DNA from: a virus
Length of the DNA: 45,524 nucleotides
Strand: one strand, 5' to 3'
IMG/VR virus record: IMGVR_UViG_3300027743_000043
Location: 1-45,524 of that record
This document shows, piece after piece, positions 1-45,524 of this stretch; the first letter of the stretch is position 1; every line of letters begins with the position of its first letter. The notes beneath the pieces are model-generated. The model saw nothing but the letters and a program-made list of their open reading frames with translations, was not told where the DNA came from and did not search any database. Both the position numbers and the translations under genes were made by a program.

Positions 1-344
1 AGGTTCGTGCCGGGGACCATCATGGCCTGGCCGAGCTCCTGCAGCGAGTATCGGTATCCGATGTCGGCCATCTCAACGCCCACTTCGAACTGCGAGCGTT
101 CGACGTCTGCGATGTGGATGTCCTTCGCGAGGTGGTGGAACCATCCCGCCTTGCCGACCTTGTCGCTCGAGAAGTACGTGATCGACTTGGCCCACTCGTT
201 GGCTGCCGTGTCGACCGGGATGAGCGTCGGATACTGTATCTCCGGATACTGGACCTCGACGACTTGGGGTTCGATGTAAGACGTCTGCGACACCAGGAAG
301 CCGAGGGCCTGCTGTGCCGCATCCGCCGAGTAGATATTGAACAT
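1..344 (-). CDS. Major capsid protein, N-terminal part (DUF2184 type)
   Basis: This is a partial gene: from an ATG at 344 it stays open for 114 codons to the left window edge. The translated segments (for example IPVDTAANEWAKSITYFS and MADIGYRYSLQELGQAMM) match what I know of the N-terminus of DUF2184 major capsid proteins, the HK97-fold shell subunit. GGAG lies 7 bases before the ATG, inside the leader CCAACCGGAG that is shared with the decoration gene upstream. The gene order protease/scaffold, decoration, capsid supports the call. The overlapping longer reading frame in this interval is Arg/Ser-rich and looks like a shadow frame. Confidence 0.85.
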   Translation of the reverse strand, partial: MFNIYSADAAQQALGFLVSQTSYIEPQVVEVQYPEIQYPTLIPVDTAANEWAKSITYFSSDKVGKAGWFHHLAKDIHIADVERSQFEVGVEMADIGYRYSLQELGQAMMVPGTN

Positions 345-423
345 TGAATGCTCCGGTTGGGGTTCTGCTTGTTTGCGGATGGCGACCAGGAGGAGCTCGC
401 GCTCCTCTCAGTCTCCGATGGGG

Positions 424-912
424 TCAGACGCCGTCGTTCTTCTCGAGGCCAGGGAAGTAGGCGATCGCACGCCCGTTCACCAAGGCACTGGTCTCCCAGC
501 GGGCACCCTTGAGCGGACCGACGCCGCCGGTGTTCGAGAAGATGCCGGTGGTGCCGTCGAAGTGGACGGGGTCGCCAGCGTTGACCGCGACTGCAGGCTC
601 GAGCCACATCATGCCGCGGCGGAGGACGCCGACGTTCTGATAGCGCTCGTACTTGTCGGGGTCGGTGGCGTAGGAGTTACGCATCGTGATGTCGCGGATG
701 GACGCGCCGCGATAGAGGGCCAAGTCACCGCCGAGGATGACTGCGTTGTCGCCGAACGTGGCGATGGTCCCGCGGCTGACTGCCCGCCCGAACGGGATGC
801 CCGTCTCGGGTTCGCAGTTCCCGGTGAACGCATCGGTCACGTCGTAGGAGCCGTGAACCGTACCCGGACCAGGCGGGCGAATGGTCTCGACGTATTCAGT
901 CTGGATGGGCAT
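424..912 (-). CDS. Structural cement (decoration) protein, Gp24-like
   Basis: A 162-aa protein beginning MPIQTEYVETIRP, with an IPFGRAV step near residue 40 and a late segment VGPLKGARWETSALVNGRA. Size, composition (Gly/Val/Ala-rich, beta-like, few Lys) and position just before the major capsid gene match phage structural cement proteins, which sit on the outside of the shell and brace capsomers. The start is ATG at 912 with CCGGAG about 8 bases upstream. The exact family is inferred from pattern and context, so a generic head protein is the alternative. Confidence 0.7.
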   Translation of the reverse strand: MPIQTEYVETIRPPGPGTVHGSYDVTDAFTGNCEPETGIPFGRAVSRGTIATFGDNAVILGGDLALYRGASIRDITMRNSYATDPDKYERYQNVGVLRRGMMWLEPAVAVNAGDPVHFDGTTGIFSNTGGVGPLKGARWETSALVNGRAIAYFPGLEKNDGV

Positions 913-1002
913 TATAGATTTCTCCGGTTGGATTTGTCTTGGTAGTTCTTCGGAGCCATCACCCGTCAGCCGAAGCTGACGAGATCAAGCCGCCGGTCTT
1001 GT

Positions 1003-1623
1003 TCAGGCAGTTCCCTGCGGTGTCTTCCAAGCGTTCTGCATGCGGTTGTTGTAGTCGCTGTAGGACTTCTCTGCAGCCGCCCGGTCGCCCAGGACCGGCT
1101 GGCTGCCGCCGGTGAAGGCCGCCCTGGCGACATCGACTGCGCGGTTGGTGTCGACCGCCTTGACGCTTGCCGTGAGGGTGGCAAACGACGTGGCAACCTG
1201 CTCGTCGGTCCAGCCCTTGGCGACATCCTTGAGCGCGTGGTCGACGACCTGCCGGCGGATCTCCCCGTCGGTCTTGCCGTCCACCACCAGCTTGTCGCCG
1301 AGGATTGCAGCGGCCTTGCCCATGCAGATCGTGCGGTCGGCAACGAGCTGATCGAGCTGCTGCGGGGTCAGCTTGGCGCTGTCGAGCTGGCTCTTCAGCG
1401 TTGCGTTCTCCGCCGTTAGGGTGTCCTTGTCCTTCGACAGGGTGGTGACCTGGGCAGTCATGTCGGTGACCTGCTTGTTCAGGCTATCCGACACGCTCTT
1501 GTGCGTGGCCTCGAGCGCCTTCACCTGGTTGGCGGCGTTGTCGAGGGCGCGCTGCACGACTTGGATCGTCGTGTCGGTCATCTCGCAGGTGATGCCGTCC
1601 ACGGTCATTGTGCGCAGGTTCAT
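1003..1623 (-). CDS. Nested in-frame scaffold protein (internal start in the protease gene)
   Basis: Inside the protease gene an ATG at 1623 (MNLRTMTVDGITC) is preceded by AACCCGGAGAGACCAA. This is a strong ribosome binding site and the same AACCSGGAG leader seen before the decoration and capsid genes. Translation from here gives 206 aa containing only the coiled-coil and C-terminal part, without protease residues. In lambda (C and Nu3) and many other phages, the scaffold is made this way from the 3' part of the protease gene. The internal start is seen in the sequence; its use is inferred. Confidence 0.55.
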   Translation of the reverse strand: MNLRTMTVDGITCEMTDTTIQVVQRALDNAANQVKALEATHKSVSDSLNKQVTDMTAQVTTLSKDKDTLTAENATLKSQLDSAKLTPQQLDQLVADRTICMGKAAAILGDKLVVDGKTDGEIRRQVVDHALKDVAKGWTDEQVATSFATLTASVKAVDTNRAVDVARAAFTGGSQPVLGDRAAAEKSYSDYNNRMQNAWKTPQGTA

Positions 1624-2226
1624 TTGGTCTCTCCGGGTTGGGGGTGGTTCAGGCTCAGCGTCTTCGACGCCGAATGGCAGTTCGTCCCCGACGGATAGCC
1701 TGGCTCCGCCGCGGGCCGCTTTCACGAGGGCGATGTGGTTCGCCCGGATGTTGCGTTGGATGGCGTCGTAAGCCTCGCCGGTCGGCGTGGTGCCGGACGC
1801 AACCTCGATGTCGCACGAATACCCGACGGAGAGCTGTCGCTTGCCAGCCTCGATCGCCTTGACGGCGGACGAGTCCATGAACAGCATCGGGACGCGGACG
1901 TATTCTTGATCTCGGAGGACGTCGCCGTCGCTCTGGCCGACCGCGTACTCGCTCCAGTTTTCGGAGGTGACCTCGACCTTCGGGTGGTCGTTGGTCAGGG
2001 GGCGGTGGGCGAGGGACGCCATCGCGTCCTTGTGGAAGACTTCGCTCTCAGGCCGGTAGACCCGGACGACGTCCTTGTCCGCCAGCTCGCCACCAATCTC
2101 CTTGCCGAGATAGAGTTGAATGCCGGTGCGCGAAACGCGGGGAGCAGCCGCCAGATAGCCCCCGGCCTTCTTGGACATGTGGGCGGCGTCGAAGGACAGC
2201 CGGTCGTACAGGTTCAGCTTGATCAT
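1003..2226 (-). CDS. Capsid maturation protease with C-terminal scaffold region (DUF2213)
   Basis: A 407-aa protein. The start was set at ATG 2226 because AAGGAGG lies 6 bases upstream; the reading frame extends further but the extra residues look non-coding. Residues 1-180 resemble DUF2213, a head assembly protease domain. The His of HRPLTNDHP (about H81) and the Ser of RQLSVGYSCD (about S133) sit where herpes-like assembly proteases carry catalytic residues, and NHIALVKAARGGARL follows. Residues ~200-310 are predicted coiled coil (VTTLSKDKDTLTAENATLKS), as expected of a scaffold. The protein would process the procapsid core. An internal start at 1623 probably makes free scaffold (separate entry). 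The downstream neighbours are decoration and major capsid genes. Confidence 0.75.
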   Translation of the reverse strand: MIKLNLYDRLSFDAAHMSKKAGGYLAAAPRVSRTGIQLYLGKEIGGELADKDVVRVYRPESEVFHKDAMASLAHRPLTNDHPKVEVTSENWSEYAVGQSDGDVLRDQEYVRVPMLFMDSSAVKAIEAGKRQLSVGYSCDIEVASGTTPTGEAYDAIQRNIRANHIALVKAARGGARLSVGDELPFGVEDAEPEPPPTRRDQMNLRTMTVDGITCEMTDTTIQVVQRALDNAANQVKALEATHKSVSDSLNKQVTDMTAQVTTLSKDKDTLTAENATLKSQLDSAKLTPQQLDQLVADRTICMGKAAAILGDKLVVDGKTDGEIRRQVVDHALKDVAKGWTDEQVATSFATLTASVKAVDTNRAVDVARAAFTGGSQPVLGDRAAAEKSYSDYNNRMQNAWKTPQGTA

Positions 2227-2251
2227 GCAGCCTCCTTGCGGAGGCCAGGGA

Positions 2252-2986
2252 TCAGGGCCTCCAGTACCGCGAGACCCAGTAGTCTTCGCGGATGGTCTCG
2301 ACCTGCCAGGGCTTCCGTCTGCCGTTGAAGAACATGATGCAGGTCCGCTTCGAGATCTCGCGGAGCTTGCGATAGTCGACCGAGTAGGAGGCCACCGTCG
2401 GATAGGTGAAGCCGTCGCACCCTTCGAGACCAACCAGGTTCATGCTCAGCCACGACTGGTCGGAGCCGAGCCACTTCTTCTTGAACGTCTGAGCTGGGCT
2501 GGTGGCCGGGTCGAACTTGGACCAGATGAAGTCGAGGTCTCCGGCTGTGAACATCTGCAGCGAGCCGTTGAAGACCTTCGGATGGTGGGCACCCGCGCAG
2601 GCCCAGCCCATGAAGCGGAACTTCTCCGTGGACTCGATCATCGGGGTGATGTCGCGCATGATGATCGCGTCCAGGTCGATCCCCATGATGCGGTGCCCGT
2701 CCCGGATCTTCATCTGAAACTGGGTGGCCGGATCGTACAGCTTGAGCCGCCTGTAGCACGACGGCAAATTTCTTTTTGTGGCGTTGGCCAGGTCTGCACC
2801 GTCCGACCACAAGGGATGCGTCTCGCAGGCGAGACCAGTCGGATCGTCCGTGACGCAGACGATGCGATGGGGCACCTTCACGTTGGCCTGCAGAGCCTTG
2901 ACCATCGCGTTTACGTGCACAGCGGAGTAGGTCGCTCGGACTGGGTTCTTCCAGTCGGTCCACTTCCAGAGGACTATGTGCAGCAT
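2252..2986 (-). CDS. Glycosyltransferase-like protein 1 (GT-A fold, DxD)
   Basis: A 244-aa protein starting MLHIVLWKWTDWKNPV; its ATG overlaps the upstream stop as TGATG. It begins with a beta strand plus VPHRIVCVTDDP, then GIDLDAIIMRDI, with D104-x-D106 as the likely metal/nucleotide-sugar site. CFNG-like acceptor-side elements (KVFNGSLQMFTAG) follow. This is the pattern of small GT-A glycosyltransferases found in phages and capsule loci. It ends 26 bases before the capsid protease start. Donor and acceptor cannot be read from sequence. It is the last gene of a three-transferase run. Confidence 0.65.
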   Translation of the reverse strand: MLHIVLWKWTDWKNPVRATYSAVHVNAMVKALQANVKVPHRIVCVTDDPTGLACETHPLWSDGADLANATKRNLPSCYRRLKLYDPATQFQMKIRDGHRIMGIDLDAIIMRDITPMIESTEKFRFMGWACAGAHHPKVFNGSLQMFTAGDLDFIWSKFDPATSPAQTFKKKWLGSDQSWLSMNLVGLEGCDGFTYPTVASYSVDYRKLREISKRTCIMFFNGRRKPWQVETIREDYWVSRYWRP

Positions 2987-3711
2987 CAGAGGACCCGCAC
3001 CCACTCGAAGCGAACAGGATTGACAGCGCGATACGGACCAGAGCCGATCTTGGCGCGGAGGACAGGGTTGCGGCGAGCGTGCCACTGCGTGTCCTTGCGT
3101 CCCCAATCCTTGGTGTTGGCGTCGAAGATGTCATCGGCCCGGAAGACTATCGTCGAAAACGCCTTGGTCGGCATTTCGATGAGGCCGGCGCCCTTAGCGC
3201 AGCGGCGGAAGTTTCCGTCTGACCCGTAGTGCCCAGCGAAGTCTTCGTCGTACCCGCCCATCGACCAGAAGTCTTCAGCTCGCATCAGGTAGCTGTTCGG
3301 ATGCGGCCGTTCGAGCGAGGTACCGTTCGTGAGCACCTGGTTCGGCATGTAATATGTTCCCGATCGGACGTCCATCTGGAAAATACTCAGGAGCTGGTCC
3401 CGCGGGACCAGGTGATCCATGTCCGTCAGGAACGCCCACTCGGTCTCAACGTTCTGCATTGCCAGGTTGCGAGCCCCGTCCTGGTTCCAAGGAATGTTGG
3501 GCACCACCCGGTAGAGTTTGGTTCCTATAGGGCTTTGCTGCCCCCACTGCCAGATCGCCGTAGCGGCATCCCACCGGGGGCTCCCGTCGTCCACCAGCAC
3601 GACCTTCACCCGATCCTGGAGCACCGGAGGGTAGGCTGCCCACTCGTCCAGGTGACGCTTCAGCATGTTGGGGTTGTCGTAGTAGGCCAGCACCAGGGTC
3701 AGGTCCTTCAT
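2986..3711 (-). CDS. Glycosyltransferase family 2-like protein
   Basis: A 241-aa protein. It opens MKDLTLVLAYYDNPNML and has the GT2 nucleotide-binding motif VVLVDDGSP (D41-D42), a GARNLAMQN helix, the metal motif FLTDMDHLVP (D97-x-D99) and a late GGYDEDFAGHYGSDGNFRR segment resembling the GT2 acceptor/base region. No membrane segment is visible, so it is probably a soluble cytoplasmic enzyme. Start ATGA overlaps the stop of the upstream transferase and its own stop overlaps the next start, so the three are co-translated. Confidence 0.75.
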   Translation of the reverse strand: MKDLTLVLAYYDNPNMLKRHLDEWAAYPPVLQDRVKVVLVDDGSPRWDAATAIWQWGQQSPIGTKLYRVVPNIPWNQDGARNLAMQNVETEWAFLTDMDHLVPRDQLLSIFQMDVRSGTYYMPNQVLTNGTSLERPHPNSYLMRAEDFWSMGGYDEDFAGHYGSDGNFRRCAKGAGLIEMPTKAFSTIVFRADDIFDANTKDWGRKDTQWHARRNPVLRAKIGSGPYRAVNPVRFEWVRVL

Positions 3712-4439
3712 GGCTTTCCCCTGCTCGGCCAGGCGTCGCCCGTCCAGTACTTCGTTGTCAGTTCAAACCTGTCCGGAGGGTATCCAAGAGACGAGTTGGC
3801 CTCCCCGAGGGTGTGGTTGACCAGGCACGGGACCCGCCAGAACATCGTCAGCCCGATCGCCTGGAAGCACGCGGAGACGATGCCGTCCACGTTCTTGTCC
3901 CAGTGCTTCGGCCCCTCCAGGTAGTTGTGGAGCTCAGCCGAGTCGAGCAGCGCATGCGCGGACGCACGCGACAGGACCAGGCACTGGGCTCCCCACATCT
4001 TGAAGCCAATCTGCATCCCATGCGAGTGGATGCCGTCCCGGAGTCTGCTGGTGCTCTCAGCCTTCTCGCACATCTTGGACATCCGGATGGGCAGGTACAG
4101 CGAGAGGCAGCCGAACCCCTCCCAGGTCTGGATGTTGAACAGGTCGTCGCGCAGAGCCCTGTGGGAGTTCTTCGCCCACAGGATGTCGTCCTCGCACACC
4201 ATGAGGAACGGCTCCTGGGTAATTTCGACCAGGGTCCGCAGAGCCTTGAGCCAGTTGCGCAGGTTCCCCAGGAGCGGCACGTTTCTGCGAACGTACATGT
4301 TCTCGTCGAGCCGGCAGTCGACGGAGCCGTCGGAGAAGATGCGGATGTCCTGGTCGAAGCCCGCATCCCGCATCGAGGCGAGCGACCGCTCCAGCGTCAG
4401 GACTGGCCGGGGCGCAGTGATGTAGGCGATCGCTATCAT
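3708..4439 (-). CDS. Glycosyltransferase-like protein 3
   Basis: A 243-aa protein. The N-terminus MIAIAYITAPRPVLTLERSL, an IFSDGS strand end and PFLMVCEDDILWAKN (E83-D84-D85) match a GT-A Rossmann-like core with an acidic metal site. LGNLRNWLKAL between them resembles the helix of GT25/GT2-type phage transferases. The later GFKMWGAQCLVLSRASAHALL is typical of transferases acting on surface sugars. Four-base overlaps occur at both ends. The family is less clear than for its neighbour, and no acceptor can be named. Confidence 0.6.
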   Translation of the reverse strand: MIAIAYITAPRPVLTLERSLASMRDAGFDQDIRIFSDGSVDCRLDENMYVRRNVPLLGNLRNWLKALRTLVEITQEPFLMVCEDDILWAKNSHRALRDDLFNIQTWEGFGCLSLYLPIRMSKMCEKAESTSRLRDGIHSHGMQIGFKMWGAQCLVLSRASAHALLDSAELHNYLEGPKHWDKNVDGIVSACFQAIGLTMFWRVPCLVNHTLGEANSSLGYPPDRFELTTKYWTGDAWPSRGKP

Positions 4440-4579
4440 GAGTCATCGCCAAACCGGGCCAGCAGCGTCCGCCACAGGAGCTCCCACTGGCTCCGGCTCG
4501 TCCACGAGGGCCTGTCGATCCGGCACCCCTCGAAGACGACGTAGTCCAGATAGATGTCGACCGACGGGCGATCGGTCAC
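4436..4579 (-). CDS. Small unknown protein in the sugar cassette
   Basis: A 47-aa gene too short for ordinary calling. GTG at 4579 overlaps the methyltransferase stop (GTGA), and its TGA overlaps the next start (ATGA), so it exactly fills the gap between two coupled genes. The product starts VTDRPSVDIYLDYVVFEG and has a Trp-rich middle (RPSWTSRSQWELLWRTLLA). No family recognised. The perfect fit in the overlap chain is the main evidence. Confidence 0.6.
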   Translation of the reverse strand: MTDRPSVDIYLDYVVFEGCRIDRPSWTSRSQWELLWRTLLARFGDDS

Positions 4580-5166
4580 AGCTGGACCCACCAGTGGGCG
4601 ACAGACATGAGGTAGTCCTTGGTGGGGCGCTTCACCTCAGCCTGCACCCGATCGCCGAACGCTTCGTGGACGGCCTTGTGCACCCCAGGCCACAGGTAGT
4701 CGTCGCCGGACATGACCGCCCCATCCCTCATCAGGGGCAGGTAGTCGGCGATGTCCTGCTGCACGGCTTCGTAGGTGTGCAGCCCGTCGATCATGATGTA
4801 GTCGATGGACTTCGGCTCGAACAGGACCCGCGCGTCGTGGGAGTACAGCCGGTGGGGCATGATCACAGAGCTGACCGGCTTGGTGTTATCGTTGAAGACC
4901 TCGAGGGCATCCCTGCCCCTCAGGAGGGCAAAAAACTCGGTGTGCTTCAGATCGCCCCCGCCGTCGGTCCAGGGGTCGATGCAGTGCAGGGTGATGGGCT
5001 TGCCGGAGTTCAGGATCTCCACAGCCATGAACGCCGCCGACCGCCCCATCCACGATCCTATCTCCACGAAGGTGGAGGGTCGGTCCTGCGGGGCGCGCTG
5101 CACGGCGTCGACGTAGAGCTGGATGAACGACGCCCATCCGTGAATGCTCTTGTAAAAGTGTTCCAT
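4576..5166 (-). CDS. Class I SAM-dependent methyltransferase
   Basis: A 196-aa protein from ATG 5166 (a GTG one codon earlier overlaps the upstream stop as GTGA and is equally possible). The SAM-binding motif I is STFVEIGSWMGRSAAFMA, followed by LHCIDPWTDGGG (acidic end of strand 2), then DYIMIDGLHTYEAVQQDI and GAVMSGDDYLWPGV. These are the signature of the Methyltransf_24 / macrocin-O-methyltransferase-like group, which often methylate sugars. Placement between transferase genes suggests O-methylation of a glycan, but DNA or protein targets are not excluded. Confidence 0.8.
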   Translation of the reverse strand: MEHFYKSIHGWASFIQLYVDAVQRAPQDRPSTFVEIGSWMGRSAAFMAVEILNSGKPITLHCIDPWTDGGGDLKHTEFFALLRGRDALEVFNDNTKPVSSVIMPHRLYSHDARVLFEPKSIDYIMIDGLHTYEAVQQDIADYLPLMRDGAVMSGDDYLWPGVHKAVHEAFGDRVQAEVKRPTKDYLMSVAHWWVQL

Positions 5167-5399
5167 CACTGCGGATGTCCTTTGTTCAGGTTGGGGCGAG
5201 CGAGGAGGTCGTCGGCGTCAGAGAGGCCCGCCTTGATCACTCGCCTGAGGTCGAACGGCCAGGTCAGGACGGCGAAGATGCTGGTCTGCCTGTCCTCCAG
5301 GAAGAAGCGGTTCAACGGCTCAGCCAGCAAGAGAACGTAGACCCCAGTCAAGAGATAGCACGTCACCACGCCGAGGATGAAGTAAGCTGCGTATTCCAT
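5166..5399 (-). CDS. Small single-span membrane protein
   Basis: A 77-aa protein. AAAGGA lies 6 bases before ATG 5399 (MEYAAYFILGVV); an ATG two codons earlier is too close to that site. Residues ~3-24 form one hydrophobic membrane segment (YFILGVVTCYLLTGVYVLLL), followed by a charged tail. Unknown family. Location between the ATP-grasp and methyltransferase genes suggests a membrane partner of the sugar cassette; a lysis role is less likely because lysis genes are not nearby. Confidence 0.65.
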   Translation of the reverse strand: MEYAAYFILGVVTCYLLTGVYVLLLAEPLNRFFLEDRQTSIFAVLTWPFDLRRVIKAGLSDADDLLARPNLNKGHPQ

Positions 5400-5412
5400 C
5401 TGCATTCCTTTC

Positions 5413-6315
5413 TTACGAGTCGAAGGTGCCTTGCTCAATCTCGTTGACCAGGACCGCCCAGGCGTCCCGGCCAACCTTTCCCGTTGGCTTCCATTCACCA
5501 TCTGTTCTGGCGAAGAACGCGCAGTCGACGTAGCCGCCCATCGTCCATCCGACGGTGGTCTCGAGGATGTACCAGCGAGTCTCGTCGCGAACCATGTCGA
5601 CGGCCGCCCACTTCATCCGCTCGACCTCGAAGAAGCGGTCAGAGTAGTCGAGGGCGGACCGGACCTCGTCATCTGCGTCGACGACGCTCTGGAAGTTCCG
5701 GCTGCCCGAAGCCATCGGCCTGTCCGTCCGGTTGAACCTCCGCAGGACCAGGCGCTGCCTGCCGATCCCGACGACCCGGACGTCGTGGTCGTTCTCCGGG
5801 ATGAAGCGCTGCCACAAGAGGTAGCCAAGCTGGGCCAGGTCGTAGTGCATCGGGATGCCCCGGTCGCTGAACGCCGCCCTGACCTCGGCCATCGCCTCCT
5901 GGTAGCTGTTGATCATGCGGACGTTGTTCGACGAAGCCCCCTCGGCGGACTTGGAGAGAAACGGGTACGCTGGCTCGTCGTTGTTCAGATACCCCTTCGC
6001 CGCCATCGGCGTGAAGAAGGCCTTGGTCGGCGGCATCCACCGCGCCAAGTGCCTGGCCTGCTCGAGCTTGTCGTCGTACAGAACCGACGAGCGATAGTCC
6101 GGAATGAGCGTGAGCCCGTTGTTGACGCTGAGGTTCTGCATCAGCTTCTTGTGGAGGCGGCGCAGGTTCGGATGGTGGTGCATGTGCACGAAGGCGTAGC
6201 CCCGGTCCGGCTCGACGGCAGCCTCGAACATGCGGCAGGAGATGCCCCTGCCCCCGCAGGCTTCGTGGAGCCGCTTGCCCCAGCCCTGCGGATCGTCGTA
6301 GGCCCAGACGCTCAA
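5413..6315 (-). CDS. ATP-grasp (RimK-like) ligase
   Basis: 300 aa when read from a TTG at 6315 that overlaps the preceding stop (TTGA). Upstream residues in the same frame (Gly/Arg/Pro-rich) belong to the shadow of the small membrane gene, so longer GTG starts are disfavoured. Features of ATP-grasp are YPFLSKSAEGASSNNV (nucleotide-binding Lys ~122 plus loop), LLWQRFIPENDHDVRVVGIG (~167-185), MKWAAVDMVRD (~234-244) and YILETTVGWTM (metal-binding Glu ~252). Such enzymes join an amine to an acyl phosphate. Substrate unknown; context suggests sugar, peptide or amino-acid decoration. Confidence 0.7.
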   Translation of the reverse strand: MSVWAYDDPQGWGKRLHEACGGRGISCRMFEAAVEPDRGYAFVHMHHHPNLRRLHKKLMQNLSVNNGLTLIPDYRSSVLYDDKLEQARHLARWMPPTKAFFTPMAAKGYLNNDEPAYPFLSKSAEGASSNNVRMINSYQEAMAEVRAAFSDRGIPMHYDLAQLGYLLWQRFIPENDHDVRVVGIGRQRLVLRRFNRTDRPMASGSRNFQSVVDADDEVRSALDYSDRFFEVERMKWAAVDMVRDETRWYILETTVGWTMGGYVDCAFFARTDGEWKPTGKVGRDAWAVLVNEIEQGTFDS

Positions 6316-6491
6316 CTCCTGTCCCGATGCTGCTCTTCCCAGGATGGCACCCCCAACAGGATTGCTGAGCCCGCGACCAGGAGGTGAGCTACGATCTCCC
6401 AGCCGAACGGAGTGGCGAGCACCGACACGCACAGGCACGTCGCCCCCGCCGACTGGGCGTCCAGCAGCATCCACCGATGCCATGTTGTCAC
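6312..6491 (-). CDS. Small membrane protein overlapping the ATP-grasp start
   Basis: A 59-aa gene, GTG at 6491 directly after the TGA of the Mu F-like gene and 8 bases from GGAGG. It stops inside the start of the ATP-grasp gene (TTGA). Two hydrophobic stretches (GATCLCVSVLATPFG and VAHLLVAGSAILLGV) predict one hairpin or two membrane spans, with a charged end WEEQHRDRS. The alternative frame over the same bases is Arg/Gly/Pro-rich, so this frame is the better coding candidate. Unknown function. Confidence 0.55.
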   Translation of the reverse strand: MTTWHRWMLLDAQSAGATCLCVSVLATPFGWEIVAHLLVAGSAILLGVPSWEEQHRDRS

Positions 6492-7538
6492 TCACAGGTC
6501 CTCCGTCGTGAACCGTCGGTCGCGCGCAGGCACGAACACGCATCGGCAGTGCGGGTGCGCGGGGATCAAGCTGCGGGCAACGTTGATGCGGTAGGGTCCC
6601 TCCTCGGCGATGTCTTCGCACTCCGGGCAGACCTCGTCGTCGCCGGCCGTCAGGACGTTGACGCGCTTCAGCTTCTCGATCGCCTCCTGCGCCTTCCTGA
6701 TCCTGCGGACGGTCTCGCGGTGGGGCACCGTGGTCCGGCTGACCTTCGAGCCTGCCCCCGTGTTCGGATTGAACTTCCGCTTCTTGTCCTCGAAGAACGA
6801 CACAGCGTCCTGCGCAGGGCGGCGGATCTTCCTGACCTCCGGGATGATGCCGACCTCGGTGACCCCGACGGACTCGTAGGACGACAGGCTTCCTTCGTTG
6901 AATGTCCGCATGACGATCGTGTCAGCCAGGGCGTCGATGCGGGTTCCGCCCACCTTGTCGATGCGGGAGTACATCGCCCGGAGCAGGAGGTTCGCATTCT
7001 TCTTGGACAAGATCCCGTCGGCTGCAGCCCGAACCAGGTTCTGGCTGACCGCCTCGCTGATGCCCTGCAGCTCCACAAACGCAGACTGGACGATGGTGTC
7101 CACCCTGTCCCTGTGGTTCTCCGGCGACCTGGCGACGTTCAGATCCCGCGTGTTCCTGTCCGCGAACCGCAGCCCCTTCTCGAAGGCGCGCTCAACGTAG
7201 CCTGCCAGATACCGGCCATCGTGCTCGAGGACGTTCTGGGTCAGGGCGGAGTCGACGAACTGCTGGAAGCCCATGATCTTGGCTGGCCCAGCCGTGACCA
7301 TGGCCGCGGCTGACATGCCCGAGAAGGCGGTCATGGGCTTCAGCCCGAGCGCGTCGTTGTCGATGATCTGCATCCGCAGCAGGGCGCGCAGCCGGTTCAT
7401 GCGGATGGCCATGGCCGATCGCATGGCGGAGCGAATGGTCTTGGTCCCCGACGGGTCTCGGCTGGTCGGCTTGGCGTCCGACAGGTAGGTGCAGCAGGAG
7501 CACCTGTCGTGGATGACCTCGTTCTTGTACTTCAGCAT
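6492..7538 (-). CDS. Minor head protein, Mu F / SPP1 gp7 family
   Basis: A 348-aa protein with a long helical middle typical of the Phage_Mu_F family. The C-terminal signature lies at ~300-335: VLTAGDDEVCPECEDIA then AHPHCRCVFVPA, a Cys/His cluster near the end. In SPP1 and Mu, the homologue sits with the portal and is delivered or holds DNA. Start ATG 7538 has GAGG at a good distance. In most phages it directly follows the portal gene; here fibre genes lie in between. Confidence 0.85.
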   Translation of the reverse strand: MLKYKNEVIHDRCSCCTYLSDAKPTSRDPSGTKTIRSAMRSAMAIRMNRLRALLRMQIIDNDALGLKPMTAFSGMSAAAMVTAGPAKIMGFQQFVDSALTQNVLEHDGRYLAGYVERAFEKGLRFADRNTRDLNVARSPENHRDRVDTIVQSAFVELQGISEAVSQNLVRAAADGILSKKNANLLLRAMYSRIDKVGGTRIDALADTIVMRTFNEGSLSSYESVGVTEVGIIPEVRKIRRPAQDAVSFFEDKKRKFNPNTGAGSKVSRTTVPHRETVRRIRKAQEAIEKLKRVNVLTAGDDEVCPECEDIAEEGPYRINVARSLIPAHPHCRCVFVPARDRRFTTEDL

Positions 7539-7545
7539 CGGTTCC

Positions 7546-8061
7546 TCACTGGAGCAGGAGCAGGTCGTCGTCCAGGACCACCGCGTCGACGAAGTCCACG
7601 GTGATCCGGAACCGATCCGGCCTCTCGGTCGGCATGGCTGTCAGTTGCACGCGCTTGCCGGCGTGCGGGGAGGGCTCCGGGATCAGGGTGGGGATTATCA
7701 CCGATCCCCCGATCGGCAGCACCAGCGGGCTCCGCACGTGCTCTGGGACGGGTGTCTGCTCGGGTCCCTTGTGGGGATGGACGTAGAAGGAGAACACGTC
7801 GGGCAGCTCCCGAACGTGGAGCTCCAGACTCCGGGGACGAAGCGTCCGCCAGCCGAGACCTCCCCCCGTCCCGAACCGGACGGGAGGAGCAGCCGGCACC
7901 GTGAGCTCGAACGCGAAGACGTCAGGGGCCTCGGTGACCTCGAACGAAAGTCCGACGCCAGAGACGCCGTCGGGGGCAAACGACAGCTTGAACCAGGCCG
8001 GAGCGGTCCCCCTGGGGAACCACCCGGATGGGCTCAGGAGCCGGTTGTAGAACTCACGCAT
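7546..8061 (-). CDS. Unknown structural-module protein
   Basis: A 171-aa protein beginning MREFYNRLLSPSGWFPRGT, rich in beta-favouring and Pro residues, with repeated VFAFELTV / VFSFYVHP strands and a C-terminal cluster VVLDDDLLLLQ. Start overlaps the end of the upstream gene by 8 bases. The internal similarity between residues ~45-55 and ~85-95 suggests a duplicated strand-turn unit. No family recognised; a virion or neck protein is plausible from context only. Confidence 0.6.
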   Translation of the reverse strand: MREFYNRLLSPSGWFPRGTAPAWFKLSFAPDGVSGVGLSFEVTEAPDVFAFELTVPAAPPVRFGTGGGLGWRTLRPRSLELHVRELPDVFSFYVHPHKGPEQTPVPEHVRSPLVLPIGGSVIIPTLIPEPSPHAGKRVQLTAMPTERPDRFRITVDFVDAVVLDDDLLLLQ

Positions 8062-8431
8062 GGGTGATCTGACCCGACACGCAGGTGACCGTGCCGTTGA
8101 CCTCGATGGCCAGCTCGCTGACGATGACCTCGCCCCCGCCGCCCATCAGGCTGACGAGCATGGCGTCCACGACGGTGACGCCGTCCCCGTCGGCCAGGCG
8201 CGCCAGGTTGGCAGAGCCAGCTCCGGTGGCCAGGGCCTCGATGGGCGTTCCCCTCAGGGTCATCGTCCCTCCCGACGGGGCGGAGAAGGACGGCTTCTGC
8301 AGGGGGATGGTCGCCAGGAGCTCGCTGGCAGCCGTGAAGAGGAGCAGCATCCCCGGATCTGCCTTGGCGTCGATCCGATCGATCACGATCTGGAGCCGGT
8401 CGTTCTTGGTGGGCATCGAGTACGATGACAT
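8054..8431 (-). CDS. Unknown small structural-module protein
   Basis: A 125-aa protein beginning MSSYSMPTKNDRLQIVIDRI, acidic and beta-rich, ending GTVTCVSGQITHA. GGGGACAG lies just upstream of ATG 8431. No signal peptide or membrane span. It is coupled to the next gene by an 8-base overlap. Not recognised; the composition and neighbours suggest a fibre-associated or connector protein. Confidence 0.6.
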   Translation of the reverse strand: MSSYSMPTKNDRLQIVIDRIDAKADPGMLLLFTAASELLATIPLQKPSFSAPSGGTMTLRGTPIEALATGAGSANLARLADGDGVTVVDAMLVSLMGGGGEVIVSELAIEVNGTVTCVSGQITHA

Positions 8432-8452
8432 TGCCTGTCCCCTGTTCTTCTG

Positions 8453-8680
8453 CTAGACCCACGCTGTCCCGTTCCAGAACCGGACAGGCTTGGTGATCCA
8501 CGCCACGCCGTCCCACACCTTCGACGGCTTGCTGCTCCACGACGTGTCGTTCCAGACCTTGAGCCTCGAGGCGGCTGCGGCGGTCGTCACTTCGCCGGAG
8601 AAGAAGCCGCCCGACATCGCGAAGTCCCGCGGGCCGTCGTCGACGACGTATCCGCCCGTTGCGCTGAAGCTTCGACTCAT
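8453..8680 (-). CDS. Small protein with three Trp-motif repeats, tail-fibre associated
   Basis: A 75-aa protein starting MSRSFSATGGYVV at an ATG that overlaps the spike-gene stop (ATGA). The second half is three repeats of a K-V-W-x-[GD]-x-x-W unit (KVWNDTSW, KVWDGVAW, RFWNGTAW). The same WDGARW motif is seen in the protein at 9996-10253. Short repeats of this type end many phage fibre or collar proteins and may be a docking element. Confidence 0.6.
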   Translation of the reverse strand: MSRSFSATGGYVVDDGPRDFAMSGGFFSGEVTTAAAASRLKVWNDTSWSSKPSKVWDGVAWITKPVRFWNGTAWV

Positions 8681-9996
8681 GATGTCACCACCGGCTTCGG
8701 GTCGATGTAGAACGTCGAGTTGTTTCGCATCGCCATCGGATAGATCGTGATCGGTCCCTTCTCCCTTGGCGTCACCGTCACAGCCATCGAGAACTTCGCG
8801 GTCAGCGCGCCGGCCCACGTGCCGTGTCCATCAGGCAGCGTAACAGGAGGGGCGAGATAGGAAACGTCCGCGGCGCTCGTGGCACGCGAGCCGCTGACCT
8901 GACCGTCAGTGCCGAGATATTCAACGTCGATCCAGATGTCTTGGTTGGTCGGCCGCACGCCGCCCGCCCAGATGCCTTCGACCGTGACGGTGACCGGCAC
9001 TCCAATCACTTCATTCCACACCGTGATGGGCAGGGCTTCGAACGGAAGCTTGTTGCGGTTGGACCCTGTCGCCAGTCGCCACGAGATCGGGAAGGTGCCA
9101 TCGCTCGCTCCTCCGCTCCTGACGATGGTCGCCTCGGTGAACATGCCGCCGGCCCTGTTGTGCTTCTCAGTCCTGTAGTTGGTGTCGCCGGTATCGCATC
9201 GAATGTACGTGATCTCAAGTCCGCCGAGCGAGGCGATGATGGCGCTGTACGGGGCGCAGGGTCCGATGCGACAATCCTTGAAGACGTAGGTGTGAGAGTT
9301 GGACGCCGCCCCAGAGATCATGGACTTGCCTGCCCCCATGACCGACAGGTCGCTCCCCTCCTGAAGCAATGTGCCGATAGCCGCGCCGGGAAGGTAGAGC
9401 GTCGTCGGTACGATGGCGCCAACGATGAACGGTTCGCCAAATCCACGAATGCTGACGCGCCCGCCCGGCGAGACGCCTTGCGAGACGTTGCCGAAGCTGA
9501 CTTGGGTTCTCTCGAGAATTGTTATCGAGCCGTTGACGCCCGGAGCAATGCGAGATCCAGTCGCCGTACTGACCAGAGCCAGCAAGCAACGAACCATGCG
9601 CCACGACGTTTGCCCTGAGCCTATGGCAATGCTTGTGACGTTGGCGCCGGTGCCGCAGTAGAACTGCACGCCGTAGCATTCGGCGACGCTTCCGGAGAGA
9701 ACGAGGTTGCCGCCTAGCTGCGTTGTAATCTTGGCCGTCGTTCGAAGGTCGGCAAAGACGGGAGGAACCGAACCGCCGACGCGCAGAACGCAATAGACGT
9801 AGCACGGACTGGCTTCGGTGCCTGGCGAAGTGATGAGCGCAGCGCCGGCGTTGATCTCATTGTGGTCATCAGCAAGAAAGAACACATCACTGATTGCCTT
9901 GCTCGTCATCGCCGCGGCGAGCGTCAGGTATGCGTTGGCCCAGTCTGCCCCTGAGGCAGCGCCCGTCGCTCCGCTCCATACGAAATAGTTGGCCAT
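8677..9996 (-). CDS. Tail spike/fibre, right-handed beta-helix type
   Basis: A 439-aa protein from ATG 9996 (TGATG overlap). It opens MANYFVWSGATGAASGADWA then NAYLTLAAAM, the opening seen in many beta-helix phage spike and pectate-lyase-like proteins. Repeating Gly/Ser/Thr-rich rungs follow (AECYGVQFYCGTGANVTSIA, ISGAASNSHTYVFKDCRIG), then a different C-terminal domain (~340-439) with beta-sandwich-like spacing. Likely binds or cuts host surface sugar; no catalytic pair can be assigned by eye. Confidence 0.65.
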   Translation of the reverse strand: MANYFVWSGATGAASGADWANAYLTLAAAMTSKAISDVFFLADDHNEINAGAALITSPGTEASPCYVYCVLRVGGSVPPVFADLRTTAKITTQLGGNLVLSGSVAECYGVQFYCGTGANVTSIAIGSGQTSWRMVRCLLALVSTATGSRIAPGVNGSITILERTQVSFGNVSQGVSPGGRVSIRGFGEPFIVGAIVPTTLYLPGAAIGTLLQEGSDLSVMGAGKSMISGAASNSHTYVFKDCRIGPCAPYSAIIASLGGLEITYIRCDTGDTNYRTEKHNRAGGMFTEATIVRSGGASDGTFPISWRLATGSNRNKLPFEALPITVWNEVIGVPVTVTVEGIWAGGVRPTNQDIWIDVEYLGTDGQVSGSRATSAADVSYLAPPVTLPDGHGTWAGALTAKFSMAVTVTPREKGPITIYPMAMRNNSTFYIDPKPVVTS

Positions 9997-10253
9997 CAGT
10001 TGGTGTCCACCCAGACGTCGTAGAGAGCAGGGTCGAGCGGAGCCATCGTGCCGACGGTCATCCTGGCGATCCTCTCCCAGTCCGCGTTCTCTCTCGCGTA
10101 CAGCTTGTCGTCGATCGGAGCCTCTGGAAGTGTATTGGCTGCCGACGCTGCCTTCCATCGCGCGCCGTCCCAGATGTACTGCGGGACGCCGCCCAGAGGA
10201 GGGACGGGATAGAGCTGACCAACTGTTGGTGAGGCAGGGAAGTTGAGGGCCAT
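9996..10253 (-). CDS. Small fibre/collar-like protein
   Basis: An 85-aa protein. MALNFPASPTVGQLYPVPP and PQYIWDGARWKAAS form the recurring N-terminal unit (xxFPxSPTxGQxY ... YxWDGxxW) of many phage tail-fibre and collar proteins. The C-terminal part (LYARENADWERIARM) has no family I recognise. It begins 2 bases after the stop of the large fibre gene and its stop overlaps the spike start. Probably a virion adaptor. Confidence 0.6.
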   Translation of the reverse strand: MALNFPASPTVGQLYPVPPLGGVPQYIWDGARWKAASAANTLPEAPIDDKLYARENADWERIARMTVGTMAPLDPALYDVWVDTN

Positions 10254-10254
10254 G

Positions 10255-13200
10255 TTATCTATACTCCTTGATTATAACTCCACCACTGCCACCACTGCCG
10301 CCAAGAACTCCAACATTTTCATTCACTGAATAGCCAGCAGAACCGCCGCCACCGGGGAATTGTCCACCGCCACCGGCCACTAGATAATCCCCCACCTTTC
10401 CGCCAGAGCCGCCCATCGGTGCATTGCCGCCGACGCCCGGAAGCACGAACGTTGGAGTCATGCTGCCAACAGCCCACGTTCCGGGAGCGCCCGCGATGTT
10501 AAGGTCGCCGCCTGAACTCGTCCCGCCCGCGCCACCAGCGATGTTGCTAACTGCGCCACCGGCTCCACTCGTGCCGCCGCCACCACCGCCAGCGGTCAAC
10601 AAGTCTCCGAATGTCGTAGTGCCGCCAACTGCTGCGCCACCACCACCAGCGCCGATCGTCACGGTTTGCGTCGTTGGTGAATTGATGCGCTTGCGAGCGT
10701 ATCCGCCTGACCCGCCGCCGCCTCCGGTAGAGACCTGCCCCGCGGTTGTCGCGCCACCATTGCCGCCGCCGCCACCGCCGCCCCATGCTTCCACAACGAT
10801 GAAAGCAACATCGTCGCTTGACGGCGACCACTCGCCGCTTGCTGTGATGATGGTCTCGCCGATCAGCAAACCATCACCGGGCAGCACGCCCTGAATGGCG
10901 ACACTCCATGCATCAGACGCCACGCGCATCGTCACGTCCTGCCAGAAATAGTTACCCTCTCCGTAATTGGTTCTAGGACAGCCCGCGCCGGAAGTCGTGT
11001 ACGTCGCAAGCACGTACGTAACTTCATCTGGATACTGTGCGGCTGGCGGTGGGGTCGTCATAAAATAATTGTCGTCATCGCGGGCAATGCAAATGAAAGT
11101 ACCGGCAGCAACGTTGGCTGGCACTTCAAGCGCAGCCTCCACCCATCCCTCACCGATGCTTTCATCGGTCATGACGGTGGTGCCGATAAGCACGTCGAAA
11201 TCGAAGTCATAAAGAAAGAGTTGTCGCGTTGATACTGCTGACGGAGCGCCCGACCTGTAGAACCTTAGATGCGTTATCTGACAATCCACATTCATCAAAA
11301 GGACGGTACCAAAGCGAAGGTTCGCGGCCTCGACAGTTGTCGAAGGTACAGCGGCATCCGGGAAAATGTGATGGGCTGCTCCGAGTGCACTTTCTGTATC
11401 CTTCGGGCCATACAGAGCATGACCTTCTGTGTCGATGTAGTAATCTCCATCAAGCCCAAGACTGCTGGCAGGGGGACCGACGCCGTCATGAATGATGGCT
11501 CCCGTCGCCTGTATGGCAACCGGCCACGTCTCGCCCAAAGACATGTACTGCCATTCAAGGTCGGTGCCGTAGTTGTATGGGGCCTCGTAGCCACTAGGAG
11601 GAAAGACGTCCGGGCCGTCGCCGACACCCATGCGGATGCCGAAGTGAACGGCGGCATCAGGATTGGTTGGTACCGGGGCAACGGTTTGCGCGTAAGCTAG
11701 AGCATCAAAGGAAGCGACAATCGCCAAGTGCTGATCGGCCACAACAGGAATTGGAGCGGGGAAGGCGGCGGACACCCAACCGTCAAAGCCCGCAGTCTCA
11801 ACCGTCGCATTGGTTACACCAAGCAGCGTCCCCGTCGTTCCGTCGTACAGATAAAGTTGCCGCGTCGTATTTGCAGAAGTGGGGTTGCGCCGAAACTTCG
11901 CGCTGATGACCTGCCCATCAACGAGTGCGATGAACTCGTTGCCGACCACTAATGGATTTGGGTCGAACTCCCACAAGGGAGGTTCGGTCAACATGAACTC
12001 TGGGTCCAGCATCACGGCTTCGAACTTCGGGCCGTAAAGCGTGTCCGTGTCCGTATCGATGTAGTAGTCGCCGCCCTCGCCCAGCGCATCGTCGGGCAGG
12101 CCTGTGCCTGAATGAATTGTCTGGCCGCTGCCGCCGCCGCCTCCGGTTCCTGGTATGCCTTGTGGACCTTGCGGTCCCTCCGGACCTTCAGGTCCAGCAG
12201 GACCTGCGGCACCGTCAACGCCGTCAGCTCCATCTGCACCATCAGCACCGGGCACGCCCTGGATGCCCTGAGGTCCTGCCGGGCCCACCGCTCCGTCAGC
12301 ACCGGCAGGTCCTTCAGGTCCTTCAGGTCCAGCCGGTCCGGCTTCTCCGAGGGGGACCGCCACCGTCTCGACCCACTGGATGGTGTCGCCGTCGTCGTAG
12401 TTGATGAAGAGAACGCCGATCGAGCTGTCCCACCACAGCGCGCCGACGGGCGCACCGACGGGGGCGGTGTCGCTGATGATGATGATCGAAGCGTCGCCCC
12501 CTCCCGTGCCTGGCTCACCTTGCGGACCTTCAGGACCCATCGGCCCTTCAGGTCCCATCGGTCCCACATCGCCGGTATCTCCCTTCGGACCCTGAGATCC
12601 GTCTGCTCCATCTGCTCCAGGAGGGCCTGCTACGCCGTCAGCGCCAGCAGGACCAGCAGGACCAGCAGGGCCAGCACTGCCGTCAGCACCAGCAGGACCT
12701 TGCAGTCCAGGTTCACCGTCATCTCCCTTTGGTCCTTCTGGTCCTTCTGGTCCTTCTGGTCCTGTCGCTCCGTCGATGCCCGTCGGTCCCTGGGGTCCCT
12801 CGGGTCCAGGAGCACCTGGAGCACCGGGTTCTCCTGGGTCGCCCTTCTCGCCCACGGTCCGGAGGAGGACGGTGATGGCCTGGTTGGCTGCGAACACGCC
12901 GGAGCCCGACGCGGACACGAACTCGACGGGCACCGTGAAGTAGTCTGCGAGGTTGGTGGCCGGCGCAGTCATCCGCCAGACCTGGTTGCTCAGAGCGAAG
13001 TCCCGGTCCTGGATGATGAACTCGTCGTCGGTGTTGGCGAGGGACAGGAGGACGGACAGGTCGAAGTCGTCCTGCGTGATCCAGTCGACCGACAGCATGG
13101 TGGCGGCCTGCTGGTCTGTGTTGTTCCAGCGCAGCTTGCCGGTGCCGGGGTCCGCCATCGCCACCGAACTTGTGTCGGCCCGGTAGTGGAAGACCGAGGT

Positions 13201-13584
13201 CGAAGCCCCCTGCTCCCCGGTGGCGCCAGTCTCACCCGGCGGGCCCTGGTCGGCGGCGTCGCCGAACACGGTCGACTGGGCTGGCCCCAGGGTCCGGACC
13301 CGCAGAGGAGCGACGATCGCCCCGTCGTTGTGCTGGAGGAAGACGAGGACCTGCTCCGACGGGTCGTCGTTGTACACGGTCACCAGCTCGACCGTCCGGA
13401 GGATGCCCGCCCCAGGCGAGGGCGACGCCACGACGGTGCCCCCGCCCGCGTCCGCGACGATCGTGTTGAGCCTCCCCGGCGTGATCGTGTCGTCGATGGT
13501 GGTCTTGTCGACCCACGACGCGTGGACGCGCGCCGCCCTGTCGGTGACGACCTCCAGCGTGTCGCCCTCCTGGAGTATCAGCAT
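10255..13584 (-). CDS. Large tail fibre: collagen repeats, two DUF4082-like domains, polyglycine tip
   Basis: 1109 aa. Order: beta-rich N-terminal domain (~1-240, with one short Gly-X-Y run at ~112-126); collagen-like Gly-X-Y runs at ~246-358 and ~415-485, with a short globular insert between. Two copies of a YYIDT...LYGPK linker follow (~505 and ~720). Each leads into a ~180-residue domain resembling DUF4082 ([17 protein letters not shown] and [17 protein letters not shown]). A C-terminal Gly-rich region (~928-1105) starts [14 protein letters not shown] and ends GGVIIKEYR, like the polyglycine adhesin tips of some phages. Trimeric collagen shafts carrying receptor domains are the likely architecture. 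Confidence 0.8.
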
Positions 13585-16205
13585 CAGGTTGCCTCATCTT
13601 CGCTGTCGTCTTCGTCCTCAGTGATCCGCTCGAACTCTTTGATGCGGCCCTTCTCGTCGTGCTTCGTGACCGTCGTGATCTCCCGCCCGCCCCTGTTGAC
13701 GATGGTCACGGGGACGGTGACGTGGATCGTCTGCTCGTCCTTCGGGGCGCGCTTGCTGAGGGCGGTCGCCGCGTCCTTCTGGGTCTTGAAGTTCCCGATC
13801 TTCCCGTTCTTGTCGTCGGCCCTCCACCTCACCGCCTCGCCCCGTCCCGACGCGACCGCACCCCCTGCGCCGCCGGACCTCTGCTCGTTCGTGACGACCT
13901 GCTTGACGGTGCCCACCTTGGTGTTGCCCTTGTAGGCGTTGTAGGACTTGAGCTTGACCGGCGCCTCCTTGCCCAGGACCTTGGTCTCGCGGTTGTGGTC
14001 GGAGGCCTCGTACATGTCCAGGCCTGCGACCTGGCCGGCGAACTTGCCCTTCTCGGTGGTCTCTCCGACCTTGGGCGCAGCCGCTGCCGCCCCTCCGCCC
14101 CCGCCCGATCCGAACTGCCCGTTCTCTGCTCGCTCCTGGTTCTCGTTGTACTCGTCCAGGGCCACCTCGGGGACGTCGGTCTCGTTGTTGAAGCCCGTCA
14201 TCTGGATCTCCTGGAAGACCTCGGGCCCGAGGACGATCTCGCCCCGGTAGGGCTCCATCTCGTCGATCTGCTCAGGCCCGTTGTAGGTGATCGTGACGTG
14301 CGGGTTGTAGTCCTCGTAGTCGTACGAGCAGCCCTGGTGCTTCAAGGAGGAGTGGCGCCAGGACAGGTCGGAGTTGCCGAAGGCGAGGACGACAGCCTTG
14401 CCGAACCTCTCGACGATGCGGGGTCCGCCGGGGACGACGCGGATGTGCCCCTCCAGGTCCTGGCCCCAGGCCTCGCCCATCTTGATCCAGTCGACCGCCT
14501 CCTTCGAGTACATGATCGTGACGTGCATCTCGGCCGGGGTGACCGTGGACTTGAAGCCCTGCGAGGCCGCCCAGTCGATGATGGCCTGCGCGTTCAGCAC
14601 CCTGCGGTAGACGTAGAGGGGCTTCGGGGTCGCGTCGGCGAGGGCGTCCCGGACGGCGGCGTTGCCCGACGGGGTCCGCATCCTGTCCCTGCCCTTGATC
14701 CTGCGGCGCCGCTGGGCAGCCCGGAAGTCGTTGGCCGCCCTCTTGGCCGGGTCCAGGTTGCTGTTGGCGGGCTCGGGCAGATCCGCGTCTGGGTCCTCGG
14801 GGTCCACCTCGGCGTTCGGGTCAGCGTTCGGATCGACCACGGGCTCAGGTTCTGCGCGCAGACCCTCCTCGTGGTCTGGGTCGTCGAACTCCTCGATGAT
14901 CTGCTCGATGCCTGGGTAGGTTCCGTCCTCGATGAGCTGCGCCTCCCTGGCCTTCTTGAGCACCACCGGGTCCAGGATCGCGGCATCCACGTCCACCTTG
15001 AACGTGTCGGCCTTCTTCTTCTCCAGGTCAGCCTTCTGCTCCGGCGTCATCTGCCAGAGGGAGTTCCACACGTAGAAGATCTCCTCGGGCTTGGAGCCGA
15101 GGGCGGACCGGATCAAGACTTCGTCCAGGCGCCAGAGCACCGGGGAGTCGTCGTTCTTCTGCTTCGAGGAGACCGAGTCGTAGTAGTTCCTGGTGTCGCT
15201 CTCGCCCGTCGCGCTCATGCCCGCGGGGGACTGGCCGAAGAAGCGGGTCGCCGGGATGTCGGCTGCGCCGCAGACCATCAGGAAGTACATCTGCAGGATC
15301 TCGGGCAGGGACGCGAACGAGGCCACCTGCCTCTGCCACTCCTCCTCCTTGTCGATCAGGAGCATGGAGTGCACGCCCTTGATGATGTTGGCGAGGCCGA
15401 ACCGCTCGAGCAGGTTCCGCTCGTAGGTCCTGGATGAGATGTTCAGCGTCAGCCCTGGGATCTTGATGATGTCGATCTTCGACTCCGCCACGAGCTGAGC
15501 CACCGACGCAGTCACCAGGCCGCAGGACTTGATGGCGTCGGCGACGTTCAGCAGGACGGAGTCGCCCCAGGGCTGCTTGGTCGTCAGGACGTCCTGTCTC
15601 GGCATCCCGACGAAGGGGACGACGCGGCTCGGGTGGAAGCGGACCAGGGTGCCGTTGAACAGGGAGTGGCGCTCGTAGTAGGAGGGCTCACCGTACCAGG
15701 GCGAGGTGATGTCGTCGATCATGGGGCCAGGCGACACGTCCCAGCGGCTCACCGGGTGCAGGAACTCCAGGTCTCCGACCCTGACCGCCTCGATGTCCAC
15801 CGGGGTCTCGTTGGATGCGCCCTTGATGCCCATGACGATGCCGGCGCCCCCGTAGAGCCGAGCCTTCTGCTTGGCCACCTTCATCTTCTGCTGCAGGCCA
15901 AGGCGCTGCTCCTCCGCCTCGATCGCCGTGATCTCCTCCGGGTCGCCGGCCTGCCAGGACCGCCACTCCCTGGTGGCGTCCTCCGCCGGAATGTCGATGA
16001 GCTTCCGGGCGATCCAGTCGCCGCGGTAGGCCGCGTCGGCCTGCGCCTGGTCCATGTCCGGCATGACCCAGTTGACGCCGGTCATCTTGTCCTTGGCCGT
16101 GCCGAGGCCCGTCGCCAGGTTCTCCAGGCTGTCCCGCGCAGACTTCTGGCTCGGTGGGGGCTTGGATGCCCGACGGGTTGGTGCGGAAGCTGCTCTCTTA
16201 GCCAT
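13584..16205 (-). CDS. Portal protein (DUF1073) fused to Acb1-like anti-CBASS domain
   Basis: An 873-aa protein. Residues ~25-400 match DUF1073 portals: [31 protein letters not shown], and [20 protein letters not shown] (~322-341). An acidic linker (~440-485) leads to a 2H phosphoesterase-like domain (~528-665) with paired motifs HVTI at 561 and HVTI at 636, preceded by [19 protein letters not shown]. That layout is Acb1, which cleaves cyclic nucleotides of CBASS immunity. An [15 protein letters not shown] joint (~691) and a Lys/Glu-rich C-terminal tail (~710-873) follow. Pfam already links this portal family to Acb1. The portal forms the DNA entry ring in the head. Confidence 0.85.
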
Positions 16206-17751
16206 CTGTGTTACCCCTGACCCAACTGAGCGATGTGTCGTAGTTGTAGGTCTTCTCGATCATCTTGTTGAAGGCGCCGGCCGAAGCGTCCACCTGGTCC
16301 TTGAACTGGCCCGACGGGAAGGCTTCGTGCTCGTTGATGAAGTCCCGGTTCCACTTCTTTCGCAGGAGCTTGACGTTGCCTGCCTGCACCGCAGCCGCGT
16401 AGGGCTCGGCCCGGACCTCCTTCTTGCCGGTCACCCGGTCGATGAAGCAGAGGTGCCCGTGCAGGTTGGCGACCGTGCGCTGCGCGCTCTCCTTGCCGCC
16501 GGACCCCGGCTCCTGCTCCACGTAGACGACGGTCCGCTGGATGCTGTCGTCCAGCTCGGCCGTCGCCTTGATCTTGGTCTCTCGGGTGTAGGCGTCCCAC
16601 TGGCCCCGGACGACGTCCTCGACGATCACGGTGCCGTCGGCCATCTGGTTCATGAGCACGCCCGCCGTGTGGGCGCCGCCTCCGGACGTGCCGGCCTTGT
16701 CCCAGTACCTGACCCGCTTCTTGATCTCGGACTGGGGGAACGAGCCGATGATGCGCATCTCCTCGATGGGGAACATGCCGCCGCCCTGGATGATCGGGTT
16801 CTGCTGATACAGGCTCTCCCACGAGACTTCGGTGTAGGTCTTCCGCTGCTCCAGGAGGAACTCCAGGGACTTGAACTCTGGGAACAGGGCCTCGCCGACG
16901 GACCGGGGCTCGCAGTTCACCCGGATCGACTCCTCGGTGGCGAAGGCCGGGTAGCGGAGGATGGTCATGTCGGGGAAGCGCTCGATCAGTCGGCCGGCGG
17001 GGTCGTCCACGTGCCACCTGGTGACGGTCATGAGCATGCCCGCCCGGTCGTCGAACCGGGACATGAAGTCGTCCGTCATCCAGGACCAGGTCTTGTCTCG
17101 GATGGTCGGCGACTGCGCCTCGCCCCGGCCCTTGATCGGATCGTCGACCACGCCGAAGTCCAGCGACTTCCCGGTGATCTGCCCGTCGGGGGCGGTCGTG
17201 TTCTCGAAGTAGCCCTTGCGCCCGACGAAGTGCATCAGGTGGCTGTTCCGCTGGTACTGGCCCGCGTACTCGCCGCCGCCCTTCAGGGGCAGGATGCGCG
17301 TGTCCGGGAACGCCCTCTTGAAGCGATCGTCCTCGAACCGCCTCTGCAGCTCCGTGTTGGTCTTCGTGCCCAGGTCGCCCGAGTACGATGCGAAGATCGT
17401 CCGGAAGTCGGGCTCGTGCCCGTGGAACCAGGACACCCCGTCCTGCACGCTCCTGGACTTTCCATGTTGCGGCGGAGCCATCAGGAGCAGCTTCGGCCGG
17501 TGGCCGTTCTTCAGGCGGATGAAGAACCTCTGCAGGAGGCCGCTGACCTGGCGCGGCCACCAGCCGACCCGCATCTCGGGGTCCATCATCTTGCGGTAGG
17601 CGTACAGGTTCTCCCTGGCCTCCGCCGCTTGCAGGTCCATGATCAGGTCCAGGTCCTGCTGGGTGAACCTGGGGCGGTTGCGGCTGTCGTGCTCTGCGCG
17701 GGCGATGGCCTCCCTGATCTGCTCCTTGCGGGGGTTGTGCGCGTCCATCAT
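16198..17751 (-). CDS. terL: Terminase large subunit
   Basis: A 517-aa protein. The start is ATG 17751 overlapping the upstream stop (TGATG); upstream residues in frame are a shadow. The ATPase part carries LLLMAPPQHGKSRS (Walker A, ~88-101) and SLDFGVVDDPIKGRG (Walker B, D203-D204). The nuclease part carries VRYWDKAGTSGGG, VVYVEQEPGSGGKES and KDQVDASAGAFNKM, the three acidic clusters of an RNase H-like fold. It packages concatemeric DNA into proheads through the portal encoded next, whose start overlaps by 8 bases. Confidence 0.92.
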   Translation of the reverse strand: MMDAHNPRKEQIREAIARAEHDSRNRPRFTQQDLDLIMDLQAAEARENLYAYRKMMDPEMRVGWWPRQVSGLLQRFFIRLKNGHRPKLLLMAPPQHGKSRSVQDGVSWFHGHEPDFRTIFASYSGDLGTKTNTELQRRFEDDRFKRAFPDTRILPLKGGGEYAGQYQRNSHLMHFVGRKGYFENTTAPDGQITGKSLDFGVVDDPIKGRGEAQSPTIRDKTWSWMTDDFMSRFDDRAGMLMTVTRWHVDDPAGRLIERFPDMTILRYPAFATEESIRVNCEPRSVGEALFPEFKSLEFLLEQRKTYTEVSWESLYQQNPIIQGGGMFPIEEMRIIGSFPQSEIKKRVRYWDKAGTSGGGAHTAGVLMNQMADGTVIVEDVVRGQWDAYTRETKIKATAELDDSIQRTVVYVEQEPGSGGKESAQRTVANLHGHLCFIDRVTGKKEVRAEPYAAAVQAGNVKLLRKKWNRDFINEHEAFPSGQFKDQVDASAGAFNKMIEKTYNYDTSLSWVRGNTDG

Positions 17752-18839
17752 CAGAATGCAAAGCTCACGTTGGTGGCTTCGACCTTGTCGACGTCGAGCG
17801 GGTCGTCCGGGTCCGTCTTGAACGTGATCGAGACCGTGATCGTGCCTGGCCCCCTCTTGGTCTCCCCCGTGTTGAAGGTCTTGTAGACCCCGGCCATCTC
17901 GTCCTCCGGGAAGCGCCCGACGTCGTCGTGGTCGACGTTCGGCGGGAAGAAGGCCGGGGCGCCTGCGTAGAAGTCGACGTCGGCGTTGAAGATGTCGTCG
18001 GTCGCGACGTCCTCGGGCTGAACCACCGGCCACGCCTCGTACCCCATGACCTTCAGGTACCGGGCGAACCAGAGCTTGCCCTCGTAGCTGGCCTTGCCGC
18101 CGATCGCCCCCGGACGGGACCAGGTCACGTCGAAGGTCACCACCTTCTGGCCGACGGCGACAGCGGCAGACTTGAGGGCGTCGTAGGCGATCCAGATCAG
18201 GCGCGTGCCCGGACCGACGGTCTGGGTCTTGGACGCTCCGACCTCGTCGTGGCCGGCAGTCTCGGTCAGCAGGAAGATGTCCCAGTTGAAGCCGGCCAGG
18301 CCGATGTCCGTCGCGATCGACATGGCGAGGACGTTCGAGTAGAGCGAGCTGGCATCGTCGGGCGCAGTGTAGTCTGAGCCGCCCGCTCCATTCCACGAGA
18401 CTGTGAACGGCACCTCCTGCTCGCCGAACGGATCGAAGCCGGAGGAGCAGATCGCCCCGGTCAGCGTGTCGATGAGGACGTACTCACCGGCGTCGATCAC
18501 GTGGAAGGTCAGCCCGGAGAAGACCTTCGACCTGGGGTCGGCCACCGCAGGGAACGCGTGGAACTTGTTGGGGGCTGCGGTGAAGGCGGGCACGGGGTCG
18601 GCTTCGCTGCCCGGAGGGGCAGACACCTTCTCTGGGAACGGGCCGTAGGCCAGGACGCCGTCCTGCCAGCCGAACCAGGGGAAGTCCGACTGCAGAGTGA
18701 TGCGGACGCTGGGGTCCGTGCCCCCCGACGGGATGCTCGAGTCGACCTGCCCCATGCCCTGGACGAACAGCAGGAGATACCGGCCTCCGGGCCAGTTCAC
18801 GTTCACCAGGTGCTGGGTGGGGTCGTGGGCTAGCGGCAT
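17751..18839 (-). CDS. Unknown protein between gcrA-like and terL genes
   Basis: A 362-aa protein from ATG 18839 (TGATG overlap), beginning MPLAHDPTQHLVNVNWPGGR. Beta-rich with many Asp/Gly/Pro; segments such as HVIDAGEYVLIDTLTGAICS and GTITVSITFKTDPDD suggest two or more beta-sandwich domains. No signal peptide or membrane span. It sits where a small terminase is common but does not look like one (too large, no DNA-binding motif). Probably a virion or tail protein; not recognised. Confidence 0.6.
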   Translation of the reverse strand: MPLAHDPTQHLVNVNWPGGRYLLLFVQGMGQVDSSIPSGGTDPSVRITLQSDFPWFGWQDGVLAYGPFPEKVSAPPGSEADPVPAFTAAPNKFHAFPAVADPRSKVFSGLTFHVIDAGEYVLIDTLTGAICSSGFDPFGEQEVPFTVSWNGAGGSDYTAPDDASSLYSNVLAMSIATDIGLAGFNWDIFLLTETAGHDEVGASKTQTVGPGTRLIWIAYDALKSAAVAVGQKVVTFDVTWSRPGAIGGKASYEGKLWFARYLKVMGYEAWPVVQPEDVATDDIFNADVDFYAGAPAFFPPNVDHDDVGRFPEDEMAGVYKTFNTGETKRGPGTITVSITFKTDPDDPLDVDKVEATNVSFAF

Positions 18840-19516
18840 CAGCGTGCAGTCCGGCCGAAGGTTCGCTTTGGGAGGTAGCTGTCGGCCCCTGGGGGCTTGC
18901 GGAGGGGCTGGACGCTGGCCCGGTGGTGATACGGGCAGTAGGCCAGCGGACGCGCTCGGCTGGCCCCTGAGGCCCGTGGCGCGTCGCACACCAGCCCGTC
19001 GGGCATCGGCCACTGGCAGCGATCGCCCTCGGGGACGGTGGCATCCCCTGCCGAGGTCGCCATCGGACCCTCGAGGCTGGCGGCTCCCTTGGTTTCCTTG
19101 GACTTCGGAGGCCTCACCTGGTCGATCTGCATGGTCCTGGACACAAACACGGTGGTGTTCCCCATCCCCATGTTGACCCTGCCAGCCCGAGGCTCAGGTC
19201 CGGTCTGAGTGTCCTGGGACTTGTAGTTCGCCTTGGCTCTGACCCTGCTGATCTGACGCATCTTCACGTCCATCCGCACGCCAGTTGCCCTGCCGGCGGT
19301 CCTCGGATACTTCTTCTGCAGGTCGAGGCGGTGGATCTTGCCCCCGACGGCAGAGATCGTGAAGGTGACACAGGAGCGGGGGAACTCCGCCCGCATCGCC
19401 TTGACGATCTTGGCGATCGTCAGGTAGGCCCCGCGCGTGCCCGAGTACAGGAGCTCGAGGTGCGCGATCTCCTGAGAGGTCCACCTGCTGTTCGGGGAGT
19501 CGGTCTTTGTCATCAT
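18839..19516 (-). CDS. gcrA: GcrA-like transcription regulator
   Basis: A 225-aa protein. N-terminal HTH-like region RWTSQEIAHLELLYSG...TISAVGGKIHRLDLQ (~11-68) parallels the GcrA DNA-binding domain (WTDE...NAVIGKVHRLGL). The C-terminal end DRCQWPMPDGLVCDAP...YCPYHHRA (~166-200) matches the RNA-polymerase-binding CxWP...C...YCxxH end of GcrA. Host GcrA activates sigma-70 promoters carrying methylated GANTC. A Lys/Arg-rich middle of ~90 residues is longer than usual. The start is ATG 19516 (or 19513); no clear ribosome site is visible, because the first 62-bp repeat ends at these codons. A TTG further upstream would read into the repeat. Confidence 0.65.
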   Translation of the reverse strand: MMTKTDSPNSRWTSQEIAHLELLYSGTRGAYLTIAKIVKAMRAEFPRSCVTFTISAVGGKIHRLDLQKKYPRTAGRATGVRMDVKMRQISRVRAKANYKSQDTQTGPEPRAGRVNMGMGNTTVFVSRTMQIDQVRPPKSKETKGAASLEGPMATSAGDATVPEGDRCQWPMPDGLVCDAPRASGASRARPLAYCPYHHRASVQPLRKPPGADSYLPKRTFGRTAR

Positions 19517-19812
19517 CAACAGAAGTCTCGTTTTGTTGCGTACAAGTTTAACGACCAATCCTCATGGTCTTTCTACGTTGACAGCATTCTCGTTTTCCTG
19601 ACAGCAATTGCATCCTTCTGTTCTCATGACCTTTCTACGTTGACAGGAACTTCGTTTTGGAACCAGCAATTGCATCCTTCTTTTCTCATGACCTTTTGGG
19701 GTTAACAGAAATCTCGTTTTCCGCGTTGCAATTGCATGCTTCAGTTCTCATGGTCTTTTGGGGTTGACAGAAATCTCGTTTTGACCCGTAGAAGTTTAAC
19801 TGATCCTGTGAG
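19517..19812 (-). repeat. 62-bp tandem repeat, block A (5 copies)
   Basis: On the plus strand the anchor TGACAG/CAACAG occurs at 19517, 19579, 19641, 19703 and 19765, exactly 62 bases apart. Each unit reads TGACAGAAATCTCGTTTT (with changes), 8 variable bases, then CAAGTTTAAC or CAATTGCAT, 8-10 variable bases, CTCAT, about 10 variable bases and CGT or GGT. Copies 2-4 carry CAATTGCAT. Copy 5 decays into the TGTG-rich region after about 45 bases. On the coding (minus) strand, every full unit holds an ATG. The block abuts the gcrA-like start. Confidence 0.95.
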
Positions 19813-20100
19813 CCACATACGCCGGGTGTGTGCCTCATCGGCCGGCCAGTGTGCCGGATGTGTGGCCAGAGGTTCAGGTGTGAGCCGCATACGCTAGCAG
19901 TGTGCCTCATCGGTCGGTTCCCCGACAGGTGTGTGGCCAGAGGTTCAGGTGTGAGCCCTCATTGCCAGGTGTGAGACTCACAGGCGCGGACGGGATCTTG
20001 TGCGACGGGTGCAGATCCGATGTGTGGCTCACTGGCCGGGTTGTGAGGCTCACTGCTCCGCTGTGGTCCGGATGTGGGGCGTGTGTGCCAGGTGTGTTGG
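19807..20100. repeat. TGTG-rich patch with a 72/71-bp direct repeat
   Basis: Two direct repeats, 19807-19878 and 19879-19949, each begin TGTGAGCC and end TGTGTGGCCAGAGGTTCAGG; a third copy begins at 19950 and diverges after about 10 bases. Within and after them TGTG-containing boxes (TGTGAGCC, TGTGTGCCTCAT, TGTGTGGC) recur roughly every 10-24 bases. Open frames across it are Ser/His/Thr/Pro-rich and have no ribosome sites, so I regard it as non-coding: a likely protein-binding or replication site. Confidence 0.8.
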
Positions 20101-20101
20101 T

Positions 20102-20321
20102 CAACAGAAGTCTCGTTTTAGTCCGTACAAGTTTAACTTCCATTCCTCATCTTCTGCCAACGTTAACAGGAACTTCGTTTTGATCCAAGCAATTGCATCG
20201 ATCAGTTCTCATCTTCTGCCAACGTTAACAGAAATCTCGTTTTAGCCGACGCAAGTTTACCGATCTTTCCTCATGGTCTTTCTACGTTAACAGAAATCTC
20301 GTTTTATTCAGTGCAAGTTTA
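20102..20321 (-). repeat. 62-bp tandem repeat, block B (4 copies)
   Basis: Anchors at 20102, 20164, 20226 and 20288, again exactly 62 bases apart. The last copy runs into the TAA stop (20319-20321) of the secreted Cys-rich gene: that stop codon is the TAA of the repeat's GTTTAA element read on the minus strand. Copy 2 of this block carries the CAATTGCAT variant. Confidence 0.95.
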
Positions 20322-20666
20322 ACTGCACTCCTCCCGGAAGCGCCGGCAGTTGCCCTGGCCTCGGTCCCCGCGTTCGTCCTTGAACATGCAGGCGCGGCGC
20401 AGCCGCTCGCAGCGGCCACCTCTACCACCGCCACCAATGATGTCGCCGATGCCCCCAATGACGCCGCCGCCGCCGCCGCCTCCCCTTCCACCGCGCTCAT
20501 CTCCGCACTGCTCTCGGAAGCGCCGGCAGTTGCCGTCGCCCCGCTCGCCCAGCGAGTCACGCATCAGGCAGGCTTGGCGCAGAGATCGGCAGTCTTGTGC
20601 CTCGACGAGGGTCGGGATCAGCCCGACGGTTGCGAGGGAAGCGGCGATCAGGAGTGCCTTGAGCAT
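20319..20666 (-). CDS. Secreted Cys-rich two-module protein
   Basis: A 115-aa protein. A signal peptide is clear (MLKALLIAASLATVGLIPTL then VEA|Q, cut near residue 23). The mature part has two copies of one Cys module with identical spacing, C26-C33-C47-C54 and C86-C93-C107-C114. Each contains DxxGxRGxGNCRRFREEC-like sequence, joined by a Gly-rich linker (~59-84). Even Cys counts and export suggest disulphide-bonded periplasmic or surface modules. AAGGGG precedes ATG 20666. The gene lies between two blocks of the 62-bp repeat and its stop is part of the repeat. No family recognised. Confidence 0.75.
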   Translation of the reverse strand: MLKALLIAASLATVGLIPTLVEAQDCRSLRQACLMRDSLGERGDGNCRRFREQCGDERGGRGGGGGGGVIGGIGDIIGGGGRGGRCERLRRACMFKDERGDRGQGNCRRFREECS

Positions 20667-20685
20667 TTGGTTGTTTCCCCTTGGT

Positions 20686-20967
20686 TGACAGAAATCTCGT
20701 TTTGGAACCAGCAAGTTTACCGATCCGCTCTCATCTTCTGGTGACGTTGACAGAAATCTCGTTTTATTCCCAGCAAGTTTACCGACCGATCCTCATCTCT
20801 CTTCAACGTTGACAGAAATCTCGTTTTGATCAGTGCAAGTTTACCGATCAATCCTCATGGTCCGTTGGGGTTGACAGAAATCTCGTTTTGATCGGTAGAA
20901 GTTTAGCTTTCAGCTCTCATCTTCTGCCAACGTTGACAGAAATCTCGTTTTCCTGACAGCAAGTTTA
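20686..20967 (-). repeat. 62-bp tandem repeat, block C (5 copies)
   Basis: Anchors at 20686, 20748, 20810, 20872 and 20934, exactly 62 bases apart, all with TTGACAGAAATCTCGTTTT intact. The right-most copy ends in the TAA stop (20965-20967) of the small-terminase-like gene; the left-most copy merges into the leader of the secreted protein gene. It fills almost all of the 298 bases between those two genes. Confidence 0.95.
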
Positions 20968-21441
20968 ATCATCCTCGCCTGTCGTCTGGAAGGCTTCGTC
21001 CTCGATCTCAGTAAACTCTGCGTCCACGACCGACGGGTCGTCGGGCAGGGATGGGTCGTGCTCGATCAGGGTCGGCGGGCGGTAGCCCCGGTCCAGGAGC
21101 TGCTGCCTGAGCTGGGCGGCGGTCATCTTCGGGCCGCCGTCTGCGCCGACCGCCGCAGCCGTGATCGTCGCATCGACCTGCTTGGGGATGATCTTGCCGA
21201 CGAGCGGACCGAAGATGTCGGGCTTCTTGCGGGACAGCCACACCAGGTAACCGATCGCTCCGTCCTTGCCCTTCCCGTCTGACCCGCTCTTGTGCATGGC
21301 GTCGATCACGAGCTCTTGGACGATGCGCCCGTTCTTGTTGGGAATGCCCTTGCGGGTCTTCGTGGCCTTGTCGCCCTTGTGGAGCGGCTTGAGGCCCCGG
21401 TATTGGGGCAGGTCCAGCTTCGGAGATCTTGATCCGGCCAT
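20965..21441 (-). CDS. DUF5681-like protein, possible small terminase
   Basis: A 158-aa protein. RKGIPNKNGRIVQELVIDAM and IGYLVWLSRKKPDIFGPLVG then KIIPKQVDA match the pattern of DUF5681-type phage proteins (KGTPNK...; FxxLxGKxLPxQV), often placed near terminases and proposed as small terminase subunits. The N-terminus is basic, the C-terminus acidic (VVDAEFTEIEDEAFQTT). ATG at 21441 lacks an obvious ribosome site. TerL lies 3 kb downstream, which is a longer gap than usual. Confidence 0.6.
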   Translation of the reverse strand: MAGSRSPKLDLPQYRGLKPLHKGDKATKTRKGIPNKNGRIVQELVIDAMHKSGSDGKGKDGAIGYLVWLSRKKPDIFGPLVGKIIPKQVDATITAAAVGADGGPKMTAAQLRQQLLDRGYRPPTLIEHDPSLPDDPSVVDAEFTEIEDEAFQTTGEDD

Positions 21442-21850
21442 CCGACACCAAATCTAGTTGTTTGACGGACCGATGAAGGAACCGAACCTGGGCGTCGACC
21501 TGGCCGAGCGACGATAGGGGCCGCTTCCGGACCTTTTTCGAAACCACAAACTCCTATTAGGAACGTTCGCTGGACCCACCGGACCCGACGGTCTGGACGG
21601 GGAGGGGCTCCCTATACTGCTCCTACCCTTATTTTAACCCCTTTTCCCCCCTTTCCTACCCGACGGGACAGCATATTCTCACACACACACGTGCAAAGAA
21701 TATCCGTCCAGGCGTCCAGTTCCTCGGCTAACCATCTTGTAATCAAACAATTTTTTGATAGGACGCGTCACTGGACGCCTGGACACGAAAATGGCGGCAC
21801 CCGTTTTCTGATCTGGACGGCCCGACGGGTGGAGGACGGGTCCGGACGGG
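21442..21850. other. Intergenic region with inverted repeat, candidate origin or control region
   Basis: This 409-base stretch has no supported gene. It holds a run of AC repeats (21681-21690), a pyrimidine-rich tract on the plus strand (about 21600-21657), an AT-rich core (about 21727-21760) containing ATCAAA...TTTGAT, and a 15-bp inverted repeat flanking that core. It lies directly after the primase-helicase gene and before the small-terminase-like gene, so it should also contain the promoter for the late genes; I cannot pick a convincing -35/-10 pair. Confidence 0.6.
21706..21784. repeat. 15-bp perfect inverted repeat around an AT-rich core
   Basis: GTCCAGGCGTCCAGT at 21706-21720 is exactly mirrored by its reverse complement at 21770-21784. 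The 49 bases between them are AT-rich and include ATCAAA and TTTGAT as a small inner inverted repeat. Arms are too far apart for a typical terminator and no T-run follows, so a binding site pair or origin structure is more likely. Confidence 0.85.
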
Positions 21851-24628
21851 TCAGCCCAACGGGGGCACCCGTCCGCGATGCTGCCGGGGTACTTCCGCGT
21901 TCAGATCCTGGTCCGTTCGGCTCAGGGTGGTGTGTCCGCCCTGCCGGTTCGCAAGGAACCCAGCCCTCGCATTCCAGTGCGCCAGCCCCGCCTCGTTCAG
22001 CTTCAGACCGCCCACGTGCCGCTGCGGCTGCCCGAACTTGTCGAACTTGAACATTGCGCTATCCGGGTGGAACTTCAGGGCCTTCGCGAATGCGCCAGGC
22101 GACGGGATCGGCAGGCCGTGGTTCTCCTCTCGCCAACTGTGAAACGCCGCGTAAAGATCCGCGCTGACGTTCATCGCGGTCCGGTCGTACTCGCAGCAAT
22201 CCCTGACGAAGCCGATCGAGATGTTGCTGTCCTCCCGGAGCTCAGCCGAGGCCTCGTCCATGTCAGGAGTGTACGAGTAGTGGCCCCTCGCCAGGGCCCG
22301 CTTCATCCCGGCAATAGCCCAGTTCAGGACGCCTGACTTCTCCTCCTCAAGCACCCAGTCCGCCGGAGACGAGTAGCCCCTCGCAACCGCCTCAGCGGCC
22401 ACGCCCGTCGGGCGCAGGGGGTCGAACACCGTCCGGATGCGCAGGATGGCCAGGCGGTTCTCCATTGCCCTGCTCATCTCCCTGAACTGCGGCATCACGT
22501 TCGCGCCCCAGAACGACGGCCCGCGGTAGACGTGCGCGGTCTGGGCACCGTTCTTGATGTTCACCCCGACGGGGTCCGACGACAGCAGCGCCTTCACCAT
22601 CGAGCTGATCTCCCACTTGGACTGATCGAAGGCTTCGTGCAGGACCCAGGGCACGCTGCGGAGGAACGGCTCCGTGCCGTGCGGCTTTGAGAGCTGGTCG
22701 ATGGGCTGCGTGATCGGGGCGTTCGTTATCAGGCCGCTGAGGACGTTCAGGAGGGTCGACTTGCCGGAGTTGCTCTCGCCGACCAGGACCAGAGCCCGCA
22801 TCAGCGCCTTCTGCTTCCGGGCCAGGAGCGCCATGCCTAGGTTCTCCTGGATGAATGCGACCGCGCCGTCGTCCTTCACGATGTCCTTGAGCGTCCGCAT
22901 CCAGATCGGGCAGGCGGCCGCCGGGTCGTACTCGCACTCGATGCGGGCTGTGGCGTAGTCGTCCGGCCTATGCGGCCGGTGGTGCATGGTTTCCAGGTCG
23001 ACCAGGCCTGACTGCGTTGAGATCATCCCGTGCGCGTCCCACTGCACGTCAGCTTCGTCCTGGTGGATCTCCCCCATCCGCTGCAGGTGGGCGATCGTCT
23101 CATTGATCACGGTCGTCGTGGGCACGATGCCCAGGGCGTCGCACCCGACGTTGATCTCTCGAGCTAACCAGGACTTTTCCTCCTTCGTCACCCCGTACAT
23201 CGCCCACAGCCCATCCCGGTAGCGCCAGGGCACAGAGCCGATGTACATGAGCTGCTCGCCCCGCTGCTCCAGAGCTGCCAGGACGCCGGCGGCCAGGACC
23301 ACGTGGGCGTCCTTCTTGCCCTTTTTCTTCCTCCCCTCCTTGGGCTCAGGCCGGGGCTCGCTCTTCCGCTGCGCACGGACCTGGTCGAGGTGCACCACCT
23401 GGGCAGCCCTCCCCGTCGGGCGGGGTGCTGGCTTCGGCATGGAGGCGAGCTGCTGCATGCCCCGGTTGGCCTGCAGGGAGGCCAGCTCCGGCGGCTCCCC
23501 GCCCATCGCTTCGTCTAGGATCTCGCCGCTGTCGTCCTCAGGATCGTGTGAGCCCTCATCGGCCGTGAGTGCCCTCTCTTCCTCCACTTGGTCCTCTGGC
23601 GGCTCCGCCGGGAACTCGTGGCCCACCTTCTTGATCCACCCCCGCATCGCGCCTCGGACCTTCCGGCGCTCGACGTCCATGTTCCAGCTGTCCTCGGCGA
23701 CGCGCTCTAGGGCCTCCATCATCTTGGCCTCGACGAAGTCCTCGGTGTAGCCCTGGGACAGCATGCCCGACGTGACGTCGCGGATGGTCAGGTGGACGGA
23801 GAAGGTCTCGTCTATGCCCTCGTCCCGGCGCTGCTCCAGGTACTCCATCCGGGCCAGGCGGTCCCGCCAGTCGATGTGGTCGGTGTAGCCCTGCAGCTCA
23901 GCCACCCGGAGGAACGGGTTCTCCTGCTCCGCCACCTTCCGCTCCCGGACCTTTCGCGTCAGCACTGGAGGGGCCTCCTGGGCGGCCAGGGAGCCCAGCC
24001 AGGCGCTCAGCACCGCTCGGGGGTACCTTTCCCCCTCGCCAGCCAGCACGCGCACCAGCGCCCACGCCCCGGCTTTGGTGTTGTGGGTTCCCGGAACCCG
24101 GAGCAGGGTGACAGCGTGCCGGGTCGCCTTGTCCCCCGCCAGGTGGTTTCCAAGGACTTGGAGTTCCGCCTCGTAGGCTCTGACGTCCTCGGGTCCGGGC
24201 GCATCCGTCGGGTCGGTGAAGAACCAGTAGGCGTGGACGCCCCCTCCGGACCTGTGCATTCGGCTGGGCGGGTTCGGCAGGGCGGCCAGGGCTGCCAGGA
24301 CCTCGTCCTCGGTGTTCAGGATGTCCTTGAAGTCGATGTCGACGTGCAGGCACGTCAGGGCGGCCACGTTGGGCTTGACCCGCTTGTGCCCCTTCAGGAT
24401 CGGGCTGACGCAGTGGAAGCAGCCCCGCTCGGCCCTGTCGTGCTTGACCAGGAACCGGCGGATGCGCTCTGGGTCCCTCGTCAGGACGTGGACTTCGCCC
24501 TTGCCTGACTGGCCCCGGACGTTGGGCAGGCTGCACACGTAGACGGGGTGGTCGTGCCCCTGCAGCATGTAGTCGACATAGAGCGTCAGGTCGGCGCCGG
24601 GGCCGACTTCTTCGTTAATCTCAGTCAC
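21851..24628 (-). CDS. PrimPol (AEP primase) fused to SF3/D5-type helicase
   Basis: A 925-aa protein. The primase part has LTCLHVDIDFKD (catalytic D97-x-D99), MHRSGGGVHAYWFF (H132) and VTLLRVPGTHNTKAG, the three AEP/PrimPol motifs. A long acidic/basic linker (~340-440) follows. The helicase part has LVLVGESNSGKSTLLNVLSG (Walker A, 615-634), VPWVLHEAFDQSKW (Walker B) and GPSFWGANVMPQF (sensor Asn). The protein would unwind DNA and lay primers at the origin. Start is GTG 24628 behind GGGGTGAG. It works with the family A polymerase and probably the nuclease upstream. Confidence 0.88.
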   Translation of the reverse strand: MTEINEEVGPGADLTLYVDYMLQGHDHPVYVCSLPNVRGQSGKGEVHVLTRDPERIRRFLVKHDRAERGCFHCVSPILKGHKRVKPNVAALTCLHVDIDFKDILNTEDEVLAALAALPNPPSRMHRSGGGVHAYWFFTDPTDAPGPEDVRAYEAELQVLGNHLAGDKATRHAVTLLRVPGTHNTKAGAWALVRVLAGEGERYPRAVLSAWLGSLAAQEAPPVLTRKVRERKVAEQENPFLRVAELQGYTDHIDWRDRLARMEYLEQRRDEGIDETFSVHLTIRDVTSGMLSQGYTEDFVEAKMMEALERVAEDSWNMDVERRKVRGAMRGWIKKVGHEFPAEPPEDQVEEERALTADEGSHDPEDDSGEILDEAMGGEPPELASLQANRGMQQLASMPKPAPRPTGRAAQVVHLDQVRAQRKSEPRPEPKEGRKKKGKKDAHVVLAAGVLAALEQRGEQLMYIGSVPWRYRDGLWAMYGVTKEEKSWLAREINVGCDALGIVPTTTVINETIAHLQRMGEIHQDEADVQWDAHGMISTQSGLVDLETMHHRPHRPDDYATARIECEYDPAAACPIWMRTLKDIVKDDGAVAFIQENLGMALLARKQKALMRALVLVGESNSGKSTLLNVLSGLITNAPITQPIDQLSKPHGTEPFLRSVPWVLHEAFDQSKWEISSMVKALLSSDPVGVNIKNGAQTAHVYRGPSFWGANVMPQFREMSRAMENRLAILRIRTVFDPLRPTGVAAEAVARGYSSPADWVLEEEKSGVLNWAIAGMKRALARGHYSYTPDMDEASAELREDSNISIGFVRDCCEYDRTAMNVSADLYAAFHSWREENHGLPIPSPGAFAKALKFHPDSAMFKFDKFGQPQRHVGGLKLNEAGLAHWNARAGFLANRQGGHTTLSRTDQDLNAEVPRQHRGRVPPLG

Positions 24629-24662
24629 AATCTCACCCCGCCGTTGTCACGAACAGACGGTT

Positions 24663-24701
24663 GGGGGACCGACCCGAGCCAAATTCCCGGATCGATCCCC
24701 C
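24663..24701 (-). terminator. Long hairpin before the primase gene
   Basis: GGGGG at 24663-24667 pairs with CCCCC at 24697-24701, and the stem continues inward for about 12-16 pairs with several G-U pairs, leaving a short AT-rich loop. No T-run follows on the minus strand, so it is an attenuator or processing hairpin rather than a classic terminator. Confidence 0.4.
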
Positions 24702-24716
24702 GCTCAGACCGTCAGG

Positions 24717-25595
24717 TCAGCGGCGCCTTGCGGTGCCGCCGTTCTTCTTGGCAGGTGCAGCAGCCCTCTGCGCCGGAGTGGCCGCGCGCTGGTTCGGGCG
24801 GGCTGCCCTGACGGGAGCCTCCTCAGCCTGCGCCTCGGCCTCCTCGCCGGCCTCCTCCCCCTCGTCGCCAGCGTCAGCCGGGTCGGAGGGGGTGTACTCG
24901 AACAGGGACTTCTCCTCCCATCCGACGACCTTCATCGTCGGCACCTTGATCCATCCGAACTCGGGGTTGGAGTGCTTGTACTTCCTGACGCCGACGGCCA
25001 CGATCGGCCACTCGTCGGGACGGGTCCGCATCTCCTTGCCGTAGACTTTGCAAAGGTCGCCCATCATGCCCAGGCCGCCCTTCGACGAGGTGGCGAACGT
25101 GAACAGCTGCTCCTCCTCGGCTTGGTCCCCTGGGGTCTTGAGGAGCAGGTAGTTGCTGTACTGCCAAGGGTCCCGCGCCTTGCCCTGGTCGTCGACCTCC
25201 CACTGCTCCTCGTCGGAGTCACCCAGCTCTTCGCGTCGAGCGGGCCGGAAGCCGGACGCCAGCGGACCCATGAGCTGTTCCGCGGGCTTGTTGTCCACCC
25301 ACTTGATCCAGCCGATCATGAGCTGGTTCATGTTGCAGGTGTACTCTGTGCCCTCTTCGATCTCCTCGTCGTCCTCGCCGCACAGCCAGTCCCCCTTGTT
25401 GAACTTCAGGAGCTGCCCGACGATGAACCGACCGGCGAACTGGTCGCCGTAGGCCTCGAAGGCGTTGCGCTCGTTCACTCCGCCGACGGACGTCTGGGCG
25501 GGTCGGGCCACGGCGGTGCCGGTGCTCGGTGGTGCCTCGTCTGCTGGCGGGATGATCGTCTCACGGTTTGGTGCGCGTGGTGTGCTTCTTACCAT
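24717..25595 (-). CDS. Conserved phage DNA-metabolism protein, possibly ssDNA-binding
   Basis: 292 aa from ATG 25595 (MVRSTPRAPNRETI); a GTG 16 codons earlier has no ribosome site. Core ~40-235 has the pattern FAGRFIVGQLLKFNKGDWL, GWIKWVDNKPAEQLMG, DPWQYSNYLLLKTP, TFATSSKGGLGMMGDL and WPIVAVGVRKYKHSNPEFGW, which I associate with a widespread phage family found beside recombination nucleases. The C-terminal ~60 residues are disordered, acidic then Ala/Arg-rich, as in SSB-like proteins. Role inferred from neighbours (nuclease, primase). Confidence 0.6.
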   Translation of the reverse strand: MVRSTPRAPNRETIIPPADEAPPSTGTAVARPAQTSVGGVNERNAFEAYGDQFAGRFIVGQLLKFNKGDWLCGEDDEEIEEGTEYTCNMNQLMIGWIKWVDNKPAEQLMGPLASGFRPARREELGDSDEEQWEVDDQGKARDPWQYSNYLLLKTPGDQAEEEQLFTFATSSKGGLGMMGDLCKVYGKEMRTRPDEWPIVAVGVRKYKHSNPEFGWIKVPTMKVVGWEEKSLFEYTPSDPADAGDEGEEAGEEAEAQAEEAPVRAARPNQRAATPAQRAAAPAKKNGGTARRR

Positions 25596-25702
25596 TTTTC
25601 TGTCTGCCTTCTGCTGTTTCACTGCTTGCTGCTTTCGATCCACATCGGGCAGGGTGCCCTAGTGGGGACGCAACGTGGTGGAGAGTGATGTTCCCACCCC
25701 GC

Positions 25703-26803
25703 CTATCCGCGCGCCCGGAGCTGCTTCTTCCGGGGCGTGGAGTTCTTTGTGGCCTCAGCCTCGAGCGCCACCCTGACCATCAGCATGTCCGACGGGTCGC
25801 CGGTCGTGCTGTATGCCTCGACGTCCACGCCAGCCTCGGTTGCTGCGGCGCGGATGCCCTTCATGTCGTAGTTCCGCCGGCCCTTCACGGCCGACCAGGT
25901 CACCACGCCGGGGATGCGGCGGATGCCCTTGTCCTTCAGCCTGTCCTTGATGAGCTGCTTCTGGGTGTTCAGGGCGATCTCGGCCTTGTCTTTCAGGCCG
26001 TCCAGGCGCTCGTGCTCCCGGCACAGGTCGGTGATCTCAGCGGTGAACTGGGGGTCGGCTGCCGCCTCAGACTCCGGGACGGAGTGGCGGACGATGCCGC
26101 AGGCCTGGGTGAACGGGCAGTACTCGCACTCCTTGCCGCCGGCGATCCACCCCTCCGGGGGCAGCTCGTCGGGGCGGGTTGCGGTCTTGATCCGGACGGC
26201 GCGCTTGTGGCCTGCGTCGTAGACCTTCGGGTCGAACTTGATCGCGAACTCGTGGACTTCGTCCAGGAAGGAGGCGTCCATGTAGGACAGGATCGCGTAC
26301 TCCGGCTTGTAGACGGTCAGCTCCCGGACCAGGCCGAGCTGCATCTGCGTCTGGAACTCGTTCTCCTCCTTGGCCCTCGACATGTTCACGCGGGGGTCCA
26401 CCGACTTGCACTCGACCAGGACGCACTGCCCCGCGCCGATGTCAGCGATCCCGAAGTCCTTCAGGAGCAGGTCCCGAGGCTGGTCGATCAGCAGCCCGTC
26501 TGGGGTCGCCGACGCGTATCGGTCGTTGAAGGTCTTCTGGTCCTTCCCGGCCCACAGGAGCTTCTTGCCGTACTTCCTGCGCATGGCGGGGACGTAGAAG
26601 TGCTGCTCGAGCAGCTTGCCCCTGGCCCTGGCGCCCCATCGGTCGCCGTGCCCCTCGTCCACTCGCCCCTCGGTCTTCACCCAGTACATCCTGCGGGAGC
26701 AGAGCCCGATCTCCGACGCGCCGATCGTGCGCTGCCGGTCCATCACGAACGTCGTCTCCATCGTTGGTGACAGCGCGTAGGCTTCCAGGGCTTCTCTAAT
26801 CAT
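25703..26803 (-). CDS. PD-(D/E)XK exonuclease, Cas4/RecB-like with Fe-S cysteines
   Basis: A 366-aa protein. GASEIGLCSRRMYW (C35), SATPDGLLI (D102), CVLVECKSVDP (E131-x-K133), FQTQMQLGLVRE (Gln motif) and a C-terminal trio ECEYCPFTQACG (C226, C229, C235) are the four-Cys plus nuclease layout of Cas4/AddB-type exonucleases. Those enzymes resect DNA ends. Located between unknown small genes and the possible ssDNA-binding protein, it likely works in recombination or replication. Its start overlaps the upstream gene by 8 bases. Confidence 0.82.
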   Translation of the reverse strand: MIREALEAYALSPTMETTFVMDRQRTIGASEIGLCSRRMYWVKTEGRVDEGHGDRWGARARGKLLEQHFYVPAMRRKYGKKLLWAGKDQKTFNDRYASATPDGLLIDQPRDLLLKDFGIADIGAGQCVLVECKSVDPRVNMSRAKEENEFQTQMQLGLVRELTVYKPEYAILSYMDASFLDEVHEFAIKFDPKVYDAGHKRAVRIKTATRPDELPPEGWIAGGKECEYCPFTQACGIVRHSVPESEAAADPQFTAEITDLCREHERLDGLKDKAEIALNTQKQLIKDRLKDKGIRRIPGVVTWSAVKGRRNYDMKGIRAAATEAGVDVEAYSTTGDPSDMLMVRVALEAEATKNSTPRKKQLRARG

Positions 26804-27047
26804 GTGGGATCTTGCTCACGTCGATGGTGGCGTCGTAGTCCCGCAGGGCATCGTCAGCGAACAGGAGCGCGTTCGCCCGCATCTGGGCGATCCGTTCGCG
26901 ATTGCGGAGGATGACGACAGCGTTCATTGCGCCCGGGATCTGAAGCTGGGCGGACACCGCCGCCACGTACGCGTCGCCCCAGAACTTGGCTCGAAGCTCG
27001 TGAACTTTTTCTTTTTTGACAAAGATGTCAGGCCTGGGAATTGTCAT
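26796..27047 (-). CDS. Small unknown protein upstream of the nuclease
   Basis: An 83-aa protein beginning MTIPRPDIFVKKEKVHELRA, with a helical, mildly basic middle (NAVVILRNRERIAQMRANAL) and an acidic end (DYDATIDVSKIPHD). GAAGGA precedes ATG 27047. Overlaps the nuclease start, suggesting coupled expression. No family recognised. Confidence 0.6.
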   Translation of the reverse strand: MTIPRPDIFVKKEKVHELRAKFWGDAYVAAVSAQLQIPGAMNAVVILRNRERIAQMRANALLFADDALRDYDATIDVSKIPHD

Positions 27048-27114
27048 TCGGCATCTTCCTTCGGGTTATCTGAAGCCCCGCCGTCCGCGCTGGCACCGCA
27101 CGCGGATGGTCTGA

Positions 27115-27150
27115 GGCGAAACGGGGCCGACTGCGTGACCAGCCGACCCC
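27115..27150 (-). terminator. Terminator-like hairpin
   Basis: Read on the minus strand, GGGGTCGGCTG pairs completely with CAGTCGGCCCC (with G-U pairs) around a 6-base loop, then GTTTCG. It starts 8 bases after the stop of the gene at 27158-27439 and before the next start, the right place for an intrinsic terminator, although the T-run is short. Confidence 0.5.
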
Positions 27151-27157
27151 ATCCCGC

Positions 27158-27439
27158 TTACGCTGCGATCTGCAGCGGCACGCAATCCGAGGACAGCGGC
27201 ATGCCAGGTCTCGGTCTGCACCGAAACTGGATGATCGTGCCCGTCGGGGTGGCCTGCACGGACTGGATCATATCCTTCCGGTCCATGATCGACTGCGCCC
27301 TGGCCATGATCGCCAGCCGCTCATCGCGCTGCTTCTGCTTCAGCGTGCGTCGCTCCACGCTGCCGAAAAGGTTGCCCAGGAAGTCGTCCATGGACTCTTC
27401 GCGGCGTGGCGTGGGAACGAACTCTACTCGTCCGCACAT
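27158..27439 (-). CDS. Small unknown protein
   Basis: A 93-aa protein. MCGRVEFVPTPRREESMDD, a helical basic middle (RRTLKQKQRDERLAIMARAQ) and a C-terminal strand-rich part (TPTGTIIQFRCRPRPG). AAGGAGG lies 6 bases before ATG 27439, one of the best ribosome sites in the window. Not recognised; followed by a terminator-like hairpin. Confidence 0.65.
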   Translation of the reverse strand: MCGRVEFVPTPRREESMDDFLGNLFGSVERRTLKQKQRDERLAIMARAQSIMDRKDMIQSVQATPTGTIIQFRCRPRPGMPLSSDCVPLQIAA

Positions 27440-27537
27440 CGAAGCCTCCTTGTCTACGCACAGGGGTCAACTGGGGAAGGTGCGTGCGCTTCCAGCCTGC
27501 CCGACGGGGACCATACCACTTCGGCCCAGCGAGGCCA

Positions 27538-28110
27538 CTAGGAATTTGAGGGTTGTCCCCCAGCAGTGTGAATGCGAAACAAGCGGAGCTGACTGGACGA
27601 CTCCAGCATCAGGGGATGGCGGGGATGCCCGTCCTTCGTCAGACCAAGGCAATGCACCGGAATGCCCTGTCGGTCAAGCATCGAGAACACATGCGTATTC
27701 CTGGCGTTGAACTTCTCCCGGTCGGGGCAGGCTTGTGGGAACCTCTTCAGTTGCCCCCAGGCTGCCACTACGATGCCGCCCTTTGCCCGGACGTCCTTGG
27801 ACTCGTCGCGGATGAAGCCGTCGTTCAGAGGTCCGATCGGGTCCTTGGCCCTCATCATCTCCGCAGGCTCGGTCGCCCGCCAGGCGAAGAGGTTCACCAC
27901 CCGGACGGAGCCGAACCCGAGGCTGGCCCCGAAGCCAACGCACCGGCGGATGGTGGGGTCGTCGGCCTCGGCGTCCGCGGTGGACGGGTTCAGCATGATG
28001 AAGAGCAGGGGCTCGCGCTCGGTGTTCCAGGTCCTCCAGAGGGCGTAGCGGTACTCCTGCCTCTTGCCGCTCAGGACCGCCCCGGCGACGGCGGAGGGCT
28101 TGGCCCTCAC
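27538..28110 (-). CDS. DUF1643 family protein
   Basis: 190 aa from GTG 28110, which overlaps the upstream stop (GTGA) behind GAAGGAGAT. The core YRYALWRTW, LFIMLNPSTADAEADDPTIR, RCVGFGASLGFGSVRVVNLF and the acidic ARNTHVF/HCLGLTKDGHPRHPLM tail are diagnostic of DUF1643, a family common in phages and defence-related loci without a settled function. Soluble; no membrane segment. Confidence 0.8.
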   Translation of the reverse strand: MRAKPSAVAGAVLSGKRQEYRYALWRTWNTEREPLLFIMLNPSTADAEADDPTIRRCVGFGASLGFGSVRVVNLFAWRATEPAEMMRAKDPIGPLNDGFIRDESKDVRAKGGIVVAAWGQLKRFPQACPDREKFNARNTHVFSMLDRQGIPVHCLGLTKDGHPRHPLMLESSSQLRLFRIHTAGGQPSNS

Positions 28111-28358
28111 GTCAGGATCTCCTTCTTCTGCGGCAGCGGGCGCTCCCCTCGGGTGAAGTGGACGAACCAGGCCTTCATCCCGACGGAGTGGAAGCGGTTT
28201 TCGAGCTGGTTCAGCAGGCCGAGGCACTCCTCCAGGTCCTCCTTCTCCATCGCCTCGAGCATGTCCAGGGATGCCACGGGGGTGTTCTTGCCGATGGGCC
28301 GGGTCTCGAGCTCCGCCCGACGGAGCATGACCAGGAACTGCTTTGGCGGGATCTTCAT
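28107..28358 (-). CDS. Small unknown protein coupled to DNA polymerase
   Basis: 83 aa from ATG 28358 (MKIPPKQFLVMLRRAELETR), GAGG 6 bases upstream; ATGA overlap with the polymerase stop. Predicted helical with an acidic centre (MLEAMEKEDLEECLGLLNQL) and a basic C-terminus. No family recognised. Confidence 0.65.
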   Translation of the reverse strand: MKIPPKQFLVMLRRAELETRPIGKNTPVASLDMLEAMEKEDLEECLGLLNQLENRFHSVGMKAWFVHFTRGERPLPQKKEILT

Positions 28359-30325
28359 GTTGTCCTCTTTCTTGGTGGCTTGTCGCGGAAGCCTCCGCCC
28401 CTGCCAGCGGAGCGGACGATGTTGAACTCGGGGTTGTCGTGCTCGCACTGGCCCCAGCTTGCGCCGATCCCGGCGTCCACCCGCAGGGGGACCAGCAGGT
28501 CGACGCAGTTTTCCATGAGGCGGTCTATGTGGGTGAGAGCCTCTCTCGCCTCATTTGTGTTCGGGCAGCTCCCCGTCAGCTCGTCGTGGACGGTCATCAG
28601 GGGGATGCCGGCGGCCGCAGCCGCGCCCGACTCCCAGACGTCCACCATCGCCATCTTCATGATGTCAGCCGCCGAGCCTTGGGTCCGGGCGTTCAGGGCT
28701 TTGTGGCAGAAGGCGCGCTTCGCCCCTGGAACCTTGTGGCGGAGGATGGTCGTGGTTCGCTCCCCGGCCTTCCACTTGTTCAGAGCCCACGCGTTGAAGC
28801 GCCTCTTCCTGCCGAGGAGGGTGATGATCTCCCCGGTCCGCTCGGCCAGGTTCATCAGGCGGTGGATCAGGGGGCGCATGAAGGGCGCACCCCGGTGGTA
28901 CGCGTCGAGCAGCTTCTCGCCGGCCTGCCGGGACAGGTTGAGCTGAGCGCAGAGCTTCTCCACGCCCTCGCCGTACGCGATGCCGAAGTTCACGGTCTTG
29001 GCCGGTCCCCTCTCCAGCCCTGTCATCTCGGCCAGCTTTGCGTGGAAGTCCGTGTTGGGGTCGCTGCGGTAGGCCTCGACGACCTCCATCGCCCCCTTCA
29101 GCCCCATGTCCGCCGCGTCGTGCGCCAGGAGCCGGTACTCGATCTGGGAGTAGTCCTTCTTCCAGAAGATGTGGCTCTCATCGTCCCGGATGAACATGGC
29201 GCGGATCAGCTTTCCGTCGTCGGTCCTGACCGGGATGAACTGCAGGTTGGGTCCCGACGAGCTGAAGCGCCCGGAGACCGCCCCTCCGCCGTCCGACTTG
29301 AGCTGGTTGAAGTTGCAGTGGATGCGTCCGTTGATGTGGCCGTCGAGGATGCAGCCCCGCAGGAAGGTCCCCCGGAACTTGTCGAGCCGTCGGACCTCGA
29401 TGATGTTCCTGGCCATCTGGTGGTCGCAGGTCTCCAGGAAGTCCTTGCGGAAGGACGGCTTGTCGGTCTTGGGGGTCCGGGGGTAGGGGATGCCAGCCTC
29501 GTCGAAGGCGGGGGCGATCGAGTCCGCAGCCCAGACCTCGATCTCCATTCCGGCGTCGCGGTTCAGCTTCTTGTGGAGCTTCGCCTGGTCCTTGGTCATC
29601 TTGTCGTAGAGCTGCTCCGCCCGGTCCAGGTCCACCCGGACGCCCCTCTTCTTCATCGCCTTCAGCATCGGGATCAGGCGGCTCTCGAGCAGGAACAGGT
29701 CCCACAGCCCCTCCGCCTCGAGCCTCGGCTTCTGCTTCTGGAAGATCTTGATCGGGTGGTTGACGTCGCCGATCGCGTACTTCGCCACGACCGACGAGGG
29801 GGCGCGCCAGATGTTGGCCTTGGGGTTCTTCCGGCCGAAGTTCTTGACCAGGAACTCGTCCAGCTCGTCGTCCAGCTTTCCGATCCCCAGGTAGTCCTTC
29901 GACAGCGCCTCGAGCCCGTAGCTGAACCTGTCCTCGTCGAGCAGAGGCTCGGCGTTCTGGATGTCGTAGGGCACGCCGCCGATGTCGGTCACCCCCTCCT
30001 TGTCCAGGAAGCCGTAGTCGTAGAGCAGGTTGGCTCCGATCTTGGGGGTGCTGGTCCTGAGCTCCTGCCTGAGCCAGCCGAAGACCTTCGCCCTGTCCAG
30101 GTTGTCCGGGTCGTTCTCGTGGGCGACCGGGTAGTAGCGTCGGAACCCCGCCTCCGTCCCGACGGCGACGCCGGCCACGAAGGTGTCGGGCTTGTGCCAC
30201 CCCGGCCCGTCGGTCTTCAGGCCTGGGTCCTTCGTCTCGCAGTCGACGGCGATCGCCCCCTGTCCTGCGAGGGAGGGGAACAGCTCGTGGCCTGGCAGGT
30301 CCCTCAGGCGTGCGGTTGCGTCCAT
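28355..30325 (-). CDS. DNA polymerase, family A, with 3'-5' exonuclease domain
   Basis: A 656-aa protein. Exonuclease part: AIAVDCETKDPGL (D28-x-E30), NLLYDYGFL, DVNHPIKIF. Polymerase part: motif A WKKDYSQIEYRLLAHDA (D391), motif B RGPAKTVNFGIAYGEG (R439, K443, F447, Y451), motif 6 ARTQGSAADIMKMAM, motif C TVHDELTG (D581-E582). Phe at the 447 position is the E. coli Pol I-like state. It copies the phage genome with the PrimPol-helicase. Start ATG 30325 has AGGATAGC upstream. Confidence 0.92.
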   Translation of the reverse strand: MDATARLRDLPGHELFPSLAGQGAIAVDCETKDPGLKTDGPGWHKPDTFVAGVAVGTEAGFRRYYPVAHENDPDNLDRAKVFGWLRQELRTSTPKIGANLLYDYGFLDKEGVTDIGGVPYDIQNAEPLLDEDRFSYGLEALSKDYLGIGKLDDELDEFLVKNFGRKNPKANIWRAPSSVVAKYAIGDVNHPIKIFQKQKPRLEAEGLWDLFLLESRLIPMLKAMKKRGVRVDLDRAEQLYDKMTKDQAKLHKKLNRDAGMEIEVWAADSIAPAFDEAGIPYPRTPKTDKPSFRKDFLETCDHQMARNIIEVRRLDKFRGTFLRGCILDGHINGRIHCNFNQLKSDGGGAVSGRFSSSGPNLQFIPVRTDDGKLIRAMFIRDDESHIFWKKDYSQIEYRLLAHDAADMGLKGAMEVVEAYRSDPNTDFHAKLAEMTGLERGPAKTVNFGIAYGEGVEKLCAQLNLSRQAGEKLLDAYHRGAPFMRPLIHRLMNLAERTGEIITLLGRKRRFNAWALNKWKAGERTTTILRHKVPGAKRAFCHKALNARTQGSAADIMKMAMVDVWESGAAAAAGIPLMTVHDELTGSCPNTNEAREALTHIDRLMENCVDLLVPLRVDAGIGASWGQCEHDNPEFNIVRSAGRGGGFRDKPPRKRTT

Positions 30326-30326
30326 G

Positions 30327-31688
30327 CTATCCTGCCCTCGGGTTGGCGTTGATCCAGGAGGCCAGCGAACGCCGCCTCTGGGCTGCCGTCGGTGGTTCTG
30401 GCCGGCTCAGGCCGAGCGCCGGATCGGGCTCGCGGACGTTCAGGGAACTCGGCGAGATGACGCCAAAGTTCAGCAGGACCTTGATCGAGCGGTGCGCCAT
30501 CTCCTTGCATTCTGCGACCTGCCGGTTCTGGCCCTCGGTCTGGGGGTTCATGATCATGTTCATGGCCAGCTCCTCGACGGGCTGCGGGTACCTGGCGCGC
30601 GCCCTGTCCCGCAGCACGTCGACCAGGATCTGGTGGAGCATCGGCAGGAAGAACGGCTGCAGCTCGATCTCGGCTGGAGTCATGGGTCGCAGGCGTATCA
30701 GCGGCGACGGCAAAGCCGCCATCTCCTGCGCCTGCGCCTCGTCGCGGGTCCTTGGAAACCACCTGGCGGGGGTGATGCACCGGACCCAGTCGCCGCTGTG
30801 CAGAGCAGCGTCCGGGTTCTCGAGGGTCGCCCACTCGGTGCCCGGTCCGCGTCTGACCTGCAGGACCCATCCTCCGCCCAGCACGTCGCTCCTCCGCTGG
30901 GGGGTGGAGAGGTAGGGATGGTTCGCGACGCGCACGCCGGTGTGGCTGTACGCGTCCTGGGGGATGGCGTTCGGCATCCTCGGAGCCGAGCTCTCGATCG
31001 GTCCGCCGCCGCCGCGGGAGTAGGCCCGGTCGACCTGAGCCTGCCCGAGCTGCTCGAACGGGTTGGCGTCTGGCCCCGGCCGCTCGTAGACGAGCCTGCT
31101 GAGCCTTCCGACCTCCCGACGGGCTCGGCTGAGCTCTTCGCTCGTTTCGATCCGGGCCTGCCGCTCCATCATGAGCTGCTGCTGCAGTCGCTCATCGGGT
31201 GGCGGGATGTCCGCCGGGGGCGGCAGGGGGCGGTTCGGGTTGTCGCTGATCCACTTGAACAGGCGGGCGAAGAGGTTCGCATCCTGCACCTGGCTCGGCG
31301 TTGGGACAGACCCCGGCGGGCAGACCCGCTCGGCGTACTGGCGGAACCACTCCTCGATCTCCTGCGCCAGGTTGCCGGTCGCAGGCCGTGCGGCCGCAGG
31401 CCGTCCGGGCTCTGACCGGAGCCGCCGGCTGATCTGCGGGAAGGCGGTGTTCTGGTCTGCGCTCCCAGGTGGCTCTTCGTCAAACTCTTCGGGCATGGCT
31501 CCAATTCCTGTGCTGTCTTGGATGGTTTGCCGGGTGGTGCCCCCAGTAATCACACTTTGGGGCAGAGTGCCAATCGTCTGCGCGATCTCCAGGGCCGCGC
31601 GCATGCCGGCCAGGATCTGCTCGGGGGTGACCTGGGGTGCTGGCGTGCTCGTCACCGTCGTGCTCAGCGGCACCAAGTCAATGGGCAT
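30327..31688 (-). CDS. Unknown protein upstream of DNA polymerase
   Basis: 453 aa from ATG 31688 (MPIDLVPLSTTVTSTPAP; TGATG overlap). Low-complexity Pro/Gln/Arg-rich linkers separate several short segments; ~300-345 (WVLQVRRGPGTEWATLENPD, WVRCITPARWF) looks like a compact beta domain, and the end (~390-440) is helical. No catalytic motif found. Context suggests a replication accessory protein, but this is inference. Confidence 0.6.
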   Translation of the reverse strand: MPIDLVPLSTTVTSTPAPQVTPEQILAGMRAALEIAQTIGTLPQSVITGGTTRQTIQDSTGIGAMPEEFDEEPPGSADQNTAFPQISRRLRSEPGRPAAARPATGNLAQEIEEWFRQYAERVCPPGSVPTPSQVQDANLFARLFKWISDNPNRPLPPPADIPPPDERLQQQLMMERQARIETSEELSRARREVGRLSRLVYERPGPDANPFEQLGQAQVDRAYSRGGGGPIESSAPRMPNAIPQDAYSHTGVRVANHPYLSTPQRRSDVLGGGWVLQVRRGPGTEWATLENPDAALHSGDWVRCITPARWFPRTRDEAQAQEMAALPSPLIRLRPMTPAEIELQPFFLPMLHQILVDVLRDRARARYPQPVEELAMNMIMNPQTEGQNRQVAECKEMAHRSIKVLLNFGVISPSSLNVREPDPALGLSRPEPPTAAQRRRSLASWINANPRAG

Positions 31689-32119
31689 CAGTCTGCCCTC
31701 TCCAGAACTTCGCTGATCCTCTCGCGGACTTCGAGCTGCAGCCGCCCCTCGGCCTGCGCCAGCTCGACGTCCGCGCTGTCCGGCCGACGGCTGATCGTGC
31801 GGAGGCACTTCTCGATGTGACGGATGCGGGCGGACAGGATGGACTTCTGGGCGGCCTTGCGCCGGAGGAAGTCAGCCCTGGCGAGCTCGTAGGTCGGCCA
31901 CGCCCACTGGCGCTTGACGCCGACCCGCATCAGCCTGCCGTCGTCTGAGCGGACGGACTTCTGGTGGACCATCCCGATGCGGATGAACAGCACCACGACC
32001 GCAGAGCTCCACGGCCCGTCGGGGGTCCCGAACTCGTTCACCCCTCCGGCGTATCGCCGGTCCTCGACGCGATACCAGACGTCCCCGACGGAGACGCCCT
32101 CAAGCTGGGTTGGGCTCAT
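31688..32119 (-). CDS. Unknown protein
   Basis: A 143-aa protein. The N-terminal half has beta strands (VSVGDVWYRVEDRRYAGG, WSSAVVVLFIRIGMV), the C-terminal half is a long basic helix (LRRKAAQKSILSARIRHIEK) suitable for a coiled coil. It overlaps the upstream zinc-ribbon gene by 20 bases. Not recognised. Confidence 0.6.
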   Translation of the reverse strand: MSPTQLEGVSVGDVWYRVEDRRYAGGVNEFGTPDGPWSSAVVVLFIRIGMVHQKSVRSDDGRLMRVGVKRQWAWPTYELARADFLRRKAAQKSILSARIRHIEKCLRTISRRPDSADVELAQAEGRLQLEVRERISEVLERAD

Positions 32120-32291
32120 CGGCGACCACCCTCTCTGACGTGGTGAAGGGGTGCCGCTGCCGATCGCACTGGCGCTTGCGGACGACGTGGTCTTCGACCC
32201 TCCGGGTGATGATCACGTGGCTGGGTCCGCTGCACACCGGGCACGGGACAGAGGCTCCGCCCCTCGTCCGCTTCGGCTTCTGTCTGGGCAT
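32100..32291 (-). CDS. Small zinc-ribbon-like protein
   Basis: 63 aa from ATG 32291 (MPRQKPKRTRGG; TGATG overlap). CPVCSGPSHVIITRRVEDHV then RKRQCDRQRHPFTTSERV resembles the NrdR/Ogr zinc ribbon (CPxC...RxRxCxxCxxRFTTxE), but the last Cys is replaced, leaving Cys-Cys-Cys-His as the possible metal set. Basic N-terminus suggests nucleic-acid binding. Confidence 0.6.
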   Translation of the reverse strand: MPRQKPKRTRGGASVPCPVCSGPSHVIITRRVEDHVVRKRQCDRQRHPFTTSERVVADEPNPA

Positions 32292-32839
32292 CACTTCCTC
32301 ATCATCGAGTCGCCGAAGCGCTGGACCCACTGGTGCGTGAAGTCTGTGTCGGGGGACAGGTCGCCCCGGATGATCTCCCGGACGGTGTCCCTGATCCTGG
32401 CCGCCGCCTCCTCGTCGCTGGCGCAGACCATCTGGGCTCCGAAGTTGCCGGGGTCCAGGCGGTTGACCCTGCCTCCGAAGATCTCGTTGCGGCGCTTGGA
32501 TGGGTTGAGGGCGAAGATCATGAACTCGTGGGTCGCCCCCGGAATGTAGAAGCGGATCGGTTGCTCGTCAGGTGCAGGGCGCAGGTGGACGAGCGACAGG
32601 ACGTAGGAGTGCCAGATCGGATGGGCCCAAGGGCACTCGATCAGCCACAGGGCCACCGACGCGGGGAACGGCCTCCCGTGGATGTGCCAGTAGCCGACGT
32701 GGTCCGTCGGGACCAGCCAGGCCTCGCCGCGCAGATCAGACTCGCTCGGGGGAACCCCGACGGGGTCAGCCCGGACGGCGGCCATCGCCCGCTGCCGGTT
32801 CTCCTGGACCATGTCCTCGGCCATCTTGCGCTCGTCCAT
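32291..32839 (-). CDS. Unknown protein
   Basis: A 182-aa protein, AGGAGGG before ATG 32839. Trp/His-rich middle (WLIECPWAHPIWHSYVLSLV) and IPGATHEFMIFALNPSKRRN suggest a folded domain; helical acidic C-terminus. No family recognised. Confidence 0.6.
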   Translation of the reverse strand: MDERKMAEDMVQENRQRAMAAVRADPVGVPPSESDLRGEAWLVPTDHVGYWHIHGRPFPASVALWLIECPWAHPIWHSYVLSLVHLRPAPDEQPIRFYIPGATHEFMIFALNPSKRRNEIFGGRVNRLDPGNFGAQMVCASDEEAAARIRDTVREIIRGDLSPDTDFTHQWVQRFGDSMMRK

Positions 32840-32861
32840 GGGGCTACCCTCCTAACCTTGC

Positions 32862-33299
32862 CTAAACTTCCTCGAACTGGATGCGGCCGGCGGCCGTCCA
32901 CCGCTGGACATCTCGGCGGGAGATGCCCCTGGTCTTGAGCTGGGCCTCGGTGAGGCCGACCCTCAGCTTCTTATATCTCAGGAAGGCCTGGGTGGTGGGC
33001 AGGCAGGGGTTGGGGTCCACCCGGACGAGCCTTGGCCCCAGGTGCTCAGGGGAGCGCGCCACGGGGCGTGGGGGCCAGGGGGGTGGGTTGTATGGGCCGA
33101 CCTGGATTGCGCGACCAGTGACCCGCTCTATGCAACTGCGGGCCTCCTCGGTGCCGATCCTGAGGAGCGCCAGGGCCAGGTCGGCTCGGGTGACGGCTCC
33201 GAGGGGTATTCCGTGGGTGACGAAGTAGGACGTCAGGTCGAGCTGGACTTGCGCCGGCAGGGCTGTGAGCAGCGTGGACTGCCAGGCGGGGTCAGCCAT
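32862..33299 (-). CDS. Unknown protein with C-terminal HTH-like end
   Basis: 145 aa from ATG 33299 (MADPAWQSTLLTALPAQVQL), GGGAAG upstream. The centre is Pro-rich (NPPPWPPRPVARSP). The last 35 residues (LTEAQLKTRGISRRDVQRWT) look like a helix-turn-helix of the excisionase/MerR-like kind. Function unknown. Confidence 0.55.
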   Translation of the reverse strand: MADPAWQSTLLTALPAQVQLDLTSYFVTHGIPLGAVTRADLALALLRIGTEEARSCIERVTGRAIQVGPYNPPPWPPRPVARSPEHLGPRLVRVDPNPCLPTTQAFLRYKKLRVGLTEAQLKTRGISRRDVQRWTAAGRIQFEEV

Positions 33300-33309
33300 T
33301 GGACTTCCC

Positions 33310-33357
33310 TTTGGTCGTCCGGGTGGAGGAAGTTCCGCCCCTCGCACCCGGACCAAA
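33310..33357 (-). terminator. Hairpin between two genes
   Basis: TTTGGTC..CGGGTG pairs with CACCCG..GACCAAA with a 3-base bulge and an approximately 19-base loop, filling the gap between two genes. No T-run follows, so it may act as an attenuator or RNA processing/stability element. Confidence 0.4.
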
Positions 33358-33371
33358 TTACGCCAATCGGA

Positions 33372-33731
33372 TTAGCCTACAAGGCTGATGTGACCGTCGC
33401 GAACCGTGTTGGTCAGCCACTGGCGAGCGTTGCGGCGTTCAGCCGTCGGGAACTTTGCCAGGTACTTCCCGATGCTGATGCCACCGCGCATCTTCTCGTA
33501 GTGGGCGTGGGCATCCGTGCCTTCGCGGCGCGGGTTCTCGTCCGCCTTCAGGCGGATGACCTGCTCGTCGCGGGTTCGGGTCCGGGTCGCCGACGTGCCG
33601 TTGGCTGCCGGGGTTCGGGCGGCGTCGGTCGCTGACTTGGGCGTGACCTTGCGGGCGGTCGCCGGGGTCTTCTTCGCTGCCTTCTTGGCTGCGGTCTTCG
33701 GGGCCTTCTTCTTCGCTGCAGTCTTAGCCAT
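33372..33731 (-). CDS. Nested histone-H1-like DNA-binding protein (internal start)
   Basis: ATG 33731 (MAKTAAKKKAPK) has GGAGAG 4 bases upstream, a better site than most genes here. It gives 119 aa: a Lys/Ala tail of about 50 residues (DNA compaction type) plus the C-terminal helical module. The start is typical for stand-alone histone-like proteins (MAKTAAKK), so I think both products are made from one frame. Function inferred from composition. Confidence 0.55.
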   Translation of the reverse strand: MAKTAAKKKAPKTAAKKAAKKTPATARKVTPKSATDAARTPAANGTSATRTRTRDEQVIRLKADENPRREGTDAHAHYEKMRGGISIGKYLAKFPTAERRNARQWLTNTVRDGHISLVG

Positions 33732-33983
33732 TGTACTCTCCTGCGCCGTGGCGCTGTTTACACTGTCGGTTGGCTCCTGAACATCTCCCTGCTGGGGTCC
33801 GTCCAGGACTTCTAGGTGATAGTTCGGGATGGTCTGGAGGGAGCCGGAGTGCATCCAACGCACCTCCGATTGCTCCGGGCCGGACCGAACCAGCTCCCCG
33901 ACGCGCTTGCCCTTGACGAAGCGGACGTAGACTCTGCCCTGCTTCGGTTCGGGTCCGTCGGTGGAAGTCTTCTTGCTCGTCAT
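33372..33983 (-). CDS. Two-part protein: SH3-like N-terminus and histone-H1-like C-terminus
   Basis: 203 aa from ATG 33983 (MTSKKTSTDGPEPKQG), GAGGACC upstream. Residues ~15-65 (GRVYVRFVKGKRVGELVRSG, RWMHSGSLQTIPNYHLEVLD) resemble a small beta-barrel. From ~85 the chain becomes Lys/Ala-rich (AKTAAKKKAPKTAAKKAAKK) like histone H1, then ends with a compact MRGGISIGKYLAKFPTAERR helix pair. Preceded by promoter-like element h. A strong internal start at 33731 would release the second part alone. Confidence 0.65.
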   Translation of the reverse strand: MTSKKTSTDGPEPKQGRVYVRFVKGKRVGELVRSGPEQSEVRWMHSGSLQTIPNYHLEVLDGPQQGDVQEPTDSVNSATAQESTMAKTAAKKKAPKTAAKKAAKKTPATARKVTPKSATDAARTPAANGTSATRTRTRDEQVIRLKADENPRREGTDAHAHYEKMRGGISIGKYLAKFPTAERRNARQWLTNTVRDGHISLVG

Positions 33984-34046
33984 GTGGGGTCCTCCAGCTC
34001 CCCGATCGATCTCTCTTACCAAGCTCTTGGACAATATGTCCATACC

Positions 34047-34082
34047 CGTAGCATGCATCAAGACCTTTGAAGAGGTGTCAAC
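34047..34082 (-). promoter_or_regulatory. 36-bp promoter-like element h
   Basis: Minus strand begins GTTGACACCTCTTCAAAGG and ends CATGCTACG. It is the most divergent of the eight copies and lies 64 bases before ATG 33983; the other seven lie 23-31 bases from their starts. Confidence 0.55.
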
Positions 34083-34129
34083 GGCTGTGATTTTCCCTGC
34101 GGGCTGTCGGGCCATCAGGCCTGGAGTGA

Positions 34130-34303
34130 TCACTTCCTGCTGTCCCACTCATCGAGCATCCAGCCTACGATGCATCCGACGGCGATGGCTGCGATGGACG
34201 CCAAGATGACGCTCCAGAGCCTCTCGGGCTTTGAGATGACCAAGGCTCCGGCCGCCGTCAGCGAGACGGCGACCAGGCACTTGATGAGTAGATTTCCGTC
34301 CAA
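34130..34303 (-). CDS. Small two-span membrane protein
   Basis: 57 aa from TTG 34303, one base after the PEP-CTERM stop; a GTG at 34336 inside the previous gene is an alternative (68 aa). Two hydrophobic segments (LLIKCLVAVSLTAAGALVI and VILASIAAIAVGCIVGWML) with a charged C-terminus (DEWDSRK). No ribosome site is obvious, so reinitiation is likely. Function unknown; may pair with the surface protein upstream. Confidence 0.5.
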   Translation of the reverse strand: MDGNLLIKCLVAVSLTAAGALVISKPERLWSVILASIAAIAVGCIVGWMLDEWDSRK

Positions 34304-34304
34304 C

Positions 34305-34994
34305 TTACGCCAGGCGGACCAGCGGTCGATCGCCACGACGCTTACGGCGCAGAGACAGCAGGCCAAGGCCAAGGAAGCCCAAGCCCATCATCGCCCACGT
34401 CGCAGGCTCAGGTACGCCAGCGATCTGCTGGCCGGGGATGAGCCCGGCCTGTCCAGTTGCGTAGCCGGTATCAAACGCGCCGCCGTCCGGATTGAGCGGG
34501 TTGAACGCGAAGATGTGGTCCGACACTACCCGGTTGTTGGAGTTGAGAGCGAAGATGCTCGCAACGCTGTTCCACTGCCCCGTCGGATTGTCGAGCGTGA
34601 AGTGGAACTCCGTGACCGACCGCGTGAAGCCGTCGAACATGTTGATGGAGGTGTTGAAGTCCCCCCACGTTCCGCCGTTGCTCGAATTGATGCTCAGGAC
34701 GGATGTCGGCGGGTTGGTGCCGTTGATGAGCGGCGTCCAACCGATGCCGCTGATCAGATAGTTCGTTGCGGAGAAGTTCAGGTCGAACGCCCCTTGCCCT
34801 CCGAACGAGTAGCCGGTCGCCGCCTGATAGCTGAAGGACGCCGTGTCTCCGTCGATCAGGTTCACAGTCAGCGTGCCGTACGGCGGCAAGAACTGAGCCG
34901 GCAGATTGCTCTGCGTCAGGCTCAGGGTTGCACCAAAGGATGGTGCAATCATTGCTGCCCCCATGGCAGCAGCCAGCAGTAGTTTTTTCAACAT
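34305..34994 (-). CDS. PEP-CTERM (PEPxxWA type) surface protein
   Basis: A 229-aa protein. Signal peptide MLKKLLLAAAMGAAMIAPSF then G|A (~21). Mature part ~22-190 is beta-rich, Asn/Gly/Ser/Thr-rich (SVLSINSSNGGTWGDFNTSI). The C-terminus has VPEPATWAMM (195-203), a membrane segment GLGFLGLGLLSL and RRKRR (216-220): a complete exosortase sorting signal, followed by an unusual 9-residue tail. In bacteria, such proteins are cut by exosortase and placed at the surface or in biofilm matrix. GGAGAG precedes ATG 34994. I know of no established phage example. Confidence 0.85.
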   Translation of the reverse strand: MLKKLLLAAAMGAAMIAPSFGATLSLTQSNLPAQFLPPYGTLTVNLIDGDTASFSYQAATGYSFGGQGAFDLNFSATNYLISGIGWTPLINGTNPPTSVLSINSSNGGTWGDFNTSINMFDGFTRSVTEFHFTLDNPTGQWNSVASIFALNSNNRVVSDHIFAFNPLNPDGGAFDTGYATGQAGLIPGQQIAGVPEPATWAMMGLGFLGLGLLSLRRKRRGDRPLVRLA

Positions 34995-35096
34995 ATTTCT
35001 CTCTCCGCGTTGTGACGCATCGGGTGCGCCGTCCCTACTCCCTACACCACTTTACACTCTTTGAAGGGGGAGACTTTCGCTGCCTCCTGCCCCTTT

Positions 35097-35456
35097 TCAC
35101 GCAGCTTTCTTCTTGGACTTTGCCCCGCGCCTGGTCGGGACGATCGCCCGGTGCCGGCCCTTGGCGATCCACTCGGCAGCCTTCTTGAGTTCCGCCTCCT
35201 CGTCGATCCTGGTCCCCCGACGGGGCTCCAGGGTGTAGCCCGCCGCGGTCATCATCGCTGCGATGGTTGCGAACTGCGGCCGGCGGGTCGGACCCTCGAA
35301 GATGTTCTTGGCCGTCGAGTAGGCGACCCCGGACAGCTTCGCCACGCGGGAGACGAACCTCTCGCCCAGGGCGTCCTGCAGGGCGGTCCGCGCCTTGTCG
35401 CAGATGGGGTCCTTCTCGATGAAGTTGTAGGTCCGGTAGACGTGGATGCGAGGCAT
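35097..35456 (-). CDS. XRE-like phage regulator
   Basis: 119 aa from ATG 35456 (TGATG overlap). PRIHVYRTYNFIEKDPI at the start and VAKLSGVAYSTAKNIFEGPT then RRPQFATIAAMMTAAGYTL in the middle match a helix-turn-helix family I know from alphaproteobacterial prophages (HxYRTYxFIxKDP ... LSGVxxSTLDNWFxGxTRRPQ). The C-terminus is basic. Probably a DNA-binding switch or control protein. Confidence 0.75.
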   Translation of the reverse strand: MPRIHVYRTYNFIEKDPICDKARTALQDALGERFVSRVAKLSGVAYSTAKNIFEGPTRRPQFATIAAMMTAAGYTLEPRRGTRIDEEAELKKAAEWIAKGRHRAIVPTRRGAKSKKKAA

Positions 35457-35851
35457 CAGCCCTCCTGGTTCGTTGCGGCCGCCACGGCCTTCTTGCCGGC
35501 GGGCGTGAGCTCGTAGCAGGCCTTCCGCCCCGCCACCTTGGTCGACCGGGCCAGCTTGTCGCGCTTGAGCTTCCCGATCGTCGCCAGAGCCGACGAGTCG
35601 GCCAGGCCAGCGTCTCGGAAGATCGTCCGCAGGTCGTCCATGCACTGCTTGCCCTTGGCGGACAGCGCCACCAGGATCAGGGCGCGGCCCGACATCTTGG
35701 CTGCGCCGGGGATCGTGCCGTCCTGGTTCGCCTGGTTCCTCTTCAGGTCAAGGTCCAGCCTCGCCACACCGGGCATCGCGTTGAGCACGTTCACGACTCG
35801 GCCGAAGGCCGCCTCGTCCACGTGCGCAACGATCTTCATCATCTTTGCCAT
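35456..35851 (-). CDS. Putative winged-helix regulator
   Basis: 131 aa from ATG 35851 (GGAGAACTGA upstream). N-terminal part MKIVAHVDEAAFGRVVNVLN is ACT/ferredoxin-like in pattern; C-terminal ~65 residues (LATIGKLKRDKLARSTKVAG, RKACYELTPAGKKAVAAAT) resemble a winged helix with the YxLTxxGxxA ending of PadR/MarR-type proteins. Coupled to the XRE-like gene, so the pair may act together. Confidence 0.6.
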   Translation of the reverse strand: MAKMMKIVAHVDEAAFGRVVNVLNAMPGVARLDLDLKRNQANQDGTIPGAAKMSGRALILVALSAKGKQCMDDLRTIFRDAGLADSSALATIGKLKRDKLARSTKVAGRKACYELTPAGKKAVAAATNQEG

Positions 35852-35881
35852 TCAGTTCTCCTGTGCCATTTTGAAGGGTTC

Positions 35882-35919
35882 GGGGGAGCCGAGCGGGGTT
35901 CAAAGCCCTCGGCTCCCCC
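35882..35919 (-). terminator. Perfect 12-bp hairpin in the 105-bp gap before the regulator gene
   Basis: GGGGGAGCCGAG at 35882-35893 is exactly complementary to 35908-35919, loop 14. It sits between the stop at 35957 and the start at 35851. No T-run, so either an unusual terminator or a binding/processing structure. GAGTC and GACTC, two GANTC sites, lie just beyond it (35930-35941). Confidence 0.5.
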
Positions 35920-35956
35920 TCGTCAGCCCGAGTCGTGACTCTCGGACCCAACGATC

Positions 35957-36523
35957 TCAGTTGACCTGCTCTCCGGCAGGCTGGTGGGCAATCGCGAGCT
36001 GGAGCCCCGCCGGCTCGCTCAGCGTCTGGTCGGCGTGCAGCGTGGCCGTCAGGACGTCCGCCGTCTCTCGGACGGCAAACCCTCCGCCGTCGGCGAAGGT
36101 GATGCGGGTGCCCACGCGGCCGTCGTGGCGGGGGTAGTAGGTCCGGACGAAGGAGCCGTTCAGGATGCAGACCTCGTCGGTCTCGCCGGTGTGGCGCGAG
36201 CTCCGGATCTTCGTGACCTTGACGAACTTGGACATCAGCTCGGGGGCCACCGCACGGATCTTCTCGACCAGCTTGTCCATGGTCTCGAAGACCGCGAAGC
36301 CCTTCCCGTCGGCGAACGTGATCCGGCTGCCCGGACGGTTGTCCTTGCGGGCGTAGAAGCAGCGGATGAAGGCGACGTTGATGACCGACGGCTCGCCCTG
36401 GAACAGCGGGGGAGCAGCCGCACCGGGCTCCTCGTCGAACTCCTGATCGTCGTCGATCTCGTGGTGATCCTCGTACTCGCTGGAGCCCCCTCCAACCTTG
36501 TCGACCGTGATGAACTTGGACAT
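35957..36523 (-). CDS. Nested product: duplicated ITFADG protein (internal start)
   Basis: GGAGGACGAC directly precedes ATG 36523 (MSKFITVDKVGGG). 188 aa, consisting of an acidic N-terminus (HHEIDDDQEFDEEPG) and both ITFADG repeats; the second repeat is itself introduced by MSKFVKVTK, echoing the start MSKFITVDK. The duplication is visible by eye. This may be the main gene product. Function unknown. Confidence 0.6.
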   Translation of the reverse strand: MSKFITVDKVGGGSSEYEDHHEIDDDQEFDEEPGAAAPPLFQGEPSVINVAFIRCFYARKDNRPGSRITFADGKGFAVFETMDKLVEKIRAVAPELMSKFVKVTKIRSSRHTGETDEVCILNGSFVRTYYPRHDGRVGTRITFADGGGFAVRETADVLTATLHADQTLSEPAGLQLAIAHQPAGEQVN

Positions 36524-36901
36524 GTCGTCCTCCGATACTAGGCCCACGATTGCTCCGGCTGTGGGCGAGGGCCGGCCTTGCCGGGGGAAGGTCCCCCGTG
36601 TGAGAGTCCGACGGGGCTGGGCATCGCTGCCCGAACCCGGCACAGGTAGCCCCGTCGGCTGGGCGGCGAACGGGCCGCCCGGTTGTTCGTGGATATTCCA
36701 GATGGCGTAGAGGGTAGCAGCGGCCATCGTCCGCTCCGCGTCGTTGTCCAACGCGCGCATCGTGATCTTGGACGTGTACTTCGTCCGGGTCACGGGGTCC
36801 GTGAACCCGTCGATGTGGGTGATCTTGTAGATGACGCCTCGGCTGTCCATGACCGAGTGGCCGACGCGCAGGCTGGTGACTTGGCTTCCCATCTGGGGCA
36901 T
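35957..36901 (-). CDS. Unknown protein with repeated ITFADG modules
   Basis: 314 aa from ATG 36901, AGGAG ~9 bases upstream. Residues ~1-70 (VGHSVMDSRGVIYKITHIDG) look like a small barrel domain; a Pro/Gly/Arg-rich bridge follows (~72-125); the rest has two homologous units of about 50 residues: FIRCFYARKDNRPGSRITFA and FVRTYYPRHDGRVGTRITFA, each followed by DGxGFAV. No family recognised. A strong internal start at 36523 suggests the second part is also made alone, and the bridge might hide a frameshift between two genes. Confidence 0.55.
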   Translation of the reverse strand: MPQMGSQVTSLRVGHSVMDSRGVIYKITHIDGFTDPVTRTKYTSKITMRALDNDAERTMAAATLYAIWNIHEQPGGPFAAQPTGLPVPGSGSDAQPRRTLTRGTFPRQGRPSPTAGAIVGLVSEDDMSKFITVDKVGGGSSEYEDHHEIDDDQEFDEEPGAAAPPLFQGEPSVINVAFIRCFYARKDNRPGSRITFADGKGFAVFETMDKLVEKIRAVAPELMSKFVKVTKIRSSRHTGETDEVCILNGSFVRTYYPRHDGRVGTRITFADGGGFAVRETADVLTATLHADQTLSEPAGLQLAIAHQPAGEQVN

Positions 36902-36959
36902 TGGAACTTCTCCTCTTGCGTCCGCCTATCTGATCCTGGGGGCGGACAGACCCTGGTCT

Positions 36960-37409
36960 TTACGCTGCGATCTCCTCCGCGAAGAACCGGGAGGCGCACT
37001 CCGGGCCAAAACCCGTCTTGATCGAATGGGGGACGGTCAGCTTGCGGGAGCAGCGGCCGCAGCGGCCTTCGTGCCAGATCTCCAGCTTCTGGCTGATGTA
37101 GTCCTTCTGCAGGTTCTGCCAGGCCCAAGCGAACGCCTTGCAGGACGGGGCCTCGCGGCTGACCCGAGCCTTCGAGCCGCCGTGGAAGAAGACGCCCCGG
37201 CGGATGTAGCCGACGTAGACGTACGCGGTCTCGTTGTCCGGGCCGTTCATAAGCTGGACGAAGTGGACGTTGCCGTCCTCCGGGGACTTGATCCGGAAGG
37301 TGAAGCGCTGGTCCGTCTCCTTGGACCGCAGGGTGACGGTGGCCTTGCCGGCCAGCATGAAGCGCAGGGCTTCGGCAGCTTCGGTGAAGGGGGCGGGAAC
37401 GAAGGTCAT
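36960..37409 (-). CDS. DUF6011-like zinc-binding protein
   Basis: 149 aa from ATG 37409 (GGCACAGGAG leader). N-terminal beta domain (ATVTLRSKETDQRFTFRI, YVYVGYIRRGVFF) and C-terminal GRCGRCSRKLTVPHSIKTGF then GPECA, the Cys pattern (CxxC...C) of DUF6011-type phage proteins. Probably binds one zinc; role unknown. Confidence 0.7.
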   Translation of the reverse strand: MTFVPAPFTEAAEALRFMLAGKATVTLRSKETDQRFTFRIKSPEDGNVHFVQLMNGPDNETAYVYVGYIRRGVFFHGGSKARVSREAPSCKAFAWAWQNLQKDYISQKLEIWHEGRCGRCSRKLTVPHSIKTGFGPECASRFFAEEIAA

Positions 37410-37489
37410 GGGGTGGTCTCCTGTGCCGGGAGGTTGAGGTCTACGGGTAGGGTTGTAGGCCCTGCGGGCCAGCCCGTAAACCGGATTGT

Positions 37490-37768
37490 TCAGGCGGTGT
37501 GGGCAGCCATCGCAGCTTCCCACTCCGTGGTCAACGCATCGTCTGCGTCCATCGCCACGAAGCGGTCGGCGTAGGTGTCGTGGGTCGAGACGAAGACCAG
37601 GCCATCGTAGTCGGCGTAGATGTCCCAGCAGTAGCGGACCAGATTGCCAGCGTGGGCGACAGTGACCTCGATCGCCTCAGCGTGGGCGTCGACCGTGACG
37701 GTGGCGGACTCAGCGCCGGGGAAGGTGCGGAGGACTTCGGCTTCGACGATCTGGGAGAGGGTGCGCAT
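37490..37768 (-). CDS. Small unknown acidic protein
   Basis: A 92-aa protein. MRTLSQIVEAEVLRTFPGAE, then strands VTVDAHAEAIEVTVAHAG and YADYDGLVFVSTHDTYADRF. AAGGAACTG precedes ATG 37768, and promoter-like element a lies 26 bases upstream. Not recognised. Confidence 0.65.
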   Translation of the reverse strand: MRTLSQIVEAEVLRTFPGAESATVTVDAHAEAIEVTVAHAGNLVRYCWDIYADYDGLVFVSTHDTYADRFVAMDADDALTTEWEAAMAAHTA

Positions 37769-37793
37769 CGGTCAGTTCCTTTGTTTCAGTACA

Positions 37794-37829
37794 GGCATCA
37801 TGACCTAGAACCTTCAACGAGGAGTCAAC
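37794..37829 (-). promoter_or_regulatory. 36-bp promoter-like element a
   Basis: Begins GTTGACTCCTCGTTGAAGG; a GANTC site (GACTC) overlaps the -35-like part. 26 bases before ATG 37768. Confidence 0.65.
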
Positions 37830-37854
37830 GCCCAGGATTATCCAAGAGATATTT

Positions 37855-37875
37855 GTGTGGGCTGTGAGCCCACAC
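37855..37875 (-). terminator. Hairpin after the gene at 37902
   Basis: GTGTGGGCT pairs perfectly with AGCCCACAC around a 3-base loop, 27 bases after a stop codon and just before promoter-like element a. Strong stem but no T-run (AAATATCTC follows on the minus strand). Confidence 0.5.
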
Positions 37876-37901
37876 TTGCCAAGAGAGACCACATCCGCCT
37901 C

Positions 37902-38453
37902 TCACGCCTCATCGGGTTCCGCCGCCGGGGGATGGCTCTGGACGGCATCCTCGAGCTCACGGAGGACGGCCCAGTTCACAGGGGGTTCGGCAGGGCCAGC
38001 CGCGTCCCCGTCGCGCTGGGCCAGCCCTGGGGTCGTGGCACCCGTCGGGCCGTTGACCTCCCGCTCCTGCCAGCCGAAGTTGAAGCGGTAGCGGGGATCG
38101 GGGACGCAGAAGAGGTGATACTTGTTCGAGGTGTCCACCTTCCGGCTCTCTGCCGGGTAGAGCTCCACGGCCTCGCACTCCGCCCCGACGAGCTGGTTCT
38201 TGATCGCCTGGAAGTCCCGCCAGTCCCGCAGGATCGGCCCTCCGTCCCGACGGCGAATGTTCAGGTGCACAAGGCCCTGCGGCGTCTTGCGGATCTGCAC
38301 CTGGTACGTGTCGTTGATCCAGACCTGGTTCCGGGCAGCCTCGGACTGCAGGGAGGCGATCGCCCGCTTCCGGGTGGCCGCCCCGTTCTTCATGACCTGC
38401 TCGATCAGCTCCTCCGACGGCGGCAGGACCGCAGCCCTCTCAAGCTTCTGCAC
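37902..38453 (-). CDS. Conserved phage protein (DUF7694-like)
   Basis: 183 aa from GTG 38453 (GGGGGAG upstream). The core YQVQIRKTPQGLVHLNIRRR, DWRDFQAIKNQLVGAECEAV and ELYPAESRKVDTSNKYHLFC is a conserved phage pattern I recall as DUF7694-like; the C-terminal third is Pro/Ala-rich and disordered. Overlaps the next small gene upstream by 14 bases. Function unknown. Confidence 0.7.
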   Translation of the reverse strand: MQKLERAAVLPPSEELIEQVMKNGAATRKRAIASLQSEAARNQVWINDTYQVQIRKTPQGLVHLNIRRRDGGPILRDWRDFQAIKNQLVGAECEAVELYPAESRKVDTSNKYHLFCVPDPRYRFNFGWQEREVNGPTGATTPGLAQRDGDAAGPAEPPVNWAVLRELEDAVQSHPPAAEPDEA

Positions 38454-38613
38454 TGGTCCGCTCCCCCAGGGTCAGGACCACTTCGCCGTTCGACAGGCGG
38501 AGCTCGGTGGTCAGGTTGAACCTCTTACCGTCCGTCGTCTCGATGGCGACGGTCTTGCCGTTGTGGCCGGCGCCCACCAGGGCGATGAGCTCACGCAGTT
38601 GCTTCAGGGTCAT
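38440..38613 (-). CDS. Small unknown protein
   Basis: A 57-aa gene, ATG 38613 behind GGAGAACTGCT; ATGA overlap with the upstream stop. Helix plus strands: MTLKQLRELIALVGAGHNGK, TVAIETTDGKRFNLTTEL, GEVVLTLGER. Coding pattern and coupling at both ends support it. No family recognised. Confidence 0.65.
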   Translation of the reverse strand: MTLKQLRELIALVGAGHNGKTVAIETTDGKRFNLTTELRLSNGEVVLTLGERTSAEA

Positions 38614-38891
38614 AGCAGTTCTCCAAACAGGCGGGTGAAGTCGAAGTCATCAGTATCGTGCTCGCCGACGGCGTCGAACCACCGGACGAAGTTCGAGGGG
38701 TCGTTCTCGCCCCAGCGGCAGAAGCCGACCAGGTCGCCGGTGGCCTTGTCGAACTCGGCCTCGACGCGCTCGTAGCCGTCGTACAAGATCTCGCTCCGAT
38801 CGGGGTCCGTGCGGATGGCGCAGTAGCCGTGGGACAGGGACTCGATCGAGGCGCGGCTGACCGGCTGGCGCAGGTAGTAGAAGGTGCTCAT
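38610..38891 (-). CDS. Small unknown acidic protein
   Basis: A 93-aa protein, GAGGAACCCAG upstream of ATG 38891. MSTFYYLRQPVSRASIESLS, a central YERVEAEFDKATGDLVGFCR and an acidic end (EHDTDDFDFTRLFGELL). The acidic composition could suit a DNA mimic, but this is speculative. Not recognised. Confidence 0.6.
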   Translation of the reverse strand: MSTFYYLRQPVSRASIESLSHGYCAIRTDPDRSEILYDGYERVEAEFDKATGDLVGFCRWGENDPSNFVRWFDAVGEHDTDDFDFTRLFGELL

Positions 38892-38903
38892 CTGGGTTCC
38901 TCT

Positions 38904-39185
38904 TCAGACGTGGTCGTGGAAGACGGTCAGGTCAAGCCACTCTTGTGTGACGGCGAAGGTCACCCCGACGGTCGGGGCGGCAGCCAGGACGAACTGCATG
39001 GCGCTTTCGCCGTCCATCGAGTTGATGGCTTCGACGTCCGGGGCGGACACGAAGTCCAAGGCGTAGCCCGGGAAGTCGACGTGGACTGCGACGTTCTCCA
39101 GGCGGCTGTCGTGGACGACGGTGATCGTCGAGCCGGGGAAGAGCTTGGAGAACTCGCGGGTGAAGTACTGGACGACGGTGATCAT
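38904..39185 (-). CDS. Small unknown protein
   Basis: A 93-aa protein. MITVVQYFTREFSKLFPGST, alternating strands ITVVHDSRLENVAVHVDFPG and VTFAVTQEWLDLTVFHDHV. ATGA overlap with the tiny gene upstream. Strand order resembles the 92-aa gene at 37490 (both have a GSTxTV/ESATVTV-like strand plus a late STHD/FHDH end), so the two may be distant paralogues. Confidence 0.6.
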   Translation of the reverse strand: MITVVQYFTREFSKLFPGSTITVVHDSRLENVAVHVDFPGYALDFVSAPDVEAINSMDGESAMQFVLAAAPTVGVTFAVTQEWLDLTVFHDHV

Positions 39186-39289
39186 CGGGCGATCCTCTGG
39201 CGGATGTTGGCGCGGGCGAGAGCGGCGGCTGGCCCCATCGTGGAGCGGAAGGACCAGTAGTCGAAGGCGAAGGTTAGAAGGTTGCGCAT
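39182..39289 (-). CDS. Tiny leader-type protein
   Basis: 35 aa, ATG 39289 with AGGAG 8 bases upstream and promoter-like element b 23 bases upstream; stop overlaps the next start (ATGA). MRNLLTFAFDYWSFRSTMGP then a basic helix. Short, but has its own promoter-like element and ribosome site, so it is probably expressed. Confidence 0.55.
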   Translation of the reverse strand: MRNLLTFAFDYWSFRSTMGPAAALARANIRQRIAR

Positions 39290-39311
39290 CGGGTAGCTCC
39301 TGTTTGGTGGA

Positions 39312-39347
39312 GCTACCTTACTCATGAAGCATTTGCAGAGTGTTAAT
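39312..39347 (-). promoter_or_regulatory. 36-bp promoter-like element b
   Basis: Begins ATTAACACTCTGCAAATG and ends TAAGGTAGC. 23 bases before ATG 39289; overlaps the stop of the upstream gene. Confidence 0.7.
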
Positions 39348-39837
39348 CCGCAGAGACCTTCGCCTTATTTTTCAGGGGCTGGCCCATCTTTCCAAGGGTG
39401 TCCTGGTACGCGAACGCCGCCCTCAGGGCAGCCACCCGGTCAGCCTCGGTCCGGGGCAGGACCTCGACCTTCGAGTCCAGCATCGTGCTGTAGCGGAACT
39501 TGCCGTCGGCGTTGGCGAAGGTCACGTACATGACCGGCTGGCGCTCGGCACCGACGTAGGCGCCGACGTGGGGTTCGGAGATCTCGGTGACCGTGAACTT
39601 CGCGCCGCCCGAGTGGATGCGGTTGCCAGCCACGACCTGGTCGGCCCGGACGGTCCGCTGCTCCTTGAACCAGGCGTACGCCGCAGCGCCCCGCTTGGTC
39701 AGCTTCTTGCCCGTGCCGGCGCAGCCGAAGCAGGTCGAGCCGTGCATCTGGCAGTAGGAGTAGCTGCCCGATCCGCCGCAGCGGCCGCAGTGGGTTCGCT
39801 CGAACTCGGTGGACGGGGTGGTGGGGGTCGCGGTCAT
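39343..39837 (-). CDS. DnaJ-type zinc-finger protein
   Basis: 164 aa from ATG 39837 (GGCACAGGAGATC leader). CGRCGGSGSYSYCQMHGSTC then FGCAGTGKK (~17-44) is a CxxCxGxG...CxxCxGxG zinc finger as in DnaJ or small phage zinc proteins; the rest (~60-164) is a beta-rich domain ending with a helix. May bind protein or nucleic acid; not a full DnaJ (no J domain). Confidence 0.65.
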   Translation of the reverse strand: MTATPTTPSTEFERTHCGRCGGSGSYSYCQMHGSTCFGCAGTGKKLTKRGAAAYAWFKEQRTVRADQVVAGNRIHSGGAKFTVTEISEPHVGAYVGAERQPVMYVTFANADGKFRYSTMLDSKVEVLPRTEADRVAALRAAFAYQDTLGKMGQPLKNKAKVSAD

Positions 39838-39867
39838 CTTCAGATCTCCTGTGCCAGTTGGTGCAGA

Positions 39868-39902
39868 GACAGTAGCCCTAGACTCTTCAACAGCTCGTCA
39901 AT
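39868..39902 (-). promoter_or_regulatory. 36-bp promoter-like element c
   Basis: Begins ATTGACGAGCTGTTGAAG, followed by AGTCT so that GAGTC (GANTC) is formed, and ends TACTGTC. 31 bases before ATG 39837. Confidence 0.65.
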
Positions 39903-40249
39903 GCGTCCCGTCGTAGTCAGGATTTTTCTTGGAGAATGCGTCCTGCTCGGCAAAGAGCGCCGCCAGGCGGGTCCGCATCCCGACGGTCTGGTCCATCAGG
40001 GCGGCCAGGACGTCGGACAGCGACTCGATGCCGGAGCCCTGGGCGTCCAGGACCGGCAGGCCGTGGGCGATCCCGTTGCCGGTCACGAGCCAGTCCTGCC
40101 CGGACCAGACGAGCTCGACGGGCCCGCGCATCCACAGGACGGTTCCCGAGGGCAGGGGTCTGGCTGAACTCGAAGCCGGCCATCCTGGCGACGGCCTCGA
40201 AGGGGTGGGGTGCGGTGGTGGTGGTGGTGGTGGTGGTGGTGGTGGTCAT
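39898..40249 (-). CDS. Poly-Thr-leader protein with apparent frameshift
   Basis: The ATG 40249 overlaps the upstream stop (ATGA) and is followed by 11 Thr codons, then APHPFEAVARMAGFEFSQT. Past that point the frame turns Arg-rich and non-coding, while the frame one base over reads LPSGTVLWMRGPVELVWSGQ and on to DYDGTH, stop 39898. Skipping one C in the CCCC run near 40160 would join the two parts. Either a real frameshift (error or programmed) or a separate start at ATG 40131 (77 aa). Function unknown. Confidence 0.5.
40214..40246 (-). repeat. Trinucleotide repeat, 11 GGT units
   Basis: Eleven exact GGT copies on the plus strand encode a run of 11 Thr right after the start codon at 40249. 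Such tracts change length by slippage in steps of one residue. Confidence 0.95.
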
Positions 40250-40428
40250 GATTGCTTCTCCATCATCGTCTGGAACCTCTGGAGCCAGTCGTCCATGAAA
40301 CGATGGTGGACCTCCATGGTCGAGTGCATGCTGCTCGCTGCTCTCTGCATTTCGCTTGCTGCCGAAGACATCGTGCTCGCGGCTCGGGAGACTTCCTCCG
40401 CTCCCAATAGAGTTATGTATCGTTCCAT
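40246..40428 (-). CDS. Small helical protein
   Basis: 60 aa, AAGGAGAG upstream of ATG 40428. MERYITLLGAEEVSRAASTM then Ser/Ala/Met heptad-like repeats (SSAASEMQRAASSMHSTMEV) suggest a coiled coil; ends in FQTMMEKQS. No membrane segment. Not recognised. Confidence 0.6.
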   Translation of the reverse strand: MERYITLLGAEEVSRAASTMSSAASEMQRAASSMHSTMEVHHRFMDDWLQRFQTMMEKQS

Positions 40429-40440
40429 TTGCTCTCTCCT

Positions 40441-40677
40441 TCAGCGGTAGTAGCGGTTGGACTTGCGGCGGTAGGGGGACAGGTCGTAGCGGCGGGCAGC
40501 AGCCTCGTCGGCCTTGCTGACCGCGCGGGGGACGCTGGCCCAGCCCGACGCCCACTCGACGCCGTCCTCGGACAGCTTCGGCGCGCCCAGCTTCGTGTGG
40601 CCGGTGACGTGGGGGTTGGCGCTCTGCGAGAGACCGGACAGGCAGGCCATGCGGCCGAACTCAAAGGGGGTAGCCAT
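40441..40677 (-). CDS. Small unknown protein
   Basis: 78 aa, AAAGGACAACC upstream of ATG 40677, promoter-like element d 24 bases upstream. MATPFEFGRMACLSGLSQSA, basic Arg/Tyr-rich end (YDLSPYRRKSNRYYR) that could bind nucleic acid. Not recognised. Confidence 0.6.
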   Translation of the reverse strand: MATPFEFGRMACLSGLSQSANPHVTGHTKLGAPKLSEDGVEWASGWASVPRAVSKADEAAARRYDLSPYRRKSNRYYR

Positions 40678-40700
40678 CGGGGTTGTCCTTTCGGGTTGCA

Positions 40701-40736
40701 GGCACCTTACCCAAGACTCTTCAAAAGAACATCAAC
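40701..40736 (-). promoter_or_regulatory. 36-bp promoter-like element d
   Basis: Begins GTTGATGTTCTTTTGAAG, followed by AGTCTTGG (GAGTC, a GANTC site) and TAAGGTGCC. 24 bases before ATG 40677; its first bases overlap the stop of the HD-domain gene. Confidence 0.7.
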
Positions 40737-41184
40737 GCAGCATCCCCAGCAGAGCATCTTGCAGAACTATCTGGGCGGTCTCGTACCGACGGGCTAGGCT
40801 GGGTGTCAGCCCGTCGGACCTGGCGGGGTCCAGGTTGTCGGCCAGGTCGGCCAGCTTCACCCGGACGGCATCGAAGTTCCCCGACTGGGCGATCGCCTGG
40901 ATGTACTCGGCGTAGGTCTTCCGGTGGTCTCGGGTCAGGAGGGCGACCGACTCGATCACGCCCAGCGGGAAGCCAGCGAACCGGAGGTCGTCGGCGTCGA
41001 CGTGCGTGTCCTCGATCGCGTCGTGGAGCAGGGCGACCATCTTTATCTCGAGCGGAGCGTAGGCTCCCAGCCGGCGCATCACGCGATCAGCGTGCTGCCA
41101 GTAGGGCTCGCCCCTCTTGTCCGTCAGCCCGTCGTGGGCATCCTTGACGAAGTCCAGGGTTCTCCTCAGGTCCATCGGCTGCAT
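40732..41184 (-). CDS. HD-domain hydrolase, SpoT/MESH1-like
   Basis: A 150-aa protein. H31 (WQHADRVMRRLG), VALLHDAIEDTHVD (H54-D55, E58-D59) and VRVKLADLADNLDPAR (D113) follow the order of (p)ppGpp hydrolases (H ... HDxxEDT ... D). Length is close to single-domain small alarmone hydrolases. It would remove ppGpp and keep host transcription and replication active. Start ATG 41184 (or third codon on, 41175), GGAGCAGGAAG upstream. Other nucleotide phosphohydrolase substrates are possible. Confidence 0.75.
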   Translation of the reverse strand: MQPMDLRRTLDFVKDAHDGLTDKRGEPYWQHADRVMRRLGAYAPLEIKMVALLHDAIEDTHVDADDLRFAGFPLGVIESVALLTRDHRKTYAEYIQAIAQSGNFDAVRVKLADLADNLDPARSDGLTPSLARRYETAQIVLQDALLGMLR

Positions 41185-41195
41185 CTTCCTGCTCC

Positions 41196-41399
41196 TCAGA
41201 TCGTGATGGTCTTGTGGGTGACTTCGGTCAGCAGGACCCGATAGTCGTGGTCCAGGCGAGCGCCGTCCCGGCGGATGCGGGCGACGGCAGCCTTCGCGAT
41301 CTCCAGGGTGGTGAAGGTCTGGTCGTTGGCCGAGACGACGTCGGTGCCGTTCTTCGACATCCAGAGGGTGCTGACGCGGTAGAAGGTGTTCGTGCTCAT
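41196..41399 (-). CDS. Small unknown protein
   Basis: 67 aa from ATG 41399 behind AGGACTTCAGACC, with promoter-like element e 31 bases upstream. MSTNTFYRVSTLWMSKNGTD then EIAKAAVARIRRDGARLDHD. Mixed alpha/beta; not recognised. Further upstream residues of the same open frame are not needed. Confidence 0.6.
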   Translation of the reverse strand: MSTNTFYRVSTLWMSKNGTDVVSANDQTFTTLEIAKAAVARIRRDGARLDHDYRVLLTEVTHKTITI

Positions 41400-41429
41400 G
41401 GTCTGAAGTCCTGTGCCTGTTTCGATGGG

Positions 41430-41465
41430 GCTAGCATATTCAAGAAACGTTTGCAGAGCGTTAAC
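41430..41465 (-). promoter_or_regulatory. 36-bp promoter-like element e
   Basis: Begins GTTAACGCTCTGCAAACG and ends TATGCTAGC, the most canonical -10-like copy (TATGCT). 31 bases before ATG 41399. Confidence 0.7.
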
Positions 41466-41467
41466 GA

Positions 41468-41501
41468 TCACAGGTACCTCCAAGCATTTTCCATGGCGCC
41501 C
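41468..41501. repeat. 34-bp direct repeat, copy 1
   Basis: Identical over 34 bases to 41763-41796. Encodes the end GAMENAWRYL and stop on the minus strand, here without the rest of that gene (only a 11-residue open frame from ATG 41501). Confidence 0.95.
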
Positions 41502-41505
41502 ATGA

Positions 41506-41766
41506 TCAGGTCGTCGAGTTGATTGCGGTGGATAGGGCGCTCATCGCGCAGTGGCAGGGGTGGTCGGCTCCGGTGCATCCGTCGCCGCAGTGGTTCTTGG
41601 ATCGCTGGGCGGCAAACAGCTTGGCAAAGTCCTCCTGCGCCTTGTTCGCGATCGCCAGCTCCCGGGCCTCGTCGGCCGTCAACCACTCGCGGTCTTCGGG
41701 GGTTGGGGAGCCGCCCAGCATGAACAGCCGGGTGGCCATCGAGTCGTCGTTCGGGTCTTGGGTCAC
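41506..41766 (-). CDS. Small Cys/His-rich unknown protein
   Basis: 86 aa from GTG 41766, overlapping the upstream stop (GTGA). VTQDPNDDSMATRLFMLGGS, a helical middle (DEARELAIANKAQEDFAKLF) and CGDGCTGADHPCHCAMSAL near the end, a possible metal-binding cluster. Flanked by the two copies of the 34-bp direct repeat, so it looks inserted by a duplication or recombination event. Confidence 0.6.
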   Translation of the reverse strand: MTQDPNDDSMATRLFMLGGSPTPEDREWLTADEARELAIANKAQEDFAKLFAAQRSKNHCGDGCTGADHPCHCAMSALSTAINSTT

Positions 41767-41796
41767 AGGTACCTCCAAGCATTTTCCATGGCGCCC
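41763..41796. repeat. 34-bp direct repeat, copy 2
   Basis: Lies at the end of the gene at 41763-42053 and includes its last ten codons and stop. Copy 1 is 295 bases to the left. Confidence 0.95.
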
Positions 41797-42053
41797 TTGA
41801 GGGCTTCCTTCTGCGACAGGCCATAGCCCGACCACATCCGGCCGTTCGGATACCACACGACGATCTGGTCCGGACCGTCCTTGTGGCCGCGGGCCATCAG
41901 CCACTGCTTGCCGTGGAGGGTGGCCACCCGGAAGCCGACGAACTCGTCGATGCCGGAGTAGTCCTTGGCGAATGCGGGCTTGTCGACCAGCGGGAGGTCT
42001 ACGCGGAACTCGGCGAAGCCGGTCGGGATCTGGATGGTGACGGTGCGGGCCAT
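41763..42053 (-). CDS. Small unknown protein
   Basis: 96 aa from ATG 42053. MARTVTIQIPTGFAEFRVDL, FVGFRVATLHGKQWLMARGH, IVVWYPNGRMWSGYGLSQKE and the C-terminal KGAMENAWRYL. Compact alpha/beta pattern with many aromatic residues. Not recognised. Its 3' end is duplicated downstream. Confidence 0.6.
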   Translation of the reverse strand: MARTVTIQIPTGFAEFRVDLPLVDKPAFAKDYSGIDEFVGFRVATLHGKQWLMARGHKDGPDQIVVWYPNGRMWSGYGLSQKEALKGAMENAWRYL

Positions 42054-42054
42054 G

Positions 42055-42177
42055 TTAGCAGGCCCCCGTGAGGGTGATGCGGAGGCGGCCAGCGTCGGCC
42101 TTGAAGCCGATGCCGCGCTGAGCGAGGCCGGCGATCGTTTCGATGAATTGTTCGAGGTCTACGCAGTCGATGGTCAT
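42055..42177 (-). CDS. Tiny unknown protein
   Basis: 40 aa, ATG 42177 behind AGGACAACTCC and promoter-like element f 31 bases upstream. MTIDCVDLEQFIETIAGLAQ then RGIGFKADAGRLRITLTGAC. It resembles a compact helix plus strands. It abuts the next gene by one base (TAAC ATG). Not recognised. Confidence 0.55.
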   Translation of the reverse strand: MTIDCVDLEQFIETIAGLAQRGIGFKADAGRLRITLTGAC

Positions 42178-42207
42178 TGGAGTTGTCCTGTTGCCTGTTT
42201 CGATGCA

Positions 42208-42243
42208 GGCACCGTACTCCAAGACTCTTCAACAGAACATCTC
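42208..42243 (-). promoter_or_regulatory. 36-bp promoter-like element f
   Basis: Begins GAGATGTTCTGTTGAAG, followed by AGTCTTGG (GANTC) and TACGGTGCC. 31 bases before ATG 42177. The -35-like part is degenerate. Confidence 0.65.
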
Positions 42244-42270
42244 ATGCAGGGATCATTCGCAGAAAAAAGT

Positions 42271-42657
42271 TCAGGCCGGCTTCTTGGGCTCCGCCGCCAG
42301 GTGCTCCCCGGCCAGGCCTCGGGCGTCGTTCGCCCCGGCGGCGATCCGACGGACGACCTCCACGCTCGCCAGGAGCCACGCCCGTCGGGCATCGCTGTAG
42401 GCATCCCGTTCATCCCGGGCCTTCGACTCAGCCTCCCAGCGGGCTGCTCTGGTCGCCCGGAGGGCCTCCCGCTTCACCGGGTCGTGGAGGGCACAGAAGC
42501 CCATCCGCTTGCCCTCGTACTGGCGCCAGACCTTCACCTTGTTTCGGCACTGGTGGCTGAAGTAGCTGCCCACTCCCCGGACGGCGCACCGGCACCGAGT
42601 GGCGTCGGGCTGACGCTGACTGAGCGCCCGGTTCGGGGACCAGATGAAGAAGCTCAT
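42271..42657 (-). CDS. Unknown Cys/His-containing basic protein
   Basis: 128 aa from ATG 42657. MSFFIWSPNRALSQRQPDAT, RCRCAVRGVGSYFSHQCRNK and GFCALHDPVKREALRATRAA contain four Cys and two His that could hold zinc, with a basic helical end. Possibly nucleic-acid binding. Not recognised. Confidence 0.55.
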   Translation of the reverse strand: MSFFIWSPNRALSQRQPDATRCRCAVRGVGSYFSHQCRNKVKVWRQYEGKRMGFCALHDPVKREALRATRAARWEAESKARDERDAYSDARRAWLLASVEVVRRIAAGANDARGLAGEHLAAEPKKPA

Positions 42658-42661
42658 GGGG

Positions 42662-42778
42662 TCACCGGAGGAGGAGTGGACCGAGGACTGCGGCCAGGTA
42701 CAGGCCGAGGATGACCACCCAGAAGACCAGCTCGCTCAGGCATCCTCGGAGCCTTCCGTTTCCGTCGCCGGATACCAT
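42662..42778 (-). CDS. Tiny single-span membrane protein
   Basis: 38 aa from ATG 42778 (AAGGG upstream), overlapping the upstream gene by 43 bases. MVSGDGNGRLRGCLSELVFW then VVILGLYLAAVLGPLLLR: one clear membrane span. A later non-ATG start is possible. Function unknown. Confidence 0.45.
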   Translation of the reverse strand: MVSGDGNGRLRGCLSELVFWVVILGLYLAAVLGPLLLR

Positions 42779-43005
42779 CTCGCACCCTTCTCGCCCTGCG
42801 TCACTGCGCTGTGAACCTTGCCGCGATCGCGCAGCCACTTCAGATCCGGGTCGATCAGGTTCGACTTCAGCCCAGCCCTCTTGCGTTCTTCGCACCGAAA
42901 GTACGACTTGAACACGTCGGCCCCACTCAGTCCGGGGCTGGCCCGGATGATGCTCTCGATGATGCTCCGACGGACCAGCGTTCGGCCATCAGTGTACTTG
43001 GGCAT
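42736..43005 (-). CDS. Putative small winged-helix protein
   Basis: 89 aa from ATG 43005, GGAGGAG upstream. MPKYTDGRTLVRRSIIESII, LSGADVFKSYFRCEERKRAG and DPDLKWLRDRGKVHSAVTQG look like a winged helix in pattern, with an acidic end. Not recognised as a named family. Confidence 0.55.
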   Translation of the reverse strand: MPKYTDGRTLVRRSIIESIIRASPGLSGADVFKSYFRCEERKRAGLKSNLIDPDLKWLRDRGKVHSAVTQGEKGARWYPATETEGSEDA

Positions 43006-43038
43006 CTTCACTCCTCCCTGATGGTCTCATCGCCGTTG

Positions 43039-43263
43039 TCATCGCGCTCTCTTATTCCACGCGGCGGAGGCCTCGGCTCGTCGTGGATAGCCGATCGTGT
43101 TTGTCATTCCCATCGGACAGCCGTCTCGAATGTCACGGCAATAGGCGCGCCAGCTTGCGATTGTTGAGCCGTTGCTGTCGTGCTCCAGCCCGGCCTCCGA
43201 TCCGCAAAACGGACACGGCTGCAACTCGCCCTTGATCGGCGGTACAATGACGGGCTCGGTCAT
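43039..43263 (-). CDS. Lar-like restriction-alleviation zinc protein
   Basis: 74 aa from ATG 43263 (ATGA overlap). ELQPCPFCGSEAGLEHDSN, WRAYCRDIRDGCPMGMTNTI and a final AEASAAWNKRAR match the Lar family pattern (PCPFCGS ... C ... C ... A...WN.R), small zinc proteins that in Rac prophage ease host restriction. Many phage Lar-like proteins have other roles. Confidence 0.7.
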   Translation of the reverse strand: MTEPVIVPPIKGELQPCPFCGSEAGLEHDSNGSTIASWRAYCRDIRDGCPMGMTNTIGYPRRAEASAAWNKRAR

Positions 43264-43508
43264 GGCTTGGTTCCAAGAACTGCCGTCCTGGTCCTGTCGA
43301 TCGCATCCACAAGGGGGTTGGTCCCGGCATCGCTCAGCTCTGCCCAAGTGACCGTGCGGGAGTCTCGAGCCTGCAGGGGGTGGTGCAAAGCGCAGGTCGT
43401 CACCGCGATGCCCTCCGGCACGATGCGCATCACGGTCGTCGCTTCGTCGAAGCCCTTGCCCCGGTGAACCCTGTCGACGTGGGCGGCGGCTCTCATCAGC
43501 ATGTCCAT
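43260..43508 (-). CDS. Small unknown protein
   Basis: 82 aa, GAGGAGAG upstream of ATG 43508. MDMLMRAAAHVDRVHRGKGF, strands TTVMRIVPEGIAVTTCALHH. Ends ATGA-coupled with the Lar-like gene. Not recognised. Confidence 0.6.
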   Translation of the reverse strand: MDMLMRAAAHVDRVHRGKGFDEATTVMRIVPEGIAVTTCALHHPLQARDSRTVTWAELSDAGTNPLVDAIDRTRTAVLGTKP

Positions 43509-43539
43509 TCACTTCTCTCCTCTGTTGCAATGGCTTGGG

Positions 43540-44586
43540 TCAACCGGCTCGCGTGGCTGACCTCCCCTTGAAGCGTTCGACCGAGTAGTCGTGGACGACG
43601 AAGCCGAGGGCGGCGTCGCCCCGCTCGTGCTCGGCGATCCACGTCTTGCCCTTCAGCGTCTCCCGCCAGAAGCCCCGGACCATGTGCCGCTTCCTGCGGG
43701 CCAGGGCCTGCACGCGGTCCAGGATCGTCATGGCCCGGATCGTCGGGACGGTCAGGGTGACGACAGTGTGCGAGATGAACTTCTTGTAGTTCCCCTTGGC
43801 CACGTAGCCCTTCGAGGGGTGGACTTCGCGGAAGGCGACGGGAAGGTCGTTGATCGTCGAGAGGAACGCCCAGAGATAGCGCAGGTCGCCGGCGAGCTCA
43901 GCGATCGGGTTGTGCTTCTGGATCTCGACCATCATCTGCGAGATGGTGGTCTCGATCAGGGGCGACGGCATGATCCCGACGTGGGGGCTCCTGTAGTGCA
44001 GGTCACCCGTGAGCACGCCCTCGACCGACGCCGTCGTCGTGGCCCGGTCGGGCTGCAGGTGCGAGGCGATCGGCATCTCCCGGTCCATGACCCTCCAGGG
44101 GAGGGGGTGGTCCTCCGAGCACCAGGCGTACGCCAGGAAGTGGGGCTGCGCTTGCTCGAGCGTCTCGTCGTGCGCACCGTAGGTGTGGCTGGCGCACTCG
44201 ATCGCCGTGAAGGCGTAGTCGATCGTCGGGTGCTGGATGCACAGCCAGCCGAGGCGCGCGGGCATCTCCCCGATGGATGGGGGGTCCAGGAACTGGGTGC
44301 CGATCTCGAGGGCCCTGCTGTGCCGGACCCTGGCGTTGTACTCGATCCACGTCACCCGGTGGGGCAGGCGAGACAGGAAGCGCATCGCGTTCAGCGACGC
44401 AGCCGTGTCCTCTCCGAGCCGATCCGCACCGCCGATGTCCGCGAGGAACGAACTCATCGAGTCGTCCATCACGAACTTGCGGGCTCCGGCCAGCGTCTCG
44501 GCGAACTTGCGCCCCCCGATCAGGTGCCCGTGCTTGGACAGGCACCGGCCGATGATCGCGTCGGCCAGGGTCGGGGGGTTCTTCAA
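43540..44586 (-). CDS. Conserved phage protein of unknown function
   Basis: 348 aa from TTG 44586, which overlaps the upstream stop (TTGA) behind GGAGGGTGGC; residues before it look non-coding. Helical N-terminal half (FAETLAGARKFVMDDSMSSF), and a C-terminal end (KRHMVRGFWRETLKGKTWIA, EHERGDAALGFVVHDYSVER) typical of a phage family I have seen near early genes but cannot name. Soluble. Confidence 0.65.
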   Translation of the reverse strand: MKNPPTLADAIIGRCLSKHGHLIGGRKFAETLAGARKFVMDDSMSSFLADIGGADRLGEDTAASLNAMRFLSRLPHRVTWIEYNARVRHSRALEIGTQFLDPPSIGEMPARLGWLCIQHPTIDYAFTAIECASHTYGAHDETLEQAQPHFLAYAWCSEDHPLPWRVMDREMPIASHLQPDRATTTASVEGVLTGDLHYRSPHVGIMPSPLIETTISQMMVEIQKHNPIAELAGDLRYLWAFLSTINDLPVAFREVHPSKGYVAKGNYKKFISHTVVTLTVPTIRAMTILDRVQALARRKRHMVRGFWRETLKGKTWIAEHERGDAALGFVVHDYSVERFKGRSATRAG

Positions 44587-45077
44587 GCCACCCTCCTGTG
44601 GCTCTGGGTGCGCGCCCAGCTCAGCAGCCCGTCCGGGCCCGGTTGGACGTACCGGCTGCGCGGAACCTCGCCCCACGTGCGCGGCATGGGCTCGTAGACC
44701 CAAGCGATGTAGTCCTTCGGATCGCCGTCGATCCTGACCCGGCGCTTGACCCTGCGGTAGTGCCCGTGGGCTACGCCCTCGAGCCGGTCCATCGACTTCA
44801 GCATGTCCGCCTCGTCCGGGCCCTTCAGGTCGAAGACCTCGCCCCGGACCTGGGCTCCGCCGGGGTGCCCGTCACAGTTGAAGATGTAGGGGTAGCCCAC
44901 GTTCTTCATCCGATACGTCGCCCTGGTCGTCGCCTCGCCCTGGAACGATGCTCGGTCCAAGTGCCAGTGGTTCCCATAACCTCTCATCAAGGTCCCGTAC
45001 ACAAACACCAGCGTCCGCTGGTCCCGGACCTTCGTCGGGGCGTTGCAGAACAAGATCGTGTCGCGCTTCGTCGTCAT
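44583..45077 (-). CDS. Gamma-glutamylcyclotransferase-like protein
   Basis: 164 aa from ATG 45077 (GGCACAGGAGAAGG leader). TLVFVYGTLMRGYGNHW is the GGCT/AIG2 opening (YGTL), AQVRGEVFDLKGPDEADMLK then SMDRLEGVAHGHYRRVKRRV has the conserved Glu and closing Tyr-Arg. These enzymes cleave gamma-glutamyl amides to 5-oxoproline. In phages the role is unclear; glutathione or amide-linked targets are possible. Confidence 0.75.
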   Translation of the reverse strand: MTTKRDTILFCNAPTKVRDQRTLVFVYGTLMRGYGNHWHLDRASFQGEATTRATYRMKNVGYPYIFNCDGHPGGAQVRGEVFDLKGPDEADMLKSMDRLEGVAHGHYRRVKRRVRIDGDPKDYIAWVYEPMPRTWGEVPRSRYVQPGPDGLLSWARTQSHRRVA

Positions 45078-45210
45078 TGCCTTCTCCTGTGCCATTCAAA
45101 TTCTCGAACGCCTGCCCGAGCTGGCGGGCCTTCAGCTTGGCGACCACCGCCCTCTCCGCCTCGCGAACGAGGCGGGACATCTCGGTGGCGATGGTCTCGC
45201 TGTCCCACAT
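44872..45210 (-). CDS. Unknown protein with long overlap into the next gene
   Basis: 112 aa from ATG 45210 (TGATG overlap). The first ~44 residues look real (MWDSETIATEMSRLVREAER, AVVAKLKARQLGQAFENL). The rest overlaps the cyclotransferase gene in another frame for about 205 bases and looks like a shadow. Either a true overlapping gene or a gene whose proper end was lost by a frameshift near 45100. Confidence 0.45.
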   Translation of the reverse strand: MWDSETIATEMSRLVREAERAVVAKLKARQLGQAFENLNGTGEGNDDEARHDLVLQRPDEGPGPADAGVCVRDLDERLWEPLALGPSIVPGRGDDQGDVSDEERGLPLHLQL

Positions 45211-45407
45211 CAGTCCGCCGAGATCCATCCCAGGTCGACCGGACCGAGGAGGACGCGGATGAAGGTGCCGCCCATGTAGGCTTCGTCGCCAGGGTGGTGC
45301 GGGCGGAACTCGATGTCGACGACCGTCCCGAAGGAGCGGGTGTTGCCGAAGCGGTAGTCGTCGCCGATGCGGAAGTCTGAGTCGTCGCGGTCTGAGCGGA
45401 AGTCCAT
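45210..45407 (-). CDS. Small unknown protein
   Basis: 65 aa from ATG 45407 (CAACAGGAGATC leader), promoter-like element g 28 bases upstream. MDFRSDRDDSDFRIGDDYRF, beta-rich (GTVVDIEFRP, GGTFIRVLLGPVDLG). A compact SH3/OB-like small domain is possible. Not recognised. Confidence 0.6.
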   Translation of the reverse strand: MDFRSDRDDSDFRIGDDYRFGNTRSFGTVVDIEFRPHHPGDEAYMGGTFIRVLLGPVDLGWISAD

Positions 45408-45434
45408 GGTCGTGATCTCCTGTTGCCGTTGGAA

Positions 45435-45470
45435 GCACTCTACTCATGAAACCATTTGCAGAGTGTCAAC
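45435..45470 (-). promoter_or_regulatory. 36-bp promoter-like element g
   Basis: Begins GTTGACACTCTGCAAATGG, the copy with a perfect TTGACA, and ends GAGTAGAGTGC. 28 bases before ATG 45407. Confidence 0.7.
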
Positions 45471-45482
45471 GCCGGCGAACTT

Positions 45483-45524
45483 TCAGGACGCCGCCTCCGC
45501 CGCCGGGGAGGGAGCAGGATCGTG
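45483..45524 (-). CDS. C-terminal end of a further gene (cut by window edge)
   Basis: The last 13 codons plus TGA at 45483 read HDPAPSPAAEAAS in a frame that enters from the right edge. The following element g sits right after this stop, as the other elements do after their upstream genes, which supports a real gene end. Identity cannot be judged. Confidence 0.4.
   Translation of the reverse strand, partial: HDPAPSPAAEAAS

Follow-up and report, generated by a model that had tools for sequence, protein, structure and literature searches.

The 45,524-nucleotide window analyzed here comes from a circular phage genome about 75.2 kb in size; except for its last few bases, the window is matched by a 75,335-bp IMG/VR record that has a terminal repeat of 123 bp. 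On the minus strand, a segment of ~3.2 kb separates the gene for a TerS-like small protein (20965..21441; phrog_11043, with homologues just upstream of terL in related phages) from the large terminase gene (16198..17760; phrog_38). This segment carries a repeat array and three genes without detected relatives, in the order block 3, secreted protein gene, block 2, gap, block 1, GcrA-like gene, and 362-aa gene, and the flanking genes are read in the direction of the array. The secreted protein (20319..20666, minus strand; 115 aa) is Cys-rich with an internal duplication and had no match in Pfam or PHROG. The GcrA-like regulator (18839..19516, minus strand; 225 aa) matched PF07750 with an E value of about 6e-5 and 24.0 bits, below the Pfam curated cut-off of 26.9; it displays a helix-turn-helix at the N-terminus and a C-W-P/C-A-P/Y-C-x-x-H motif at the C-terminus, its AlphaFold model from the single sequence reached a pLDDT of 37, and no match was found among phage proteins or in the PDB. 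The last gene of the insertion before terL (17751..18839, minus strand) encodes a 362-aa protein with no family assigned, for which protein searches found no second virus.

Our analysis of the array revealed a 36-bp core, reading TAAACTTGC-N7-AAAACGAGATTTCTGTCAAC on the minus strand, that occurs 14 times over 1.45 kb. The sequence-only reading had described fourteen copies at exact 62-bp steps in three blocks; all copies are present at that step, and the layout holds with five, four, and five cores, although the block edges had to be refined to 19518-19798, 20100-20321, and 20684-20967. Block 1 (19518..19798, minus strand) comprises five cores, with box-2 starts at 19518, 19580, 19642, 19704, and 19766, and four 26-bp spacers, and on the minus strand the GcrA-like gene begins directly at the 3' end of this block, its ATG following right after the last core. 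Block 2 (20100..20321, minus strand), with four cores (20103, 20165, 20227, and 20289) and three spacers, starts at the TAA stop of the secreted protein gene, and block 3 (20684..20967, minus strand), with five cores (20687, 20749, 20811, 20873, and 20935) and four spacers, starts at the TAA terminating the TerS-like gene and stops 17 bp short of the secreted protein gene. Between blocks 1 and 2 lies a non-coding gap of 301 bp (19799..20099), CA-rich on the minus strand, which is itself a degenerate repeat with a period of ~72 bp and contains 11 RTGAG/CTCAY words (shuffles: mean 2.5, maximum 7). Within blocks, the cores are separated by eleven 26-bp spacers, all eleven of which carry ATGAG on the minus strand. 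A CRISPR array was considered and rejected, as the spacers share ATGAG and modules while the cores vary. Allowing up to three mismatches, the box ACAGAAATCTCGTTTT matched 14 times in the window, always on one strand and inside the array, whereas 100 dinucleotide shuffles of the window gave 0.06 matches on average and never more than one; the box was absent from the rest of the phage genome. Another IMG/VR record of this virus carries an identical array, and no windows of the 75-kb genome are richer in AT than the array blocks.

Each 62-bp unit contains three boxes with constant spacing: GTTnACAGAAATCTCGTTTT, the left part of which continues in some units into the dyad TTCTGnCAAC.GTTGnCAGAA; GCAAGTTTA, replaced by GCAATTGCA in four units; and CTCAT. 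The dyad overlaps the main box and is near-perfect in three units and graded in the others. Similarity of the M1 linkers to the inverted arm of box 2 scored 40, against 19.2 for permuted columns (eight unique linkers, p = 0.001; p = 0.009 with the perfect dyad left out).

The phage contig was also binned in a Myxococcaceae metagenome-assembled genome (contig RPRB01000006.1), in which the sole GcrA match sits on the phage contig itself. Together with the avoidance of GANTC by the phage (observed/expected 0.54), the infection of Rhizobium and Aminobacter by its capsid relatives, and a GcrA above the cut-off encoded by one related phage, this makes an alphaproteobacterial host appear likelier than Myxococcaceae. 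Across the genome, GGATCC (0 of 40 expected) and ACCGGT (2 of 40; counts over both strands) are strongly depleted, and CCCGGG, CAGCTG, and GANTC are likewise avoided, which suggests restriction pressure. The TerL proteins of related phages are at most about 53% identical. When the repeat unit was sought in about 28 of these phages, the array was absent from all of them, terS lay directly upstream of terL wherever a clear terS match existed, in about ten phages, and none had this gcrA-like gene adjoining terL. Where the relatives had tandem or low-complexity regions, these were coding repeats of collagen-like type, apart from one phage with a stretch of 5-bp periodicity. In the relative IMGVR_UViG_3300042821_000052, C-rich and apparently non-coding DNA with a GCCNN-like period of 5 bp extends over ~1.6 kb at 57988-59626 (L055:17988-19626), ~1.8 kb after a GcrA gene. 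The array DNA had no blastn match in INPHARED phages or PLSDB. The exact box was found in 21 IMG/VR stretches, with more than one match solely in the same virus. Searches for three boxes at 62-bp steps returned chance arrays and the same contig only, both in IMG/VR and, among the matches listed, in GTDB genomes, and a variable-period box pattern recovered from IMG/VR the same virus and one chance match.

A neutral tandem duplication that persisted by chance was weighed against the pattern of variation among the units. The occurrence of the array in a single lineage and the shuffling of repeat modules, as in unequal exchange, would fit such an origin. However, the alignment of the 14 units showed 78-100% identity between copies in the boxes and 34-56% in the nearly saturated linkers (random expectation ~26-31%), and at least 59 substitutions but no indel were counted. 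Conserved boxes beside diverged linkers without any indel argue for selection on sequence and spacing rather than a fresh tandem duplication, so that a neutral origin is highly improbable and the array is more than that. The units are equally similar between blocks (0.71), within blocks (0.72), and as neighbors (0.72), which points to an old array, and identical short linker modules occurring with different boxes indicate that modules were exchanged among units. Judged from these alignments, the array is real, constrained, and lineage-specific, the constraint being read from the 14 copies of one lineage. An integron-like cassette array, in which genes enter at the spacers that separate recombination repeats, would account for the shuffled modules and for the gaps of 301 and 362 bp that break the array exactly between cores, and it drew on the correct observation that the stops of the TerS-like and secreted protein genes are the TAA of the first cores of blocks 3 and 2, respectively. 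Yet no ORF precedes the first core of block 1, and the fit in two of three blocks may reflect the TAA at the start of the conserved core. The phage genome encodes no PF00589 (Phage_integrase) or PF00239 (Resolvase) protein, the core lacks inverted arms and by inspection its ends do not fit the attC consensus RYYYAAC/GTTRRRY, one of the two large gaps is non-coding repeat DNA, and no relative was found with a different gene in the array slot; the idea of genes occupying an ORF slot thus lost its footing and is very unlikely. The short reading frames noticed earlier do exist: in seven units the frame opened by the ATG reaches TAA after five codons, and in four (19580, 19642, 19704, and 20165) the frame stays open for 21 codons to a TGA overlapping the next ATG. 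These frames and the ATGAG kept in every spacer could be taken as a chain of translated leader peptides (MRIDR-stop) or of 21-aa peptides coupled by ATGA. However, the ATGA overlap is explained by the conserved ATGAG together with a period that leaves a remainder of 2 on division by 3, so that its prior chance was one in three. The synonymous fraction in the ATG frame (0.281) was reached by 44 of 200 permutations of the columns (0.241 ± 0.049), which gives no sign of codon-level constraint, four units have an extra in-frame TAA at a second position, and the spacer ATGs lack a consistent Shine-Dalgarno sequence, leaving translation of these frames quite unlikely. Reassignment of TAA codons (CAA, GAA, and TAA alternate at one position) was rejected, as TAA ends the TerS-like and secreted protein genes. 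The small-RNA array proposed alongside the peptides fared no better: RNAalifold yielded about 0 kcal/mol in all registers tested on either strand, covariation among units did not exceed that of shuffles, and the array had no match in Rfam. Both the micro-ORF and the small-RNA readings are therefore disfavored.

A stronger competitor, although still doubtful, is an iteron-type replication origin or a centromere-like partition site, in which initiator- or ParB-like-binding repeats flank a gene. The head-to-tail repeats in a single orientation lie in the AT-richest part of the genome, close to the primase-helicase gene (21851-24628), and the dyad in the unit favors this reading; the array is also a candidate origin or partition site in a phage for which no other was identified. 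The incC/incA loci of P1 similarly place same-orientation repeat blocks on either side of a gene; they differ in that their iterons of 19 bp, about two helical turns, surround repA and are accompanied by this Rep gene, whereas the period here is 62 bp. The sopC/parS_F centromere of the F plasmid, with twelve 43-bp tandem repeats of which ten contain a 16-bp inverted repeat (PMC6238139), shares the long head-to-tail organization and a dyad in many units, but the present array has a period of 62 bp and forms three blocks broken by a gene and a gap. The 75-kb genome had no match to PF02195 (ParB_N) or PF13614 (AAA_31, ParA-type), searches that were positive in control genomes, and no Rep gene was noticed. 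The cumulative GC-skew minimum, confounded by gene orientation, lies near 30 kb and not 20 kb, and the lack of any such array in about 28 related phages also speaks against an origin or partition site. The TerS-like gene ends at block 3, and the position directly between terS and terL raises the alternative that the TerS-like protein binds the array as a pac site; TerS rings are known to bind repeated sites near terS. A pac site is very improbable, since homologous terS-terL pairs of the relatives have no array and 14 copies over 1.45 kb far exceed known pac sites.

Iteron-like, helically phased, predicted protein-binding sites, one of the options raised by the sequence-only reading, represent the best family of explanations, and the array is probably a cis-regulatory or replication/partition element. 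Phages often place clusters of binding sites where gene programs switch. In the alphaproteobacterial phage vB_BsubS-Delta, a non-coding gap region of ~1.3 kb near the terminase module contains sites for a cell-cycle regulator, namely TTAA-N7-TTAA for the host CtrA (PMC9437464). Our array resembles such regions in being a dense site cluster near the terminase module of a phage with a probable alphaproteobacterial host, but it has no TTAA-N7-TTAA and its sites stand in a 62-bp register. Nine TTAA occur in the array region, none of them 11 bp apart, and GANTC is absent from all 14 units, with one GANTC in the gap and one in the secreted protein gene, so the array does not qualify as a typical GcrA/CcrM target or as a CtrA cluster of that kind. 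The SAS/ESAS of Cluster K mycobacteriophages (PMC3203893) and the 17-bp repeats of Cluster O (PMC4351075) are likewise phage-specific and repeated, and they lie in short intergenic regions, often beside start codons, but they are dispersed singly, in contrast to the tandem and phased sites described here.

We give about an even chance to the more specific proposal that the array is a cis-acting DNA element whose 14 sites are bound cooperatively by one DNA-binding protein or perhaps two. The sequence, spacing, constraint, and position of the units, along with the missing coding and RNA-fold signals, were observed directly, and protein binding and its cooperativity are what they would imply. A period of 62 bp corresponds to about 5.9 helical turns, placing the sites roughly on one face of the helix, so that a protein occupying the 14 phased sites cooperatively could form loops along the array or spread over it. 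The region upstream of the secreted protein gene consists of block 3, and that of the gcrA-like gene consists of block 2, the gap, and block 1; this location makes transcriptional control of the inserted module the likeliest role, in a direction yet to be regarded as conjectural. As to which protein binds, the GcrA-like regulator might autoregulate through the array, which perhaps doubles as an iteron or centromere-like site. Besides the coding and RNA-fold results, the box conservation without indels, the even similarity of units across blocks, the starts of the gcrA-like and secreted protein genes right beside the blocks, the AT-rich blocks, the graded dyad, and the joint absence from the relatives of the array and of this gcrA-like gene next to terL were counted in favor of the binding-site array. 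Its restriction to a single lineage, the GcrA assignment below the cut-off, the lack of GANTC in the array, and the lack of a promoter match counted against it. Sigma-70 promoter and terminator scans of the array region returned no match, and the boxes were thus linked to no promoter; a T7-type RNA polymerase had no match in the phage genome, and control genomes were equally without a match. A bolder and unlikely version holds that the GcrA-like regulator nucleates an extended nucleoprotein filament in the interval from terS to terL, which would gate late genes by the cell-cycle state of the host. It builds on the phased three-box units and the two interchangeable box versions GCAAGTTTA and GCAATTGCA, and our search found no described phage with such a GcrA-nucleated array element. 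More generally, a 14-site array with fixed phasing, two box versions, and graded dyads, next to a phage-borne relative of a host cell-cycle regulator, would provide a small natural model in which to study cooperative DNA binding and the cell-cycle control of a phage.

Elsewhere in the window, a 38-bp direct repeat (41468-41505 and 41763-41800; 97% identical) sits at gene junctions and carries, on the minus strand, a Shine-Dalgarno-like GGAGGT. A phage protein encoded at 34305-34994 of the window (minus strand) displays a PEP-CTERM sorting motif at its C-terminus, above the Pfam cut-off. A phage-encoded amidoligase-family enzyme was noted at L045:7609-8619 (minus strand; phrog_2443, E value 1e-48).
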